Part shown: positions 1 to 64,000 of the stretch, piece by piece
How positions within the stretch are numbered: the stretch's first letter is position 1
Layout: each line of letters begins with the position of its first letter
NCBI GenBank assembly: GCA_944326565.1
Contig: CALVEL010000005.1
Location: 1-64,000 of the forward strand
DNA length: 64,000 bases
Direction: 5' to 3'
From: Candidatus Gastranaerophilales bacterium
GTDB lineage: Bacteria; Cyanobacteriota; Vampirovibrionia; Gastranaerophilales; Gastranaerophilaceae
Made by a program: the position numbers and the translations under genes
Notes under the pieces: generated by a model
What the model was told of the DNA's origin: nothing
What the model saw: only the letters and a program-made list of their open reading frames with translations
The model's database searches: none

Positions 1-53
1 ATATTTTATACTAAAATTTTTATTTTCAATTTCATTTCCTTTTTTCCCTTTAT

Positions 54-77
54 GCGACCCATTGGTCGTTTTTTTTT
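54..77 (+). terminator. Rho-independent terminator of an upstream gene outside the window
   Basis: GCGACC (54-59) pairs with GGTCGT (64-69, one G-T pair) around a CATT loop and is followed by a run of T. It closes a plus-strand transcript that begins before the window, so smc has its own promoter. Confidence 0.7.
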
Positions 78-140
78 GAGTAAATTTTTTGTTTTTTATT
101 CTTAATAAGAATATAAATATATTAAGATTTCTTTAATCCT

Positions 141-169
141 TTGACATGTCAATAAGATTATTGTCTAAT
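141..169 (+). promoter_or_regulatory. Probable sigma70 promoter of smc-scpAB
   Basis: TTGACA at 141-146 and TCTAAT at 164-169 are 17 nt apart, a close match to the housekeeping consensus. The start site would fall near 176, leaving a short leader with a weak TAGGAT Shine-Dalgarno before ATG 199. The -35 box is half of a perfect 12-bp palindrome (141-152). Confidence 0.6.
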
Positions 170-198
170 AGAATTAAGACTATACTTGGGTAGGATTA

Positions 199-3100
199 AT
201 GTACATAAAACAACTTGAAATAGATAATTTTAAATCATTTGCCAATAAATCAGAAATTCCTTTACTTGAAGGATTTACAACAATATCAGGACCAAACGGT
301 TCTGGTAAAAGTAATATTATTGACAGTGTTTTGTTTGCTCTTGGACTTGCAAATGCAAGTGAATTAAGAGCTGAGAATCTTTCACATTTTATTTCTACTT
401 ATACAAAACGGAATGAAGCTTTTGTAAAAGTAACATTCGGAGGGATGGGAAACGGTCAGGATTTAAGCATCGCAAGAAAAATTCGAAAAACTAACCAAGG
501 ATATGCGAGTACATATTACATAAACGATTCTGTAACTACACTTACAAATGTTCATGCAGAGTTGGAAAAATATAATGTAACTCCAAACAGTTATAACGTC
601 ATGATGCAGGGTGATGTAATGGGCATTACAAACTGTACTCCAAAAAATCGCCGTAAAATAATTGACGAAATAGCCGGTGTTGCAGATTTTGACAGAAGAA
701 TTGAACAGGCTACAAATGAATTGACAACAGTTGAGCAGCGAGTTGAACGGTCAACGGTTATTTTGAATGAAGTCGATACAAGACTAGAGCAATTAAAAGA
801 AGAAAGAGAAGTCGCATTAAAATATCAAAAATTACGGGAAGAAAAATCCGAACTCGAAGGTCAAATTAATAAAGTGCGTTTTTTTGACATAAAAAGAAAT
901 ATAGAACAGGCACATGAAAATATTCTTGAATTTACCAAAAAGAAAAAAGAAGAAGAAATAAAAAACAAAGACCTCGATGAGCGGCTTAATCTTATAAAGG
1001 GTAAATATCAAGAAATATCCGAAGTTGTTAAAGAAAAAGGTGAAGCAAAACAAATTGAGCTGAAAAAACAACAAGAGGAACTTAAAGGTGAAATTGACAG
1101 GAAAAATAACGCCTCAATATATGCTGATAAACAAATTCAAGATGGCTTACGCAGAATAGAGAATGCAAAAAATGGTATTGAAAATTACAAACAAAAAATT
1201 GAAGATTTTAAGTTAAAAATAAAATTAAAAGATGATGAGATAAAAATTATTGAAGATAATATCACTGAAAAGAATAATGAGCTAAAAAAAATACTTGAAG
1301 ATATGACAGGTCTGAATGCAACAGCAGATCAGCATATTGAGAAAAGGAATAATCTTAGAAAAACATTAGAAAGCTTACAAGATAAAGAAACAAGTCTAAT
1401 AAAAGAAAAGCTTCCTCTTGAAAATGAATTAAAAAATTTACAGGCAGAACTTGCAAAAGCTAAAACTACACTAGAAGAACTTGAAAATATGAAAGCAAAC
1501 TTTGCTTCAGATTATGATCTTAAAAAAACTCTAGTAGAACAGCTTCAAAAAGAGATGGCTGATTTTAAGATAATTCAGCAAAATGCTCTTCATGATTTAG
1601 ATACAACAAAAAATGAAATAGATGATGTAAATCATGATATTCAAATGGCATATAGAAAAATTTCAACAATGGAAGCTAAAAAACAATTTGCTCAATCCGG
1701 TTTCAATAACGCCATTGATACTGTTATGAATGCCAAACTAAGAGGGGTTCACGCACCACTTGTAAAGCTGGGTACAGTAGATAAAGAGTATTCTACCGCG
1801 ATGGAAGTTGCATTTGGCGGCAGAATGACTCACATTGTGGTAGATGATGAACATGTCGCATCAGTCGCTATTGAACTTTTAAAATCTTCAGGCGCTGGTC
1901 GGGCAACTTTTATTCCTTTAAATAAAATAGTTAAAGCTCCTACAAAATTGAGTTTACCTAAGGATAAAGGGGTAATAGATTTTGCAATAAATTTGGTTGA
2001 TTTTGATGACAGATATATAAATGCATTTTATTATGCAGTTGGTGATACTCTTGTTGTAGAAGACATGGAGTGTGCTAAAAAATTAATCGGTAAATACAGA
2101 ATGGTAACTCTTCAAGGTGAAATTTTTGAAAAATCAGGTTCGATGACAGGAGGCTCACAAAGAAAGACTGGTATAAGTTTCAGCCAAAATGAAGATAATG
2201 AATTAGAAGATTTCAAAAAACATTTAAAAGAGCTTGAAAATAAATCTTCTAACTTAAACAGCAAACGTCAATCACTTGAAAATAAACTTGAAGATGTACG
2301 TAAAAAATATTCAGAATCAATGAGTGAATTTTCAAAAGCAAAAATTGAACTTGAAAATATGAATACAAATTATGCTAACAGTGAAAACATTTTAGCTGAG
2401 CGTACAGAATTTATTAAAGCAACTGAGCCTAAAATCGAAGTTTTGAATAATAAACTTGATAAACTTGAAGAGCAAAATGTAAAATTATATGATGATATGA
2501 CTCAAGTTCAATCTGAGATAGAAGAAGTTGAAAAACTTATTAATGAGCAGGATTTGAAAGATTTAAAAGCAAAAACAGAAGGTGTAGAACATGAAATTAA
2601 AAGACTGCAACAAAATTTAATGAATGCAAATTCTGCAAAAAATGATTTCAATCGTGATATAGCTTTTAATGAAAACCTGATTGAGACTAAAACAGAAGAG
2701 ATTCAAGGTATAGAATCTAACAATGTAAAACTCGAAGCTGATAAAGTTAAATTTAAAGAAGAAATAGAAGTTTTGAATAACAAGTCAGAAGCTCTTCATG
2801 AACAAATTGCAGAAATTGAAGAAAAATTAGGAAAACTACTAAAAGAGCGTGATGAAATTAACGAAGAATTAAATGAACTAGAAAAGCAAAGACACATCAG
2901 AGAAGCTGATATTGAAAGAATTGCTGAACAAATAGAATCATTCAGAGCGCGAAGAAGAGAATTGGAGCCCCAATTGCAGACCGCAAGAGAAGAACTTGTA
3001 AATGCTGGAATTGAAATTGATAAACTTGAGCCAGTCGAAATTTCGATTGATGAAATCAATTCAAAAATACAACGTCTTGAAAAAAGAATGCAAGAGTTAG

Positions 3101-3690
3101 GTGACGTAAATATGCGTGCTATCGCTGCTTATGAAGAGGTGCAAAACCGTCAGCAGGAATTAAAGAGTCAAATTGAGACACTATCTAAAGAACGAAAAGA
3201 AATTTTAGATAGAATGAGCGGCTATGAGCAGTCTAAAAAAGAAGCCTTCTTAAAAACATACAACAATATTAACGAAAACTTTAAACAAGTTTTCCACCAA
3301 TTGTCAGAAGGCGAAGGAGAACTAAAACTTGAAAATCCAGAAGATCCTCTATCAGGTGGTATGACAATAGAAGCTCAACCCAGAGATAAAAAACTTCAAA
3401 GGCTTGAAAGTATGTCTGGCGGAGAAAAATCTCTTACTGCACTTGCTTTTGTATTTGCAATACAACGATATATGCCCTCTCCATTCTATGCATTTGACGA
3501 AGTTGATGCGAGTTTAGATACTATGAATGTGGAACGTATCGCCCAAATGGTGCAGAACCAGTCAAAAAATACGCAATTTATAGTAGTTAGTCACCGAAAA
3601 CCTATGATAGAATCAGCAAATAGGACGATAGGTGTAACTCAAAAAGAAAAAGGTATAACCCGAGTAACGGGAGTCAAGCTTAGAGATTAA
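199..3690 (+). CDS. smc: Chromosome segregation ATPase SMC
   Basis: SMC is the core ATPase of the bacterial condensin complex, which compacts and segregates the chromosome together with ScpA and ScpB. The protein has 1163 residues, the normal length. The N-terminal ABC half-domain carries the Walker A P-loop GPNGSGKS at residues 31-38. Two long coiled coils (about 170-500 and 660-1000) flank a hinge at about 515-655 with Gly-rich turns. The C-terminal half-domain has the signature SMSGGEKS near residue 1071 and Walker B with FDEVDASLD near 1095-1106. All ATPase motifs are intact. It is the first gene of an operon: scpA starts 2 nt after its stop and scpB overlaps scpA. Confidence 0.98.
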   Translation: MYIKQLEIDNFKSFANKSEIPLLEGFTTISGPNGSGKSNIIDSVLFALGLANASELRAENLSHFISTYTKRNEAFVKVTFGGMGNGQDLSIARKIRKTNQGYASTYYINDSVTTLTNVHAELEKYNVTPNSYNVMMQGDVMGITNCTPKNRRKIIDEIAGVADFDRRIEQATNELTTVEQRVERSTVILNEVDTRLEQLKEEREVALKYQKLREEKSELEGQINKVRFFDIKRNIEQAHENILEFTKKKKEEEIKNKDLDERLNLIKGKYQEISEVVKEKGEAKQIELKKQQEELKGEIDRKNNASIYADKQIQDGLRRIENAKNGIENYKQKIEDFKLKIKLKDDEIKIIEDNITEKNNELKKILEDMTGLNATADQHIEKRNNLRKTLESLQDKETSLIKEKLPLENELKNLQAELAKAKTTLEELENMKANFASDYDLKKTLVEQLQKEMADFKIIQQNALHDLDTTKNEIDDVNHDIQMAYRKISTMEAKKQFAQSGFNNAIDTVMNAKLRGVHAPLVKLGTVDKEYSTAMEVAFGGRMTHIVVDDEHVASVAIELLKSSGAGRATFIPLNKIVKAPTKLSLPKDKGVIDFAINLVDFDDRYINAFYYAVGDTLVVEDMECAKKLIGKYRMVTLQGEIFEKSGSMTGGSQRKTGISFSQNEDNELEDFKKHLKELENKSSNLNSKRQSLENKLEDVRKKYSESMSEFSKAKIELENMNTNYANSENILAERTEFIKATEPKIEVLNNKLDKLEEQNVKLYDDMTQVQSEIEEVEKLINEQDLKDLKAKTEGVEHEIKRLQQNLMNANSAKNDFNRDIAFNENLIETKTEEIQGIESNNVKLEADKVKFKEEIEVLNNKSEALHEQIAEIEEKLGKLLKERDEINEELNELEKQRHIREADIERIAEQIESFRARRRELEPQLQTAREELVNAGIEIDKLEPVEISIDEINSKIQRLEKRMQELGDVNMRAIAAYEEVQNRQQELKSQIETLSKERKEILDRMSGYEQSKKEAFLKTYNNINENFKQVFHQLSEGEGELKLENPEDPLSGGMTIEAQPRDKKLQRLESMSGGEKSLTALAFVFAIQRYMPSPFYAFDEVDASLDTMNVERIAQMVQNQSKNTQFIVVSHRKPMIESANRTIGVTQKEKGITRVTGVKLRD

Positions 3691-3692
3691 TT

Positions 3693-4493
3693 ATGAGTAG
3701 TGAGACAGCAATATTAAACTATAACAATTCAGCAATCCCTGAAAATGTCAATTTAGATAATGAAGGAATAGGTATTCTTGTGTCAATGGCAAAAGCAGGG
3801 AAAATCGATCCTTGGAACATTGATATCATTGATGTTACTGACAAGTACCTTACTCATATGTGTGAAATGAAATCTCAAGATCTTCGCCTTACCGGTAGAA
3901 CATTTCTTTTTGCATCAGTGCTTTTAAAGCTAAAATCAAATGTCTTAGAAGGTATTGATATCTTACAATTTGAAGACCAACCTCAAGAAAATATAGAATA
4001 CGATGATGACGGTTTTATTGTAGATTACGGGGATGAAGAATATGTTCCGACAAATAATGTTGTCTCAATTGATGATGTGCTTCAACGCAGAACAAGTGTA
4101 AGATTAAACAGAAATCGAGTTGTCACTTTACGCGACTTGATAAGACAATTAGAGTTTTATGAAAAATTAGAACAAAAACAATCTTTAAAAAGTGCTCATG
4201 AAAGAGCCAAAAGACGTGTCCAATCATATTCAAGATTTACCGCTGATGATATTATAAATCTTGCGCACGAAGAATATATAGAAGATTGTGTATTGCGTCT
4301 AAAAGAAAATCTATCACAAATTTTTGAAAAAGAAGAAAAAATTGAATTAAATGAATTAACTTTGCTAGGTATGGACAAAATCAGTGCATATATTGCCTTG
4401 CTATTTTTAACAGCAGAGACTGATTATGATTTAGTTCAAGATGAGTTTTATTCAGATTTGTATGTTGTAAGAGGTGAACATGGAATCGCTTAA
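3693..4493 (+). CDS. scpA: Segregation and condensation protein A (ScpA, kleisin)
   Basis: ScpA is the kleisin that bridges the two SMC heads and recruits ScpB. The 266-residue protein has the family's N-terminal region with GKIDPWNIDI near residue 30 followed by TDKYL, an acidic middle, and a C-terminal winged-helix segment around ITALL-type helices that would bind the second SMC head. It starts 2 nt after smc, so translation is probably coupled, and its last codons overlap the scpB start. The middle region (about residues 90-130) is rich in Asp and Glu and less conserved, as usual in kleisins. Confidence 0.95.
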   Translation: MSSETAILNYNNSAIPENVNLDNEGIGILVSMAKAGKIDPWNIDIIDVTDKYLTHMCEMKSQDLRLTGRTFLFASVLLKLKSNVLEGIDILQFEDQPQENIEYDDDGFIVDYGDEEYVPTNNVVSIDDVLQRRTSVRLNRNRVVTLRDLIRQLEFYEKLEQKQSLKSAHERAKRRVQSYSRFTADDIINLAHEEYIEDCVLRLKENLSQIFEKEEKIELNELTLLGMDKISAYIALLFLTAETDYDLVQDEFYSDLYVVRGEHGIA

Positions 4494-4983
4494 AGCAAGG
4501 ATTGAAGCCGTATTATTTACAACAGCAAAGGCTCTTTCCACAAATGAAATATCTGAAATATTAGAAGTCGAAAATGAACAGGTAGAAGAAGCTATACTTG
4601 ATTTAATAATGGACTATTCTTCACGTGATGGGGCTCTTGAAATCGATGATGAAAACGGCTATATTCTGCAAGTAAAAGAGGATTTTATGGATATTGTAGA
4701 AAAGCTTTGTCCTGTAGATCTTAGACCTGCTGTACTCAGGACTTTAGCTGTGATTGCACTAAAAGAACCGATTCGACAAACTGAATTGAAAGATTTAAGG
4801 GGCTCTACAGCTTATGAACATGTTTCTGAACTTATAGAAAAAGGGTTAATAAGCAGAACTCGTGATAAAAACGGAAGAAGTTATAATTTAAAAACAACAC
4901 CAAAATTTGCGGAATATTTTAAACTTAAAGGTGATACAAGAGCCTTGGAAAAACTATTGGAACAAGGGAAGTTGGATGAATAA
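4480..4983 (+). CDS. scpB: Segregation and condensation protein B (ScpB)
   Basis: ScpB is the winged-helix dimer that binds the middle of ScpA in the SMC-ScpAB condensin. The start with MESLKARIEAVLFTT is typical of the family, and the later part has LRTLAVIALKEPIRQTEL and a V-S-E-L-I-E-K-G-L-I winged helix. I chose ATG 4480 because AGAGG (4470-4474) lies 5 nt upstream; a GTG two codons earlier (4474) overlaps that Shine-Dalgarno. The gene overlaps scpA by 14 nt and its stop overlaps the next gene. With 167 residues it is slightly short but complete. Confidence 0.93.
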   Translation: MESLKARIEAVLFTTAKALSTNEISEILEVENEQVEEAILDLIMDYSSRDGALEIDDENGYILQVKEDFMDIVEKLCPVDLRPAVLRTLAVIALKEPIRQTELKDLRGSTAYEHVSELIEKGLISRTRDKNGRSYNLKTTPKFAEYFKLKGDTRALEKLLEQGKLDE

Positions 4984-6298
4984 AACTGCTTTGAAAATTT
5001 TAATAGCTTTCTTTTCTTTATTAATTGTTATCATTTTTTTGAATATTCCTTTTTTATATTACAGTTTAGGAAAAAATAATCTTGAAAAAAATCAAGCGGT
5101 AAAAGCTTATAAACAGTTAAAAAAGGCATATATTTTACGTCCAAAAGATAAAAATATTCGTTATTATTACGTAAAATCTATGACAAATTTAAAACCTATA
5201 GCATCAATTCAAACAGAAATATATAAGTTTTCACAAAGTAAAGAAGATGATGCCGCCAAGATTCTTGCTGAACATCAAGTAGCTCAGTGGAAAAACAATA
5301 TTTTAAGCAATATAGGTGATAATTACATTGAACAAGCCGCTTTTAATAATGAACTTTTGCGCTGGGACACTAGAACATTCCCGCTAAAGGTTAAGATTAA
5401 TGTGCCTATATCAACTCCTGATTATTACAGAATAGAGATTGAAAAAGCTTTTACTGACTGGTCAATCAAAACCGGTTTTTTAAAATTTAAATTTGTAGAT
5501 GATAACAAAGCAGATATAATAATAAATTTTAATCCTTTACCCGATGATATTTGCCAAGATGGAATCTGCAAATATGTTGTTGCATATACAACACCAAAAA
5601 TAAGCGGAAAAATTTTAAAATCAATGACTATTACAATGTATGATAAAGACGCAAATGGGAATTATTTTTCTGATAAAGAATTGTATAATACTATTTTACA
5701 TGAAATTGGTCATGCTTTAGGAATTATGGGACACAGTTACAGTTCTGACGATCTTATGTATATTTCTACAAAACCTGAAGCTAATTTAACCAGATACAGA
5801 AGTGATTTTCAATATATTTCAGAAGAAGATTTAAATACAATAAATCTATTATATAAGTTGATTCCTGATATATCAAATGTTTCAATATCAAAATTTGATA
5901 AAGAAGGATTAATATATGCTCCGATTGTGCTCGGTAACGAAAAACAAATAACAAATCAAAAAATTCAAGAAGCTGAGGCTTATATTGAAAGTGCTCCTGA
6001 TTTACCGAACGGATATATAGACCTTGCAATTGCATATGCAGAACTTGAAAAATATTCAAAAGCACTTGAGGAATTTAGAAATGCATTAGAACGCGCTCAG
6101 ACAGACAATGACAGATATTTAATTTATTATAACCTTGCGGTAATTCATCTTAATAACAACCGCATTGAAGAAGCTGAAAAATATTTAAAACTAGCAAAAA
6201 GTATAAACAACAGTGAAGATACATCAGAATTAGAAACTAACTTAAACCATGCAAAAGCTTCTAATAAAAAACCCTTTAAAACACCTTTTGATAAGTAA
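4976..6298 (+). CDS. Membrane-anchored metzincin-type zinc protease with TPR tail
   Basis: The protein (440 residues) starts with a single uncleaved-looking membrane segment (about 5-27), so the rest is probably outside the cytoplasmic membrane. A TPR-like stretch follows. The catalytic domain has HEIGHALGIMGHS from residue 242, a metzincin zinc site with His242, Glu243, His246 and His252; a Met-turn candidate follows in SSDDLMYIS. The C-terminal 110 residues hold about two TPR repeats. ATG 4976 was chosen because AAGGGAAG lies just before it; the frame is open further upstream inside scpB. It overlaps scpB by 8 nt, so it is co-transcribed with condensin, but a functional link is not evident. 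Substrate is unknown. Confidence 0.8.
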   Translation: MNKTALKILIAFFSLLIVIIFLNIPFLYYSLGKNNLEKNQAVKAYKQLKKAYILRPKDKNIRYYYVKSMTNLKPIASIQTEIYKFSQSKEDDAAKILAEHQVAQWKNNILSNIGDNYIEQAAFNNELLRWDTRTFPLKVKINVPISTPDYYRIEIEKAFTDWSIKTGFLKFKFVDDNKADIIINFNPLPDDICQDGICKYVVAYTTPKISGKILKSMTITMYDKDANGNYFSDKELYNTILHEIGHALGIMGHSYSSDDLMYISTKPEANLTRYRSDFQYISEEDLNTINLLYKLIPDISNVSISKFDKEGLIYAPIVLGNEKQITNQKIQEAEAYIESAPDLPNGYIDLAIAYAELEKYSKALEEFRNALERAQTDNDRYLIYYNLAVIHLNNNRIEEAEKYLKLAKSINNSEDTSELETNLNHAKASNKKPFKTPFDK

Positions 6299-6309
6299 TA
6301 ACTCATTAC

Positions 6310-6345
6310 AAAAACTTCACAAACACTTTTAAAAAGTTTTTTTTT
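6310..6345 (+). terminator. Weak AT-rich terminator after the smc operon
   Basis: AAAAACTT (6310-6317) can pair with AAGTTTTT (6334-6341), followed by more T. The stem is AT-rich and long-looped, so this is a modest call. Confidence 0.35.
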
Positions 6346-6426
6346 ATATTACTCTTAGAATGTATGTTCTGTTGAAGAAATGCAGAAATACAAACAGTTA
6401 CCCAACAAGAATAAAGAGGAATTTAA

Positions 6427-7803
6427 ATGAATTACAATGTTGCAATAATCGGAGCTGGTCCTGCAGGTATTTTTGCTGCACTGGAAATTACAAAACTCAA
6501 ACCAGATTGGAAAGTAGTTTTAATTGAAAAAGGTCAAAAAATAGAAAACAGAGTATGTCTTTTACGTGAAGGGTATGAAAAATGTCCATCTTGTAAAAAA
6601 TGCGGGCTTTTATGCGGCTGGGGCGGAGCAGGTGCGTTTTCGGACGGAAAGCTTACTCTAACACCTGATGTAGGTGGCCATCTGGTCGATTATATGTCAA
6701 GAGAAAAAGTAGAAGAATTAATCGATTATTCAGATAAGTTATATTTAAAATTCGGTGCGACAGACGAAGTGTTTGGAACAGATATGAAAGTGTTCCGCGA
6801 ACTTGAACGCGAAGCAGCACTTGCAGAATTGAAACTTGTACATTCACCTGTCAGACATTTAGGTACTGAAAGAAGTCTTGATGTATTGAAAAATATGCAA
6901 GATTATTTGAATGAAAGAATTACAATTATAAATAACGTTTCTGCTAAAAATTTAATTGTAGAATGTGAACAGGTCAAAGGAATTATTCTTGATAACGGTG
7001 AAACTATCACAGCTGATTATACAATTATAGCCCCTGGTAGAGAAGGTGCTGATTGGCTTACTAAAGAATTTGCTCAAAACAAAATAGGAATGGTAAATAA
7101 TGCCGTAGATGTCGGAGTAAGAGTTGAATTACCTGCTCCAGTATTTGAACCTTTGACAGATAAATTATATGAATCCAAATTAATATATCATTCACCTACA
7201 TTTGGTGATGAAGTAAGAACATTCTGTATGAACCCTAACGGAGAAGTAGTTCAGGAAAATTACAACGGAATAGCAACCGTAAACGGACACAGCTATGCTG
7301 AAAAAACAACAAATAATACAAATTTTGCACTTTTGGTAAGTGAAAAATTCACAGAACCGTTTAAAGAACCAATTCAATACGGTCAGCATATAGCAAGTTT
7401 AGCAAATATGCTTGGCGGAGGCATTTTAGTTCAAAGATTTGGAGACTTGCTTGACGGCAGAAGATCAACTCCAGAAAGAATTAAATCAAGCATCATTACA
7501 CCTACTCTTACCTGTGCGACTCCTGGTGATTTAAGCTTGGTGATACCATACAGACAAATGACTAGCATTATTGAAATGCTTTATGCACTAGATAAAATTT
7601 GTCCTGGAACAGCTTCAAGATATACCCTACTATATGGTATAGAAGTTAAGTTCTACTCTGCAAGAGTAAAATTAACAAACGAATTGGAAACTGAAGGTGT
7701 TAAAAACCTGTTTACAATTGGCGATGGAGCGGGAGTAACAAGAGGTCTTATTCAAGCCTCAGCTTCAGGCGTATATGTAGCAAGAACAATTTGTGCAAGA
7801 TAA
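6427..7803 (+). CDS. FAD-dependent dehydrogenase of the COG2509 type
   Basis: This 458-residue flavoprotein has an N-terminal Rossmann dinucleotide site, GAGPAG near residues 10-15, with the acidic residue of the first beta-alpha-beta unit in LIEKG. A Cys cluster CPSCKKCGLLC (about 57-67) precedes the motif GWGGAGAFSDGKLTL, which is characteristic of this uncharacterised FAD-dependent dehydrogenase family. The C-terminal GDGAGVTRGLIQASASG closes the FAD fold. AGAGGA lies about 8 nt before ATG 6427. It is monocistronic, with a strong terminator behind it. Substrate is unknown; the Cys cluster could be redox active or bind metal, which is inference. Confidence 0.85.
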   Translation: MNYNVAIIGAGPAGIFAALEITKLKPDWKVVLIEKGQKIENRVCLLREGYEKCPSCKKCGLLCGWGGAGAFSDGKLTLTPDVGGHLVDYMSREKVEELIDYSDKLYLKFGATDEVFGTDMKVFRELEREAALAELKLVHSPVRHLGTERSLDVLKNMQDYLNERITIINNVSAKNLIVECEQVKGIILDNGETITADYTIIAPGREGADWLTKEFAQNKIGMVNNAVDVGVRVELPAPVFEPLTDKLYESKLIYHSPTFGDEVRTFCMNPNGEVVQENYNGIATVNGHSYAEKTTNNTNFALLVSEKFTEPFKEPIQYGQHIASLANMLGGGILVQRFGDLLDGRRSTPERIKSSIITPTLTCATPGDLSLVIPYRQMTSIIEMLYALDKICPGTASRYTLLYGIEVKFYSARVKLTNELETEGVKNLFTIGDGAGVTRGLIQASASGVYVARTICAR

Positions 7804-7810
7804 CCACAAA

Positions 7811-7838
7811 AAGCACCCAGTATTCGGGTGCTTTTTTA
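7811..7838 (+). terminator. Rho-independent terminator
   Basis: AAGCACCC (7811-7818) pairs perfectly with GGGTGCTT (7826-7833) around a 7-nt loop and runs into T6. It ends the flavoprotein transcript immediately before the sensor-kinase promoter. Confidence 0.9.
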
Positions 7839-7867
7839 TTGCCAGATAATATTCGGAGTGATATAAT
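7839..7867 (+). promoter_or_regulatory. Promoter of a probably leaderless sensor-kinase mRNA
   Basis: TTGCCA (7839-7844) and TATAAT (7862-7867) are 17 nt apart, an almost perfect housekeeping promoter. The A of the start codon is at 7874, 6 nt past the -10 box, where transcription would start. No Shine-Dalgarno can fit between them. Confidence 0.75.
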
Positions 7868-7873
7868 CTAATT

Positions 7874-9676
7874 ATGGATAACAGAGTGAGCTTAACGACA
7901 CAAAACAGACTTATAATTTTAGGTTTGATTTTAAGTACAGTTTTAATAATATTTATTGCTATTTTTGCTATTTTTAATATCCAAAAAAAATTAAATGACG
8001 GCTATAAAAGCTTTGGACAAGTAATATCAAAAATTCTTGCAATTGAAAGCGTTGAAATTACCAAGGGACTTGATAATAGCGCTGTAAAAGAAACATTAAA
8101 AGCACATTCTGACAGCATTTTAAAAAGCCACAATGATATTGTTCTAATTGAATTTAAAGATAAATACGGAAATATAATTTATTCTGGTAAAAATGATATA
8201 CATAAAAATACAAAAAGAGCTGTTATTACCGTTACATCCCCTCTTGAGAGCGTAAAAAATAAAAACACTTCAAACATAGGCTCTGTAACAGTTGCACTTT
8301 CAGGGAATGTTATAAGTCAAATTTCATCAACCACAAGAGCTTCATTACTTTTTGTATTCACAATTGCTTGGGTTGTATTTGCGTTTGTAATTTTGATTAA
8401 TACTTATTTAATAACAAGAGAATTAAGAATATTACAGAACGGTGTAAAAAAAATATCTACAGGAGAATTTGGATATAAAATTGCAGACCAGGATGTATCG
8501 AGTGAAGTAAAAGAACTTTTTAACGAATTTAATGATATGTCCAACAGACTCCACATATATGAAGAACAAAATATCGAACAGCTGACTTTAGAAAAAAACA
8601 AATTAGAAGCTGTTTTAATGAGTATAGCAAATGGTGTTGTTGTATGCGATAACAACGATAAAGTAGTACTTGTCAATAACCATGCACAAAAACTATTGGA
8701 AGTAAGCGAAGAAAACCTTTTAAATACAGAAATTCAGCAGTACGTAGACACTGAAGGGAATTTTTGTTTCAAAGAAAAAATTGAACAATTTAAAGATACT
8801 CCTCTTGAAATTATTGAATCTAAACCTATTGAATTTAATATTACAATTGATAAAAGAATTATTAAATCAGTTATATCTCCGATGTTTACAAGAAACAACG
8901 ACTATGTAGGATACATTATTGTATTGATAGATATAACTAAAGAAGCAGAAATGGAGCAAATGAGAACTCATTTTATATCTAATGTATCTCATGAATTAAG
9001 AACACCTGTAACAGTTCTAAGAAGCTATATTGATACATTGTATAACTATGGAAATGAATTTGATTATGAGACTCAAAAAGAATTTATAGGCACAATCAAT
9101 AATGAAATTATACGACTTAATAGAATGGTAAATGATATTTTAGACTTTTCAAAACTTGAAGCAAATGTAAAATTAGAAAAAGAACCAGTAAATATAATAA
9201 AACTTATAGAAGAATCAATAAATCAAGTAGCTGTTTTGACAGAAGAACACCATATAAAAGTAGAAGTTTCGAAAAATGAAAATATTCCAGACGTAGAACT
9301 TAACTATGATAGCATTGAAAGAGCCTTCATAAATTATATGTCAAATGCAATAAAATACTCACCAGAAAACGGAACTATAAAAGTTAAAATATCCAGCTTG
9401 AATAATGAAAATGAAGTAGAAGTAACAGTCACTGATCAAGGTTGTGGGATTTCTCCTGAACATCAAAAGAAAATTTTTGACAGATTTTATCGTGTTGAAA
9501 ATAATACGCACACAATTAAAGGAACAGGACTTGGTCTAAATTTAGTTCAAACAACGATAGAAAAACACCATGGGGGAAAAGTTTTTGTATACTCAGAATT
9601 AGGTAAAGGGTCAACTTTTGGATTCATACTACCTGTAAAAGCTACTTCTATTGCTGATGAAATAACCATTTGCTGA
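7874..9676 (+). CDS. Membrane sensor histidine kinase (HAMP-PAS-HisKA-HATPase)
   Basis: This 600-residue PhoR/WalK-like kinase has two membrane segments (about 10-32 and 154-178) around a 120-residue external sensor domain, then HAMP, a PAS domain (about 245-350), a dimerisation domain with the phosphorylated His373 in SNVSHELRTP, and an ATPase domain with N box NYMSNAIKYS, G1 DQGCGIS, F box FDRFYR and G2 GTGLGL. All catalytic motifs are intact. No response regulator lies next to it, so it is an orphan here. The promoter's -10 box ends 6 nt before the ATG, which suggests a leaderless mRNA. The signal is unknown. Confidence 0.93.
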   Translation: MDNRVSLTTQNRLIILGLILSTVLIIFIAIFAIFNIQKKLNDGYKSFGQVISKILAIESVEITKGLDNSAVKETLKAHSDSILKSHNDIVLIEFKDKYGNIIYSGKNDIHKNTKRAVITVTSPLESVKNKNTSNIGSVTVALSGNVISQISSTTRASLLFVFTIAWVVFAFVILINTYLITRELRILQNGVKKISTGEFGYKIADQDVSSEVKELFNEFNDMSNRLHIYEEQNIEQLTLEKNKLEAVLMSIANGVVVCDNNDKVVLVNNHAQKLLEVSEENLLNTEIQQYVDTEGNFCFKEKIEQFKDTPLEIIESKPIEFNITIDKRIIKSVISPMFTRNNDYVGYIIVLIDITKEAEMEQMRTHFISNVSHELRTPVTVLRSYIDTLYNYGNEFDYETQKEFIGTINNEIIRLNRMVNDILDFSKLEANVKLEKEPVNIIKLIEESINQVAVLTEEHHIKVEVSKNENIPDVELNYDSIERAFINYMSNAIKYSPENGTIKVKISSLNNENEVEVTVTDQGCGISPEHQKKIFDRFYRVENNTHTIKGTGLGLNLVQTTIEKHHGGKVFVYSELGKGSTFGFILPVKATSIADEITIC

Positions 9677-9698
9677 TAATGTTTAAAAGAGTGTTTTA

Positions 9699-10016
9699 AT
9701 GGATAATATTGATATTAGGGAATTAAGAATAATAAGTTATATCGCTTTAGTTATAGTCATTTTCATGCTTTTTAGCTCTTTTTTGGGTGATATAACATTT
9801 CGTCTAACTTATATTAATGCAAAAGTAAAAGCTACAACCGAAAAAATACTTAATCCACAAAAAGACTACCCGATACAAAAAAATATTCCTGATACTGAAC
9901 AAGAAATAATAGAAGTAAGAACGCACAAAAGAGAAATTTATAAATTAAAAACTCAAGCTGAATATACAATTACAGGTTTAGTTGTAGCAACTAATACCAA
10001 CTTTTTTTTTACGTGA
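9699..10016 (+). CDS. N-terminal part of a split conserved hypothetical membrane protein
   Basis: The 105-residue frame begins with one membrane segment (about residues 12-33) followed by a linker and the start of a soluble domain ending in ITGLVVATNTN. It runs into a run of nine T (10002-10010) and stops 6 codons later. The same domain continues without loss in the frame of the next entry: with one T fewer, the reading would go through F-F-L-R-D-V-M-R-T. So this and the following entry are parts of one gene of about 250 codons. No function is known to me. Confidence 0.6.
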   Translation: MDNIDIRELRIISYIALVIVIFMLFSSFLGDITFRLTYINAKVKATTEKILNPQKDYPIQKNIPDTEQEIIEVRTHKREIYKLKTQAEYTITGLVVATNTNFFFT

Positions 10017-10020
10017 TGTT

Positions 10021-10452
10021 ATGAGAACCCCTTTTGATGAAGTATGTCTAATGGATATAGGTCTAGTCTGGGGAGAAATTGCTGATAAAAGCTACATAAA
10101 AAAACACTTAAAATTTAAATCTACCAAAACTCTAGGTCAATCAAGACGACTTTCTGTCTCAACCCCTGATTATCAAAAAATGCCATATAAGTGGGAATAT
10201 GTAAGCACACATATGTCTCACACTCACCTGATACCAGGAAGTGTAAATGTCATGAGTGCTCTTTTAAAAATAAAAAAGAACGATATTGTAAAACTTGACG
10301 GCTACCTAGTTGATATCTATACTAACAAAGGTGATGTTGTCGCACTTACAAGTCTTTCAAGAGGAGACAGAGATTCTACAAGCAGAGGATACGGAGCATG
10401 TGAGGACATGTATGTAACTCAAGTTCAAATCGGCGATAAAATTTACAAATAG
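10021..10452 (+). CDS. C-terminal part of the split conserved hypothetical protein
   Basis: The 143-residue frame carries most of the conserved domain: DIGLVWGEIAD, then STHMSHTHLIPGS, VKLDGYLVDI, and a C-terminal SLSRGDRDSTSRGYGACEDMYV. Such conserved blocks suggest a real folded domain under selection. The nominal ATG at 10021 is inside the domain and has no Shine-Dalgarno. The frame is open upstream to the T9 run that separates it from the preceding fragment. The family resembles uncharacterised single-pass membrane proteins; I cannot name a function. Confidence 0.6.
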   Translation: MRTPFDEVCLMDIGLVWGEIADKSYIKKHLKFKSTKTLGQSRRLSVSTPDYQKMPYKWEYVSTHMSHTHLIPGSVNVMSALLKIKKNDIVKLDGYLVDIYTNKGDVVALTSLSRGDRDSTSRGYGACEDMYVTQVQIGDKIYK

Positions 10453-10462
10453 CAATTTTACG

Positions 10463-12058
10463 TTATGAAAATAATCCGTTAATTTTATCAATAATATCCT
10501 GCGGATCGATTTCATTAGTAACTTTGTTTATATCTTGAGCAATCTGATACAATTTAGCAGCTTCGATCTTATCTCCTGTTATTGTTATTGCTCTTGCAAG
10601 ATTAAAATGAGCCAGTGCATAATTAGGATTGCATTCTATTGATTTTTTAAATAATTCAATAGCTTTTTTTACTCTGCCTAAATCATCAAGATAAATTACC
10701 CCCAGATTGTTGTAAGCTATGTCATAATTATTATCATACTCAATAGACATTTCATATTCTTTGATTGCTTCATCCAAATCCCCTTTTCCCCAGTATAAAA
10801 AGCCTAAATTACAGTGTATTTTTGCATTTTTGGGATCCAAATCCAATGCATTACGATAGACGGCAAGAGCATTATCATAATCTTCCTTGTCATAAAAAGC
10901 ACTACCAAGATTAATATAAATATCAATATCCTCAGGTGTAAGAAGATAAGCACTTTGATATGACCCGATTGCAGCATTAATATCTTTTTTAGATTCCTGA
11001 TAAACAAACCCTAAAGTTTGATTTATTATACTTGTCCATTGTTTTTTGGGATTTAAAGTAACAGCAGTTTGAAAATGCGAAATAGCACCTTCTATATCAC
11101 CTTTTATATAGAGTATATTTGCTAAGTTGGAGTGAACATCAGGCATATTAGGCATTATTTGAATTAATTTTTCATATACTTCTACAGCACTGTCATAATC
11201 ACCAAGCTCTTCATAAGCCTGACAAAGATGTCTGTATGCCTGGATATTTAGACTATCAAGCCATATAGCCATTTTATATTCAGTAATAGCATCATCAAAT
11301 CTTCCAAGACTTCTGTAAATATCTCCTAATAAACAATACAAAGGCACAAATCCGGGAGCTTTTTCTATAGCATTGATATAAATATCAATAGCATTATCAA
11401 TTCCCTTAGTATGTACCATATAGAATCCTTTTGTCAGAATAGGGAAAAATCTAAAATAAGAAATAGTTCTCAAAACATTTTGAATAGCTAGACTATCAAA
11501 AGGTAAAGTCAAAATTGATAAAATAAGCTCCCACTTTGATTTCAAAAAATTTCTAAAAGATCTGAATGAAGAAATACTATATAAATTTGAAAGCAAAAAA
11601 TGCGCGCAAGAATTTCTAAAAGGAGCATATTTAATTGCCTTCTTCGCATTTATAGATGCTTCCAAAAATCTTGCTTTTTTAGTATATGTCTCAGCCAAAA
11701 GATAATAAGCTTTTGAAAATTTATTATTTTTAGAAATAGCCATATCAAAGTAATTTATTGCTTTATCTAAATCACCTTTATAAAAATGAGCCTTTCCAAT
11801 CTTATAATAAATTTCCTCAGAATCAATGTAGGATTCCATTGCTCTTTGGTATTCAGTAATTGCCTCATCAATATATTGAGAAGAATTATAGATATCTAAA
11901 TGCCAAGCTAAATATAAATCACCCAATCTTAAATGTAAATCTGCATTGGTAGGATCATCCTGCAAACCGAGCTGACAAAGCTCAATTGCATTTTTTACAT
12001 TACCGGTTTTATATTCTTTATTAATCTTTTTTTCCAAAATTTTTGTATCAGTCGTCAT
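10463..12058 (-). CDS. Tetratricopeptide-repeat protein
   Basis: The 531-residue protein is almost entirely TPR repeats, about twelve of them, with the usual pattern of small residues at positions 8 and 20 (for example A-I-x-x-Y-x-x-A-L-x-L-D-P) through residues 15-520. No signal peptide or clear membrane segment is present; a hydrophobic stretch near 180-200 interrupts the array. It is probably a cytoplasmic scaffold. It ends convergently 11 nt from the split gene and starts divergently from the citrate synthase-like gene. AAGAAAG precedes the ATG. Binding partners are unknown. Confidence 0.85.
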   Translation of the reverse strand: MTTDTKILEKKINKEYKTGNVKNAIELCQLGLQDDPTNADLHLRLGDLYLAWHLDIYNSSQYIDEAITEYQRAMESYIDSEEIYYKIGKAHFYKGDLDKAINYFDMAISKNNKFSKAYYLLAETYTKKARFLEASINAKKAIKYAPFRNSCAHFLLSNLYSISSFRSFRNFLKSKWELILSILTLPFDSLAIQNVLRTISYFRFFPILTKGFYMVHTKGIDNAIDIYINAIEKAPGFVPLYCLLGDIYRSLGRFDDAITEYKMAIWLDSLNIQAYRHLCQAYEELGDYDSAVEVYEKLIQIMPNMPDVHSNLANILYIKGDIEGAISHFQTAVTLNPKKQWTSIINQTLGFVYQESKKDINAAIGSYQSAYLLTPEDIDIYINLGSAFYDKEDYDNALAVYRNALDLDPKNAKIHCNLGFLYWGKGDLDEAIKEYEMSIEYDNNYDIAYNNLGVIYLDDLGRVKKAIELFKKSIECNPNYALAHFNLARAITITGDKIEAAKLYQIAQDINKVTNEIDPQDIIDKINGLFS

Positions 12059-12176
12059 ATTACTTTCTTAAAACCAAGCCTGCATCATATAATATTTATT
12101 TTAATTAATATTATATAAAAAAGCAAGTTGTTTAGATATATTTAGTGTATAATATTGAAAAAAAATAGGAGTATTT

Positions 12177-13481
12177 ATGAATAAAATTTATTTTGTTGAT
12201 GTAACAAACAGAGACGGTGTACAAACTTCAAGACTAGGTCTTGCAAAACTACAAAAAACAATAATCAATTTGATGCTTGATGATATGGGCATTAGTCAGT
12301 CAGAATTTGGTTTCCCGACTACAAGCCATGAAATTAATTATTTAAACGGCAATCTTGAACTTGTAGATCGTAATGTAATTACAAAGACAAAATTATCAGG
12401 ATGGATGCGCGGTATTGCAGATGATGTTGAATTATCATTCAAAAATGTACCAAAATTAAAGAATCTAAATCTTTCACAATCAACTTCAGAACAAATGATT
12501 CATGGTAAGTATCTCGGCAAAAAAACTCCGCAAGATATTATAAATATGACTTGTGAAGCAGTTGAGTGTGCAGTTTCCAAAGGTGCTGAAACAATCGGTG
12601 TAAATGCAGAAGATGCATCAAGAAGTGATATTGATTTTCTTATAAAATATGCAAATGAAGCTAAAAAATGCGGAGCACACAGATTCCGATACTGTGACAC
12701 TCTAGGATATGAAGACCCTCAGACAACTTATGACAGAATTTATAAAATAGCTAAAGCAACAGAAATGCCAATTGAACTACATTTTCATAATGATTTAGGA
12801 ATGGCAGCAGCCTGTTCTGTTATGGGAGCCAAAGCTGCAATTGATGCTGGTGTAGATGCATATATAAACACAGCAATAAACGGAATGGGAGAACGCGCTG
12901 GAAATGCAGACCTTGCATCTTGTCTGTTAGCTGTATTAAAATCAGCAGGATTTAAAAATAAATACCAGATAGATGAAAAAATTGATTTAAGTAAAATATG
13001 GAAACTCGCAAAATATACAGCATATGCTTTTCGTGTACCTATTCCGATAAACCAGCCGGCTGTAGGGGATAATGCATTTGCACATGAATCAGGCATTCAT
13101 GCTGACGGCGCTCTAAAAGACAGACGAAATTACGAATTATACGATTTTGAAGAATTAGGAAGAGGTGAACCTGAAATTATTGAAACCGGCAGAATGATTA
13201 CAACCGGTGAATATGGTGGAATTAAGGGTTTTAGAAACGTATATGAAAATCTGGAACTTGAATTCAAAGATGAACATGAAGCAAGGAATATCTTAGAACT
13301 TGCAAGGTACGCAAACGTTCATACTCAACAACCTCTTACTGATAGTGAGTTGCGTTTTATATATTATTACCCCGAAATTGCAGCAAAAATAATGACAGTA
13401 TCTCCTTATTATGAACCGGAAGGTGCAATAAAAGAACGTGTTGATGCACATCTTTTAACAATGCCACACAAAATTATATAA
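12177..13481 (+). CDS. Re-citrate synthase / homocitrate synthase-family enzyme
   Basis: This 434-residue member of the HMGL-like (DRE-TIM) family condenses acetyl-CoA with a 2-oxo acid. Active-site elements are visible: TNRDGVQTSR near residue 10, the metal-binding HFHND near 201, and INGMGERAGNADL near 234, followed by the FAHESGIHADGALKDR segment of the C-terminal domain. The overall sequence, especially NRDGVQT and the long GRGEPEIIETGR block, looks to me more like Re-type citrate synthase than NifV or LeuA, but specificity is inference. A LeuC/aconitase-type gene lies downstream, which would fit the first steps of glutamate synthesis in an anaerobe. A TATAAT (12148-12153) and AGGAG precede the start. 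Confidence 0.75.
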   Translation: MNKIYFVDVTNRDGVQTSRLGLAKLQKTIINLMLDDMGISQSEFGFPTTSHEINYLNGNLELVDRNVITKTKLSGWMRGIADDVELSFKNVPKLKNLNLSQSTSEQMIHGKYLGKKTPQDIINMTCEAVECAVSKGAETIGVNAEDASRSDIDFLIKYANEAKKCGAHRFRYCDTLGYEDPQTTYDRIYKIAKATEMPIELHFHNDLGMAAACSVMGAKAAIDAGVDAYINTAINGMGERAGNADLASCLLAVLKSAGFKNKYQIDEKIDLSKIWKLAKYTAYAFRVPIPINQPAVGDNAFAHESGIHADGALKDRRNYELYDFEELGRGEPEIIETGRMITTGEYGGIKGFRNVYENLELEFKDEHEARNILELARYANVHTQQPLTDSELRFIYYYPEIAAKIMTVSPYYEPEGAIKERVDAHLLTMPHKII

Positions 13482-13571
13482 ATATTTTTGTAAATTATTC
13501 TTAATATATCCGCAAAAATTTTGTTTCAAGAACTTTATAAAAGAATTGAAAAGCCAAAAAAGGAGATTAAT

Positions 13572-14501
13572 ATGAATATTCAGCCAATATCTGCAGGATA
13601 CATCAATATTAAAAATAATAAAGTTACAAAAAATTCGAATAATTATAATCCTCCAATTTTTAGAGGAGAAGAAAACAATAATATTGATAAAAGAAGAATT
13701 GCAAATGCAATGAAAGCATTAGCGCTAAGTTCTGCTGTTGCGTTCACCCCTGCAATAATTTCTTGCGGTACTGATGATCTGGATGAATATTGCGATCATC
13801 CAAACCATATAGATCCACCATATCCATCAGATTCGACTAATGTGGGGAAAGATACAATTTATACAGGTAAAACATATGAAACTCCTGAAATTAAAATGCT
13901 AAGATATAAAGTAGATGGCAATGACACTACTAAAATAGGTTCTGTAACATTCTCAAAAAGTATTATACATGTACCTTATAATGCACATAAGTCATCAGAA
14001 TTACAGACTGTCGCAAAATTTATTGATATATTAGGACTAAAAACTAAAAATATAGATAAAGAATATGTAGCAACAAAAGCATTTGATTATAATATGATTC
14101 CAGCACAACTTACTTGGCTGAACGAAAGAACAGGAACTGTAAATCAGCTTAAATACAACGGGTATGACAGCGAAGATAATAAAATTAAAATGGATCTGAT
14201 ATCAATACCTGCAGATTCTAACCCTATAGAAAGACAACTCAATTTAATAGTCGCTGGTAATAATAAACTTCTTGTACACATCTTTGATAAAGAAGGCATA
14301 CAAAAATATGATGAACAGTTGTATACTCTTGATAATGATACGATTTCACAATTTAATATAAACGAAAATAACAATTTTGAAAAAATTTGTGAATATTCAA
14401 AAGGAAAAGATTCTACAACAGTATCAGTAAAAGATAAATCCGGCAATAAATATAATCTTGCAAACTTTGATGTTCTGACTGCAATTTCAGAAGAAAAATA
14501 A
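13572..14501 (+). CDS. Putative lipoprotein with an N-terminal leader before its signal segment
   Basis: No known family recognised. The start was set at ATG 13572, 6 nt after AAAGGAG; an upstream in-frame start has no ribosome site. The 309-residue protein opens with MNIQPISAGY and an Asn-rich stretch that ends in P-P-I-F-R-G (residue 32). Only then comes a hydrophobic segment (about 46-64) ending in I-I-S-C with Cys65, which matches a lipobox. The remaining 245 residues are soluble-looking and beta-rich. A signal segment placed 45 residues in is odd. The leader resembles those of four other proteins in this window. It lies between two carboxylate-metabolism genes, perhaps by chance. Confidence 0.65.
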   Translation: MNIQPISAGYINIKNNKVTKNSNNYNPPIFRGEENNNIDKRRIANAMKALALSSAVAFTPAIISCGTDDLDEYCDHPNHIDPPYPSDSTNVGKDTIYTGKTYETPEIKMLRYKVDGNDTTKIGSVTFSKSIIHVPYNAHKSSELQTVAKFIDILGLKTKNIDKEYVATKAFDYNMIPAQLTWLNERTGTVNQLKYNGYDSEDNKIKMDLISIPADSNPIERQLNLIVAGNNKLLVHIFDKEGIQKYDEQLYTLDNDTISQFNINENNNFEKICEYSKGKDSTTVSVKDKSGNKYNLANFDVLTAISEEK

Positions 14502-14552
14502 CTGCATTGAATTTTCTTTTTATGCTAAAATAAAGCAAAAAGGAGATGTCAT

Positions 14553-15794
14553 ATGGGACAAACTTTAGCTGAAAAGATAATATCAGAACATGCTGGACAT
14601 AGCGTAAAAGCAGGTGAGCTCGTAATTGCAAATGTTGATGTTTGTGCAGTACAAGATGGTACCGGTCCTCTTACAGTACAAGAATTTAAGAAATTGGGTA
14701 AAGAAAAACTTTATAACCCTGAAAGAACAATTCTTTTCATAGATCATGCATCTCCTAGTCCCAGAAAAGAGCTATCAAATACTCACACAGTACTTCGAAA
14801 TTTTTCTAAAGATTATGGTGCAATATTATCCGATGTTGGTGCTGGAGTATGTCATCAAAGATTAATTGAAAGTTTTGTAAATCCATGCGAAATATTGGTT
14901 GGCGCGGACTCTCATACATGTACATCAGGTGCTTTAGGAGCATTCGCAACGGGCATGGGGTCTACGGATATAGCTGTAGCTATGGCTCTTGGCAAAACTT
15001 GGCTTAAAGTTCCTCAAACATTTAAAATAGAGGTAACTGGAAAATTCAGAAAAGGCATCTCATCAAAAGATTTAATGCTTCACATAATTGGCTTAATCGG
15101 AGCTGATGGAGCTACATACAGAGCATTAGAATTTACAGGCGACACAATAGAAAACATGGAAATGTCAGAAAGATTTACGCTTGCCAATATGGCTGTTGAA
15201 GCAGGTGCAAAAGCTGGACTGTTTGTTGCCGATGAAAAAACAAGAGAATATTTAAAACAACACGGAAGAGAGCATAAATTCCGCTCTATTAAACCTGATA
15301 GTGATGCTTTGTATGAAAGAATTATTAAAATTAATGCTGAAGATATCACACATACAATTTCATGTCCTCATACTGTAGATAACACCAAAACTATAGATGA
15401 ATTAGGCAAAGTTAATGTTGATCAGGTTTTTATCGGCACATGCACAAATGGAAGAATTGAAGATTTAAGAATTGTGGCAGATATTTTAAAAGGGAAAAAA
15501 GCAAATTCAAACGTAAGACTTCTTATATGTCCTGCATCCAAAGAAGTATATTTAAAAGCACTGGATGAAGGACTGATAAATATATTTGTAGAGGCAAATG
15601 CAGCTATTTTACCGCCAGGGTGCGGACCATGTGTAGGAGTTCATGCTGGTACTCTTGCTGATGGAGAAGTTTGTCTTGCTACTCAAAACAGAAACTTCCA
15701 AGGCAGAATGGGAAATACAAAAGGCTACATTTATTTAGCATCACCATATGTTGCGGCTTATACCGCTATTAGGGGTTATATTTCTGCAGAATAA
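14553..15794 (+). CDS. Aconitase-superfamily dehydratase, large subunit (LeuC/HacA type)
   Basis: The 413-residue protein has the length and motifs of the large subunit of isopropylmalate/homoaconitate dehydratases. It has the substrate-binding GADSHTCTSGALGAF and the [4Fe-4S] ligands in FIGTCTNGRIEDL and PPGCGPCVG, all present. These enzymes isomerise a 2- or 3-hydroxy tricarboxylate or isopropylmalate and need a separate small subunit, not found in this window. The partner enzyme upstream (a Re-citrate/homocitrate synthase-type) suggests aconitase or homoaconitase activity rather than leucine synthesis, but this is inferred from context. AAAGGAG lies before the ATG. Confidence 0.85.
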   Translation: MGQTLAEKIISEHAGHSVKAGELVIANVDVCAVQDGTGPLTVQEFKKLGKEKLYNPERTILFIDHASPSPRKELSNTHTVLRNFSKDYGAILSDVGAGVCHQRLIESFVNPCEILVGADSHTCTSGALGAFATGMGSTDIAVAMALGKTWLKVPQTFKIEVTGKFRKGISSKDLMLHIIGLIGADGATYRALEFTGDTIENMEMSERFTLANMAVEAGAKAGLFVADEKTREYLKQHGREHKFRSIKPDSDALYERIIKINAEDITHTISCPHTVDNTKTIDELGKVNVDQVFIGTCTNGRIEDLRIVADILKGKKANSNVRLLICPASKEVYLKALDEGLINIFVEANAAILPPGCGPCVGVHAGTLADGEVCLATQNRNFQGRMGNTKGYIYLASPYVAAYTAIRGYISAE

Positions 15795-15892
15795 TTCTAA
15801 TCGTGCAAAAAAAAAGATAATCCTCCTATTATAAGCATTAGCGCAAACATTTTCTGGCAAATATTCCTTACTATAATTGTAAGGAGAAAAGT

Positions 15893-16492
15893 ATGTCAGA
15901 TTCTAAGCTGCAATATAAAAAAATGACTTTAGAAGAACTTGTTGTTTTGTCTCAACAAAATGATTTAAAAGCTTTGGAAGAATTAATAAAACGTGAGCAA
16001 AAAAATGTTTTTGCAGCCTTTTCTTATCTCAGCGATAAACGTGAAAATGTTTCTGACTTAACTCAAGAAGCTCTAATGCGGGTTGCAAAAAACATAAACA
16101 GCTTAAAAAATCCAAAAAATTTTAAAAGCTGGCTAAATACAATTATAACAAATCTTTTTTATGATGAGCTTCGAAAAACATCAAGAAAACCAGACACTAT
16201 TTCTATTGATGAAGATGATTGTGAGAATTCAACATTTAATATTTTATCTTTGATACCAGACAAAAAATGTAAACCCCATGAAAAATGCATTACCAATGAA
16301 TTGGATAAAATCATAAAAGAAGCAATACAAAAATTACCAGAACAATTTAGAATTGCAATTGTATTAAGAGAATTGCAAGGTCTTAGTTATGAAGAAATAG
16401 CAAAAGCTACTAATTCTAGCGTTGGGACGGTAAAATCTCGTATTGCAAGAGCTCGCTGTAAATTACAAGAAGGTTTAAAAGCGTACATATAA
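15893..16492 (+). CDS. ECF-type sigma factor
   Basis: This 199-residue sigma70-family factor has only regions 2 and 4. Region 2 includes SDLTQEALMRVAKNI and the -10 recognition part FKSWLNTIITNLFYDELRK; region 4 has LPEQFRIAIVLRELQGLSYEEIA and the helix-turn-helix up to GTVKSRIARARCKL. AAGGAG precedes ATG 15893 and TATAAT (15872-15877) lies upstream without a good -35 box. The next gene encodes its likely zinc anti-sigma factor, starting 18 nt later. Targets are unknown. Confidence 0.92.
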   Translation: MSDSKLQYKKMTLEELVVLSQQNDLKALEELIKREQKNVFAAFSYLSDKRENVSDLTQEALMRVAKNINSLKNPKNFKSWLNTIITNLFYDELRKTSRKPDTISIDEDDCENSTFNILSLIPDKKCKPHEKCITNELDKIIKEAIQKLPEQFRIAIVLRELQGLSYEEIAKATNSSVGTVKSRIARARCKLQEGLKAYI

Positions 16493-16509
16493 AAATGAAA
16501 GGAGCCATA

Positions 16510-17061
16510 ATGCAACAACAACTGACATGTGAGCAAGTAAGCGCTTTACTTACATATTATGTAGAAAACAAACTTAATGAACCGCTAAAAAAATATCTTG
16601 AATATCATTTAAGTATTTGTCCTGAATGTAGTGAAAAACTTAAAAAACTAAAAAAATTAGTTAACAATTACAATGAAATATCTAAACGCATAAATTCAGA
16701 TGATGAAATTGAAGAAAATTCTTATTTTAACAAACAATATGAAGACTTCAAACTAAATTTATCTGCATATATTGATAATGAGTTAACTGATGAAGAAAAT
16801 ATAAGAATAAAAAAAATTGCCATATCAAACCCGATTGCACGAAAAGATTTAGAAGATATTTATACATTTAAAAGATTACTTCATTCATCATTTGATAAAA
16901 CAAAAAATGATTCGAAAGAAGATTATTCAAAAAACATTCTTAATGATATTTATTCATTACACCAAAATAACAAACTTGATCCGTTTTATATGATAATGAC
17001 AATTTTTTCAGTAATTATTGCAGCAATAATTCTTGGTGTCATTAACATATTTGTACTTTAG
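16510..17061 (+). CDS. Zinc-finger anti-sigma factor, single-pass membrane protein
   Basis: The 183-residue protein starts with an anti-sigma zinc-finger helix pair: LTCEQVSALLTYYVENKL followed by a His and the CPEC pair (H-x3-C-x2-C), the ZAS/HC2 signature. A second, weaker anti-sigma-like helical segment with DFKLNLSAYIDNELTDEE lies near residue 80, lacking the Cys pair. A membrane segment fills the last 25 residues, so the sensor part is cytoplasmic. ATG 16510 was chosen since AAAGGAG sits 5 nt before it; the earlier ATG 16495 overlaps that site. It pairs with the upstream sigma factor and ends convergently, overlapping the next gene by 4 nt. Confidence 0.85.
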   Translation: MQQQLTCEQVSALLTYYVENKLNEPLKKYLEYHLSICPECSEKLKKLKKLVNNYNEISKRINSDDEIEENSYFNKQYEDFKLNLSAYIDNELTDEENIRIKKIAISNPIARKDLEDIYTFKRLLHSSFDKTKNDSKEDYSKNILNDIYSLHQNNKLDPFYMIMTIFSVIIAAIILGVINIFVL

Positions 17062-17717
17062 ACTTTTAGATTATTACCAGAAAATTTCATATATGCCAAC
17101 TTTTGATATGCTTCCATACTTAAAGGTTTGATTAACTGAATTTTAGAATTCTTAGAAACAATCTTCGGATTTCCATCTTTTGAAAGAATTTCTTTTTGTT
17201 TTCTTGCTGCATATTCATTACGTAAAATAGGTGTAAGTATATTACAGGATGCAATAGAGCCAATAGTGTTTGTAATCATACTAACTCCGCTTTTAAGACT
17301 TTTAAACTCATTCAAAAGTTCTCCTGACATATTTTTAGATATATCAGTCGTAATTTTACCGACATTTTGCACTTTATTTTCTTTAATAAACTTATCAATG
17401 ACAGGAGTAGTTAGCTTGCCCGTTTTTACAAGTTTTACACCAAAATTTGTAAAAGCGTTGGTAACAAGATAAAAGGATAAAATATTTATTGCTGCATCAG
17501 CACATTCTTGAGGAATTAAAAATAATTTTTCTTTTTTAGAAATTTTATCGTTAAATGCAATAGCCATAACTTGAGCGGCTGCAGAAAGAGTCCAGCTCAA
17601 CACACCTGTATGTACAAGCATTTTTCCTGGTTCTTCACCATAATGCTTGTATAAATAATTCTTTATTGCCATAAATTTTTTTGATGCAGTTTCTGCAAAA
17701 TTACTTAGAAGTGTCAT
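17058..17717 (-). CDS. Hypothetical protein with hydrophobic segments
   Basis: I do not recognise this 219-residue protein. It has a segment around GVLSWTLSAAAQVMAIAF (about residues 38-55) and ILSFYLVTNAFTNFGV (about 80-95) that could be membrane-inserted, then a Lys-rich polar C-terminal half ending in K-F-S-G-N-N. A strong GGAGGTG precedes the ATG. Its start overlaps the end of the next upstream gene by 17 nt, so the two are one operon and their products may act together. Confidence 0.6.
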   Translation of the reverse strand: MTLLSNFAETASKKFMAIKNYLYKHYGEEPGKMLVHTGVLSWTLSAAAQVMAIAFNDKISKKEKLFLIPQECADAAINILSFYLVTNAFTNFGVKLVKTGKLTTPVIDKFIKENKVQNVGKITTDISKNMSGELLNEFKSLKSGVSMITNTIGSIASCNILTPILRNEYAARKQKEILSKDGNPKIVSKNSKIQLIKPLSMEAYQKLAYMKFSGNNLKV

Positions 17718-18312
17718 TTTTCACACCTCCAGTCTTCTCAATAAATTTATTTGTTAAAAACCTAGTTAATGGCGCATCAATTGCGAAATTAGTAATAGAC
17801 ATTACAAACAAAGAAAGAATAGTGCCAAGAGTCTTTCTATACTGTTTCATTGCTTCGCTGATATCACTTATAGCATTAGATGGGGAGAAAAATGTATTAA
17901 GTTTATTCAATTTTATTTTTTGACCAATTTTATCGACTGATGAAGGTAACTTAGACCACTTGTTAATCGCAGCTATACAACCATATCTAATAATTACTCC
18001 AGTTGTAGTTCCTGCAATAATTTTAGCAACTGTTCTGCATACAGAAACTTTTCTTGTATCCTCATCAACACTTTTATTATGAGCATCAATAAACGGCTGT
18101 GACATAAGTGCTGATACACCAAGTATTAAACGATTCTCTGGAGATGAAATCTCTCGACCAACCCATTTTATCCTTTTTTGCCATTTTTCACTACCGATAG
18201 AAACATTTGGAATACAGTCATAAAAAGTCTGCTGTACCTTTTGTGAGCCGTTTTTTGCAACACGATACAGATATGAATTTTTTATATATGATGATATTCC
18301 TGCTAGTGACAT
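17701..18312 (-). CDS. Hypothetical protein with hydrophobic segments
   Basis: No family recognised. The protein (203 residues from ATG 18312; a TTG four codons upstream is the alternative) has hydrophobic stretches near AKIIAGTTTGVIIRYGC (about 102-120) and TILSLFVMSITNFAIDA (about 162-180). The phrase SALMSQPFIDAHNKSVDEDTR precedes the first. It looks like a small membrane-associated protein and is co-transcribed with the overlapping downstream gene. No clear Shine-Dalgarno is visible at either start. Confidence 0.55.
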   Translation of the reverse strand: MSLAGISSYIKNSYLYRVAKNGSQKVQQTFYDCIPNVSIGSEKWQKRIKWVGREISSPENRLILGVSALMSQPFIDAHNKSVDEDTRKVSVCRTVAKIIAGTTTGVIIRYGCIAAINKWSKLPSSVDKIGQKIKLNKLNTFFSPSNAISDISEAMKQYRKTLGTILSLFVMSITNFAIDAPLTRFLTNKFIEKTGGVKNDTSK

Positions 18313-18474
18313 ATTTCTACCCAAGTCAATAAAGATTATGAATACTCATAATTGCTTGCAAAATTTATATTATTACAAAAATTTTACAAAAAAAAGCACA
18401 TCATAAGTAATTTTAATACAATTTTAGCAAATAATATTAAAACAAACTAGCAGGCATAAACTATGTATTTTTTT

Positions 18475-19710
18475 TTATAATATTGCACCCTTAGGAACAA
18501 CAGTTACACCACCTGGTGAAACGTAGAATCCACGTCTTTCATCTTCTTCTCTGTTAAAACCGATACGAGTATTTGGAGGAATATCAACATTTTTGTCAAT
18601 AATAGCCCTGCGAATACGAGAATATCTTCCAATATCAACGTTTTCCATTAATATACTTTCAGAAATCTGCGAATAGCTGTTGACTCTGACTCGTGGTGAA
18701 AGTACACACCTTGATAATCCACCGCCTGAGACAATACATCCTTCAGATACCATTGAATTTGTTGCCATACCCACACGATCTCCTTCTGACCAGACAAATT
18801 TAGCCGGAGGATAATTGTAATTGAATGTTCTCAAAGGCCATTCTCTTGAATACAAATTCAACTCAGGGTTACTGTCTAATAAATCCATATTAGCTTGCCA
18901 ATAAGCATCAATACTACCTACATCGCGCCAATAGCCTCTTTCTGCATCCGTCATACCAGGAAAAGTGTTTGATGCAAAATTGTATATATAAATCCTTTTA
19001 CCTTCGCTTAATAGCATAGGTATTACATTTTTACCAAAATCGTGACTTGATGATTCGATTTTTTCATCATCAGTTAATGCTTTTAACAAGACATCTTTAT
19101 CAAAAATATAATTTCCCATTGATGCTAGACAATAATTAGGATTCCCAGGAATAGATTTTGGAGTATCTTTAGGCTTTTCAACAAAATTAGTCAAACGCCA
19201 ATTGTCATCGACTTCAATAATCCCAAATTCATGAGCCTCTTCAATAGGTATAGGAATTGCCGAAATAGTCAAATCTGCACAATTGTATTTATGAAAATCT
19301 AACATTTGAGAAACATCCATTTTATAAATATGGTCTCCGCCAAATATACAAACATACTTTGGATTTTCATCAGTTATATGAAAAACATTTTGATAAATTG
19401 CATCAGCTGTACCGCGATACCAATCAGATCCTGTACGCATTTGTGCAGGTGCTAAATCAACATATTGATTTAAAAAAGGTGAAAGTGCCCATCCCCTTGT
19501 AATATGCTTATTCAAAGAATCTGACTTGTATTGTGTTAGAACTTTTATTTTGAAAAATCCTGAATTTATAAAGTTGTTAAGTACAAAATCAATAATTCTA
19601 TACCTTCCACCAAAAGGCACTGCAGGCTTTGCCCTATCCTTCGTTAAAGGATAAAGTCTTTTTCCTTCACCACCTGCCAAAATCATAACCAAGGCATCAT
19701 CTATCGACAT
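18475..19710 (-). CDS. glgC: Glucose-1-phosphate adenylyltransferase
   Basis: GlgC makes ADP-glucose from ATP and glucose-1-phosphate, the committed step of glycogen synthesis. The 411-residue protein opens with the nucleotidyltransferase motif [19 protein letters not shown] and [11 protein letters not shown]. It continues with GGDHIYKMD and a C-terminal left-handed beta-helix region that carries the allosteric site. All core residues are present. GAGGG lies 7 nt before the ATG. It stands alone, 80 nt from the formyltransferase gene behind which it is oriented. Confidence 0.96.
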
Positions 19711-19792
19711 ATTTTACCCTCATCTATCTCTTTTAATATATAAAAATTATACATTAATTATCCCAAAAAATCACTAATACTTTTTAATTATT

Positions 19793-20395
19793 TTAGTATT
19801 TATTACACCCACCACAGTTTCCTCCACATCCTGATATATTAATTAGATCAGAAAAATCAAAAACTTTATCTTCTAATATTTTTTCAATTACAATAGGATA
19901 AAAAATTTGCTCTAGTTTTAAAATTTCATCTCTAAATTCATCAAAATGAGTTGAATTGGAAATCAATACTGGATATTGTGCAATAATTTTCCCTCCGTCA
20001 ATCTCTCCTGTTAAAGTATGCACCGTTACACCGCTAACTTTTACACCAGAAGAAAAAGCTCGAGCAATAGCATCCTCACCTTTGAATGCAGGAAGTAATG
20101 AAGGATGTATGTTTATAAAATGACCTGTTTCAAGAACTTTCAGCTGTATTTTTTTCGAATAATTATCCAAAGCTATTAAATCAAAATCATTCGATGCAAA
20201 ATATTCAAGATTTTCCTCAAAAGGTAAATATTTATATTTAATACCAAGTTGTTCAGCTTTTTTTAAAATATTATCATTTAGATTATTTGAAAGACAAACT
20301 ATATCAAGTTCTAAATTTTTATTATTATGCAAATATCTAACTGCTGCTTCAAATATTTCACCTTCTCCAGAACCTAAGAATGCAAGTTTTTTCAT
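19793..20395 (-). CDS. Formyltransferase, PurN-like, with Cys-rich tail
   Basis: The 200-residue protein has the formyltransferase fold: the N-terminal GSGEGEIFE loop, NIHPSLLPAFKG with the catalytic Asn-His pair near residue 105, then GVTVHTLTGEIDGG with the catalytic Asp. That fits phosphoribosylglycinamide formyltransferase (purine synthesis), but the substrate could differ. The C-terminus ends in GCGGNCGGCNKY, four Cys not part of the family core. The start is ATG 20395, with AAAGGAG 6 nt before it; the TTG two codons earlier is less likely. Confidence 0.75.
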   Translation of the reverse strand: MKKLAFLGSGEGEIFEAAVRYLHNNKNLELDIVCLSNNLNDNILKKAEQLGIKYKYLPFEENLEYFASNDFDLIALDNYSKKIQLKVLETGHFINIHPSLLPAFKGEDAIARAFSSGVKVSGVTVHTLTGEIDGGKIIAQYPVLISNSTHFDEFRDEILKLEQIFYPIVIEKILEDKVFDFSDLINISGCGGNCGGCNKY

Positions 20396-20495
20396 TATCA
20401 ACTCCTTTTATAATTAAATTTTATTACAAAAAAAATTTTTTATAGCAAAAAAAATATTTATACTTTTTATAACAAATAAATTAAAAGGAGTTTAT

Positions 20496-20858
20496 ATGAA
20501 TATACAAAACATCCCGAATTCTACATCCTTTGGATGCAAACTTAATACAATTAGTGTCATAGAAAGCACAACCGGAAAATTTTTAAAAAACGGAAATAAT
20601 GTTGAACGTATAAAACTAATCTCAAATGTTCTTGACATTAAAAAGAAAGATTTAGAGGTATTAACAAGAGATCCTCTAATAGGATTTATATGTTTTATAT
20701 CTTCAGGTAAAATTTTATCAGAAAATAATCCCCATATATTACCCATAATTGAAAAATTAAAACAAATTATGAAAATTGACAAAACCGGTGAAACAACCAA
20801 TGCTATGGTAGAAAAAATAATTAACAAATATGGACACGAATTAGACCTTAAAATATAA
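20496..20858 (+). CDS. Small hypothetical protein with MNIQNIP leader
   Basis: Unknown 120-residue protein, with AAAAGGAG before the ATG and a bidirectional terminator after it, so it is a real short transcription unit. It starts MNIQNIPNSTSFG, like the leaders of the larger unknown proteins at 13572 and 32928. The rest is a short Lys-rich, probably helical, soluble sequence with no signal peptide or membrane segment. No function can be given. Confidence 0.6.
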   Translation: MNIQNIPNSTSFGCKLNTISVIESTTGKFLKNGNNVERIKLISNVLDIKKKDLEVLTRDPLIGFICFISSGKILSENNPHILPIIEKLKQIMKIDKTGETTNAMVEKIINKYGHELDLKI

Positions 20859-20860
20859 AA

Positions 20861-20890
20861 AAAAAAGACCGTATAAAAACGGTCTTTTTT
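20861..20890. terminator. Bidirectional terminator
   Basis: AAAAAAGACCGT (20861-20872) pairs with ACGGTCTTTTTT (20879-20890), loop ATAAAA. T-runs on both strands let it end both the small plus-strand gene and oadB on the minus strand. Confidence 0.9.
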
Positions 20891-20905
20891 ATATAATACA
20901 AATCA

Positions 20906-22081
20906 TTAGTTGCATAATGCGAGTAAAATACCAGCAGCAACGGCCGATCCGATAACACCTGCTACGTTAGGTCCCATAGCGTGCATCAATAAGTAATTTT
21001 GTGGATTTGCTTCTAAACCTACTTTATTAGATACACGAGCTGCCATTGGAACAGCTGATACACCTGCAGAACCGATTAGCGGGTTAATTTTTTCTTTTGA
21101 GAATAAATTCATTATCTTAGCAAATATTACACCACCTGCTGTCGCAAGTGAGAATGCAACAATACCTAAAACTAAGATAAATAATGTTTGAGTTGTCAAG
21201 AATTGATCTGAAGATAATTTAGAACCAACTGACAAGCCTAAGAAAATAGTTACAATATTGATTAAAGCATTTTGCATTGTATCAGATAATCTATCTACAA
21301 CACCACATTCCTTACATAAGTTACCGAATGTCAAAGCCCCAACCAAAGGACATGCATCAGGCAATAAAATTATACACAAACCTAATACAACCAGCGGGAA
21401 AACTATTTTTTCACGTTTAGTAACTTCTCTTAGCTGTGTCATTTGAATTTCTCTTTCAGCTTTAGTAGTTAATAATTTCATAATTGGCGGCTGAATTACA
21501 GGAACCAATGCCATATAAGAATATGCTGCAACTGCAATCGCACCTAATAACTCAGGAGCAAGTTTTGTAGTTACATAAATAGATGTCGGGCCATCAGCAC
21601 CACCAATAATACCAATAGCACCAGCTTGAGGAAGTGTAAATCCAAAACAGCAAAGTGCTAAAAGCAAAGCACCAAATATACCGAACTGAGCTGCACCGCC
21701 TAATAGTGCAGTTTTAGGGTTTGCAATCAACGGACCAAAATCGGTCATTGCACCTACACCCATAAAGATAATCAACGGGAATAAACCTTTATGAATACCT
21801 GCTTCATAAATAATTCCTAAAAATCCGTTAGGACCTGCAATGTCAGCAACCGGAATGTTTGATAACAAACCGCCAAAAGCTATAGGTACAAGTAATAACG
21901 GCTCAAATTGTTTTTTGATACCTAACCATAGCAAGAATAAACAAATTACAATCATTATCGGAGATCCGAATTGATGAAGGAATTGTTCAAACCCGCTTGT
22001 AATTGACGGATCTACAGGCTGCACAAAGTTTGCGATACCCGTTGACTGCCAAAGTTTATATAAACTGTCTGCAATATTCAT
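20906..22081 (-). CDS. oadB: Sodium-pumping oxaloacetate decarboxylase, beta subunit
   Basis: OadB is the integral membrane subunit that decarboxylates the carboxybiotin made by OadA and exports Na+. The 391-residue protein is almost entirely hydrophobic helices. It has the conserved [21 protein letters not shown], with the Asp implicated in ion movement, and [31 protein letters not shown]-type motif split across the last third, both typical of decarboxylase beta subunits. Last gene of birA-oadG-oadA-oadB. A hairpin separates it from oadA. Relatives pair with methylmalonyl-CoA or glutaconyl-CoA, so the substrate rests on OadA. Confidence 0.9.
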
Positions 22082-22111
22082 TTTTCTATCCTTCTTTTAC
22101 TATCTAATTAA

Positions 22112-22143
22112 ACTGCCTTTGTTTTATAAACTGCAAAGGCAGT
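22112..22143 (-). other. Intercistronic hairpin between oadA and oadB
   Basis: ACTGCCTTTG (22112-22121) pairs perfectly with CAAAGGCAGT (22134-22143). On the minus strand it is followed only by TTTAATTA, so it is a poor terminator. It could attenuate transcription or stabilise RNA, setting the OadA:OadB ratio; this is inference. Confidence 0.5.
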
Positions 22144-22158
22144 CTTAACTTACATTAA

Positions 22159-23946
22159 TTAACCGATTGTAACAAGTTCTTGTCCAGTCTTAACTTGATT
22201 ACCAACTTCAATATCTACTGATTTTACAGTACCTGATATAGGTGATTTAATTTCAGTTTCCATTTTCATAGCTTCTACTACTGCAATTACATCACCTTCT
22301 TGAATTGTATCACCTACACCTACAAGAACTTTTAAAACAGTACCTGGCAATGCAGCTTTTATCGGAGTAGCATCACCGCTTTCTGAAGCATGGTGTGCTT
22401 CAATACCAGCTTTTACATTGATATCATAAAGTTTACCGTTTACTGTAGCTTTATTTCCTTCTATAGCAACTGCATATTTTTTACCGTTTACAGTAACTGT
22501 ATAACCATTTGATGATTCTTCTTTATTTTCTTTAGCTGAAGGTGCATTTTTTCTTACACCAATTGTTGCTTTGCCTTCTAGGAACAAAATTCCTTTTTCT
22601 TTACAAGCAGCAGAAATAAAGATATTTTCATCATTTACTGGCAATCCAGCATCTTCTAAGCGTTTTGTAGCAGCTTTAATACCTTTTTCAGGATCTCGGT
22701 CATTGATATCGACAACCATTTCAGTTGTTGGTTGTAAATTCAATTGCTCACTTGCAATTTTAACAATTTCAGCATCAGGTTCACAAGGGGTTTTACCAAA
22801 GTATCCAAGAACCATTTTACCGTAACCTTCAGCAATTTTTTTCCATTTACCAAACATTACATTGTTAAATGCTTGTTGGAAATAGAATTGAGAAACTGGA
22901 GTAACTGATGTACCAAATCCGCCTTTTTCAACAACTTCTTTCATTGCTGCAACAACTTCAGGATATTTATCCATTAAGTTGTTATCACGAAGCATTTGAG
23001 TATTTGCAGTCAAAGCTCCACCTGGCAATGGTGATTGTATAATCATTGGATTTACAGCTAAAGCTTCAGGAGGCAAGAAATAATCTTTCATACATTCCTT
23101 GAATACTTCTTCTGTTTCTAATATTTTTTCGATATCTACACCCAAATCGTAATCAGTACCTTTTAGAGCATGCCACATTGAAACGATATCAGGTTGAGCT
23201 GTACCGCCTGATACAGGTTTCATAGACAAATCAATACCGTCAGCGCCACCGTCAAGAGCTGCTAAATAAGCTGCAAGACCAGTTCCAGCTGTCTCGTGTG
23301 AATGGAATCTTATATGTGCATCAGCACCTAAGATTTCTCTTGTACGTTTTATTGTTTCATATACTTTTCTTGGATTTGAAGTACCAGAAGCATCTTTGAA
23401 TGCTAAACTGTCAAAAGGAATACCTGCATCCAAGATATTTCTTAAAACTTTTTCATAAAAAGCAACATCATGAGCACCTTCACATCCAATAGGCAATTCC
23501 ATCATCGTAATTGTTACTTCATGTTTAAGACCATTATCTCTGATACATTGACCTGAATAAATCAAGTTATTTACATCGTTCAATGCATCAAAGTTTCTAA
23601 CTGTTGTCACACCATGTTTTTTAAACATTTTAGCGTGCAAGTTGATAATATCTCTAGGCTGAGAATCAAGACCAACAACATTTACCCCACGAGCTAATGA
23701 TTGGAGGTTAATATCAGGACCTACAGCAGCTCTGATTTTATCCATAGTTTCAAACGCATTTTCATTACAGTAGAAAATCGGTGATTGAAATCTAGCACCA
23801 CCAGCTACTTCAAAATGCTTTAGACCTGCATTAACTGCTGATTGTAAAGCAGGGATAAAATCATCTACAAACACCCTTGCTCCGTAAACAGACTGGAAAC
23901 CGTCTCTAAAAGAGGTATCCATAACTTTAATAAGTTTTTTTCCCAT
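22159..23946 (-). CDS. oadA: Biotin-dependent carboxyltransferase, OadA / pyruvate-carboxylase-B type
   Basis: The 595-residue subunit has the DRE-TIM carboxyltransferase domain (MDTSFRDGFQSVYGAR near residue 8, HSHETAGTG with metal-binding His-x-His, and the catalytic Lys region FKDASG), and a C-terminal biotinyl domain with the acceptor Lys561 in VEAMKME. It transfers the carboxyl group of oxaloacetate to biotin. The FRDGFQSVYGAR form differs from enterobacterial OadA and resembles a subfamily often annotated as pyruvate carboxylase subunit B; neighbours oadB and oadG favour the decarboxylase direction. birA is in the same operon. Confidence 0.9.
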   Translation of the reverse strand: MGKKLIKVMDTSFRDGFQSVYGARVFVDDFIPALQSAVNAGLKHFEVAGGARFQSPIFYCNENAFETMDKIRAAVGPDINLQSLARGVNVVGLDSQPRDIINLHAKMFKKHGVTTVRNFDALNDVNNLIYSGQCIRDNGLKHEVTITMMELPIGCEGAHDVAFYEKVLRNILDAGIPFDSLAFKDASGTSNPRKVYETIKRTREILGADAHIRFHSHETAGTGLAAYLAALDGGADGIDLSMKPVSGGTAQPDIVSMWHALKGTDYDLGVDIEKILETEEVFKECMKDYFLPPEALAVNPMIIQSPLPGGALTANTQMLRDNNLMDKYPEVVAAMKEVVEKGGFGTSVTPVSQFYFQQAFNNVMFGKWKKIAEGYGKMVLGYFGKTPCEPDAEIVKIASEQLNLQPTTEMVVDINDRDPEKGIKAATKRLEDAGLPVNDENIFISAACKEKGILFLEGKATIGVRKNAPSAKENKEESSNGYTVTVNGKKYAVAIEGNKATVNGKLYDINVKAGIEAHHASESGDATPIKAALPGTVLKVLVGVGDTIQEGDVIAVVEAMKMETEIKSPISGTVKSVDIEVGNQVKTGQELVTIG

Positions 23947-23989
23947 AATCTATATCCTTTCGTAATAATTGATTAAATTCAAACTTTAA

Positions 23990-24235
23990 CTAACCTTGAG
24001 CTTTTGCAACAGCAATTGCAACTGCTATTGCTTCCTCTTCTGAAACATTGGCTCTTTTGCCAGGTTTTTCAACAACTTTAACTTCTTCAGGGAATAATTT
24101 ATTCAAAAACTGAACAGTTTTTGACATACCTCCCATTGTAAAAACAAGCACAACTAGAAATGCGAATACAAATCCCATACCTATTCCCATAAGGGTAAAA
24201 CCTTGTTCTAAAAGTACTAAAAATTCTCCATTCAT
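23990..24235 (-). CDS. oadG: Oxaloacetate decarboxylase, gamma subunit
   Basis: OadG is a small single-pass subunit that holds OadA to the membrane OadB. The 81-residue protein has one N-terminal membrane helix (about 12-34, GIGMGFVFAFLVVLVFTMGG) and a short cytoplasmic tail ending in EEEAIAVAIAVAKAQG, typical of OadG/MmdD. It starts inside the birA stop (4-nt ATGA overlap), so it is coupled to the biotin ligase, and oadA begins 43 nt downstream. Confidence 0.88.
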   Translation of the reverse strand: MNGEFLVLLEQGFTLMGIGMGFVFAFLVVLVFTMGGMSKTVQFLNKLFPEEVKVVEKPGKRANVSEEEAIAVAIAVAKAQG

Positions 24236-24951
24236 AATATATCTCCTATTGTAAGTACAAATTCTTCATTATTTTTTTCAAGTACTAAAGCTCCGCTATT
24301 ATTAACAGATTTAGCAATTCCTTCTTTAGTTTCATTAAACGTCTGCACAGCAATTTCTTTATCTAAAAACATTGCATGGGCTAGGTAATCATGCTTAATT
24401 AAAGAAAAACCTTTTTCTAAGAATCTATTATAATCCTCAAAAAAAGTATTTAGCAAATTATTTAAAAATTCATTACAATCAATATTTTTTCCGATTTCTA
24501 GATAAAGTGAGGTAACTTCTTTATCTTTGACTTGTTTTACCTCATCAAAATCAGCTGAAATATTTACACCAAAGCCAAGTATAAGACCTCTAAAACTATT
24601 TCCTTGCATAACTGTCTCTGATAGTATTCCAGCAATTTTTTTGCCGTTAATAAGAACATCATTAGGCCATTTTATCTGAGCAACAAGTCCATACTCCTCA
24701 AATATTTTACATAATTTAACCGATAAATATTGAGTAAGGTTTGCAAACTTTTCATTAAACTCATAGCCCGGTTTAAGAATGAGAGATACAAATAAATTTT
24801 GATTTCCCAAATCAAGCCATGAGCGACACAATCTGCCTCTTCCTGCAGTTTGATGCTTAGCAACTATCACAGTCTTATCAGCTAATGAGTCCAAATTCCT
24901 TTTACCATAAAGGTTTGTAGAATCAACCTCATCGAGGTATAAAAAATTCAT
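24232..24951 (-). CDS. birA: Biotin-protein ligase
   Basis: BirA attaches biotin to the acceptor Lys of carboxylases and decarboxylases. The 239-residue protein has TNLYGKRN near the N-terminus, then QTAGRGRLCRSW (the biotinoyl-AMP-binding loop) and IKWPNDVLINGKKIAGIL, all intact. It lacks the N-terminal DNA-binding winged helix of group II ligases, so it is a group I enzyme without repressor function. It is first in an operon with oadG, oadA and oadB, so the ligase is made with its substrate. GAGAGGG precedes the ATG. Confidence 0.93.
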   Translation of the reverse strand: MNFLYLDEVDSTNLYGKRNLDSLADKTVIVAKHQTAGRGRLCRSWLDLGNQNLFVSLILKPGYEFNEKFANLTQYLSVKLCKIFEEYGLVAQIKWPNDVLINGKKIAGILSETVMQGNSFRGLILGFGVNISADFDEVKQVKDKEVTSLYLEIGKNIDCNEFLNNLLNTFFEDYNRFLEKGFSLIKHDYLAHAMFLDKEIAVQTFNETKEGIAKSVNNSGALVLEKNNEEFVLTIGDIL

Positions 24952-25006
24952 ATATCCCTCTCTAAAATTTTCTTTATACAGTTATTCTATTACAAACAAA
25001 AAAAAT

Positions 25007-25035
25007 TTGCGATTTTTTTTTTGTTGAGTTAGAAT
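25007..25035 (+). promoter_or_regulatory. Promoter of the ATP synthase operon
   Basis: TTGCGA (25007-25012) and TAGAAT (25030-25035) are 17 nt apart. The start site would be near 25042, and AAAGGGAG follows before ATG 25057. The divergent birA operon must initiate within the same 105-nt gap. Confidence 0.6.
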
Positions 25036-25056
25036 GAAAACGAAAAGGGAGAGAAA

Positions 25057-25746
25057 ATGGAACATTGGATTTATACTTTTAATGTTTTAGGACATGCGGT
25101 TTCTGTAAATATGGACACATTGATTACAATGTGGTTTTCAATGTTTCTGCTTATAGTGCTTGCATTTATTACAACAAGAAAAACTTCTATATTTCCCTCC
25201 AAACTGCAAATTATTGCAGAAGGAATTATTAACTACTTTGACAATATTGCAAAGGGTAGCATGGGTGAAGACCAGGCAAAAAAGCATTTACCATTAATAT
25301 TGACCCTTTTTATGTTTATATTAACCGCAAATTTAGTAGGGCAACTGCCATGGCATTTAGTACATTTAAAAACCGGTGAATTAGCATCACCAAATAACGA
25401 TATTAATATGACAGCAGCGATGGCGATAGTTGTTTCATTATATTACATATACTACGGAGTAAAGAAAAAGGGATTTCACTTTTTCTTTCATGGGTTCAGT
25501 GTTGACGGGATAATTATTACACTTGTAGATACACTTGAGCTTTTTGTGAGACCTTTTTCACTTGCTCTGCGACTTTTCGCAAATATTTTTGCAGGAGAAG
25601 TATTAGTATTTACTGTTCTTGGAATTTTTGCATATTTTATTCCACTTCCATTCATGCTTTTTGAGCTTTTTGTAGCTCTTATTCAAGCACTTGTATTTAC
25701 ACTTCTTTCTACAACATATCTATCTATGGCAATAAATGAAGAATAA
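25057..25746 (+). CDS. atpB: F-type ATP synthase subunit a
   Basis: Subunit a of the membrane F0 sector carries the two half-channels for the coupling ion. The 229-residue protein has about five to six membrane helices. The essential Arg is in LALRLFANIFAGEVLVF near residue 170, and the last helix pair contains FVALIQALVFTLLSTTYLSMA. First gene of the cluster. AAAGGGAGAG precedes the ATG. The order a-c-b'-b-delta-alpha-gamma matches cyanobacteria, except that an atpI gene is missing before it. Confidence 0.95.
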   Translation: MEHWIYTFNVLGHAVSVNMDTLITMWFSMFLLIVLAFITTRKTSIFPSKLQIIAEGIINYFDNIAKGSMGEDQAKKHLPLILTLFMFILTANLVGQLPWHLVHLKTGELASPNNDINMTAAMAIVVSLYYIYYGVKKKGFHFFFHGFSVDGIIITLVDTLELFVRPFSLALRLFANIFAGEVLVFTVLGIFAYFIPLPFMLFELFVALIQALVFTLLSTTYLSMAINEE

Positions 25747-25767
25747 ATAAAATAAGGAGAAAAAATT

Positions 25768-26013
25768 ATGGCAATTGAACAATTAGCAAACTTAGATTTA
25801 GCAAAATTAGGCGCTGGTATTGCAATCGGCTTTGGTGCAATCGGCGGAGGTTTAGGCTTAGGTATTGCAACAAAAGGTGTACTTGATGCAATTGCCAGAC
25901 AGCCTGAAATTAAAGATGAAGCTTTTAAAAACTTTATTATTGGTGCAGGTCTTGCTGAAGCAACAGCGATTTATGCACTTCTCATAGCTTTGTTATTGAT
26001 ATTCGTAAAATAA
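25768..26013 (+). CDS. atpE: F-type ATP synthase subunit c
   Basis: The 81-residue hairpin forms the rotating c-ring. The ion-binding Glu64 lies in helix 2 (AGLAEATAIYALLIAL), and the polar loop has ARQPE (43-47). In sodium-type rings helix 1 has Gln and the Glu is followed by Ser; here these positions are Leu31 and Ala65, so the ring is predicted to carry protons. AAGGAG precedes the ATG. Strongly expressed subunit, as the good ribosome site suggests. Confidence 0.95.
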   Translation: MAIEQLANLDLAKLGAGIAIGFGAIGGGLGLGIATKGVLDAIARQPEIKDEAFKNFIIGAGLAEATAIYALLIALLLIFVK

Positions 26014-26036
26014 AAACTAGAATATAGGACAGATTT

Positions 26037-26507
26037 ATGTTTGAATTTAATGCAACATTTTTAGTAGCAATGATAAGTTTTGTAGTATTCGTTATAATTA
26101 TGAATGCTATATTATACAAACCTATACTTTCGATAATAGAAGAAAGACAAGCTTATATTGACAAAAACAATAATGATGCGATTGATTCAAAAAATAAAAT
26201 TCAAAACATACTTGATGACAAAGAAAAACGCTTAAATGATGCAAATATTGAGTCAAAAAAAATTATATCTGAAAGAGTTCAAAAAGAAAATGAAAATTCG
26301 ACAGTGATAACAGAAAAAACAAAAGCTGAATCTTTAGCTGATATTAGCTCTGCAAAAGATGAACTTTTGAATGAATCAATTCAGACAACTGAAGTTTTAA
26401 AAACAAATATCAAAGATTTAGCTGAAAAAATTTCTGAAAAAATTCTTGGTGAAAACTTTGCGATAGAAAATTTCGACAATGAAATCATAGATAAGGTGCT
26501 TAAATGA
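26037..26507 (+). CDS. atpF2: F-type ATP synthase subunit b' (second b-type subunit)
   Basis: This 156-residue peripheral-stalk subunit has an N-terminal membrane helix (about 5-25) ending in A-I-L-Y-K-P-I, then a long charged coiled coil. The Y-K-P-I end is typical of b and b' subunits. A second b-type gene follows, so the stalk is probably a b/b' heterodimer as in cyanobacteria and photosynthetic bacteria. In cyanobacterial nomenclature b' is called atpG. Its stop overlaps the next start by 4 nt (ATGA). Confidence 0.85.
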   Translation: MFEFNATFLVAMISFVVFVIIMNAILYKPILSIIEERQAYIDKNNNDAIDSKNKIQNILDDKEKRLNDANIESKKIISERVQKENENSTVITEKTKAESLADISSAKDELLNESIQTTEVLKTNIKDLAEKISEKILGENFAIENFDNEIIDKVLK

Positions 26508-27001
26508 ATACAATTGCTCACATTTGGAATACTATAGTTACAAGCAACTTTTTCAATTTTGTTGTAATGGTGCTGATTTTAGCTTGGATTATTAAAAAAT
26601 TTGATCTAATAAATAAACTTGAAAATTCAAAATCAAAAATCAAAGAAGTAATTAAAAATTCAGAACGAGAAAAAATTAATGCTCAAAATGAATTTTTAAA
26701 AACACAAAAATCAGTTGAATACCTAGAAGATGAAATTAAAATAAAACTTGAGGATGCTGAAAAAAGGGCAGAGACAATTGCTAAAAGTATTGAAATTCAG
26801 ACTGAGGAGAAAGTAAAAAAAATAAAAAGCAACATTTCACGAGTTATCCAAGCTGAGGAAAAAACAATCTCAGCAAAACTTTCCCAAAAAACAGCAAAAG
26901 CATCTTCAGAAATTGCAAAAGCACACATAAAATCTGTTTTGCAAGCACACCCAGAATTGCATGAAAAATATATTAACCAAAGTATTGAAGAATTAGGATA
27001 A
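26504..27001 (+). CDS. atpF: F-type ATP synthase subunit b
   Basis: The second b-type stalk subunit (165 residues) has a membrane helix at about 12-33 (NFFNFVVMVLILAWIIKKF) and a Lys/Glu-rich coiled coil to the C-terminus. It starts within the b' stop codon, with AAGGTG upstream, so the two stalk subunits are translationally coupled. Sequence similarity between the two is low, as usual for b/b' pairs. Confidence 0.85.
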   Translation: MNTIAHIWNTIVTSNFFNFVVMVLILAWIIKKFDLINKLENSKSKIKEVIKNSEREKINAQNEFLKTQKSVEYLEDEIKIKLEDAEKRAETIAKSIEIQTEEKVKKIKSNISRVIQAEEKTISAKLSQKTAKASSEIAKAHIKSVLQAHPELHEKYINQSIEELG

Positions 27002-27004
27002 AAT

Positions 27005-29072
<2,068 letters not shown>

Positions 29073-29087
29073 GAAAGGAGATAAAAT

Positions 29088-29300
29088 ATGAAATGTTATT
29101 ATCACCATGACAGAGATGCTTTCGGAATTTGTTCAAATTGCGGTAAAGGGTTATGTCTTGAATGTATGCAGGGAAAAAACGGTAAAATATTTTGCAAAAA
29201 TTCTAAATGCAGCAAATATTTAAACATGTTACTGACTCCAAGTCAGATAGTTATTTTAATCCTTTTGATTATAGCAGTATTTTTACTAATTATGGACTAA
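29088..29300 (+). CDS. Small B-box-like zinc-finger membrane protein inside the ATP synthase operon
   Basis: This 70-residue protein has a metal-binding head: C3-x2-H6, C15-x2-C18, C23-x2-C26 and C36/C41, spacing like a B-box zinc finger. A C-terminal membrane helix (about 53-69) follows. A strong AAAGGAG lies before the ATG, and it sits 15 nt after atpA and 6 nt before gamma, so it is expressed with the synthase. I know of no such gene in standard atp operons. It could aid assembly or respond to redox or metal, which is inference. The head, facing the cytoplasm, would be near F1. Confidence 0.75.
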   Translation: MKCYYHHDRDAFGICSNCGKGLCLECMQGKNGKIFCKNSKCSKYLNMLLTPSQIVILILLIIAVFLLIMD

Positions 29301-29306
29301 GTAATT

Positions 29307-30239
29307 ATGGCAAATTTAAAAGATATAAAAAGCAGAATACAAAGTGTGGAAAGCACAAAAAAAATAACTCGTGCTATGAAAATGGTCGCTGCAGCTAAAG
29401 TAAAAAAAGCAGAATCCACCGTTAAAATGTCACGACCATTCACAGCTGAATTAAATATGATGTTTAAAAAACTTCTTAATTCAGTAGGTGCATACTCTGA
29501 CACTACATTAAAGATAAAATCAGCCATAGATAACTACCCTGCACTTCTTCAGGTAAGAGAAGTAAAAACTGCAGGACTTTTGGTCATTACATCAAACAAA
29601 GGACTTGCAGGAGCATACAATGCAAATATAATCAAAAAAACCATTCAAACAATTAAAGAGTATAATGATAATGGTATAAAGGCAATATTATTCATAGTAG
29701 GACAAAAAGGAATAAGCTCATTAAAAAGAAGATGCAAGAACTTCAACTGTGAAATAGCAAAAACATACAATGCTATAGCAAATAACCCGACAGGAGAAGG
29801 AGCAAATATTGTAGTTTCTGATCTTGCAGATTATTTTGTTGCTCAAAAAATTGACAAAATTGAAATTATAACAACCCGCTTCAAAAATATGATGAGTTAT
29901 TTTATTGAAAATTGGGAAGTCTTGCCTCTAAAAGGCATCCATGATGATTATGAAAGATTACATGACAACATAATCGAGCCATTAATGGAATTTACACCTG
30001 ATATGCATCATATATTACAAAAAGTTGTACCGATGTATATTGCAAACATAATTTATCAAGCATTACTTGAGGCACAAGCAAGCGAGCTTGCAAGCAGAAT
30101 GACGGCAATGTCAGCAGCCACAAGCAACGCTGAAAAAATGCTAAAAGAGCTTTCAACTGAATATAATAAATCACGTCAGTTTGCTATCACTCAGGAAATT
30201 ATCGAGGTCGTATCAGGTGCTAACGCTCAAATCGGCTAG
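29307..30239 (+). CDS. atpG: F-type ATP synthase subunit gamma
   Basis: Gamma is the central rotor shaft of F1. The 310-residue protein has the N-terminal IKSRIQSVESTKKITRAMKMVAAAK helix (written here only as its start, IKSRIQSV), the core ITSNKGLAGAYN and the C-terminal helix LASRMTAMSAATSNAEKM. It is longer than E. coli gamma (287) with an insertion around residues 190-225, but I see no cyanobacterial redox Cys pair there. Called atpC in cyanobacteria. It has no clear Shine-Dalgarno and probably depends on coupling to the zinc-finger gene 6 nt upstream. Confidence 0.93.
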   Translation: MANLKDIKSRIQSVESTKKITRAMKMVAAAKVKKAESTVKMSRPFTAELNMMFKKLLNSVGAYSDTTLKIKSAIDNYPALLQVREVKTAGLLVITSNKGLAGAYNANIIKKTIQTIKEYNDNGIKAILFIVGQKGISSLKRRCKNFNCEIAKTYNAIANNPTGEGANIVVSDLADYFVAQKIDKIEIITTRFKNMMSYFIENWEVLPLKGIHDDYERLHDNIIEPLMEFTPDMHHILQKVVPMYIANIIYQALLEAQASELASRMTAMSAATSNAEKMLKELSTEYNKSRQFAITQEIIEVVSGANAQIG

Positions 30240-30301
30240 AATATTTATCTGTAAAAAATAGTTCTGACCGTATCCCTAAAAGTACCTTATAGAATTTGCC
30301 A

Positions 30302-30520
30302 CTACAACGGCAATAAATCATTCAAACTTACCCCTAAAGACTTTGCAATATTGGCAACTACAAGTATTGTAGGACAGACTTTTGCGTTCTCAATTCTATA
30401 CAAATGCTGAGGTGTAATATCAGACATCTCAGCAAGATGTTCTTGTGATATTCGCTTACGAGCACGCTCAACTCTGATGTTTTCTGCGAGAATTTTTAAT
30501 ACTACTTGTTTATCAAACAT
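30302..30520 (-). CDS. XRE-family HTH regulator next to a pseudopilin (module 1)
   Basis: This 72-residue Cro/C1-type DNA-binding protein consists of one HTH domain: ENIRVERARKRISQEHLAEM, the recognition helix in ITPQHLYRIENAK and a final helix pair. No effector domain is present. The gene is divergent from a pseudopilin 115 nt away. Its -10-like TAGAAT (30532-30527) is 6 nt before the ATG without a Shine-Dalgarno, so it may be leaderless. A palindrome lies at the pilin's predicted start site. A second such pair lies at 39289-40223. Confidence 0.88.
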   Translation of the reverse strand: MFDKQVVLKILAENIRVERARKRISQEHLAEMSDITPQHLYRIENAKVCPTILVVANIAKSLGVSLNDLLPL

Positions 30521-30538
30521 ATCATTATTCTAACTTTA

Positions 30539-30566
30539 TTGACAAAAAAATATCACAATATATAAT
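30539..30566 (+). promoter_or_regulatory. Strong sigma70 promoter of pseudopilin module 1
   Basis: TTGACA (30539-30544) and TATAAT (30561-30566), spacer 16, match the consensus at every base. The start would be near 30573, leaving a 60-nt leader with AGGGG before ATG 30636. Confidence 0.75.
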
Positions 30567-30576
30567 TTTATATATA

Positions 30577-30588
30577 AACATATATGTT
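30577..30588. promoter_or_regulatory. Palindromic operator candidate at pseudopilin module 1
   Basis: AACATATATGTT is a perfect 12-bp palindrome just after the predicted start site of the strong pilin promoter. The XRE regulator encoded divergently is the obvious candidate to bind it. Its AT-only flanks raise the chance of coincidence. Confidence 0.4.
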
Positions 30589-30635
30589 ATATTATTAAAA
30601 TTTAAATTGATATTTTAAAATATGATAGGGGATAT

Positions 30636-31283
30636 ATGAAAAACATAGAAGAAAAAAATGCTTTTACAATGTCTGAAGTATTAATTACACTTGGGATAAT
30701 AGGGATAGTCGCCTCAATGACACTACCAGCAGTAATTACGAAGCACAAAAGAAAAGTCGCAGAAACAAAGCTGGCGAAATTTTACTCAGTAATAAATCAA
30801 GCCCTAAGAATGTCAATCGCAGAACACGGAGAAATTTTAATAGATAACACAAATAAATCAGACACAAACAACTCAGAATATATAGAAAAGTGGTATAAAG
30901 AAAATATAACAAAATACATTAAAACAATCCATGAAGAAGGCTCTGATAAAACCAATGACTACTATAAAGTTGCATTCATCGACGGCTCAGGCTTTAACAG
31001 CTATATGAGCGCTTCAAATACGACAACCGGCAAAAGTTCTTTATATATATTTTACTGCCTAAACTATAAGATTTGCGACTATGGACATTTTGAGGGAGAA
31101 AACCAATTTTTATTTACCTACTCTCCTGAAAAACAACAGGTAATCCCAACATACCGAGGGCAAAGTATTAACAATTTAAAAAGAAGCTGTTATTCAGAAA
31201 ATGAGGGAAGCAGACATGGCTGTACAGCATTAATTGAAGCTAACGGCTGGAAAATTCCTGATGACTATCCTTGGATTAAATAG
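30636..31283 (+). CDS. Type IV pseudopilin-like protein (module 1)
   Basis: The 215-residue protein has a prepilin N-terminus: a short basic leader, cleavage expected between Ala9 and Phe10 in KNA/FTMSEVLITL, Glu at +5, and a helix to about residue 32. Ala replaces the usual Gly at -1, as in its paralogue at 39591. The globular part has conserved Cys (YCLNYKIC, and GC near the end) and ends ANGWKIPDDYPWIK. It may be secreted or built into a type II secretion or pilus-like fibre. No assembly genes lie nearby. AGGGG precedes the ATG. Confidence 0.88.
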   Translation: MKNIEEKNAFTMSEVLITLGIIGIVASMTLPAVITKHKRKVAETKLAKFYSVINQALRMSIAEHGEILIDNTNKSDTNNSEYIEKWYKENITKYIKTIHEEGSDKTNDYYKVAFIDGSGFNSYMSASNTTTGKSSLYIFYCLNYKICDYGHFEGENQFLFTYSPEKQQVIPTYRGQSINNLKRSCYSENEGSRHGCTALIEANGWKIPDDYPWIK

Positions 31284-31284
31284 G

Positions 31285-32928
31285 CTATTTTACAGCAGTG
31301 AAATCGTTAATGTTTTTAGCCTTCATGTTTACTAATGAATAATCCACTGCAACATTTTGAGCTTGAGATTTTTGAGCAGCTAATTTAGCTTTACGTTTTT
31401 CTTCTGACTTATTTGTCATATAAATATTTAGCTTTGGAATACCTACACCAAGTACTATACCTGAATATAAATATCCAGCAATTTGGGCAATATTTAAAAT
31501 TCTTAATTGTTTTCTTATAGATTTACCAATCTCACCTGCTGGGATTTTCTTTGACATTTGAGAGAAAGATAAAGCCTTGCCGTCACTTGAAACTGAAGGT
31601 ATATTCAAACGTTTAAGTCCTTCAATTATAACTTCATCTCTGGTTTTTAATTTTTTCTTAAAGAATGACTTTTCATCTACATTCTTAATCAATGACTTAT
31701 TATTATCCATTGCCATTGCTGTAGCTTTGGCAACAAAATTACCAAGTACAAGCCAATTTAAGAAACCGAGAACATCTTTTACAACAGATTCTCTTAATTC
31801 ATCTTTATCACGAGCAACAATAAATCTTGACATAATAGTCATACCGTAAATTAATTTAAATTGATTTAATGTTGGTACAATACCTTTATATTGAATATTT
31901 TTAAGAAGTCCGCCCTCTTTGCGAGCCAGATCAGCAATTATACCACCACCAAAAATTGCTGCTGCAGCGGCTTTCCACAATTTAAAATTTACACTTTTAT
32001 CTTTTTCACGACCTTCAACACCAACGAAGCCGTCACTTCCTGTTTTTTTCTTAGTTAAATAGATATTTAACGGCTGAATTGACATACCAACCATTGATCC
32101 TATTGCCATACCAACAATAGTTCTTGCTGTATTAATACGTTTAAGACCGTTTATAAATTTATTTTTAGTAAAATCAGTTTCTTTAAATGCATCTATGACA
32201 TTTTGCTTAGTAAATGACTTTGCTACATTATAAATATTTTCTACAAATCCAGATAATGAATTTGTCGTTTCTTTTCCGCAGGCCTTTAATTTATAATCAG
32301 ATTCAAATCCTGTAGCCTCTGTTAAATAATTTACCAAATACTGCTTTGTAGAATTAGGAATTGTATCAGAGTCTATATCAGGATTATTTAATACTGACAT
32401 ATATCGTTTTACAATATTGTCCACATCATAATCATTCAAATATTTTTGATTATCTGATGCATTTGTAGAAAGATTTTTAAATACATCTTTCAATGTAACT
32501 TCAAGATTTTCTGAAGCTGATTTTGATTTATTATTTTGAATATTATTGTGGAAAAGATTTCCAATAATATCAAAAGTTTCATTATCTGCAAAAATCTTAT
32601 CTGCTCTAATACCAAAGCTTTTATTAAAAGCTAAGGAACAAGCTAAAGCAGCCATTGAACCATACACACCAATTAAAGAATGGTTAATCGTACCTGATGC
32701 TTCTCTACGACCTGTTTCCATACCTGCAGCAGGTCCTCTGTTAATAAAATCAACAGTAGTTCTAGGTAATACCATTGATCCTACATCTACAGCATTAGCT
32801 CCCCAAGCTTGGTTTGTATCTAAAAAACGAAGTCCGACATTCAGCGCGTCACCAAAACCTGTAAAATTCTGCTGATTTTTATTGTCTTTATTATTTAATT
32901 GATATTGGGGTATGTTTTGAATTTTCAT
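31285..32928 (-). CDS. Multi-spanning membrane protein of unknown family, paralogue 1
   Basis: Not recognised. This 547-residue protein starts with MKIQNIPQYQLNNKDNKNQQ and N-F-T-G (F22, G24), the shared leader. Several hydrophobic segments follow (about 84-100, 270-292, 318-336, 392-414 and 487-510). It shares LPRT-x-V near residue 53, QP-(L/I)-N-x-(Y/W) near 287 and RDKDELRESVVKD near 385 with its upstream neighbour, so the two are diverged tandem duplicates. AAGGAG precedes the ATG and the gap to the neighbour is 10 nt. Function unknown. Confidence 0.65.
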   Translation of the reverse strand: MKIQNIPQYQLNNKDNKNQQNFTGFGDALNVGLRFLDTNQAWGANAVDVGSMVLPRTTVDFINRGPAAGMETGRREASGTINHSLIGVYGSMAALACSLAFNKSFGIRADKIFADNETFDIIGNLFHNNIQNNKSKSASENLEVTLKDVFKNLSTNASDNQKYLNDYDVDNIVKRYMSVLNNPDIDSDTIPNSTKQYLVNYLTEATGFESDYKLKACGKETTNSLSGFVENIYNVAKSFTKQNVIDAFKETDFTKNKFINGLKRINTARTIVGMAIGSMVGMSIQPLNIYLTKKKTGSDGFVGVEGREKDKSVNFKLWKAAAAAIFGGGIIADLARKEGGLLKNIQYKGIVPTLNQFKLIYGMTIMSRFIVARDKDELRESVVKDVLGFLNWLVLGNFVAKATAMAMDNNKSLIKNVDEKSFFKKKLKTRDEVIIEGLKRLNIPSVSSDGKALSFSQMSKKIPAGEIGKSIRKQLRILNIAQIAGYLYSGIVLGVGIPKLNIYMTNKSEEKRKAKLAAQKSQAQNVAVDYSLVNMKAKNINDFTAVK

Positions 32929-32938
32929 GAATTTCTCC

Positions 32939-34717
32939 TTACGAATTTAAAAATGAATTTAGTGTCTTAACGGCTGCATTGGATGACTCTAAAGTCTCTT
33001 TTGTCGACTCCGCAGCCGATGTACCGGCGCCTGTCTTACCATTAGCCGACTTTTGCACCGCTTTTAAGTTCGCAAGATCTTCTTTCGCTCTATTTTTATT
33101 AGTCTGCGTTCTTGTATAAAGTGGGATAAATATACCTAACGAAATTAGTGAAAACGCCAAATTACCGATTTGACAAATCGTTCTTAATTTCTTATCTGAC
33201 GGAAGTGCTAACTCATCAGTTGATTTTAAAGAGGTGTGTTTAGCCCAATTCCAGAATTTTTGTAAAACATTTGCATTAGCATCCACCTTTTTTAATCTGT
33301 TAATTAATTTTACTTTTCCGCCTTTCATATGCTCAATTAAAGTTGCAATACCTTTAGCTGCATAATCACCTAGGAAATAAAAACTTGCAAATGTTGCAAT
33401 ATCTCTTACAGTTGATTCTCTTAATTCATTTCTGTCTTCTGATGCTGCCATTCGGCTTGCAAATGTTGCAGTTGAAATGATACGGGCCTGATCCATTGTC
33501 GGGAAAAGTCCTTTAAACTGATATAAAGAACTTAAACTAGGCTTATCCATAATCATAGATAATCCGCATACTCCAAGCATAGAACCTACTGAAATAATCT
33601 TTTGTTTTAATAAATCACCTTTTTCTTTAGATGACAATTCTTTATATTCTTTTTTCTCTTGATAATCATTATAAATTGGCGCACCTTTTCTGCCTGAAAG
33701 TTTATGCGTTATCCATCTGTTTATCGGCTGGGCTGAAATTGCAAGCGGAATAATTAAACTTAGCCCGCCTAAACTTTTCCAATTTACTAAGCGTTTAGCT
33801 TTTTGGAAGTATTTTGAAAGTTCTTCAGCTGTTTTTATTCCGTTTTCTTTTGCACCATGCAAAACTTTAGGAGTATCTTTGCAGAATGATGCTAAATTGT
33901 TACCCAAATACTGTTCTTCACCTACAAAACGTATATTTTCTGATATATGAGTAATACCAACTAAATTTTGGTAAGCTTTTTTAGTATTTTTGTATTTCCC
34001 GTCTATTGCAGCTTTAGCTAATATATCCAGTGCTTCCTCAGCTTCCTTTTTCAATTTTACTTTTGAAATAGCTTCTTCAATTGAATTTGCAGCTCTAACT
34101 TCATCTGTATTATCAGCTAATAATTCTACAAATTTTTTCCTACCTTCTTGCGTATAAGCATCTCCGTCAACACCTTCTAATGATAAAATTGACCTTTTAA
34201 AGAAATCTTTATAATTTTCAATTGTAGGTTCACCTGATTTATAAAATTTCGCTATCTTATCATAAGCTTCATTATTAGCCCAATTGTTTATCAAGTTTTT
34301 ATCAAATTTACCCATTATTGGTCTATTAAATAAAGTACCTGCACCCATTACGACAAAGCTAGGCAAAATACAATTAATAAAAAGTCCTGAAAATTCTCTT
34401 CTAAAAGCTTCAAATCCGCCAAATATATTTAATTGTCTTTTTTCTTTACCATCTTTATCCAGTATAGGATTACCATTTTCATCTTTTTTCTTTGAGCCTG
34501 CATATGTCTCTACAATAGTTCTTGGAATAATTGCTGTAGATAAATCTAATACTGAAACATTAAGCATTGGATGTTCTTCACATTTTTGAACACCTTTTAC
34601 CAACAAATCGACAATACCACCTTCAAAAGTTGGTTGTTTTACAATCTTATTATTTGTAATACTCTTTTCAGGGGTATTCTTTTTATTTACGCTACTTATA
34701 CTAACTTTTTCTATCAT
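32939..34717 (-). CDS. Multi-spanning membrane protein of unknown family, paralogue 2
   Basis: Not recognised. The frame extends to a GTG at 34744, but I prefer ATG 34717, which gives MIEKVSISSV and then Q-P-T-F-E-G-G (F31, G33), the leader seen in its paralogue. Neither start has a Shine-Dalgarno. The 592 residues include hydrophobic segments around 120, 345, 400-420 and 545. Motifs shared with the downstream paralogue: IPRTIVE, SAQPINRWITHK and SEDRNELRESTVRD. The C-terminal 50 residues are Ala/Ser/Lys-rich and polar. It is the first gene of the pair. Confidence 0.62.
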   Translation of the reverse strand: MIEKVSISSVNKKNTPEKSITNNKIVKQPTFEGGIVDLLVKGVQKCEEHPMLNVSVLDLSTAIIPRTIVETYAGSKKKDENGNPILDKDGKEKRQLNIFGGFEAFRREFSGLFINCILPSFVVMGAGTLFNRPIMGKFDKNLINNWANNEAYDKIAKFYKSGEPTIENYKDFFKRSILSLEGVDGDAYTQEGRKKFVELLADNTDEVRAANSIEEAISKVKLKKEAEEALDILAKAAIDGKYKNTKKAYQNLVGITHISENIRFVGEEQYLGNNLASFCKDTPKVLHGAKENGIKTAEELSKYFQKAKRLVNWKSLGGLSLIIPLAISAQPINRWITHKLSGRKGAPIYNDYQEKKEYKELSSKEKGDLLKQKIISVGSMLGVCGLSMIMDKPSLSSLYQFKGLFPTMDQARIISTATFASRMAASEDRNELRESTVRDIATFASFYFLGDYAAKGIATLIEHMKGGKVKLINRLKKVDANANVLQKFWNWAKHTSLKSTDELALPSDKKLRTICQIGNLAFSLISLGIFIPLYTRTQTNKNRAKEDLANLKAVQKSANGKTGAGTSAAESTKETLESSNAAVKTLNSFLNS

Positions 34718-35012
34718 AAAATTGTCTGGTTTTATTTTACACACATATTATAACAACAGCACATTCATATTAAAAGCGGTGAACATTAAAAATTGCGCAT
34801 ATATATGTAAATGTTAAAGAGATATTAAGAAGAATTTTTGAATGATTTTTTAATTTTACAAGTTTTTAAGCCTTTTTATAATTTTTACATATCACAAACA
34901 AGGTTTGGTTTATAAATACCCAGTGAAAATTTATAAAAATACATAAGAAGAAAATGTAAATAATTGTAACAAATACGTTTATTATTTAAAACATTTGTAT
35001 ACGGAGTATATA

Positions 35013-36416
35013 CTAATTGAGGTTTTTAACAAAATTTATAGCATGCTCTTTAGTAAGAATATCCCCATTAATTTGAGCCTCATGCAATGCATTCATGATT
35101 TGTCCTAACTTTGGAGATGGAGTAATATTCAAAATTCTCATAACCTCATTGCCATCTAAAAGTTTAGGTAAAGGCTCTAAAGAATCCCTTATTTCAAGAT
35201 AAAAATTCAAAAGCTTATTCAATGAATTCAAATTATTCTGCACCAATTCTTCAGAAATTTCAGGACCTCTTGCTGATAGGCGGTCTGCTTGAGCAAGAAT
35301 AATTTCATCAATCGAATTTGTATCCAGCTTCCTTATATAGCGCATCATAATTTTTTCATTCACCTCAGGAGAAGACATCAGTGAAGATGGGTAAATATGA
35401 TTTTTAATCATAGTAGAAATATAATCAATCTGCTTGTTTGAAAATGATAGCTTTCTTAAAATAGTTACTACCATTTTTGCCCCAAGATCATCATGTTTTA
35501 TAAATCGATGACGTCCAGTATCGGGTTCAATAGTCCAAGTTTGGTATTTTCCAACATCATGCAAAAAACCTGCCAGTTTCAAATGAGCCAGCCTTGTGTA
35601 TCCACCAAAATCTATTTTTTCGAGATGCACTTTAACTTCTTTTGAAGATTTTTCATAAATTAAATTTATTTGACGCAATGTCTCAACAGAGTGCTCAAAA
35701 AGTCTTAGATGATGATGTGAATTTGGCGGAACTTTTTTTAATTCTTTTACTATTGGAAATATCCTCTCAAGCAATCTAATATTATCCATACTTTTTAGGG
35801 CTATATCAGAATACATTCCGCTAAAAAGATGCATAATCTCATAATTAATCCTTTCTATTGCAGGATTTTTTATCAACTCAATATATTTTTGAGCATAGGA
35901 TAAAGTATTTGAATCGATTTCAAAACCAGTTTGGGCTTGAAATCTGAATATACGAAGTAAGCGCAGCGGATCATCCAATAAATTTTTTTCATCAATAACT
36001 CTTAAAATTTTATTGTTTAAATCTGAAACCCCGCCCACTATATCAACAATTTCATTTTTACGCATATCATAAGCTATTGCATTTATTGTTAAATCACGTC
36101 TTTTCAAATCTTTCTCAAGATTGGATTCAATAGCATTTGTAATATCAATATAATTAATTTTATCTTTCAAAACTACACGATAAATTTTATTTACATCATC
36201 TAAAGTAACAAAAGTAGCATCAAAAAAATCTGCTAGTTTTAAAGAAAATTCTTTCGGATCTGAATTTAAAAGAATTAAATCACGGTCATTTGTAGACTTA
36301 TCAAGTAAAAAATCTCTTACAGAACCACCCACTAAATAAATTTGCTCATCAAAGTTATTTATTATTTTTGATAATATTTCATCATTATTTATTTTTTTAA
36401 CTATTTTCATATTCAT
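35013..36416 (-). CDS. cca: tRNA nucleotidyltransferase/poly(A) polymerase family with HD domain
   Basis: The 467-residue enzyme has the class II nucleotidyltransferase head: GGSVRDFLLDKSTNDRDL near residue 31 and RRDLTINAIAYDM with the RRD motif, then RLLRIFRFQAQTGF. A C-terminal HD domain has FLHDVGK with the H-D pair and HLRLFEHS. It adds or repairs the tRNA 3' CCA end, or may be an A-adding partner; bacteria with two such enzymes split the work. It overlaps rsmE by about 20 nt. The alternative ATG is 36410, and neither has a strong ribosome site. Confidence 0.88.
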   Translation of the reverse strand: MNMKIVKKINNDEILSKIINNFDEQIYLVGGSVRDFLLDKSTNDRDLILLNSDPKEFSLKLADFFDATFVTLDDVNKIYRVVLKDKINYIDITNAIESNLEKDLKRRDLTINAIAYDMRKNEIVDIVGGVSDLNNKILRVIDEKNLLDDPLRLLRIFRFQAQTGFEIDSNTLSYAQKYIELIKNPAIERINYEIMHLFSGMYSDIALKSMDNIRLLERIFPIVKELKKVPPNSHHHLRLFEHSVETLRQINLIYEKSSKEVKVHLEKIDFGGYTRLAHLKLAGFLHDVGKYQTWTIEPDTGRHRFIKHDDLGAKMVVTILRKLSFSNKQIDYISTMIKNHIYPSSLMSSPEVNEKIMMRYIRKLDTNSIDEIILAQADRLSARGPEISEELVQNNLNSLNKLLNFYLEIRDSLEPLPKLLDGNEVMRILNITPSPKLGQIMNALHEAQINGDILTKEHAINFVKNLN

Positions 36417-37134
36417 AAATAATATTTCCTAATGCGACAGTAACAGCAGTTTCAGCTTTTAAAATCAAATTTCCCAACGTCAGCATAGGTATTGATTTTT
36501 CCTCAAATAATTCAAACTCTTTGTTTGAGAAACCGCCTTCTGGACCTATGATTACCAAAACATTTTCATCTTTTTTGATTGGGGACTTTTGCATAAAATA
36601 TCTTAATGATAAATCAGCCTTTCTTTCACAAAAAGCAATTATTTTATCAAATCTGTCTGATGAAATTATTGATAATAAATCTGTTGCATTTTCACAATTT
36701 GGAATCACAGCTCTTTCACACTGTTTAGAAGCCTCATACATAATTCTATTCCAACGATCAATTTTCTTTTCTACAACAGCTCTATTCAAAGCACAATTAT
36801 CAGTAATAACCGGTATCACAGCTCTTACACCCAGCTCTGTAGCTTTTTCTATTACAAAATTTTGTGCATCACTTCTTAAAGGACTCTGAGCCAAAAATAA
36901 ATTAAACTTTAAATCTCGCTCTGAATAATATGATTTTTTTACATCTAATTCTATTTTATTAGAAGATATTTGAGATATTACAGTTTCATATTGGATTCTT
37001 TTTTCATCAATTAACAACAAAGGCTCACCTACCCTTGCCCGTAATGATTTTGCAATATGAGTATAGTTTTCACGATCATCAATAATTATTCTGTTTCTAT
37101 TGACATTATTAGAGTTTATAAAAAAATGAGGCAC
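36397..37134 (-). CDS. rsmE: 16S rRNA (uracil-1498-N3)-methyltransferase
   Basis: RsmE methylates U1498 of 16S rRNA. The 245-residue protein has the N-terminal PUA-like part (MPHFFI... with HIAKSLRARVGE), then the SPOUT knot domain with IGPEGGFSNKEFELF and LGNLILKAETAVTVAL, the SAM-binding trefoil signatures. Start is GTG 37134, with AAAGGA about 7 nt upstream. Overlaps the downstream nucleotidyltransferase gene, so both tRNA/rRNA enzymes share a transcript. Confidence 0.95.
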   Translation of the reverse strand: MPHFFINSNNVNRNRIIIDDRENYTHIAKSLRARVGEPLLLIDEKRIQYETVISQISSNKIELDVKKSYYSERDLKFNLFLAQSPLRSDAQNFVIEKATELGVRAVIPVITDNCALNRAVVEKKIDRWNRIMYEASKQCERAVIPNCENATDLLSIISSDRFDKIIAFCERKADLSLRYFMQKSPIKKDENVLVIIGPEGGFSNKEFELFEEKSIPMLTLGNLILKAETAVTVALGNIIYEYENS

Positions 37135-37283
37135 AAATTTTTCCTTTCTTCAATATTTTACAATAAATAGAGCCTATTTGAAAATATTTATTAAATTTTT
37201 ATTATATTTGTAGCTTTTTATTTCTTTTTGAAGTATTATTACGGTAGTAGAAATTTCAACTTATAACCAATTGGGAGAAAATC

Positions 37284-38360
37284 GTGGAAAACACTAAACA
37301 AAATGAAAAAGTTATTGGTATACCCCGAGCTATGTCGTTTTACAACAATTACCCTTTTTATTACGGATTTTTTACAGATTTGGGTATAAAAATTGTTTTA
37401 TCTGATATTACAACTAAACAGACAATGTCAAAAGGTTCAGCTCTTGTAGTGACAGAGACTTGTCTTCCTATTAAAGTTTACATTGGTCACATACTAAATT
37501 TATTAGACAAAGGAATTGATAAAATTTTTGTACCTTCATTGCAATCTGTAGCACACAAGATATACAATTGCTCTAAAATAAGAGGATTACCCGATTTAGT
37601 AAGAAATGTTGTAAAAAAAGATTTTACAATGATTGAAGCAACTCTTGATAAATCAGAAAAAAATCAAGGACTTTATGAATTTTTAAAAGAGATTGCTGCA
37701 TACTTTGATATAACTGATGAAAATATCATTAAAAAAGCATCTAAAGCAGGTTGGCGATGCTACAATAACTTTTTTATAATGACCAAGTCTGGTATGAGTT
37801 ATAAAAAAGCAATGAATTACGCACTGCAAGGTAAAATCTTTATTGAAAACCAAACTAAAGAATATCCGATTTCAGTTGCTCTAGTATCGCATGGATATAA
37901 TATCTATGATGAACGTACCTCTATGAAAATTATTGAAAAACTTGAAAAAATGGATGTAAAAGTTGTAACCTCATTACAGTTATCAAATGAGCAAATGGAT
38001 GAAGGAATTGCAACGCTTGGAGAAGAAAGATACTGGGCAAATGAATATGAAATGACAGGAACAGCCGGTCATTATCTCAAAGATAATCGCATAGACGGTA
38101 TAATAACGCTCACAGCTTTCGGTTGCGGACCTGACTCGTTGATGGTCGAAAGAATTCAAAGAAAAGCAAAACATTTCGGAAAACCGCTTTTACATTTAAC
38201 TATTGACGAACAAACAGGTGAAGCAGGTTTTATCACAAGATTGGAAGCTTTTGTTGATATGTTATTCCGCAAAAAACGTGCTAATATTATTAACAAAATT
38301 GAAATCAACGATACAAAAAATAATTTTATACCTAATACAAATTTTATTGAAACGAAATAA
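37284..38360 (+). CDS. CoA-enzyme activase-associated protein (DUF2229 / COG3580 type)
   Basis: The 358-residue protein resembles the DUF2229 part of the 2-hydroxyacyl-CoA dehydratase activase group: VIGIPRAMSFYNNYPFYY at the start, TETCLPIKVYIGH, then FGCGPDSLMVERIQRKAK and LTIDEQTGEAGFITRLEAF. In many anaerobes it is part of a much larger protein or lies beside the ATPase activase and the dehydratase-like subunit; neither is adjacent here. It has conserved Cys that could bind an Fe-S cluster. Start is GTG 37284, with GGGAGA before it. Reaction unknown. Confidence 0.8.
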   Translation: MENTKQNEKVIGIPRAMSFYNNYPFYYGFFTDLGIKIVLSDITTKQTMSKGSALVVTETCLPIKVYIGHILNLLDKGIDKIFVPSLQSVAHKIYNCSKIRGLPDLVRNVVKKDFTMIEATLDKSEKNQGLYEFLKEIAAYFDITDENIIKKASKAGWRCYNNFFIMTKSGMSYKKAMNYALQGKIFIENQTKEYPISVALVSHGYNIYDERTSMKIIEKLEKMDVKVVTSLQLSNEQMDEGIATLGEERYWANEYEMTGTAGHYLKDNRIDGIITLTAFGCGPDSLMVERIQRKAKHFGKPLLHLTIDEQTGEAGFITRLEAFVDMLFRKKRANIINKIEINDTKNNFIPNTNFIETK

Positions 38361-38384
38361 TAAAAAACATTTTCAATTATTAAC

Positions 38385-38415
38385 AAAAGAGCGAAGATTT
38401 AATCTTCGCTCTTTT
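38385..38415. terminator. Bidirectional terminator
   Basis: AAAAGAGCGAAGATT (38385-38399) and its complement (38401-38415) form a 13-15 bp stem with A/T-runs at both ends. It stops the DUF2229 gene and the convergent rpsU gene. Confidence 0.9.
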
Positions 38416-38437
38416 AACTATTTATATACTTCACTGA

Positions 38438-38611
38438 CTAAACTTTACGTTTACGAGCAGCTTCTGATTTGCGTTTTCTTTTTACGCTTGGTTTTTCATA
38501 TCTTTCACGTTTTTTAACTTCTGAAAGAATTCCGGCTTTTTGAATTTTTTTCTTAAAACGTCTTAGAGCGCTTTCAATTGATTCGTTTTCGCCAACTTTT
38601 ACTTCTGCCAT
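38438..38611 (-). CDS. rpsU: 30S ribosomal protein S21
   Basis: A 57-residue protein: it begins [19 protein letters not shown], continues [20 protein letters not shown] and ends in the basic [18 protein letters not shown] (last part). This is a full-length S21, which helps the 30S subunit initiate on mRNA by contacting the anti-Shine-Dalgarno region. AAAGGTGG lies upstream of ATG 38611. It is monocistronic, ending at the bidirectional terminator. Codons and length leave no doubt. Confidence 0.96.
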
Positions 38612-38682
38612 TTATATTTTCACCACCTTTATGGTCCTTTTGTACATTATACATTTGATTATAAACCAAATAAAAATAAATT

Positions 38683-39150
38683 TCAAGATGTCTGTTTTTT
38701 TTCAAGCTTTTCATACTGTTTTATAAGTCTTGGCACCCAATCTTCTAATAGATTATTATACTTTTTTATAAATCTTTCATCAGTAATTTTACAAGGATAC
38801 CCGCCCGTTGAATAAAATGCATACTCATTATCATTTTTTACATGCAATATTTCAAAATCACATAATTCTTCACCTTTTTTGCTCATGTGAATTCTATGCC
38901 ATACGGAGTTGTTATATTTAAAAGAAAATTCTTTGTCACCGTTTTTCACACTTAAAATAACAGGGGTTCTTGAGACTCTATCGTACTTTTTAGAAGCAAT
39001 ATCTTCTATTTTTTTTATATAACTACAGCTTTTTTCAGTCAAAATCTGCTTTGGTTCAAACATTTTAGATACAGACATTGAAAATGATTTGAACCAATTG
39101 CCTGTATAGACAGGATTGTAATTTTCTTTCGGGGTTGAATGTATTTTCAT
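38683..39150 (-). CDS. Hypothetical protein with MKI...YxG leader
   Basis: Unknown soluble protein of 155 residues. I chose ATG 39150 since AAAGGA lies about 9 nt before it; seven codons upstream is another ATG (39171). It begins MKIHSTPKENYNPVYTG (Y15, G17), similar to the leader of other unknown proteins here. The rest has a mixed alpha/beta pattern with HRIHMSKKGEELCDFEILHV and STGGYPCKITDERF. No membrane segment. Function unknown. Confidence 0.58.
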   Translation of the reverse strand: MKIHSTPKENYNPVYTGNWFKSFSMSVSKMFEPKQILTEKSCSYIKKIEDIASKKYDRVSRTPVILSVKNGDKEFSFKYNNSVWHRIHMSKKGEELCDFEILHVKNDNEYAFYSTGGYPCKITDERFIKKYNNLLEDWVPRLIKQYEKLEKKQTS

Positions 39151-39255
39151 ATTTAATTTTCCTTTAGACATATCCTATAGTATTCTTATATCACAAAATT
39201 AAGCAAAAGTATAAATATTTTTATAGGAAGGCTCTAACAATTTTCTTACTTAGAT

Positions 39256-39277
39256 AAATAAATTTTAAAATTTATTT
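39256..39277. repeat. 22-bp perfect AT palindrome
   Basis: The 22 bases from 39256 to 39277 are a perfect palindrome of only A and T, 12 nt after the stop of the second XRE gene on the minus strand. It may be a weak terminator or a protein site; in this AT-rich DNA part of it could be chance. Confidence 0.45.
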
Positions 39278-39288
39278 AATATTCATTT

Positions 39289-39528
39289 TTAAATATTAAT
39301 ATTTTTAACTAAATCAACAACGTCATATTCTAAAGCTTTTGCAATTCTACACAAGGTTATAATTGAAGATGCCTTTTCACCACGCTCAATACAACCAATA
39401 AAATTTCTAGCCGAATCAATTTGAAATGCTAAATCCTCTTGAGAAAGCCCCTTGCTAAGTCTCGCTTTTCTTACATTTTCACCTAACTTTTTAAGAATTG
39501 TAAATCTGTTAAGATTTTCTTGTTTCAT
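39289..39528 (-). CDS. XRE-family HTH regulator next to a pseudopilin (module 2)
   Basis: This 79-residue Cro/C1-type regulator is a single HTH domain: LGENVRKARLSKGLSQEDLAF, then the recognition region ARNFIGCIERGEKA and IAKALEYDVVDLV. No other domain. It is divergent from the pseudopilin at 39591, with 62 nt between the starts. A palindrome (39528-39544) overlaps its own start codon, which suggests autorepression. Like the module-1 regulator it shares the layout but only general family similarity. Confidence 0.88.
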   Translation of the reverse strand: MKQENLNRFTILKKLGENVRKARLSKGLSQEDLAFQIDSARNFIGCIERGEKASSIITLCRIAKALEYDVVDLVKNINI

Positions 39529-39544
39529 ACCACCTATTGTGGTA
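39528..39544. promoter_or_regulatory. Operator candidate 1, overlapping the XRE start
   Basis: TACCAC (39528-39533) and GTGGTA (39539-39544) form a perfect inverted repeat with a 5-nt spacer, starting in the XRE start codon. It is the first of two TACCACCT-containing sites in the divergent region. Confidence 0.55.
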
Positions 39545-39562
39545 CATTTTTATTGTATTAAC

Positions 39563-39578
39563 TACCACCTTTAGGTGT
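39563..39578. promoter_or_regulatory. Operator candidate 2, upstream of the pseudopilin start
   Basis: TACCACCT recurs at 39563-39570 and forms an inverted repeat CACCT-TT-AGGTG (39566-39577). The two copies of TACCACCT start 35 nt apart on the same strand, flanking the likely promoter, and are probably bound by the divergent XRE protein. Confidence 0.5.
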
Positions 39579-39590
39579 CATGGAGGAAAA

Positions 39591-40223
39591 ATGAAAAAAG
39601 CATTTACTATGGCTGAAGTTTTAATTACGCTTGGAATTATAGGGATAATTGTGGCAATAACTTTACCCTCGATTATAACTAAATACAAACGAAAAGCTGC
39701 CGAAACAAAACTTGCCAAATTTTATTCAGTCATGAATCAGGCAATAAGAATGTCTATTGCAGAGCACGGTGAAATTCTTATTGATAACACAAACAAAACC
39801 GATGCAGCAAATGCTGAATACATTGAAAAGTGGTATAAAGAAAATATCACGAAATATATAAAAACAATACATGATGAAGGTGCTGATAAACACAGTGATT
39901 ATTATAAAGTTGCATTTATTGATGGAAGCGGATTTAACAGCTTTATGAGCGGGTCATCTGATATCACAGGTAAAAGCAATCTATACATTTTTTACTGTTT
40001 GAACTATGAAATCTGCGAACTTGGACAATATGACGGTGAAAACCAATTTTTATTTGTATATAGTCCAACAAAAATGATGGTAGAACCATGTTATTCAGGC
40101 AGTTCGATAACAAACCTTAAAAACGGTTGTTACGATAAAAATAAAGGAAACAGACACGGCTGTGCTGCACTTATTAAAGCGAACGGCTGGAAAATTCCTG
40201 ATGATTACCCGTGGATAAGATAG
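39591..40223 (+). CDS. Type IV pseudopilin-like protein (module 2)
   Basis: Paralogue of the protein at 30636. From ATG 39591 (GGAGG 5 nt upstream; the frame is open 18 codons further, without a ribosome site) it has 210 residues. The leader is only KKA/FTMAEVLITL with Ala at -1 and Glu at +5, followed by the pilin helix. Much of the globular part matches its paralogue: LAKFYSVMNQAIRMSIAEHG, IEKWYKENITKYIKTIH, YKVAFIDGSGFNS, and the end GCAALIKANGWKIPDDYPW. Internal loops around residues 120-170 differ most. Confidence 0.88.
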   Translation: MKKAFTMAEVLITLGIIGIIVAITLPSIITKYKRKAAETKLAKFYSVMNQAIRMSIAEHGEILIDNTNKTDAANAEYIEKWYKENITKYIKTIHDEGADKHSDYYKVAFIDGSGFNSFMSGSSDITGKSNLYIFYCLNYEICELGQYDGENQFLFVYSPTKMMVEPCYSGSSITNLKNGCYDKNKGNRHGCAALIKANGWKIPDDYPWIR

Positions 40224-40255
40224 ATACAAGAGAACAAATCAGCTTGCGTTTAAAA

Positions 40256-43225
40256 TTAAGCTGATAATGTAAATATTTCGTAAATTTCTTCGTCTGAAAG
40301 TTCAGTAATAATCTTTTCACCTTCGTATACAGCCAAGTCAGCAAGCTCTTTTTTGGATTTTAACATCTCATCTATTTTCTCCTCGAATGTGCCTAGCGTA
40401 ATCATACGGTGTACCATAACGTTTTTATCCTGCCCAATACGATAAGTCCTGTCCGTTGCCTGATCTTCAACCGCAGGATTCCACCATAAGTCATAATGAA
40501 TTACATTCGTTGCACTTGTAAGGTTCAAACCTGTACCTCCGGCTTTAAGTGAAAGAATCATAACTTTTGCATCATCATCATTTTGGAATTTTTCAATCAA
40601 TTCCTCACGTTGAGGAACGGTTAAAGATCCATGGAAAAATAAAGGCTCTGTATTACATTCTTCATTTATAACCTTGCATAATATATCACCCATCTCTTTA
40701 TATTGAGTAAAGATTAATGTTTTTTCGTTATTATCGAGAATACTTTGCACTGTAGAAATACATTTATCCATTTTTCCAGATAGTTCTTTACTTATTTCTC
40801 CACCTTTTAAGAACTGATAAGGATGGTTACAAATTTGTTTAAGTGCTGTAATAAGTTTAAATATATTACCGCGTCTGTTGATACCTGTAAATCCGCTAAT
40901 TTTTTCCATCATTTCATTTAGAGTTTTTTCATATAAAACAGCTTGAGATTTTGACAGATAACAGTAATCGTTGATAACCATCTTCTCAGGCAAATCAGTT
41001 ATTACATGTTTATCAGTTTTTAATCTTCTCAAAACAAATGGAGAAATTGACATTTTTAACTTTGCGGCACGCGAATTTTCTTTAAATCTTTCAATAGGTA
41101 TTGCATAACTCTTTTGGAAATCTCTAAGACTACCCAAGTATCCCTGATTGATAAAATCAAATATACTCCACAATTCTGTCAAACGGTTTTCTACCGGAGT
41201 ACCCGTCATTGCTACTTTTACATCAGCTTTTAACATTTTTATTGCAAGAGTTTGTGCAGTATCTGGATTTTTAATATTTTGAGCTTCATCTACAATTACC
41301 ATACCCCACTGCTGTTTTTTCAACTCTTCAACATCTATTCGCATAATTGCATAAGTTGTCAAAATTACATCATGTTTGATATCAAGCTGACGTTCTGCTC
41401 CATGATAGACAACTGCATCCAATGATGGAGCAAACATTTGCAATTCTTTCATCCAATTTCCCATTAACGTAGTCGGACAAATTACAAGTACAGGCTTTGT
41501 GAGAGTACCTTCCTCTTTCATTTTGAGAATAAGACTAATTACCTGGATTGTTTTTCCCAAACCCATATCATCAGCCATACAGACTCCAAACCCTTTTGAA
41601 ACATTTGTCCAAAGCCATTTTAGACCTGTCATTTGATAAGGTCTAAGCTCACCGTTTAAAGCATCTGGCGGGGTAACCTCCACAGGCTTTGTAAAATCTT
41701 GGATAACTTTTGCAAATGCACTGTCATAATCGAAATCATATTGATCCAACTGCCCTGACATCGATGCATGTATCAGCTCCATACGGGATAAAGATTTTAA
41801 ATTTGCTTTTGCTATCTGCTCAAATATTTTTTTACTTTCTTCTTTATCAACTAATACATACTTGTTTTTATACTTTATCAGACCATTACTTCCTTCTACT
41901 AATTTATTAAATTCTTCTAAGGAAATTTTTTCATTGCCGATAGCAATCTCATAAGAAAATTCTAAAATATCATCTAAAGCTATACGAGATGATGATGTAT
42001 TGTTAAAGATATCTGCCAAATCTTTAGAACGAGATGCTTTAACTTTAGCATTAATTGAAGCTCTTGGCACAACTATATTTACAAGCTCTTTCGGTAAAAT
42101 TACTTCAATCTGAGCTTTTTGTAAATAATAAGCAGTTTGAGTAATGATTTTATATACTTCATTTAAATTTAAATCCAACGCGAGCTTTGATTCATCTTCA
42201 AAAAGATCTTCGAGCTCTGGCATATAACGAATTGCATAATTGAGTTGTTTTTCAACTATTCTTGAAATATCCGCTGAATTTGCACCAAATATCTCATCTT
42301 CAGTATACAAATCGTCAACAAGAACACTTTCACCGGTTTTTCGATTTTTTATATGAACTTTTAATCTGAATAACTCATCTTCAATTCTGTCAATTTTGAA
42401 AAATGGTATTACATCATATTTTCCTAAATATAATTCATCAAACCATTGAGAAAAATTCTCTGCAATATCCATTCCTTTCATCTGAGAACGTTGTTCCAAA
42501 TCTTTTATCATATATGTTCCAGATTTTACATCTTTGAATTTATAGGCTTTTATCCCTAAAAATTTATATAATACATAATTTAAATAATTATAAATAAAAT
42601 CATTAACAAAATTTTTAGGTTTCTCTCCTTTTATAAAAAGGTCTTCGGGTATATTTTCATCAAATATATTAATAATTCTGGCAAGCTGCTGATTTGAAAT
42701 TATAGGCTCATATACAATCCTAAACATTTGACCGTACCTTTTTACTGTCGGAATGAAATATAACTTTTCAATCAATTTCATTACAAAATGAGTAAGATTA
42801 TTCATATATATAAACGTAGGAGTAACAGCATCCAAGTCGATTACATCACCAAATCCTCCAAAATAATCCATTACTAAATCCAAACTCATAGGATATCCTA
42901 CATAATCACCCAAAACTTGAGATCTGAATCTGAATAATGAACCTTTTGATTTTAAATAATATTCAAAATTATTTGTCGGAGTAACGAAAAAAGATAGCTT
43001 ATCGTTATCATTAACTAAAAAGAAATTGGTATTTCTAGCTGGGGTATAAGGACTCAAAAATACATCCTTAAATTCATCTTCTACAGTTTGATAAATTAGA
43101 CTCAATGTATAGCGAAAATCCTTATTCTTGAATCCTTCAGGATTTTCAGAGAGATTAAAGAACAATTCATCCACATTATTTTTTTTAAATGAAAAATCTA
43201 TATCGAAAATTTTTTGAGTCATCAT
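40256..43225 (-). CDS. SNF2-family helicase-like ATPase
   Basis: The 989-residue protein has a C-terminal SNF2/SWI2 motor: ADDMGLGKTIQV (motif I) near 548, VDEAQNIKNPDT (motif II, DEAQ), TGTPVENRLTELWS (motif III), LSLKAGGTGLNLTSA and a final QATDRTYRIGQ (motifs V and VI). It is an ATP-dependent double-stranded DNA translocase. The first 470 residues are not recognised, lack a zinc SWIM motif and may bind partners. Stand-alone SNF2 proteins of this type occur in many bacteria without known role. Preferred start ATG 43225 after AGGGA; a TTG and another ATG flank it. Confidence 0.92.
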   Translation of the reverse strand: MMTQKIFDIDFSFKKNNVDELFFNLSENPEGFKNKDFRYTLSLIYQTVEDEFKDVFLSPYTPARNTNFFLVNDNDKLSFFVTPTNNFEYYLKSKGSLFRFRSQVLGDYVGYPMSLDLVMDYFGGFGDVIDLDAVTPTFIYMNNLTHFVMKLIEKLYFIPTVKRYGQMFRIVYEPIISNQQLARIINIFDENIPEDLFIKGEKPKNFVNDFIYNYLNYVLYKFLGIKAYKFKDVKSGTYMIKDLEQRSQMKGMDIAENFSQWFDELYLGKYDVIPFFKIDRIEDELFRLKVHIKNRKTGESVLVDDLYTEDEIFGANSADISRIVEKQLNYAIRYMPELEDLFEDESKLALDLNLNEVYKIITQTAYYLQKAQIEVILPKELVNIVVPRASINAKVKASRSKDLADIFNNTSSSRIALDDILEFSYEIAIGNEKISLEEFNKLVEGSNGLIKYKNKYVLVDKEESKKIFEQIAKANLKSLSRMELIHASMSGQLDQYDFDYDSAFAKVIQDFTKPVEVTPPDALNGELRPYQMTGLKWLWTNVSKGFGVCMADDMGLGKTIQVISLILKMKEEGTLTKPVLVICPTTLMGNWMKELQMFAPSLDAVVYHGAERQLDIKHDVILTTYAIMRIDVEELKKQQWGMVIVDEAQNIKNPDTAQTLAIKMLKADVKVAMTGTPVENRLTELWSIFDFINQGYLGSLRDFQKSYAIPIERFKENSRAAKLKMSISPFVLRRLKTDKHVITDLPEKMVINDYCYLSKSQAVLYEKTLNEMMEKISGFTGINRRGNIFKLITALKQICNHPYQFLKGGEISKELSGKMDKCISTVQSILDNNEKTLIFTQYKEMGDILCKVINEECNTEPLFFHGSLTVPQREELIEKFQNDDDAKVMILSLKAGGTGLNLTSATNVIHYDLWWNPAVEDQATDRTYRIGQDKNVMVHRMITLGTFEEKIDEMLKSKKELADLAVYEGEKIITELSDEEIYEIFTLSA

Positions 43226-43243
43226 CAATCTTTTCCCTACAAC

Positions 43244-44773
43244 CTACTTTTTAATCAAAGATTCACAATCCATTTCTTTCGGTTTTTCAATACCCATCAA
43301 ATCTAAAATTGTAGGTGCGATATTACATAAAGCACCAGTCGCTTTTAGTTGAATATTCTTTGGTGCATTTATTAGAACAAAAGGCACTTCATTAGTCGTA
43401 TGGGCTGTCATTGGCTTGCCAGTCTCGTAATTTACCATAACTTCTGAGTTTCCATGGTCAGCAGTCAAAAGCATTATTATATCATGATTTTTACAAGCAT
43501 CTGCAATTTTACCGACACATTCATCTACGACTTTATCAGCTTTAATAGCAGCTTCTAATACACCGGTATGTCCAACCATATCTGGGTTAGCAAAGTTTAC
43601 CAGAATAAAGCCGTATTTTGGATCCTCGATAGCTTTTAGTACATTCTCACAAACTTCTCTAGCACTCATTTCTGGCTGCAAATCATAAGTTGCGACCTTA
43701 GGTGATGCGACTAAAACTCTGGTCTCATTCGGCTGAGGCTCTTCAACTCCGCCGTTAAAGAAGAATGTAACATGCGCATATTTTTCAGTCTCTGCTGTTC
43801 TGAATTGTTTTATACCATTTGCTTCCAAAACATCGCCTAAAATATTTGTCATTCTTTCTTTTCCAAATGCAACAGGGAATGTAAAAGTTTCATCATATTC
43901 TGTCATACAAACATAGCAAAGATTTTTTCTTACAGCTTTTCTTGCAAATCCGTCAAAATTCTCAAAATTAACTGCCTTTGTAATTTCTCTTGCTCTATCA
44001 GGTCTGAAATTCCAAAATATTATAGCATCATTATCCTTTATTCTTGAATTCTCATCTCCTATAATTGTCGGTAAAACGAATTCATCATTATTTCCTTTTG
44101 CATAAGATTGTTTTACAGCTTCTTCAGCAGTAGCAGCTTTCTCTCCTTCTCCAAGCAACAAAGCATTATATGCCTTTTCAATTCTATCCCAACGATTATC
44201 ACGATCCATTGCGTAATATCTGCCTGATATTGTAGCTATTGGAGGAAGGTTATATTTTTTTAATTCTTCTTCTATTGGTTGCAAGAAAGTCATTGCACTT
44301 TGAGGCGGTGTATCACGACCATCTAAAAATGCGTGAACATATACCTTTTTAAGCCCATTATCGGCAGCTAGTTTTATTAAAGCTAAAATATGACCTAATG
44401 CTGAATGGACTCCGCCATCTGATGCAAGACCGTAAATATGAAGTGAACTATCATTAGCTTTAACATGAGCTATTGCATCTAAAAAAGCTTTTCTTTCGAA
44501 AAAATTACCTGATTTAATAGCATTATTAATCTTTGATAACTCTTGGTATACAATTCTTCCAGCTCCAAGGTTTAAATGACCTACTTCGCTATTTCCCATT
44601 TGTCCATCAGGAAGCCCTACATATTCACCATCTGCATGGATTTTTATAAATTTTTCTTCTTTTTCAAGTCTGTCTACATTTACAGGATGAGCAAGCTTAG
44701 TTGCATCATATTCAGGATGTACTTTACTAATTCCCCATCCGTCCATAATACATAATAAAACTCTTTGTGTCAT
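43244..44773 (-). CDS. gpmI: 2,3-bisphosphoglycerate-independent phosphoglycerate mutase
   Basis: GpmI interconverts 3- and 2-phosphoglycerate in glycolysis and gluconeogenesis using two Mn ions. The 509-residue enzyme has the catalytic Ser62 in MGNSEVGHLNLGAG, the IYGLASDGGVHS segment, DGRDTPP, and the C-terminal metal-site motifs NFANPDMVGHTG and LTADHGNSE. All metal ligands appear present. AAGGGA precedes the ATG. It shares the minus strand with the SNF2 gene 19 nt downstream. Confidence 0.97.
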   Translation of the reverse strand: MTQRVLLCIMDGWGISKVHPEYDATKLAHPVNVDRLEKEEKFIKIHADGEYVGLPDGQMGNSEVGHLNLGAGRIVYQELSKINNAIKSGNFFERKAFLDAIAHVKANDSSLHIYGLASDGGVHSALGHILALIKLAADNGLKKVYVHAFLDGRDTPPQSAMTFLQPIEEELKKYNLPPIATISGRYYAMDRDNRWDRIEKAYNALLLGEGEKAATAEEAVKQSYAKGNNDEFVLPTIIGDENSRIKDNDAIIFWNFRPDRAREITKAVNFENFDGFARKAVRKNLCYVCMTEYDETFTFPVAFGKERMTNILGDVLEANGIKQFRTAETEKYAHVTFFFNGGVEEPQPNETRVLVASPKVATYDLQPEMSAREVCENVLKAIEDPKYGFILVNFANPDMVGHTGVLEAAIKADKVVDECVGKIADACKNHDIIMLLTADHGNSEVMVNYETGKPMTAHTTNEVPFVLINAPKNIQLKATGALCNIAPTILDLMGIEKPKEMDCESLIKK

Positions 44774-44850
44774 AAATATCCCTTCTTTTATATTTCGTAC
44801 GATGTTTTAGATTTTAACAAGAACACAACTTAAATACAAGAGCTTTTTTA

Positions 44851-44887
44851 TACTAAAAAGAGAGATATCGTTTATGATATCTCCCTT
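44851..44887 (-). terminator. Terminator of the giant pseudopilin-like gene
   Basis: The arms 44858-44869 and 44876-44887 pair with one mismatch around GTTTAT. On the minus strand the hairpin is followed by T5, just after the stop at 44909. Confidence 0.75.
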
Positions 44888-44908
44888 AAAATTATTAATA
44901 ATATTAAA

Positions 44909-47900
44909 TTACCACCTGATTAATACAAGCCCATCAATACCATTCTCTGCTGCTGGCGTTGCTGACCAATCAGTTGCACGGTTACAGTCAAATTGATCTT
45001 CATATATTGACTCACTAAGCTCTTGCCCTTCAAACCATTTAATCCATTCACTTGCCCAGCAGTAATTCTGAGAACCACCACCGTTACCGCCTTCACCAGA
45101 TGCCATGACCCATTTTTGTAAAGCGAAGTTGTCGACAGGAAGCACTAAATTCATAATATTTGATTTAATATTAAGATTATTATGTTTACCACCATCAGTA
45201 CCAGATTGACCTCTTGAATAGTCAAAACCTTCAGCTGAAGTACCCATAAAATAAGGCATTTGCTCAACTGGTGTTGTAAGTCCTCCAGGACCACCAGCAC
45301 CGCCTTTAGCAGTTAAAACACCTTCAATTACAGTATCACCGCCATTTTGACCACTTGCACCAGTACCGTTAGCACCAGCAGCACCGCCGCGACCAACTAC
45401 AATATTTAAAGCTTTATCTTTTACAGCACGTACAATTTTTACTTTGTATTCACCTGCATCTCCGCCTTCACCGTACTGCATATAATTTGTATCCCAAGTA
45501 TATTGGTAAGAATATTTATAATTCTCACCTTTGCCACTAACTATATATCCAACGTGCTGGTCACCAACAGAGGTGCCACCTTTAACGGATCCGTCAGTAG
45601 TACCATTTTTACCGTTTCCGTTCTCAACACTTCCTCCTGGGATAACATCAGTTGCACCAGTAGCCTCTTTTCTAGCACCTTTACCTAATGTTGGAGCTTC
45701 GATATTTGCCGTACAAGTTTCACCATTTAATGTTACTGTTGCAGAACCTACAGAATTTGTTCCGTTTTCAGCATAACAACTAGGCTGGTTTTTCCATTCT
45801 GATTCAGTATATAAAACCTTTACAGCTTTACCATTAGTTGTACAGTTTACATCACTACCCCTGATACCAGGTAATACTGAAGAAAATCCCTGATATGACA
45901 GACCGATACCTGCAGCAACTGGGCCTACAGTACACTGAGTACCAACTCCGGCTCTTCCACCTTCTGCAACCTCTGCACGATACATACATTCACCTTTGGT
46001 ATAAGAAGAACCATCACCATTACCAATTTCTGTATTTGATTCCGTTCCTTTCCAGCCAGAACCGCCACCATCTCCATAGCTGTACATACAATATGAACCT
46101 TGTTGTATATTTGACGGTTCAACACATGCACTTGATGTTGTAATATACTTGCTTGATGAACAATTTGAGCAAGTTATTCTACCACCCAATGAATCAAAAT
46201 TACCTTTACCTGAACATTCATCCTCATCTTGTGTATAATATGAATCACTTATATCAGCACCTGATGCTCCACCCATATTACAGCCAACATCAATATATTC
46301 TTTTGTTTGGAAAGTCTCTCCAGTTATCGGATTTTTGTATTGTGAATCCGTAGTACCGTTCTTATCACCAGTACCGCAAGAGCCTCCCACAGTATTATAA
46401 CATACAGTACCATATGGATTATCGAATTCTTCTGATCGGTCAAATAACAGACCGTCTCCGCCATATACTTCTTTTGAAGAAACTTCATAGTCAATAGCAT
46501 TGAATTTTGCACTGACAGGATTTAATGAAGTAGTTACCGGGAATATGTCATCACCAAAAGCTTCTGCTATTCCTGCAGTAGTACAGTTGACACCAACGCC
46601 ATCGCTGCTAACGAATGAGCCGAATATACCATCAGCAACACCCGTAAATTTAGTAGGGTTTCCGTAATTACATATTGAAACCTGTTCACCTTTGTCTCTG
46701 ACCAACTTACGCTCTGCTTTAGTTCTGTTTGCGTCAGCTAAGTAATCTGCTGGAGGGTCATTCTCTTTTTGTATATAGTTTGGATACTGATCTGTATCTT
46801 TTGCATAATAATCTGTTGTATTAACAGTTAATTTTTCGCTATATGTACTACATGAATCACTACTGTATGGAACATTATATTTAATCTTACAGGTATGAGA
46901 CGAATCATAGCAATAGTCGTCATAATATTTACAATTTTTATAAGTACCTAAATATTTTTTACCGCCAGACCAACATTGCTTTTCACCACTACTACAGTAA
47001 ATATATTTAGTTCCAGAAGTGCATTTGCCAGTTTTTATATATGACGTAGACTTACATATTTTTTTACCATCACTATCAGTTATATAGTTAGTACAATTAG
47101 CACAGTTTCCGGAGACTTCTTTATTATAACAATATACACGTTGCTCACTACAGCTTCTGTCGCATGTAGACTTAGACTCTAAATAAGAACAACTTTCCCA
47201 ATCGTAAGTACCGCAAGTATCATAACCACATGTTGCAGATACATATTCTTCAGTTTTACCTGCTGGACAATCTGAGGCACTCCAACCACCACCAGATCTT
47301 TGTTTAGTACAAGTATAATAGTATTGATATTGATCATATGTATAATACTTTGTAGTGTAGTTATATTTACATTCTCTATCTCTATGACCAGTATACTTCC
47401 AATCCCTTTTTACAAGACAACTGCCACTTCCACATTCCTGTACAATATACCAAAGATTACCACCTGCACCTGCATCGCCTTTTTTACCTTTAGCATCTGC
47501 ATATGCAGAAATAGTACCACCCAAAGCACTTAAACTTGATTCATAAATACCTTTCAGCTCAAGTAAGCCCGCAGTTATACCAAAAGGTGAAATTTTTTCA
47601 ACTGCAGATTTACGCTGCACGACGGAACCACCAGTATAGCCTGAATCTCCACCGCCTCCACCACCGCCGGTAGCTTGGATATGCAAATACGCAACTTTTT
47701 CAGGGGGTGTAAAGACACATTCAGCTACATCTTCATCAAATATCTTTTTAGTAAGACCTGAGCCTACGTATCTTTCAGCGTGAAGGTTACCGTTTTTATA
47801 ATAACACATATATGCACCATGCATAGCTAGACGTGGTACTTTAACATGACGTTTTGAAATAACAGCAACACCTGATGCTATCATCAATGAGACAATCAGA

Positions 47901-47956
47901 AGCAATAACATCATTTCAACCAGCGAAAACCCGCCCAAAATCCTCGTTTTATTCAT
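44909..47956 (-). CDS. Giant pseudopilin-like protein, Cys- and Gly-rich
   Basis: The 1015-residue protein begins with a type IV prepilin signal: ILGG/FSLVEMMLLLLIVS, Gly at -1, Glu at +5, then the pilin helix to about residue 34. A Gly-rich run starts near 94. Residues 170-400 are Cys- and Tyr-rich, with many short C-x2-3-C repeats, and the whole chain has about 40 Cys. The last 250 residues return to Gly-rich sequence (GRGGAAGANGTG, GGAGGPGG) like the glycine-rich domains of some fibre and surface proteins. True pseudopilins are five times shorter. It is probably an exported surface protein using the pilus or type II system; function unknown. Confidence 0.75.
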   Translation of the reverse strand: MNKTRILGGFSLVEMMLLLLIVSLMIASGVAVISKRHVKVPRLAMHGAYMCYYKNGNLHAERYVGSGLTKKIFDEDVAECVFTPPEKVAYLHIQATGGGGGGGDSGYTGGSVVQRKSAVEKISPFGITAGLLELKGIYESSLSALGGTISAYADAKGKKGDAGAGGNLWYIVQECGSGSCLVKRDWKYTGHRDRECKYNYTTKYYTYDQYQYYYTCTKQRSGGGWSASDCPAGKTEEYVSATCGYDTCGTYDWESCSYLESKSTCDRSCSEQRVYCYNKEVSGNCANCTNYITDSDGKKICKSTSYIKTGKCTSGTKYIYCSSGEKQCWSGGKKYLGTYKNCKYYDDYCYDSSHTCKIKYNVPYSSDSCSTYSEKLTVNTTDYYAKDTDQYPNYIQKENDPPADYLADANRTKAERKLVRDKGEQVSICNYGNPTKFTGVADGIFGSFVSSDGVGVNCTTAGIAEAFGDDIFPVTTSLNPVSAKFNAIDYEVSSKEVYGGDGLLFDRSEEFDNPYGTVCYNTVGGSCGTGDKNGTTDSQYKNPITGETFQTKEYIDVGCNMGGASGADISDSYYTQDEDECSGKGNFDSLGGRITCSNCSSSKYITTSSACVEPSNIQQGSYCMYSYGDGGGSGWKGTESNTEIGNGDGSSYTKGECMYRAEVAEGGRAGVGTQCTVGPVAAGIGLSYQGFSSVLPGIRGSDVNCTTNGKAVKVLYTESEWKNQPSCYAENGTNSVGSATVTLNGETCTANIEAPTLGKGARKEATGATDVIPGGSVENGNGKNGTTDGSVKGGTSVGDQHVGYIVSGKGENYKYSYQYTWDTNYMQYGEGGDAGEYKVKIVRAVKDKALNIVVGRGGAAGANGTGASGQNGGDTVIEGVLTAKGGAGGPGGLTTPVEQMPYFMGTSAEGFDYSRGQSGTDGGKHNNLNIKSNIMNLVLPVDNFALQKWVMASGEGGNGGGSQNYCWASEWIKWFEGQELSESIYEDQFDCNRATDWSATPAAENGIDGLVLIRW

Positions 47957-48118
47957 ACGCTATTCACCTTTTAAATATTTTTAGACTTATTTGGCATTTA
48001 TTATATAAAATCAGTATATATTCTTATCTATAATTAAATTCTAATACATATTCCTATTATAACTTACTATCAGGCATAAGTCAATATTGGATACATAAAC
48101 TTAAACGAAACAAACTCG

Positions 48119-48535
48119 CTAGTATACAATCTGGACATACACAGTTCTAGTACGAGCTTTATTATCAAAATCGATTAAAACTATTTGCTGCCATTGACCT
48201 AACTGAAGTGCCCCGTCAATCAAGGGAATCATTGTACTATTGCCGACTATTGAAGCACGTAGATGTGCATAACCGTTACCATCATGCCAGGTCTCATCAT
48301 GATGATATTCTGAATTTACAGATGCAATTTTTTCTAAAGCCTCAGGCAAATCTTTTAATAATCCCGGTTCATACTCAATATTTGTAATCGATACGGTGCT
48401 ACCAGCAACATATACATACACCACAGCATTTTGTAGATTATGCAAATAGACAGAATTCTGCACATTTTGGGTAATATCAATTATATGAGTATTACCTTTT
48501 GTATGCACTGTAAATTTTTCATTAATTATTGTCAT
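48119..48535 (-). CDS. yjbQ: YjbQ / UPF0047 family protein
   Basis: The 138-residue protein has the family signature: HHDETWHDGNGYAHLRASI with metal-binding His and the end QLGQWQQIVLIDFDNKARTR. Members are small trimeric enzymes; E. coli YjbQ has reported thiamine-phosphate synthase activity, although the physiological role is unclear. It starts inside the stop of the amidohydrolase gene (4-nt overlap), so it is translated from the same mRNA. Confidence 0.9.
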   Translation of the reverse strand: MTIINEKFTVHTKGNTHIIDITQNVQNSVYLHNLQNAVVYVYVAGSTVSITNIEYEPGLLKDLPEALEKIASVNSEYHHDETWHDGNGYAHLRASIVGNSTMIPLIDGALQLGQWQQIVLIDFDNKARTRTVYVQIVY

Positions 48536-49842
48536 AGAGTAAACCTTACATTTCCTGCTTTTATTAGTTTTCTACCTTTTGAATAAGTAGAATAAGGTAT
48601 TGATATAGTTTTCAACGCAGTAAAATCTTCCCCATCTGGCAGTTTAAATACATTAAAATCGGCATCTTTACCTATTTTTATAGATCCTGTTGTATTTTCA
48701 AGACGAAGAATTTTTGCTGGATATATAGTTATGTATTTTAAAAGCTCATCAATGGGTAATTCTATTTCTTTATTAGCTTCATTTGCAAGTTCTAAAAGAC
48801 TGAATGATTTATTTTCTGCAAAACTTTGTGTTGAAAATCCGAAATTTTCTTTGAAATAATTCAATACTGTTGCAAAATCGAGTTTTTTATTACAAATTTC
48901 TTCAGAATATAGTGGTTGATAAACATATTTTACACCTGTCTCTGATAACTGTTTTAACTCATTTTCATCAGCATAATTTGCATTTGTAACAATTATTTTT
49001 TTTGTTAAGACTTTCAAATTATCGAGATAAGACACTGGATTTAGACCTTTTGTATATGGAGTTATTTTCCTAAATCCCATAAATTTATGCAACAAATCTA
49101 TATCTGAAAAACCAAATTTTAGCCATTCAATTTCATCTTGAGATTCTGCAAATCTTGTCATCAAAAGCATATTATGTTTTCTGCAATATTTAGAAAACAA
49201 TTCCCACAGTTTTTTATGCACTCCAGGAATTGAATTTAGCATAATACCGATATGGGTATTTTCACCTTTGTGATAGATAAGATCCTCAACTTTATCTCTA
49301 AGATCTTTAAATTTTCTTTTACTTTTATCAGAGCTATCTGCAAACACTTCAAAGAAAAGGTAATTTTTTATAGGCACTTTATTAATTATATCAAAATATT
49401 TATATTCTTTTGATACCTGAGCAATACAAGTAGTACCAGCTTTTATTGAAGCTTCAATACCTTTTTTAAATGATTCTATCTTTTCTGCTCTATCCATTGC
49501 ATAATATTCACTTAAAATATTTGCCCACTTTAGTGAATAATTATCAGGTTTTACACCTGCAAAAGTATACTTTTTGGCAATAGTTTGAAAAAACTTCTTT
49601 ATCTTATTTTTCATATGAGTAGGCTTTAACGCACCTATATCAGTATATTGATATTGCGTAAACAAATCAATAAACCCAGGGGTAATTACAGCATTTCCTA
49701 ATTCTTTTACAACTTTTTCCTCAAAATTCACCTGTGAATTAGGTATTATATCAATTATTTTTCCTTCATCAACGACAATTGCGTAATCTTTTAAAATTTC
49801 ACCTTCTGATGTCAGAATCCATTTTGATTTATAGCACTTCAT
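48532..49842 (-). CDS. Amidohydrolase-fold protein lacking the metal site
   Basis: The 436-residue protein has the overall layout of amidohydrolases such as chlorohydrolase/deaminases: N-terminal beta-sandwich (SEGEILKDYAIVVDEGKI), GNAVITPGFIDLF, a TIM barrel and the C-terminal IKIGKDADFNVFKLPDG. The metal-binding positions are changed. The HxH after PGF-x2 is F61-T-Q63, the His before A-E-S is Arg230, the next His is Asn287 and the catalytic Asp is replaced by Gln339. It is therefore probably a non-catalytic homologue (by-eye alignment). AAGGGGA precedes the ATG; yjbQ overlaps its end. Confidence 0.78.
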   Translation of the reverse strand: MKCYKSKWILTSEGEILKDYAIVVDEGKIIDIIPNSQVNFEEKVVKELGNAVITPGFIDLFTQYQYTDIGALKPTHMKNKIKKFFQTIAKKYTFAGVKPDNYSLKWANILSEYYAMDRAEKIESFKKGIEASIKAGTTCIAQVSKEYKYFDIINKVPIKNYLFFEVFADSSDKSKRKFKDLRDKVEDLIYHKGENTHIGIMLNSIPGVHKKLWELFSKYCRKHNMLLMTRFAESQDEIEWLKFGFSDIDLLHKFMGFRKITPYTKGLNPVSYLDNLKVLTKKIIVTNANYADENELKQLSETGVKYVYQPLYSEEICNKKLDFATVLNYFKENFGFSTQSFAENKSFSLLELANEANKEIELPIDELLKYITIYPAKILRLENTTGSIKIGKDADFNVFKLPDGEDFTALKTISIPYSTYSKGRKLIKAGNVRFTL

Positions 49843-49893
49843 AATGTCCCCTTTTTACTAATTCTACTAGATTTAACCACAAAAAGCAAGTTA

Positions 49894-51177
49894 TTACCCG
49901 TAAAATTCATCAGCATAGTAAGCAAATTCCAAATGTCCGACAATTATAGTATCACCGTCTTTTACACCCATAGCTTTTAGTCTGTCAAAAACACCCATAC
50001 CTGTCAAAATATTTTGAAATCTGATTACCTGTTCTGTATTTCTTGCATCAGTTACCTTTGCAAGACGTCCAATTTTACCGCCTATAATTATATATGTATC
50101 CTTTGAAGCTTTTGTTATTTCATATTCACTATCATCGTTATTATATGCACCTAAATCTTCTTCTACTATAATCTCAGATACAGGTTTTTCAATTTTTTCA
50201 ACCATTTCAGACATTTTATTTACCAATTCCTGTACCCCTTCTCCAGTAACTGCAGAAATTAAAAACACATCTGATGATACTTTCTTAAACTGATTAAGAA
50301 GTTTAATTTTAATCACGTCATCAATTGAATCAATCTTATTCAAAGCAATAATTTGATACAATGATGCCAGTCTGTGTGAATGCTTTTCCAATTCATTATT
50401 TATAATTTTGTAATTTTCGAACGGATTTTCTTCTGTTGTGTCTATAAGATGTACTAAGAAACGACATCTTTCGACATGTCTTAGAAAATCATGTCCTAGT
50501 CCGACCCCTTCTGATGCCCCTTCAATTAATCCTGGTATATCAGCAACAACGAATCCATCACCATTTAGACCTTTCACTACCCCTAAATTAGGCACCAAAG
50601 TTGTAAATGGATAATCTGCTATCTTTGGTTTAGCAGAACTAATCCTACTGATAAGAGTAGACTTTCCAGCATTGGGCATCCCTAAAAGACCAACATCTGC
50701 AATTAATTTTAACTCTAAAACTAATTCACGCTCAATTCCTGGCTCACCAGGCTCACAAAACTGCGGAGCACGTTTTTGAGCTGTTGCAAACCTGGCATTT
50801 CCACGTCCGCCTCTACCGCCTTGAGCGACCAGAACATTTTGTTCATGTTCCACCAAATCAGCTATTACATTACCAGTTTTTACATCTTTTACGACTGTCC
50901 CTACCGGAACTTTTATGTATAAATCCTTAGCCCAACGACCATGGCAATTTTTAATACCACCATTTTCACCTGCTTCAGCTTTAAAAACTGATTTATATTT
51001 AAAATCCATAAGAGTGGACATATTTTCATCAGCAATTAGGTATACATCACCGCCTTTTCCACCGTCACCGCCGGCAGGTCCGCCTTTATCAACATATTTT
51101 TCACGCCGCCAAGCTACCATTCCATTACCGCCGCGACCTGATACTATTCTTATTTTTGTTTTATCTAAAAATAACAT
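49894..51177 (-). CDS. obg: GTPase Obg/CgtA
   Basis: Obg is an essential GTPase linked to 50S ribosome assembly and stress. The 427-residue protein has the Gly-rich Obg fold (1-158, with KGGPAGGDGGKGGDV and GGRGGRGNARF), the P-loop GMPNAGKST at 166-174, DIPGLIEGASEGVGLG and NKID in the G domain, and a C-terminal OCT domain ending near 427. All motifs are present. AGGGATAA precedes the ATG. It diverges from tsaD with only 37 nt between the start codons, so the promoters overlap. Confidence 0.97.
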   Translation of the reverse strand: MLFLDKTKIRIVSGRGGNGMVAWRREKYVDKGGPAGGDGGKGGDVYLIADENMSTLMDFKYKSVFKAEAGENGGIKNCHGRWAKDLYIKVPVGTVVKDVKTGNVIADLVEHEQNVLVAQGGRGGRGNARFATAQKRAPQFCEPGEPGIERELVLELKLIADVGLLGMPNAGKSTLISRISSAKPKIADYPFTTLVPNLGVVKGLNGDGFVVADIPGLIEGASEGVGLGHDFLRHVERCRFLVHLIDTTEENPFENYKIINNELEKHSHRLASLYQIIALNKIDSIDDVIKIKLLNQFKKVSSDVFLISAVTGEGVQELVNKMSEMVEKIEKPVSEIIVEEDLGAYNNDDSEYEITKASKDTYIIIGGKIGRLAKVTDARNTEQVIRFQNILTGMGVFDRLKAMGVKDGDTIIVGHLEFAYYADEFYG

Positions 51178-51202
51178 TTTATCCCTAACTTTTTGTTTGT
51201 AG

Positions 51203-51209
51203 TATTATA
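51203..51209. promoter_or_regulatory. Overlapping -10 boxes of divergent obg and tsaD
   Basis: TATTAT (51203-51208, plus) lies exactly 6 nt before tsaD ATG 51215 with no Shine-Dalgarno between them. On the minus strand TATAAT (51209-51204) serves obg. The two genes may compete for polymerase. No good -35 was found for tsaD. Confidence 0.5.
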
Positions 51210-51214
51210 TTACT

Positions 51215-52297
51215 ATGAAAAATATAAAAAATACACTATTTACGAATAAAGAAATTCAAATAGGTCCTGAAAGCGGATATGACAATTATATAATGGCTAT
51301 TGAATCAAGTTGTGATGAAACAGCCTGTGCGCTAGTTAAAAACGGCAGAGAAGTCATAGCTAATGTTGTAGCATCTCAAATAAAAACACATCAACAATTT
51401 GGAGGTGTAATCCCAGAAATTGCAGCTAGAGAACATTTGGAAAGTATTAATCTGGTTATAGAAGAGACTTTCAGACAAGCTAAAGGAAATGCCGGAATAG
51501 TTCCAGATGACATAACTGCCTTTGCAGGCACTGTGGGACCAGGACTTGTCGGATGTCTTTTAGTAGGATTGAATGCAGCAAAGACTTTGGCACTTGTATA
51601 TGACAAACCTTTTATTGGGGTAAACCACTTGAACGCACATCTTTGCGGGAATTATATTGACACAGAACTAAAACCGCCATTTATGGCACTTTTGGTAAGT
51701 GGCGGACATACTCAAATTATTGATGTAAAATCATATTCAGATCAGACTATTTTGGGTGAGACTATTGATGATGCTGTAGGTGAAGCTTATGATAAAGTTG
51801 CAAGACTAATCGGACTTCCCTATCCTGGAGGTCCAAGACTTGATAAGCTCGCTCAGCTGGGAAACCCAAAAGCATACAAATTACCTGAAGGAAAAGTAGA
51901 CGGCTATAATTTTTCTTTCAGCGGATTAAAGACTGCCGTATTGCGACTGGTTAAAAATCTAAAATCAGAGATTTCTGATGCTCAAAACGATCTTCCTGAA
52001 AATATAATTAATGATATTTGTGCAAGTTTCCAAGAGACAGTATCCTCTACACTTGCTAAAAAATTAAAAAAAGCAGTAGAAGAAAAAGGTTATGATCAAG
52101 TTGTTATCGCAGGAGGAGTTGCAGCAAATTCTGAAATCAGAAAAAAAATATTTGATTTTGCAAATGACGGATATAAAGTTTTTGCTCCTCCTATGAAATA
52201 TTGCACTGATAATGCTGCTATGGTTGCATCTTGCGCATACTTTAATACTAATACTTTTGATGATGTAGATGTTGAAGTATTTTCAAGAGTAAAGTAA
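51215..52297 (+). CDS. tsaD: tRNA threonylcarbamoyladenosine transferase TsaD
   Basis: TsaD transfers the threonylcarbamoyl group to A37 of ANN-decoding tRNAs. The 360-residue protein has IESSCDET near residue 29, the metal-binding His138 and His142 in NHLNAH, SGGHTQII, then GEAYDKVARLIGLPYPGGP and VAGGVAANSEIR. It carries about 25 extra N-terminal residues before the family start; an internal ATG at 51293 would remove them but has no ribosome site either. No Shine-Dalgarno precedes ATG 51215, and a -10-like hexamer 6 nt upstream suggests a leaderless mRNA. Confidence 0.95.
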   Translation: MKNIKNTLFTNKEIQIGPESGYDNYIMAIESSCDETACALVKNGREVIANVVASQIKTHQQFGGVIPEIAAREHLESINLVIEETFRQAKGNAGIVPDDITAFAGTVGPGLVGCLLVGLNAAKTLALVYDKPFIGVNHLNAHLCGNYIDTELKPPFMALLVSGGHTQIIDVKSYSDQTILGETIDDAVGEAYDKVARLIGLPYPGGPRLDKLAQLGNPKAYKLPEGKVDGYNFSFSGLKTAVLRLVKNLKSEISDAQNDLPENIINDICASFQETVSSTLAKKLKKAVEEKGYDQVVIAGGVAANSEIRKKIFDFANDGYKVFAPPMKYCTDNAAMVASCAYFNTNTFDDVDVEVFSRVK

Positions 52298-52317
52298 GTT
52301 TAAAAAAACTGATATCA

Positions 52318-52347
52318 AAAATCCTATCAGACACCTGATAGGATTTT
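52318..52347 (+). terminator. Terminator of tsaD, overlapping the end of gshB
   Basis: AAAATCCTATCAG (52318-52330) pairs with CTGATAGGATTTT (52335-52347) around ACAC. The last codons of the convergent gshB gene (stop 52327-52329) are part of the stem, so one hairpin serves two genes. Confidence 0.85.
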
Positions 52348-53298
52348 GTCATTTTTCGTCCGACTAATGACAAATTTTGCAATCTCTTTTTCTAACTCTA
52401 CATTGAAATGATTATTAATTTCTTTAATAAAATAACAAGGACTTGTCACATTTATTTCTATAATTTTTCCATCAATTACATCCAATCCAACCATAGGCAA
52501 GCCCATAGAATTAAGTTTAGCTGCAACAGGTAAGAACAGCTCTTTTTCTTCTGAAGAAAGTTCTGCTTTTATAATATTACTGTCACAATGCTCATTAAAT
52601 TTAAAATCATCATTAGATGGGAGCTTTTGCACACAGTAATTAAGCACCTTATCCCCTAAGAACAGTACTCTTTTATCGCCATATTTTGCCTTTGAGAGAT
52701 ATTTCTGCACCATAACTAGAGTAGAACCGTAATTAGTCATTGAATTTATTATTACAGCAGTGTTTTTATCACCTTTTTTAAGTGTCATTACTCCCGCACC
52801 AAAACATCTATTCAGAGGTTTCAATACTATTTCATCATTTTTATTTAAAAATTCAATAATATCAGATTTTGATGAGGTTACAATATGCTCAGGCATTAAT
52901 TCTGGGAATATCATTGTGTGAAGTTTTTCATTAAAATCTCTTATGGCTCTAGGCTCATTTAATATTTTTGTTTTATTTCTATCTACAAAATCAAAAACAT
53001 ATGTTGCATTTATATAATCCAAATCAACAGGAGGATCATTTCTGAACATTACAAGTTGAAAGTCTTCAATATTAAGTTTTTGAGAATTATGATTGTATAA
53101 AATATTACCTAACTTTTCAAAAACTAAATAGCAATGTGCATAAGCTTTTTCGTTGGATATACCTAAGTTATCAATTGTCGTTATATAGACTCGATTACCT
53201 TCTCTTATAAACTCTCTTATGAGCCAAAAATTTGTAACTAAATTATTAAATTCAAAATACTTTAACTCGACTCTGTCTATTAAAAATAAAATATCCAT
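52327..53298 (-). CDS. gshB: Glutathione synthetase-like ATP-grasp enzyme
   Basis: The 323-residue protein follows E. coli GshB through its length: VMFRNDPPVDLDYINATYVFD-like segment (RNDPPVDLDYINATY), NEPRAIRDFNEKL, IVLKPLNRCFGAG, and the end EINVTSPCYFIKEI. It would ligate gamma-glutamylcysteine to glycine. The Gly-rich loop reads RCFGAG instead of DGMGG. The start is ATG 53298, with AAGAGG 5 nt upstream; an earlier start lacks one. No gshA is in the window, so the pathway is not shown to be complete. Confidence 0.85.
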   Translation of the reverse strand: MDILFLIDRVELKYFEFNNLVTNFWLIREFIREGNRVYITTIDNLGISNEKAYAHCYLVFEKLGNILYNHNSQKLNIEDFQLVMFRNDPPVDLDYINATYVFDFVDRNKTKILNEPRAIRDFNEKLHTMIFPELMPEHIVTSSKSDIIEFLNKNDEIVLKPLNRCFGAGVMTLKKGDKNTAVIINSMTNYGSTLVMVQKYLSKAKYGDKRVLFLGDKVLNYCVQKLPSNDDFKFNEHCDSNIIKAELSSEEKELFLPVAAKLNSMGLPMVGLDVIDGKIIEINVTSPCYFIKEINNHFNVELEKEIAKFVISRTKNDKILSGV

Positions 53299-53374
53299 AT
53301 AGCCTCTTTTCAAAACTAAAATAACACAATCAATAATCTTATTCAATTAATCAATTGTAAGATATTTAAAATAT

Positions 53375-53419
53375 AAAAAATTCTTTGCAATATCTGAAAA
53401 ATAAAGCAAAGAATTTTTT
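53375..53419 (-). terminator. Terminator after the UPF0173 gene
   Basis: AAAAAATTCTTTGC (53375-53388) pairs with GCAAAGAATTTTTT (53406-53419). Flanking A/T sequence extends the stem. It lies between the UPF0173 stop and gshB, so they are separate transcripts. Confidence 0.75.
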
Positions 53420-53438
53420 ATTTTATATTTTAAACTGC

Positions 53439-54104
53439 TTATTTTTTAATATCTTCAGGATTTAAAATCATACAGTTAGTATTATTCATATTTATAAATT
53501 TAAGGAACATATCCAAATCAGTCTTAATTTCAGGGAATGTATTGTAATGCATTGGAATTACAGTTTTTACACCAAGCCAATCAGCAGCAATAGCAGCATG
53601 TGCGGCATCCATTGTATAATGACCACCAATAGGTAATAAAGCAATTGTTGGTCTATATAACTCTTTTAAAGTTTTCATCTCGCTTGTAAGTGCAGTATCA
53701 CCTGCATGATATATACGAGTATTTTCGATATCAAAAATTACACCTGCTGCACTACCTGCATATGAGCCGTCAGGCAGAGAATTAGAATGATAAGCAGGTA
53801 CAAAAATTGCACGTCCCCATGGATAATTCAGCCATCCACCAAAATTAACACGATTTACAGTAAGCCCTTCTCGAGAAAAGTAATCTGCCAATTCAACAAC
53901 AGCTGATACAGTAGCACCTTTTTCTTTTGCAATCTCTATAGTATCCCCTACATGGTCTGCATGACCATGAGTCACAAAAATATCTGTAATATTTTCTTCA
54001 TGCCAGTTATATTTGTCATTTTGTTTTACATAAGGGTCAATTAGAATACATCTTTCACCTACTTTAAATTGGAATGCGCTATGACCTAAATATCTAATAT
54101 CCAT
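53439..54104 (-). CDS. Metallo-beta-lactamase-fold hydrolase, UPF0173 family
   Basis: The 221-residue protein starts MDIRYLGHSAFQ, has FVTHGHADHVGD (the H-x-H-x-D-H metal motif) near residue 52, then RIYHAGDTALTSEMK and VIPMHYNTFPEI near the C-terminus. These are the marks of the UPF0173 metal-dependent hydrolases, whose substrate is not settled. The start is ATG 54104, with AAGGAG 8 nt upstream; the open frame extends 20 codons further but without support. It is divergent from ribD. Confidence 0.92.
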   Translation of the reverse strand: MDIRYLGHSAFQFKVGERCILIDPYVKQNDKYNWHEENITDIFVTHGHADHVGDTIEIAKEKGATVSAVVELADYFSREGLTVNRVNFGGWLNYPWGRAIFVPAYHSNSLPDGSYAGSAAGVIFDIENTRIYHAGDTALTSEMKTLKELYRPTIALLPIGGHYTMDAAHAAIAADWLGVKTVIPMHYNTFPEIKTDLDMFLKFINMNNTNCMILNPEDIKK

Positions 54105-54166
54105 TATAATACTCCTTCTTATTCTAAACAGTTTATTTATATCAGATTTTTTGATAAAATTCAATT

Positions 54167-55240
54167 ATGAAACAATATGAAACATATATGAAAGAATGTA
54201 TTGAATTAGCAAGACTTGCAGAAGGTGCAACATCACCTAACCCTATGGTAGGTTGCATTGTGCTAAATAAAAACGGAGAAGTTATTTCCAAAGGTTATCA
54301 CAAAAAATATGGAGAAAATCACGCTGAAAGAGATGCTTTGTTAAAAATAAACAAAGACGAAGCAAAAGACGGAACTTTAATTGTAAATATGGAACCCTGC
54401 TCTCATTTTGGCAAAACGCCTCCATGTGCCGACTTGATAATTGAATATGGCATAAAAAAAGTAGTAATAGGAATGGAAGATGTAAATCCTATTGTCAAAG
54501 GAAATGGGATCAAAAAATTAAAAAAGGCAGAAATTGAAGTCATTCAAGGAATTTTGGAACCTGAATGCAAAAAACTGAATGAAATATTTATTATAAATAT
54601 GACAGATAAAAGGACTTTTGTAGCGTTAAAAACCGCAACGACTTTAGATGGAAAAATTGCCACAAAAACAGGTGATTCAAAATGGATTACCTCAGAATCA
54701 GCCAGGAATGAGGTAAAAAAAATTCGTAAAAAATATGATGCTATTATGACAAGTTCTTCTACAATTATTGCTGATAACCCCAATATGGCACATAAAAATA
54801 AAATCGTCCTTGATAGAGAACTAAAAACAGATTTTAAAAATGCTGATATCTATAAATCAGGAAACATATATGTGTTTTTTGACAAAAATTTAAAATACCC
54901 AGAAAACAGAAAAAATATAAACTTCATTCCTACACCAACAATAGAAAATAAACTTGATATAAAATTTATTCTGAAAAAACTATATGAATTAAATATAATG
55001 AGTGTAATATTAGAATCAGGGGGTATACTAAACGGAGAATTTCTTGAATATACTGATAAAATATATCATTTTATTGCTCCGAAGATTTTAGCTGATAATA
55101 CAGGGAAATCAGCTTTCAACGGGAAACAAATTGAGCTTATATCTAATGCAAAAAACTTTCAATTTGATGAAATAAAAATGTTTTCACCTGATATTTTATT
55201 AACTTATTATCCGATAAAAAATATAAGAAAAGAGTTATAA
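54167..55240 (+). CDS. ribD: Riboflavin biosynthesis deaminase/reductase RibD
   Basis: RibD is bifunctional: it deaminates the pyrimidine from GTP opening and reduces the ribosyl side chain. The 357-residue protein has the deaminase zinc site His52-A-Glu54 in NHAERDAL, and Cys78 and Cys87 in EPCSHFGKTPPCAD. The C-terminal reductase domain has LKTATTLDGKIAT and ILESGGILNG. Both domains are intact. No other rib gene is adjacent. Its ATG is 6 nt after TAAAAT (54155-54160), with no Shine-Dalgarno, and no FMN riboswitch fits the gap. Confidence 0.95.
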   Translation: MKQYETYMKECIELARLAEGATSPNPMVGCIVLNKNGEVISKGYHKKYGENHAERDALLKINKDEAKDGTLIVNMEPCSHFGKTPPCADLIIEYGIKKVVIGMEDVNPIVKGNGIKKLKKAEIEVIQGILEPECKKLNEIFIINMTDKRTFVALKTATTLDGKIATKTGDSKWITSESARNEVKKIRKKYDAIMTSSSTIIADNPNMAHKNKIVLDRELKTDFKNADIYKSGNIYVFFDKNLKYPENRKNINFIPTPTIENKLDIKFILKKLYELNIMSVILESGGILNGEFLEYTDKIYHFIAPKILADNTGKSAFNGKQIELISNAKNFQFDEIKMFSPDILLTYYPIKNIRKEL

Positions 55241-55247
55241 TATTATT

Positions 55248-56570
55248 ATGAATATAAAATATGAAAACGCAGCAGGAACATTCTATCCTAAAACAGCTAA
55301 TGAACTGAATAATTATTTAGATATCTTATTAGAAGAAAATCGTACTGACAGCGATTTCAAAACACGCGCAATAATTGTACCTCATGCAGGTTACATATAT
55401 TCAGGCTCCGTTGCAGCTAAATGCTTTAAATATTTAGATAAGAATGTAAAAAATATTTTTATCTTTGCACCCTCTCATTACGCAAGAATATTCGGATGCA
55501 TACGGTCAGATTATAGCCAATTTAATACACCGCTTGGCAGTTTAGTTGTTAATAACGAAATTTTAAATAAACTCGATTTTGAAATAAATAATCAAGCATT
55601 TGAAAAAGAGCATTCAGTAGAAGTACAACTGCCTTTCATAAAAAAACTTATACCAGATGCAAAAATTATTCCTGTACTATATGGATGTGAAGATTATAAT
55701 AATATAAGTAAAATAATCAGCGAATATTGGGGCTCTAAAGAAAATGCTTTTGTGATATCTTCAGATTTAAGCCACTTTTACCCAGCCAAAGAAACAGAAA
55801 AAATTGATAATTACACAGCAAATCTAATAGAGAATAATGAAACCAGAAATTTTGAAGCAGAAATGGCATGTGGAGCTGTAGGAATTTGTGCGATTACAAA
55901 TTTTGCCAAAGGAAGAGACTATTCGCTTATAAGATCGGGCTTAACAAACTCTTCAGAAGCTACAGGAGACACTTCAAGAACTGTAGGATACGGAGGATGG
56001 TTTTTATATGAAGGCGTAAAAGGTGAATATATAAAAAGATACCATAAAGAATTTGTAATTGATTTATGCAAAAAAAGTATAGAAGGCGGGCTAAACCTCG
56101 GGAATTCTCTACCGAAAAAATATCCTGAAGTATTTAATCAATCTGGCGCTTCATTTGTCACTTTAGAAATTAAAGGAAATCTTAGAGGGTGTATTGGATC
56201 AATTATTCCATACAGGAGCTTATTCAATGACATTGTAAAAAATGCACATTCTGCTGCATTTTCAGATCCAAGATTTTCTCCATTAACAATTAACGAACTT
56301 GATAATCTTGATATTTCGGTATCAATATTATCAAAACCGCAAAAAATTAATTTTGAAACAGAAAAAGAATTACTTGATAAACTTACTCCTGAAAAAGACG
56401 GTCTGATAATAAGAGACGGTAATTACCAAGCTGTATATCTGCCGGAAGTATGGGAGGTAATTCCTGATAAATCTGAATTTTTAGTTTCATTAAAACAAAA
56501 AGCAGGACTTTCAAAAACTTACTTTAGCGAAAGCTTAGAAGCATTTAAGTTTTACACAACAAAAATTTAG
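55248..56570 (+). CDS. Memo-AMMECR1 fusion (AmmeMemoRadiSam proteins B and A)
   Basis: The 440-residue protein fuses two domains. Residues 1-260 are Memo-like: VPHAGYIYSGSVAAK, FAPSHYARIFG, HSVEVQLPF and ISSDLSHFYP. Residues 275-440 are AMMECR1-like with the conserved LRGCIGSIIPYR and DPRFSPLT. Both are parts of the AmmeMemoRadiSam system, which also has a radical SAM protein, here not adjacent. Function of the system is unknown. The start lies 7 nt after ribD; TATAAT (55236-55241) overlaps the ribD stop 6 nt before the ATG and there is no near Shine-Dalgarno. Confidence 0.92.
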   Translation: MNIKYENAAGTFYPKTANELNNYLDILLEENRTDSDFKTRAIIVPHAGYIYSGSVAAKCFKYLDKNVKNIFIFAPSHYARIFGCIRSDYSQFNTPLGSLVVNNEILNKLDFEINNQAFEKEHSVEVQLPFIKKLIPDAKIIPVLYGCEDYNNISKIISEYWGSKENAFVISSDLSHFYPAKETEKIDNYTANLIENNETRNFEAEMACGAVGICAITNFAKGRDYSLIRSGLTNSSEATGDTSRTVGYGGWFLYEGVKGEYIKRYHKEFVIDLCKKSIEGGLNLGNSLPKKYPEVFNQSGASFVTLEIKGNLRGCIGSIIPYRSLFNDIVKNAHSAAFSDPRFSPLTINELDNLDISVSILSKPQKINFETEKELLDKLTPEKDGLIIRDGNYQAVYLPEVWEVIPDKSEFLVSLKQKAGLSKTYFSESLEAFKFYTTKI

Positions 56571-56623
56571 CCGACTAAATTCACTTTGTTTTTACAAAGA
56601 TTATTGGTAAATTAATAACTTCC

Positions 56624-58489
56624 TTATTCAATAACTTTGCCATCAAAAAGATCCATAACCATATTGACTGTATCAGAATGAATATCAGAAAAATTAACCA
56701 ATTTTTCATCTGAATTCACATCTGAATCATCCTCTTGATTTACATCATCTACTTTTTCAGATTTTAATTCATCTAAAGATTGAGATTCTTCAATAGTCTC
56801 CGTCTTTTTAACCGGAGACGGCACCGGATTAGACTTTGGGATATTCACATTCCCTTGAGGCAAAACATCATCTGGATGAGGCAGCCTTACTGTTATTTTG
56901 GTGTTTTCCTGACCTAGTAAATCATCAACAGCTTTTTGCAACACTGCCTTTTTACTGCCTGAGACAAACTGCTGTAAATAAATTTCGTTTTTAATAGCTA
57001 AAATTACTTCTTCTGAAGAAATTTTTACAGGTTTTGCCCATTGTTTAAGCAAAGCTCGAGTCGGAGCACTAGGAACATTAGCCAATAAATTACCCCACAT
57101 AGTCAAAACATCATCTCCGCTTGTAGTTTTGGCTTTAGGCATCGGAGTAAATTCTTCATTTTTATTAGGCTTATCTTGCTCAATTATATTTTTTTCAATA
57201 GGTTCATCATCTTTTTTGTCTTTATTTTCAAGATTTTCTTCTTTTGGCTGTATTTTTATAGTGTCGTTTTTATATTCAACGAACTTTGGACGAGCATGCG
57301 GTACCACATCACTTCTTACTGTAGATACTACTCCTTCACCCTCTAAGGCAGATAACCTTGTCTGTAAATCTTCAAGTTTAGTATTTTCCACAAGATTTGC
57401 CATATCTACAACAGCTATTTCAAGCCATAAACGCGGATTATTAGTTGTTTTAATCTCTTTTATATAATTTGCACATTTCTCAGTCAATGATACAATCTGA
57501 TGCACTTCAATATTTTGTGTTTGAATTGATAAATCATTTATTTGCACATCATTTAGTTGTGTAATTTCGATTGCAATTTCTTGAGTACAAGTCTTTACTA
57601 TTAAAAGATTTTTAAAATAATCAAGCAAATTCTGCAAAATTTGTACAGGCTCATTACCTGAGTTATAAATTTTTTCAAGAATTTCTACCGCTACTCCCTG
57701 CTTGGAAGATAAAATACATTCTGAGAATTCATGCAATAAGTCAAAAGATATTCGTCCTAAAAGGGTATTGATATCATCAGTTGTAATTGCGTTTTCACTA
57801 CTCAATACACTCAACTGATCAAGAAGTGCTATGCTGTCTCTCATACCACCAGCTGAATTTTTTGCAATAGTCGCAAGCGCATCATCAGTTATATTGATTT
57901 TCTCGCAATCAGAAATATATCTCAAATGCTTAACAATATCTGACGTTGTAATTCTTCTAAAATCAAAACGTTGACAACGGCTTTTTATGGTATCCAAAAC
58001 CTTATGCACCTCAGTTGTCGCAAGAATAAAGATTACATTTTTCGGAGGTTCCTCTAATGTCTTTAACAAAGCATTAAATGCCGTAGAGGAAAGCATATGA
58101 ACTTCATCAATAATATAAATCTTGTATCTGCTGTTGACAGGTGCATACATAACTTTTTCTAATATATTCTGAGCATCCTCAACTTTTCTATTACTTGCAG
58201 CATCAATCTCAATTACATCCATAGGAACAGAATTTGCAATATCACGACAATTTTCACACTCTCCACAAGGGTGTATTGTAGGCCCGTTCACACAGTTTAA
58301 AGATTTTGCAAAAATTCTCGCAGTTGAAGTTTTACCAGTACCTCTAGGCCCAGTAAAAAGATAAGCATGAGATATTTTATCCATCGAAATTGCGTTAGCA
58401 AGGGCTTTTTTAATATGTTCTTGCCCCACTACCTGCTCTAAAGTCTGAGGACGATATTTTCTATATAAAGGAATATATTTTTCGTTCAT
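56624..58489 (-). CDS. dnaX: DNA polymerase III gamma/tau subunit
   Basis: DnaX is the clamp-loader ATPase. The 621-residue protein has Walker A GPRGTGKTSTARIFAK near residue 46, the four Cys of the zinc module in CGECENC and nearby, DEVHMLSSTAFNALLKTLEEPP (Walker B and sensor) and SRCQRFDFRR. The C-terminal 200 residues are charged and linker-like with a tau-like domain. I saw no canonical A-AAA-AAG slip site that would give a short gamma form. TATAAT lies 6 nt before the ATG and no Shine-Dalgarno is visible. Confidence 0.95.
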   Translation of the reverse strand: MNEKYIPLYRKYRPQTLEQVVGQEHIKKALANAISMDKISHAYLFTGPRGTGKTSTARIFAKSLNCVNGPTIHPCGECENCRDIANSVPMDVIEIDAASNRKVEDAQNILEKVMYAPVNSRYKIYIIDEVHMLSSTAFNALLKTLEEPPKNVIFILATTEVHKVLDTIKSRCQRFDFRRITTSDIVKHLRYISDCEKINITDDALATIAKNSAGGMRDSIALLDQLSVLSSENAITTDDINTLLGRISFDLLHEFSECILSSKQGVAVEILEKIYNSGNEPVQILQNLLDYFKNLLIVKTCTQEIAIEITQLNDVQINDLSIQTQNIEVHQIVSLTEKCANYIKEIKTTNNPRLWLEIAVVDMANLVENTKLEDLQTRLSALEGEGVVSTVRSDVVPHARPKFVEYKNDTIKIQPKEENLENKDKKDDEPIEKNIIEQDKPNKNEEFTPMPKAKTTSGDDVLTMWGNLLANVPSAPTRALLKQWAKPVKISSEEVILAIKNEIYLQQFVSGSKKAVLQKAVDDLLGQENTKITVRLPHPDDVLPQGNVNIPKSNPVPSPVKKTETIEESQSLDELKSEKVDDVNQEDDSDVNSDEKLVNFSDIHSDTVNMVMDLFDGKVIE

Positions 58490-58529
58490 GCTATTATTAT
58501 ATCAGAGTTTTATGTAAAAGGGTTAAAAT

Positions 58530-59420
58530 ATGAACATAATTAAACCGCCAAAATTAATAGAAGGTGATACAATAGGAATTTTAGCGACTTCAGGTCCTAT
58601 TGAAAAAGAAAGCAAATCAATATTAAGAGCGGTAGACTTTTTTAATCAAGCAGGATACAAAACTGTAATAAGTAACGATATTTATGAAAAAGACAGATAT
58701 CTTGCAGGTTCAGATAAAATTAGACTAAAAAACTTACATGATTTTTTTAAATGTGAAAAAATAAAAGCAATAATCTGTCTTAGAGGAGGATATGGCTCTA
58801 TCCGACTTTTAAATAGGATTAATTATTCAATCATAAAAAATAACCCTAAAATTTTTTGCGGATACTCTGATGTTACAGCACTTAATTTAATGTTTCTAAA
58901 AAAAGCAAATCTTATGACATACTCCGGGCCTATGATTATGAGCGACTTTGCTCAAAAAATGCCGTCAAATTACACAATAAATGAATTTTATAAGGCCTTG
59001 ACATCTGATAATTATTCAATATACGGGACAAATATTGTTAAAAACGGGAATTCTGAAGGAATTTTATGGGGTGGAAATCTTTCAACAGTTGTATCTTTAT
59101 GCGGTTTGGATTTTCTGCCTGATGAGCCGTTTATATTTTTTACGGAGGATATAAATGAGCCTGTGTATAGAATTGATAAAATGTTTAGACAATTAATTAA
59201 TATTGAGCAATTCAAAAAAAATATAAAAGGGATATGTCTTGGTGAATTTTCTAATACCGACAACAAAAACTGGCTTATAGAATTGTATAATGAACTGAGT
59301 GCAGAATTAAATATTCCTATTGTATCAGGATTTAAAATTTCTCATACAGCTTGCAAAACCACAATACCAATAGGAGCAAAAGCGACTCTTTTGGGAAAAG
59401 AATTGATCATTACAAAATAA
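58530..59420 (+). CDS. LD-carboxypeptidase (peptidase family S66)
   Basis: The 296-residue protein matches LdcA/MccF: GDTIGILATSGPI at the start, LRGGYGSIRLLN, the nucleophile Ser113 in GYSDVTALN, WGGNLS, EPVYRIDKMFRQL with the Glu, and KISHTACKTTIPIG with the His. The Ser-Glu-His triad is intact. Such enzymes trim the terminal D-Ala from murein tetrapeptides for recycling; some instead cleave microcins. No signal peptide, so cytoplasmic. AAAAGGG lies 7 nt before the ATG. Confidence 0.92.
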   Translation: MNIIKPPKLIEGDTIGILATSGPIEKESKSILRAVDFFNQAGYKTVISNDIYEKDRYLAGSDKIRLKNLHDFFKCEKIKAIICLRGGYGSIRLLNRINYSIIKNNPKIFCGYSDVTALNLMFLKKANLMTYSGPMIMSDFAQKMPSNYTINEFYKALTSDNYSIYGTNIVKNGNSEGILWGGNLSTVVSLCGLDFLPDEPFIFFTEDINEPVYRIDKMFRQLINIEQFKKNIKGICLGEFSNTDNKNWLIELYNELSAELNIPIVSGFKISHTACKTTIPIGAKATLLGKELIITK

Positions 59421-59502
59421 TTAATTTTATATTAAAAAAGTCCATCCCTAATATTTTTTTAAGGTAAAATATAATTAAGGTTAGATAAGTAAGGAAAAAA
59501 TT

Positions 59503-60342
59503 ATGTGGGATTATTCTGAAAAAGTAATGGATCACTACAGAAATCCAAGAAATGTAGGAAAAATTGATAATGCAGATGCAATAGGCGAAGCAGGATCTTT
59601 AGCTTGTGGTGATTCACTAAAAATATATTTAAAAATTGAAAACGGCATCGTAACTGATGCAAAATTCCAGACATTCGGCTGCGGCTCTGCTGTTGCTAGT
59701 TCAAGCATTTTGACCGAAATGATTATCGGAAAAACAGTAGAAGAAGTCAAAAAAATTACCAATAAAGACATAGCTGAACAATTAGGCGGCTTACCACCTG
59801 AAAAAATGCATTGCTCAGTTATGGGATATGAAGCATTAGAAGATGCATTAGGCAATTATGATAACCTGACTGATCTTGATGATTTGAGAGATGAAAAAAA
59901 AGCAGAAAAAATAGTCTGTACTTGCTTCAATGTAACAGAAAATATGATTTGGGACGCCATAAAACAAAACGGGCTTAAAACATTAGAAGATATTACGAAT
60001 TACACAAAAGCAGGCGGAGCTTGCGGAAAATGCAAAGGCTTGATTCAAGATATAATAGACACCTATTACAAAAAAGAAGAATCTGAATCCCAACAGTCAA
60101 CACTTTCTCCTGCTCAAAGAATTCTAAAAATAAATAATATTATCGAGACTCAAATCTCGCCTGAATTAAGAAAAGATGGCGGAGATATAACCCTTGTCGA
60201 TATAGATGGGAACAAAGTTTTGGTAAAACTGAGAGGCAAATGCTCAGGCTGTAAAAACTCACATTTAACTCTTAAAGCATTTGTCGAAAGCACTCTAAGA
60301 GATACCGTAGATAAAAACATTGATGTAATTGAGGTAGCATAA
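59503..60342 (+). CDS. nifU: Fe-S cluster scaffold protein NifU (three-domain form)
   Basis: NifU holds a growing Fe-S cluster. The 279-residue protein is the full three-domain form: an IscU-like domain with Cys35, Cys60 and Cys104; a central [2Fe-2S] BFD domain with Cys139, Cys141, Cys174 and Cys177; and a C-terminal NifU domain with Cys247-x2-Cys250. With nifS it makes a NIF-type system, used for general Fe-S synthesis in some anaerobes and not only nitrogenase. AAGGAA precedes the ATG and nifS overlaps its stop by 1 nt. Confidence 0.96.
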   Translation: MWDYSEKVMDHYRNPRNVGKIDNADAIGEAGSLACGDSLKIYLKIENGIVTDAKFQTFGCGSAVASSSILTEMIIGKTVEEVKKITNKDIAEQLGGLPPEKMHCSVMGYEALEDALGNYDNLTDLDDLRDEKKAEKIVCTCFNVTENMIWDAIKQNGLKTLEDITNYTKAGGACGKCKGLIQDIIDTYYKKEESESQQSTLSPAQRILKINNIIETQISPELRKDGGDITLVDIDGNKVLVKLRGKCSGCKNSHLTLKAFVESTLRDTVDKNIDVIEVA

Positions 60343-61535
60343 TGAGTTTAATATATTTAGATAACAACGCTACAACAAAAGTGGCTCCAGAAGTCTTAGA
60401 TGCAATGATGCCTTATTTTAAAGAAGAATACGCAAACCCTTCAAGTATTTATGAGTTTGCCAAAAACTCTAACCACGCCGTAAGAGAAGCAAGAGGTATA
60501 ATTAAAGATTTCATAAACGCCTCAAATGAAAAAGAAATAATCTTTACATCCTGCGGCTCGGAAAGTGCAAATACAGCAATCCAAGGCGTTTTGAATATGA
60601 ACAAAAATAAACGTCATATAATCACAACTAAAGTTGAGCACCTTTGCGTTTTAAATCTTTATCAAACCTTGGAAAAACAGGGATATAAAGTTGACTATAT
60701 CGGTGTAAACTCAAACGGCGAGCTCGAACTTGCACAACTTGAAGAAGCTATAAATTATGATACCGCACTTGTATCAGTTATGTATGCAAATAACGAGACT
60801 GGTGTTATTTTCCCGATAGAAAAAATTTCAGAAATTATCAAGAAAAAAAATAAAGAAACAAAATTTTTCGTAGATGCAGTACAAGTTGCAGGTAAAATTC
60901 CTATCGATGTGCAAACTGCTGGAATTGATCTACTAGGAATTTCTGGTCACAAATTTCATGCACCTAAAGGAGTCGGAGCTTTATATGTAAATTCTAAAAC
61001 GCTTATTACTCCCCTAATTATCGGCGGACACCAAGAAAGAGGTAAAAGAGCAGGAACAGAAAACGTACCTTATATAGTAGGTATGGCTAAAGCTGCAGAA
61101 TTAGCTGCTGATAGTCTTAAATATGAATTAAGCGAAGTAAAAAGACTAAGAGATAAACTCGAAAGCGGAATTTTGAAAAAAGTATTCAATGCAAGAGTAA
61201 ATACTTCAATTTCAAACAGAGTACCCAACACAACTAATATAGGTTTTGAATATATTGAAGGTGAATTAATTCTTTTACACCTAAGTGATTTGGGTATTTG
61301 TGCAAGCTCAGGCAGTGCATGTACATCAGGTTCTCTTGAGCCAAGTCATGTACTTAGAGCAATGAATGTACCATTTACAGCAATTCATGGAAGTATACGC
61401 TGGTCACTTTCCAGATATACAACAGAAAAAGAAATAGACTACGTACTTGATGTACTACCTGGAATTATCAATAAAATAACAGCTCTTTCTCCTTATCAGG
61501 ATGAGCTTGCTAATTTAAAACAATTGAGAAGTTGA
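60342..61535 (+). CDS. nifS: Cysteine desulfurase NifS
   Basis: NifS releases sulfur from cysteine and hands it to NifU. The 397-residue PLP enzyme starts YLDNNATTK, has the PLP-binding Lys204 in SGHKFHAPKG, RKGAGTEN-like GKRAGTEN, and the catalytic Cys327 in SSGSACTSGSLEPSHVL, typical of the NifS/IscS group. It begins at the last base of nifU (TAATG overlap), so it is coupled to the scaffold. A strong terminator ends the transcript. Confidence 0.97.
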   Translation: MSLIYLDNNATTKVAPEVLDAMMPYFKEEYANPSSIYEFAKNSNHAVREARGIIKDFINASNEKEIIFTSCGSESANTAIQGVLNMNKNKRHIITTKVEHLCVLNLYQTLEKQGYKVDYIGVNSNGELELAQLEEAINYDTALVSVMYANNETGVIFPIEKISEIIKKKNKETKFFVDAVQVAGKIPIDVQTAGIDLLGISGHKFHAPKGVGALYVNSKTLITPLIIGGHQERGKRAGTENVPYIVGMAKAAELAADSLKYELSEVKRLRDKLESGILKKVFNARVNTSISNRVPNTTNIGFEYIEGELILLHLSDLGICASSGSACTSGSLEPSHVLRAMNVPFTAIHGSIRWSLSRYTTEKEIDYVLDVLPGIINKITALSPYQDELANLKQLRS

Positions 61536-61564
61536 TTTTAAATTAAAAAAATACTGACTTAGAT

Positions 61565-61600
61565 AAAAAGTAGTATGAAAAATAATTCATACTACTTTTT
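61565..61600 (+). terminator. Terminator of nifU-nifS
   Basis: AAAAAGTAGTATGAA (61565-61579) and TTCATACTACTTTTT (61586-61600) form a 15-bp stem with loop AAATAA and end in T5. Confidence 0.9.
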
Positions 61601-61701
61601 GCTTAGGAATTTTCAGGAATTTTTAATATTTTTAAAATCACAATTTCGTAGAATAGTTTTTATACAAAACGAACCTTATCCTATGCATAAGGAGTCGTAA
61701 T

Positions 61702-62679
61702 ATGAAAAAAATTATTATAACAACACTAACTATTCTATCTCTGATGGCAGTGTCAGGAGATATAAGCATTGCTTCAACATCAAATGTTATCGACAAAATC
61801 GAAAACTCTCTATATGGATTTACTTATAGCGGAGAATCCGAAAATACTAGATTAGACAGAATTGAAAATAGTGTATATGGAGTTGTATCATCAAAAACTA
61901 ATTCTGAAAGAATTTCAAGATTAAAAAAAGATTTATCAGCTGATTTAATAGGTCAAGAAATTGAGCCGAAAGAAGATACTTTTGCAGAAGATGAGTATGC
62001 ATATATTGATGAAAAAGAACCAGTAGCAGCCGCTAATGTAACATATCCTGCTGTAGATGAGTTAGAAGAGATGGTATTTAACCAAGCAACTCCAAAAGAA
62101 GATATTAAAAAACGGCTCTCAAAACTTGAAATGAAAATATTCGGCAAAGAATATAATGACGATCTTGCAACCCGTACTGACAGATTAAAAGCTGAAATTA
62201 AACCGCAATCTTTAATGGACAATCAAATAGCACAATCTTCAAATGAATTTTATGATGATTATGTACCACCATTAGGCGCAGATTATCACTTAAATAAATA
62301 TCAACAATTTGATACTTTTGACTATGACAGTTTTAACGCAAGACAAGCTGCTATGGAAGAAGCTTATCAATCAGGAAATTATGGAACTCAAATGCCACCA
62401 TCACCTAAAAAATACAGTTTAACAACAGTTGAAAAAAATGTACTAAATCAAACATTCAAAAACGATTCAACAGAAAGTCGACTTGCAAGATTAGAAAGTG
62501 CAATGTTCGGTACTCAATTTGACGGAGAAGATGAACAGACAAGAATGGCTAGGATTTCCAGTGCATACAATGCACAAAAATCCGCTAATAAATATGACAG
62601 CAACAAATTTACGCAAAATATGACGACTGCTATGCAAATAGGAACTTTACTTTTAATGGTACTAGCTTGTATTTTATAA
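61702..62679 (+). CDS. Secreted or surface protein with paired R-x-R repeats
   Basis: Unknown 325-residue protein. A signal peptide (1-24) is followed by three pairs of about 20-residue repeats at 33-73, 121-162 and 243-284. Each unit has the pattern E-x2-(hydrophobic)-(Y/F)-G or N, about ten residues, then R-x2-R. Acidic and low-complexity linkers lie between, and a hydrophobic helix ends the chain (about 308-325). Similar LE..hFG..RL.RLE repeats occur, as I recall, in other cyanobacterial-lineage proteins without known role. AAGGAG precedes the ATG. It ends at a bidirectional terminator. Function unknown. Confidence 0.65.
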   Translation: MKKIIITTLTILSLMAVSGDISIASTSNVIDKIENSLYGFTYSGESENTRLDRIENSVYGVVSSKTNSERISRLKKDLSADLIGQEIEPKEDTFAEDEYAYIDEKEPVAAANVTYPAVDELEEMVFNQATPKEDIKKRLSKLEMKIFGKEYNDDLATRTDRLKAEIKPQSLMDNQIAQSSNEFYDDYVPPLGADYHLNKYQQFDTFDYDSFNARQAAMEEAYQSGNYGTQMPPSPKKYSLTTVEKNVLNQTFKNDSTESRLARLESAMFGTQFDGEDEQTRMARISSAYNAQKSANKYDSNKFTQNMTTAMQIGTLLLMVLACIL

Positions 62680-62682
62680 AAT

Positions 62683-62710
62683 AAAAATCCCGCTAAATTG
62701 CGGGATTTTT
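62683..62710. terminator. Bidirectional terminator
   Basis: AAAAATCCCGC (62683-62693) pairs with GCGGGATTTTT (62700-62710). A and T runs on both sides let it stop the repeat-protein gene and the convergent AsmA-like gene. Confidence 0.92.
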
Positions 62711-62712
62711 AA

Positions 62713-64000
62713 CTAGAATTTAAATAAATTTTTAATTTCATCTACACTGTCTTTTACATTTTGTACTTGATTTTTTAAATCTTCTTTTGCTTGCTGTGTC
62801 TGATCTTTAAACTGTTGAGCCTGTTCTTTCAAAGCCTCTTGCTTTTGTTGATTTTGTTCTTTAGCAGTTTCAATATTTGTCTTAATTGTCTGCCTTATAT
62901 TTTCAGCACTATTTTGTATTTGCTCTTTTAAAGACGCACCTTCAATTTCTGACAAATCAGGATTTGAAAGCCATTTAAAAGATTTAACTGATGACTCGCT
63001 GTCTATCCCACCGTTAAATAAAACTTTAAAATCCTTATATTGAGCATTACCACTGGACAAATCAGGAATTGCATCAATATTCTCATTTTGAGGACTAGAT
63101 GTCATTGTCTTTATTATACTTGATGTTAGGGCGCCAAATTTTGGAATATAAGAAGTTAATTTATCTACCGATAATTCTCCCAGCGGTCCAAGTGCTCCAA
63201 CTACATCACTACCCATACGACCTAATATTACTAAATTGGCTGTTCCGTTTAGGATATTATATTTACCTGTAATATAATATGCCATAGATGGTCCGCTTGT
63301 TTTGATTGTAAGGTTTTCTGCCCATCCGTTGTTAAATGTCATATCACCTTTTATATACTGAAAATTAGCACTGTTTTTAACTACAGGAATTGTTGATACT
63401 GCAGCTAGAGCTGTTCTCATTACTACATTTTTTACAATATTATCCGCAGCGAGAAGGTTTTCAAGTTTACCTATACTCAAAAATGCGCCCTCATTAACTT
63501 CAAAAGACATCTTACCTTTAAGATTTTTAATCATTTCAACATCCGTAGAACCTGATAAAGTAGAATTTACCGTAAATCCAAGTGTACCAGAAAGTGCATT
63601 TTTAATACCCGCAGCCCCTTCAATTGCCTTAATGGCATCCATACCTGAGCCTTTAAAATCAATTCCAATTTTACCATTCATTAAGTTATAAGCAATATTA
63701 CCACTCACATTTCCAGCAAAAGCATTGCCAGAAATATTTTTTAAATAGAATATTCCGTTTTGCAAACTGTATGAAAAATCAGAATTAAGATTTTCTGCAA
63801 CAATTCCGCCTGATGTCATTTTATCAAGAGTTGCTTTACCATTTGCTATTGCACCTGATAAATTTGCAGAGAGATTTTCCATAGAAAATTTCATTTCAGG
63901 AATTGACAAATACGGAACTTCTATATTACCTTTCATTGTAGGATTGAGTGCTGTACCGCCTAAAATAAGATTTCCCATCACTGATATAGAAGAATCATCC
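62713..64000 (-). CDS. AsmA-like membrane-biogenesis protein, C-terminal part (5' end beyond the window)
   Basis: The reading frame stays open to the window edge; an ATG at 63981 is internal, so the gene is partial at its 5' end. The visible 429 residues repeat a beta-rich pattern with LxLxG-type strands (for example GNLILGGTALNPTMKG, ISGNAFAGNVSGNIAYN) and the typical AsmA_2-like end with FNNGWAENLTIKTSGPSM. Such proteins bridge the inner and outer membrane and move lipids. The last 70 residues are a Gln/Lys/Glu-rich predicted coiled coil, unusual for the family. Confidence 0.75.
   Translation of the reverse strand, partial: DDSSISVMGNLILGGTALNPTMKGNIEVPYLSIPEMKFSMENLSANLSGAIANGKATLDKMTSGGIVAENLNSDFSYSLQNGIFYLKNISGNAFAGNVSGNIAYNLMNGKIGIDFKGSGMDAIKAIEGAAGIKNALSGTLGFTVNSTLSGSTDVEMIKNLKGKMSFEVNEGAFLSIGKLENLLAADNIVKNVVMRTALAAVSTIPVVKNSANFQYIKGDMTFNNGWAENLTIKTSGPSMAYYITGKYNILNGTANLVILGRMGSDVVGALGPLGELSVDKLTSYIPKFGALTSSIIKTMTSSPQNENIDAIPDLSSGNAQYKDFKVLFNGGIDSESSVKSFKWLSNPDLSEIEGASLKEQIQNSAENIRQTIKTNIETAKEQNQQKQEALKEQAQQFKDQTQQAKEDLKNQVQNVKDSVDEIKNLFKF

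Follow-up and report, generated by a model that had tools for sequence, protein, structure and literature searches.

An N-terminal leader carried on proteins with otherwise unrelated bodies is real in the Gastranaerophilales, and it is larger in extent than was reported in the initial annotation, which drew attention to five N-termini in a 64,000-nucleotide stretch of DNA (the window) from one member of the order. The leader is a two-part module that is conserved at the level of the protein and has a flexible linker between its parts. Judged from sequence comparison, the five N-termini may well represent a lineage-specific bipartite targeting leader, a reading for which the considerations on the two sides appear about evenly balanced. 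Gastranaerophilales are common, mostly uncultured relatives of the cyanobacteria in animal guts, and to our knowledge their action on hosts and neighbours is largely unknown.

Anatomy of the leader

The first part of the leader reads M-(K/N/Q/R)-(I/V)-x-x-(I/V)-(N/S/P) and the second reads (N/S)-F-(K/T/N/S/Q/R/E/G)-(G/A/S); in 36 of 54 cases the Phe is preceded by N or S. Between them lies a disordered linker of about 0-30 residues that is rich in N, S, T and Q and holds hardly any D or E. Residue 6 is I, V or L in 30 of the 45 order-wide pattern matches, though the pattern left this residue free, and it is enriched in leader-like starts relative to other M-x-(I/V) starts (p=0.016), as is N/S/P at residue 7 (p=0.001). 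The Phe falls between residues 8 and 41 (median about 14), many spacers are shorter than 10 residues, and the shortest leaders are 10 residues long in all (MKISPVNFKG and MKVNAISFTG). The Phe and Gly codons of the leader match the codon usage of the bodies, which argues that selection acts on the protein and rules out a signal at the level of DNA.

A leader that is N-terminal and disordered with compact hydrophobic anchors might control stability or processing, for example as an N-terminal degron, as an adaptor site for an AAA protease, or as a propeptide cut near F-x-G. We regard this as improbable, since no constraint of the kind that a cleavage site would show is seen just past the leader Gly, and the leader occurs in a single lineage and on orphan proteins only.

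Five N-termini in the window

On re-reading of the window all five N-termini were recovered where they had first been noted. The first belongs to a predicted lipoprotein of 309 residues (13572..14501, plus strand). Its leader (13572..13667, plus strand; MNIQPISAGYINIKNNKVTKNSNNYNPPIFRG, residues 1-32) runs from MNIQPIS to PPIFRG with F30-G32 and has a score of 12.6 in the profile described below. About 16 residues past the leader, consistent with the initial observation that a signal segment follows it, comes a hydrophobic segment and then a lipobox Cys (13716..13766, plus strand; residues 49-65, ALALSSAVAFTPAIISC), which is the basis for its assignment as a lipoprotein; S64-C65 is invariant in 11 orthologues. 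In an AlphaFold2 model residues 1-97 are disordered (pLDDT <50) and the body is all-beta, and a fold search with the body returned weak matches to beta-sheet and barrel structures only. A soluble protein of 120 residues without a Pfam match (20496..20858, plus strand) carries an F-G-C variant with F12-G13 (20496..20537, plus strand; MNIQNIPNSTSFGC; score 11.3).

The remaining three genes lie on the minus strand. A helical, probably membrane protein of 547 residues (31285..32928) begins with a leader (32857..32928; MKIQNIPQYQLNNKDNKNQQNFTG, residues 1-24) that runs from MKIQNIP to NFTG with F22-G24, and its score of 18.8 is the top score in the genome sample. Residues 1-23 have pLDDT <50 in the AlphaFold2 model and a helix starts directly after the leader; the protein has no fold match in the PDB, and homologues occur in 110 of 117 genomes of the order. 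Beside it lies a paralogue of 592 residues (32939..34717; BLASTP E=5e-20, 23% identity over most of the length) with a divergent leader (34619..34717; MIEKVSISSVNKKNTPEKSITNNKIVKQPTFEG) that runs from MIEKVSISS to TFEG with F31-G33. This N-terminus is the weakest of the five: it aligns with the leader of the 547-residue protein, its independent profile score is below 3, and its ATG has no usable ribosome site, a feature that the other four starts possess. The last leader (39100..39150; MKIHSTPKENYNPVYTG), from MKIHSTP to VYTG with Y15-G17, is on a soluble protein of 155 residues without a Pfam match (38683..39150) and scores 5.5, a level at which chance accounts for about 3-4 of 28 matches.

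The initial description of these N-termini holds in part. A start of M-(K/N)-I or a related form is found at 13572, 32928 and 39150, and 34717 lacks M-x-I. The stretch that follows is Asn-rich as claimed; rather than being specifically Lys-rich it is N/S/T/Q-rich and poor in acidic residues. The aromatic-x-Gly end is present in 13572, 32928, 34717 and 39150, and more generally the last position may be G, A or S. Because the genes at 31285-32928 and 32939-34717 are tandem paralogues, the N-termini said to stand on five different bodies stand on four independent ones.

Two further features of this region are of separate interest. The tandem genes at 31285-34717 belong to an uncharacterised helical family, present in 110/117 genomes, that has conserved I-P-R-T, E-T-x-R-R-E and D-E-L-R-E-S motifs and no Pfam family. 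Separate prepilin-like genes at 30636-31283 and 39591-40223, and at many other loci, share the start F-T-x-A/S-E-V-L-I-T-L-G-I-I-G and form an expanded pseudopilin family; one of them (L052:5837) falls in DUF6613.

Statistical evidence for the leader

Genes were called with a simple finder written for the purpose, with starts chosen by ribosome-site scoring, in 847 kb of the window's own genome sampled in stretches (about 44% of 1.87 Mb; 32% GC). Counted in the window only, the prespecified pattern falls short of significance, with 3 observed against 1.07 expected and 22 of 200 shuffles reaching 3. Outside the window, among the 738 genes called in a further 783 kb of this genome, aromatic-x-Gly occurs 11 times against 4.2 expected and N-(F/Y)-x-G 6 times against 0.40, neither count being reached in 200 shuffles, and the reversed motif occurs 0 times against 0.47 expected. 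Aromatic-x-(A/S) is also in excess in this set (22 versus 11.4).

An independent profile consisting of two parts and a free linker was trained on 32 leaders from body families absent from the own genome, whose proteins were kept out of the training; the training leaders were gathered with a motif filter and the profile thus encodes the motif. It was scanned against 795 own-genome proteins, with shuffled N-termini and internal Met starts as nulls. At a score of at least 8 the profile finds 17 of the 795, compared with 0.90 for shuffled N-termini and 0.00 for internal Met starts, and at a score of at least 6 it finds 24, compared with 2.2 and 1.55 (Poisson tails about 1e-16). One false positive is expected among the 17, and one is evident (L067:6212, which by eye has an IspD-like start). 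By a hand count, some 26 of the 816 genes predicted in the own-genome sample encode leader carriers (~3%). Four sister families of the class gave 0 matches at a score of at least 6 among 341 proteins at 27-43% GC.

These results bear directly on whether the leader could be an artefact of composition, with AT-rich starts favouring M-K-I or M-N-I and Asn-rich tails, and F-x-G arising by chance. The GC content of the genome and the lack of significance within the window would both suit such an origin. The excess of 17 over 0.9 and 0, the absence of matches in sister families across their range of GC, and the conservation of the leader among orthologues make it exceedingly improbable, and the profile test with its nulls rules out composition or a start-codon effect as the source. 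The profile scan of Gastranaerophilales N-termini that the initial annotation had proposed thus shows enrichment at the N-terminus, none at internal Met starts at a score of at least 8, and at least 60 different bodies downstream, and its counter-hypothesis, that matches would be random N-termini at the rate expected from composition, failed.

Conservation among orthologues and distribution

Genomes are referred to by anonymous kinship labels (f1-f15); f1 is taken to be the gut family on the basis of how homologous named records are labelled, and f2-f5 were sampled through orthologues only. Orthologues hold both ends of the leader while the Phe shifts between residues 8 and 33. In the family of the 547-residue protein M-x-(I/V) and aromatic-x-small are found in 30/30 f1 orthologues and F-x-G in 29/30, the position of the Phe varying between residues 19 and 32, and several homologues from f2-f7 have S/A-F-K-G/S at the equivalent place. 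The lipoprotein family keeps the MNIQ(P/A)(I/V)S start, the Phe and an invariant S-C around a spacer of 3 to 22 residues, such that the Phe is at residue 11 in L260 and at residue 30 in the window protein. In most f1 copies of an amidohydrolase the leader lies 1-5 residues before the metal-binding I-D-x-H-x-H. The orthologues from the sister family f7 (L288 and L289) start MKIVKKYIDMHVHVG, with an open frame too short to hold a leader, as are the open frames in some f1 genomes of genus g14. The presence of the amidohydrolase leader in f1 and its absence in f7 indicate that the leader is an added module. A separate observation concerns 5′-nucleotidase-like proteins, which in f1 lack a Sec signal and begin with polar N-rich tails (L073:1595-3175, minus strand; L306-L315; L317-L319) and in f2-f6 relatives have Sec signals, a comparison in which two subfamilies may be mixed; the f1 proteins may form a subfamily of their own that is naturally cytoplasmic.

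At the DNA level, leader matches outnumber those of the reversed control in f1 (278 versus 92 across 95 genomes). The excess is marginal in f2-f7 (50 versus 38, p=0.035) and absent elsewhere in the class (98 versus 89). A first, loose DNA pattern was little above its control because the reading frame was not enforced. A stricter pattern applied to 84,980 species, each represented by a single genome, gave 53 matching stretches, 38 of them in frame, and all 21 that carried a Gastranaerophilales label were in frame and open. Among the other 32, 15 were out of frame and most of the remaining 17 came from gut genomes, where the bodies of several are homologues of known leader proteins. A small number of in-frame matches bear Bacilli or Tenericutes labels and appear to be chance. 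This distribution places the leader in the Gastranaerophilales, above all in the gut family f1.

Proteins that carry the leader

Clustered by body sequence, 82 leader proteins from the own and other genomes form 60 families. Alignment of 42 leader proteins yields the consensus MKIxxINxxxxxFKG and nothing conserved beyond it. Hydrophobic segments are absent from 52 of the 60 families, seven have at least one, and one is the lipoprotein. A Pfam domain above cut-off was found in only 5 of 62 leader bodies compared with 14 of 20 random proteins from the same genome (p=1.3e-7), so that most carriers of the leader are orphan proteins of the lineage. The five are Amidohydro_2, a CheR-like methyltransferase, a metallophosphatase/5′-nucleotidase, an AAA protein, and a GNAT protein whose match was counted from its E-value.

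This set of carriers invites a second interpretation, in which the leader is a docking or assembly tag, a short linear motif for binding to a single partner within the cell such as a scaffold, chaperone, compartment or membrane patch, so that the carriers would be retained inside and no export takes place. The majority of carriers are soluble proteins with no Sec signal, some belong to ordinary cytoplasmic enzyme classes (the CheR-like methyltransferase, GNAT, AAA and amidohydrolase proteins), and two anchors on a flexible tether would suit a docking motif; yet the leader stays conserved on a lipoprotein that would lose it at signal cleavage. On balance we think a docking role unlikely, though it deserves serious consideration.

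Genes for leader proteins are commonly neighbours (L139:6017-7831, L145:447-2288, L148:331-2163, L118, L130, L132 and L157), and in L139, L145 and L148 the same two unrelated families adjoin. At L066:5219-7201 a leader-like protein of 660 residues (MKIYPLNN to TFGGD) has zinc-knuckle-like CxxC pairs and a C-terminal match to HNH nucleases, and could be an effector-type nuclease.

A retained flagellar-type export apparatus

A match to the FlhA family was found in 117/117 genomes of the order, hence in every leader-bearing genome (in G044 it is weak, E 2.8e-48, and a full-length gate was not seen there), compared with flagellin in 43/117. FlhA proteins across f1 are 84-97% identical to that of the own genome. 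The own genome has no flagellin and retains FliE-, FliF-, FliH-, FlhA-, FlhB-, rod- and FliK-like genes (L043:11539-17628, which is G000:C1:151.5-157.6 kb; L039:5682-8001; L073:9-7621). Such strong conservation and retention argue that the apparatus still exports something. Most gut Gastranaerophilales have incomplete sets of flagellar genes, from which loss of the flagellum was inferred (PMC4040986). Many f1 genomes also encode a second protein of ~500 residues that matches only the C-terminal half of FlhA (residues 326-697; for example G001:C6:10724-11824 and G018:C3:317601-318698). The FliK-like protein resembles leader carriers in its layout of M-N-I/V, polar tail and conserved Phe, but has F-x-x-E/Q-L/M in the place of F-x-G.

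A narrower form of the targeting reading therefore suggests itself, in which the leader would be a type III secretion signal of this apparatus equivalent to the signals of rod and hook substrates. The contrast between the counts for FlhA and flagellin, the near identity of FlhA across f1, and the presence of FlhB, FliF, FliH, rod and FliK-like proteins are all consistent with such a role, as is a leader that is N-terminal, disordered and polar with small hydrophobic residues at positions 3 and 6. Several observations weigh against it. The gate recognition motif Fxxx-phi was sought and rejected, for the fraction of hydrophobic residues after the Phe is 0.43 at +3, 0.39 at +4 and 0.33 at +5, with no peak at +4. 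The leader spacers are too short, and no leader is present on the rod proteins. Sister families have the apparatus without the leader, FlhA being 59-66% identical in f9, f14 and f15 where the leader is not enriched, so the gate is older than the leader; within the order, where all genomes have the gate, co-occurrence of gate and leader is uninformative. The missing Fxxx-phi motif, the short spacers and the occurrence of the gate elsewhere without an enriched leader lead us to consider this route doubtful.

Comparison with known N-terminal signals

N-terminal sorting leaders are known as a kind, and the Gastranaerophilales leader differs from each named class with which it was compared. It is closest in plan to the signal of early flagellar subunits (FlgD, FlgE and FlgG), which likewise has two short motifs, hydrophobic positions at 3-6, a Phe-based motif and a disordered polar tether, and for which an export apparatus is present in the genome. 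Small hydrophobic residues do occur near positions 3-7 of the leader, with I/V present at 3 by selection of the set and enriched at 6, but hydrophobic residues are not preferred at F+4. In Salmonella FlgD the two signals must be separated by at least 19 residues (PMC8983047), whereas the leader spacing is 0-30 and often less than 10. The leader is also found on enzymes, membrane proteins and lipoproteins instead of rod and hook proteins.

The position of the leader upstream of a complete Sec/lipoprotein signal at 13572 recalls the ESPR (the extended signal peptide region of autotransporters) and YSIRK-type extensions, which also precede a Sec signal; however, a Sec signal follows the leader only in lipoprotein families, and the motifs bear no resemblance. 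The leader is itself no Sec or lipoprotein signal peptide, a candidate rejected because it has no hydrophobic core, its linker is N/S/T/Q-rich, and the great majority of carrier families (52/60) lack a hydrophobic segment. Type III effector signals are N-terminal, disordered, rich in S, T, N, Q and I, poor in acidic residues and placed on varied bodies. The leader shares all of these properties, secretion of its carriers being putative, but it has two conserved anchors, and we know of no defined sequence motif in the effector signals. The double-glycine leaders of C39-peptidase ABC exporters are short, N-terminal and have G-G before the cut site. The present leader is similarly short and ends at Gly, but it has F-x-(G/A/S) in place of G-G, no cleavage-site constraint and large carrier proteins.

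Among the proteins that were scanned one by one (10 proteins for NCBIfam), the leader was matched by no Pfam or NCBIfam model. Nor was it found described in 5.4 million open-access papers searched for work that connects Gastranaerophilales or Melainabacteria to secretion, flagella, effectors or leaders. Both results are consistent with the initial suggestion that the leader was undescribed.

Proposed function

In the targeting reading, the leader would be added to a protein as a module that is read at the protein level. Because it would lie in the cytoplasm at first reading in soluble, membrane and lipoprotein carriers alike, its receptor is probably cytoplasmic or in the inner membrane. All carriers would then share one destination, the envelope or the outside being most likely. 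The order of elements at 13572, with leader, ~16 residues, hydrophobic segment and lipobox, demonstrates that a leader can stand ahead of a Sec signal. The leading candidate for the route is the retained flagellar-type apparatus, a step that we rate as doubtful on the grounds given above. A mix of carriers that includes cytoplasmic-looking enzymes, a lipoprotein with a Sec signal, and membrane proteins is poorly explained by one export route, and this counts against targeting as a whole.

A bolder version, which we advance tentatively and think on the whole unlikely, is that the F-x-G leader serves as the address label for an export pathway not previously known, by which gut Gastranaerophilales send a few per cent of their proteins, for the most part orphans and enzymes, out of the cell, and that this pathway possibly runs through a flagellum-derived apparatus without a filament. 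If the leader does direct targeting, its presence on ~3% of proteins would define a co-targeted set that nobody has listed and would offer a handle for predicting which Gastranaerophilales proteins are exported or bound to a compartment. The retention of a flagellar export apparatus in genomes without flagellin would then become a testable question.
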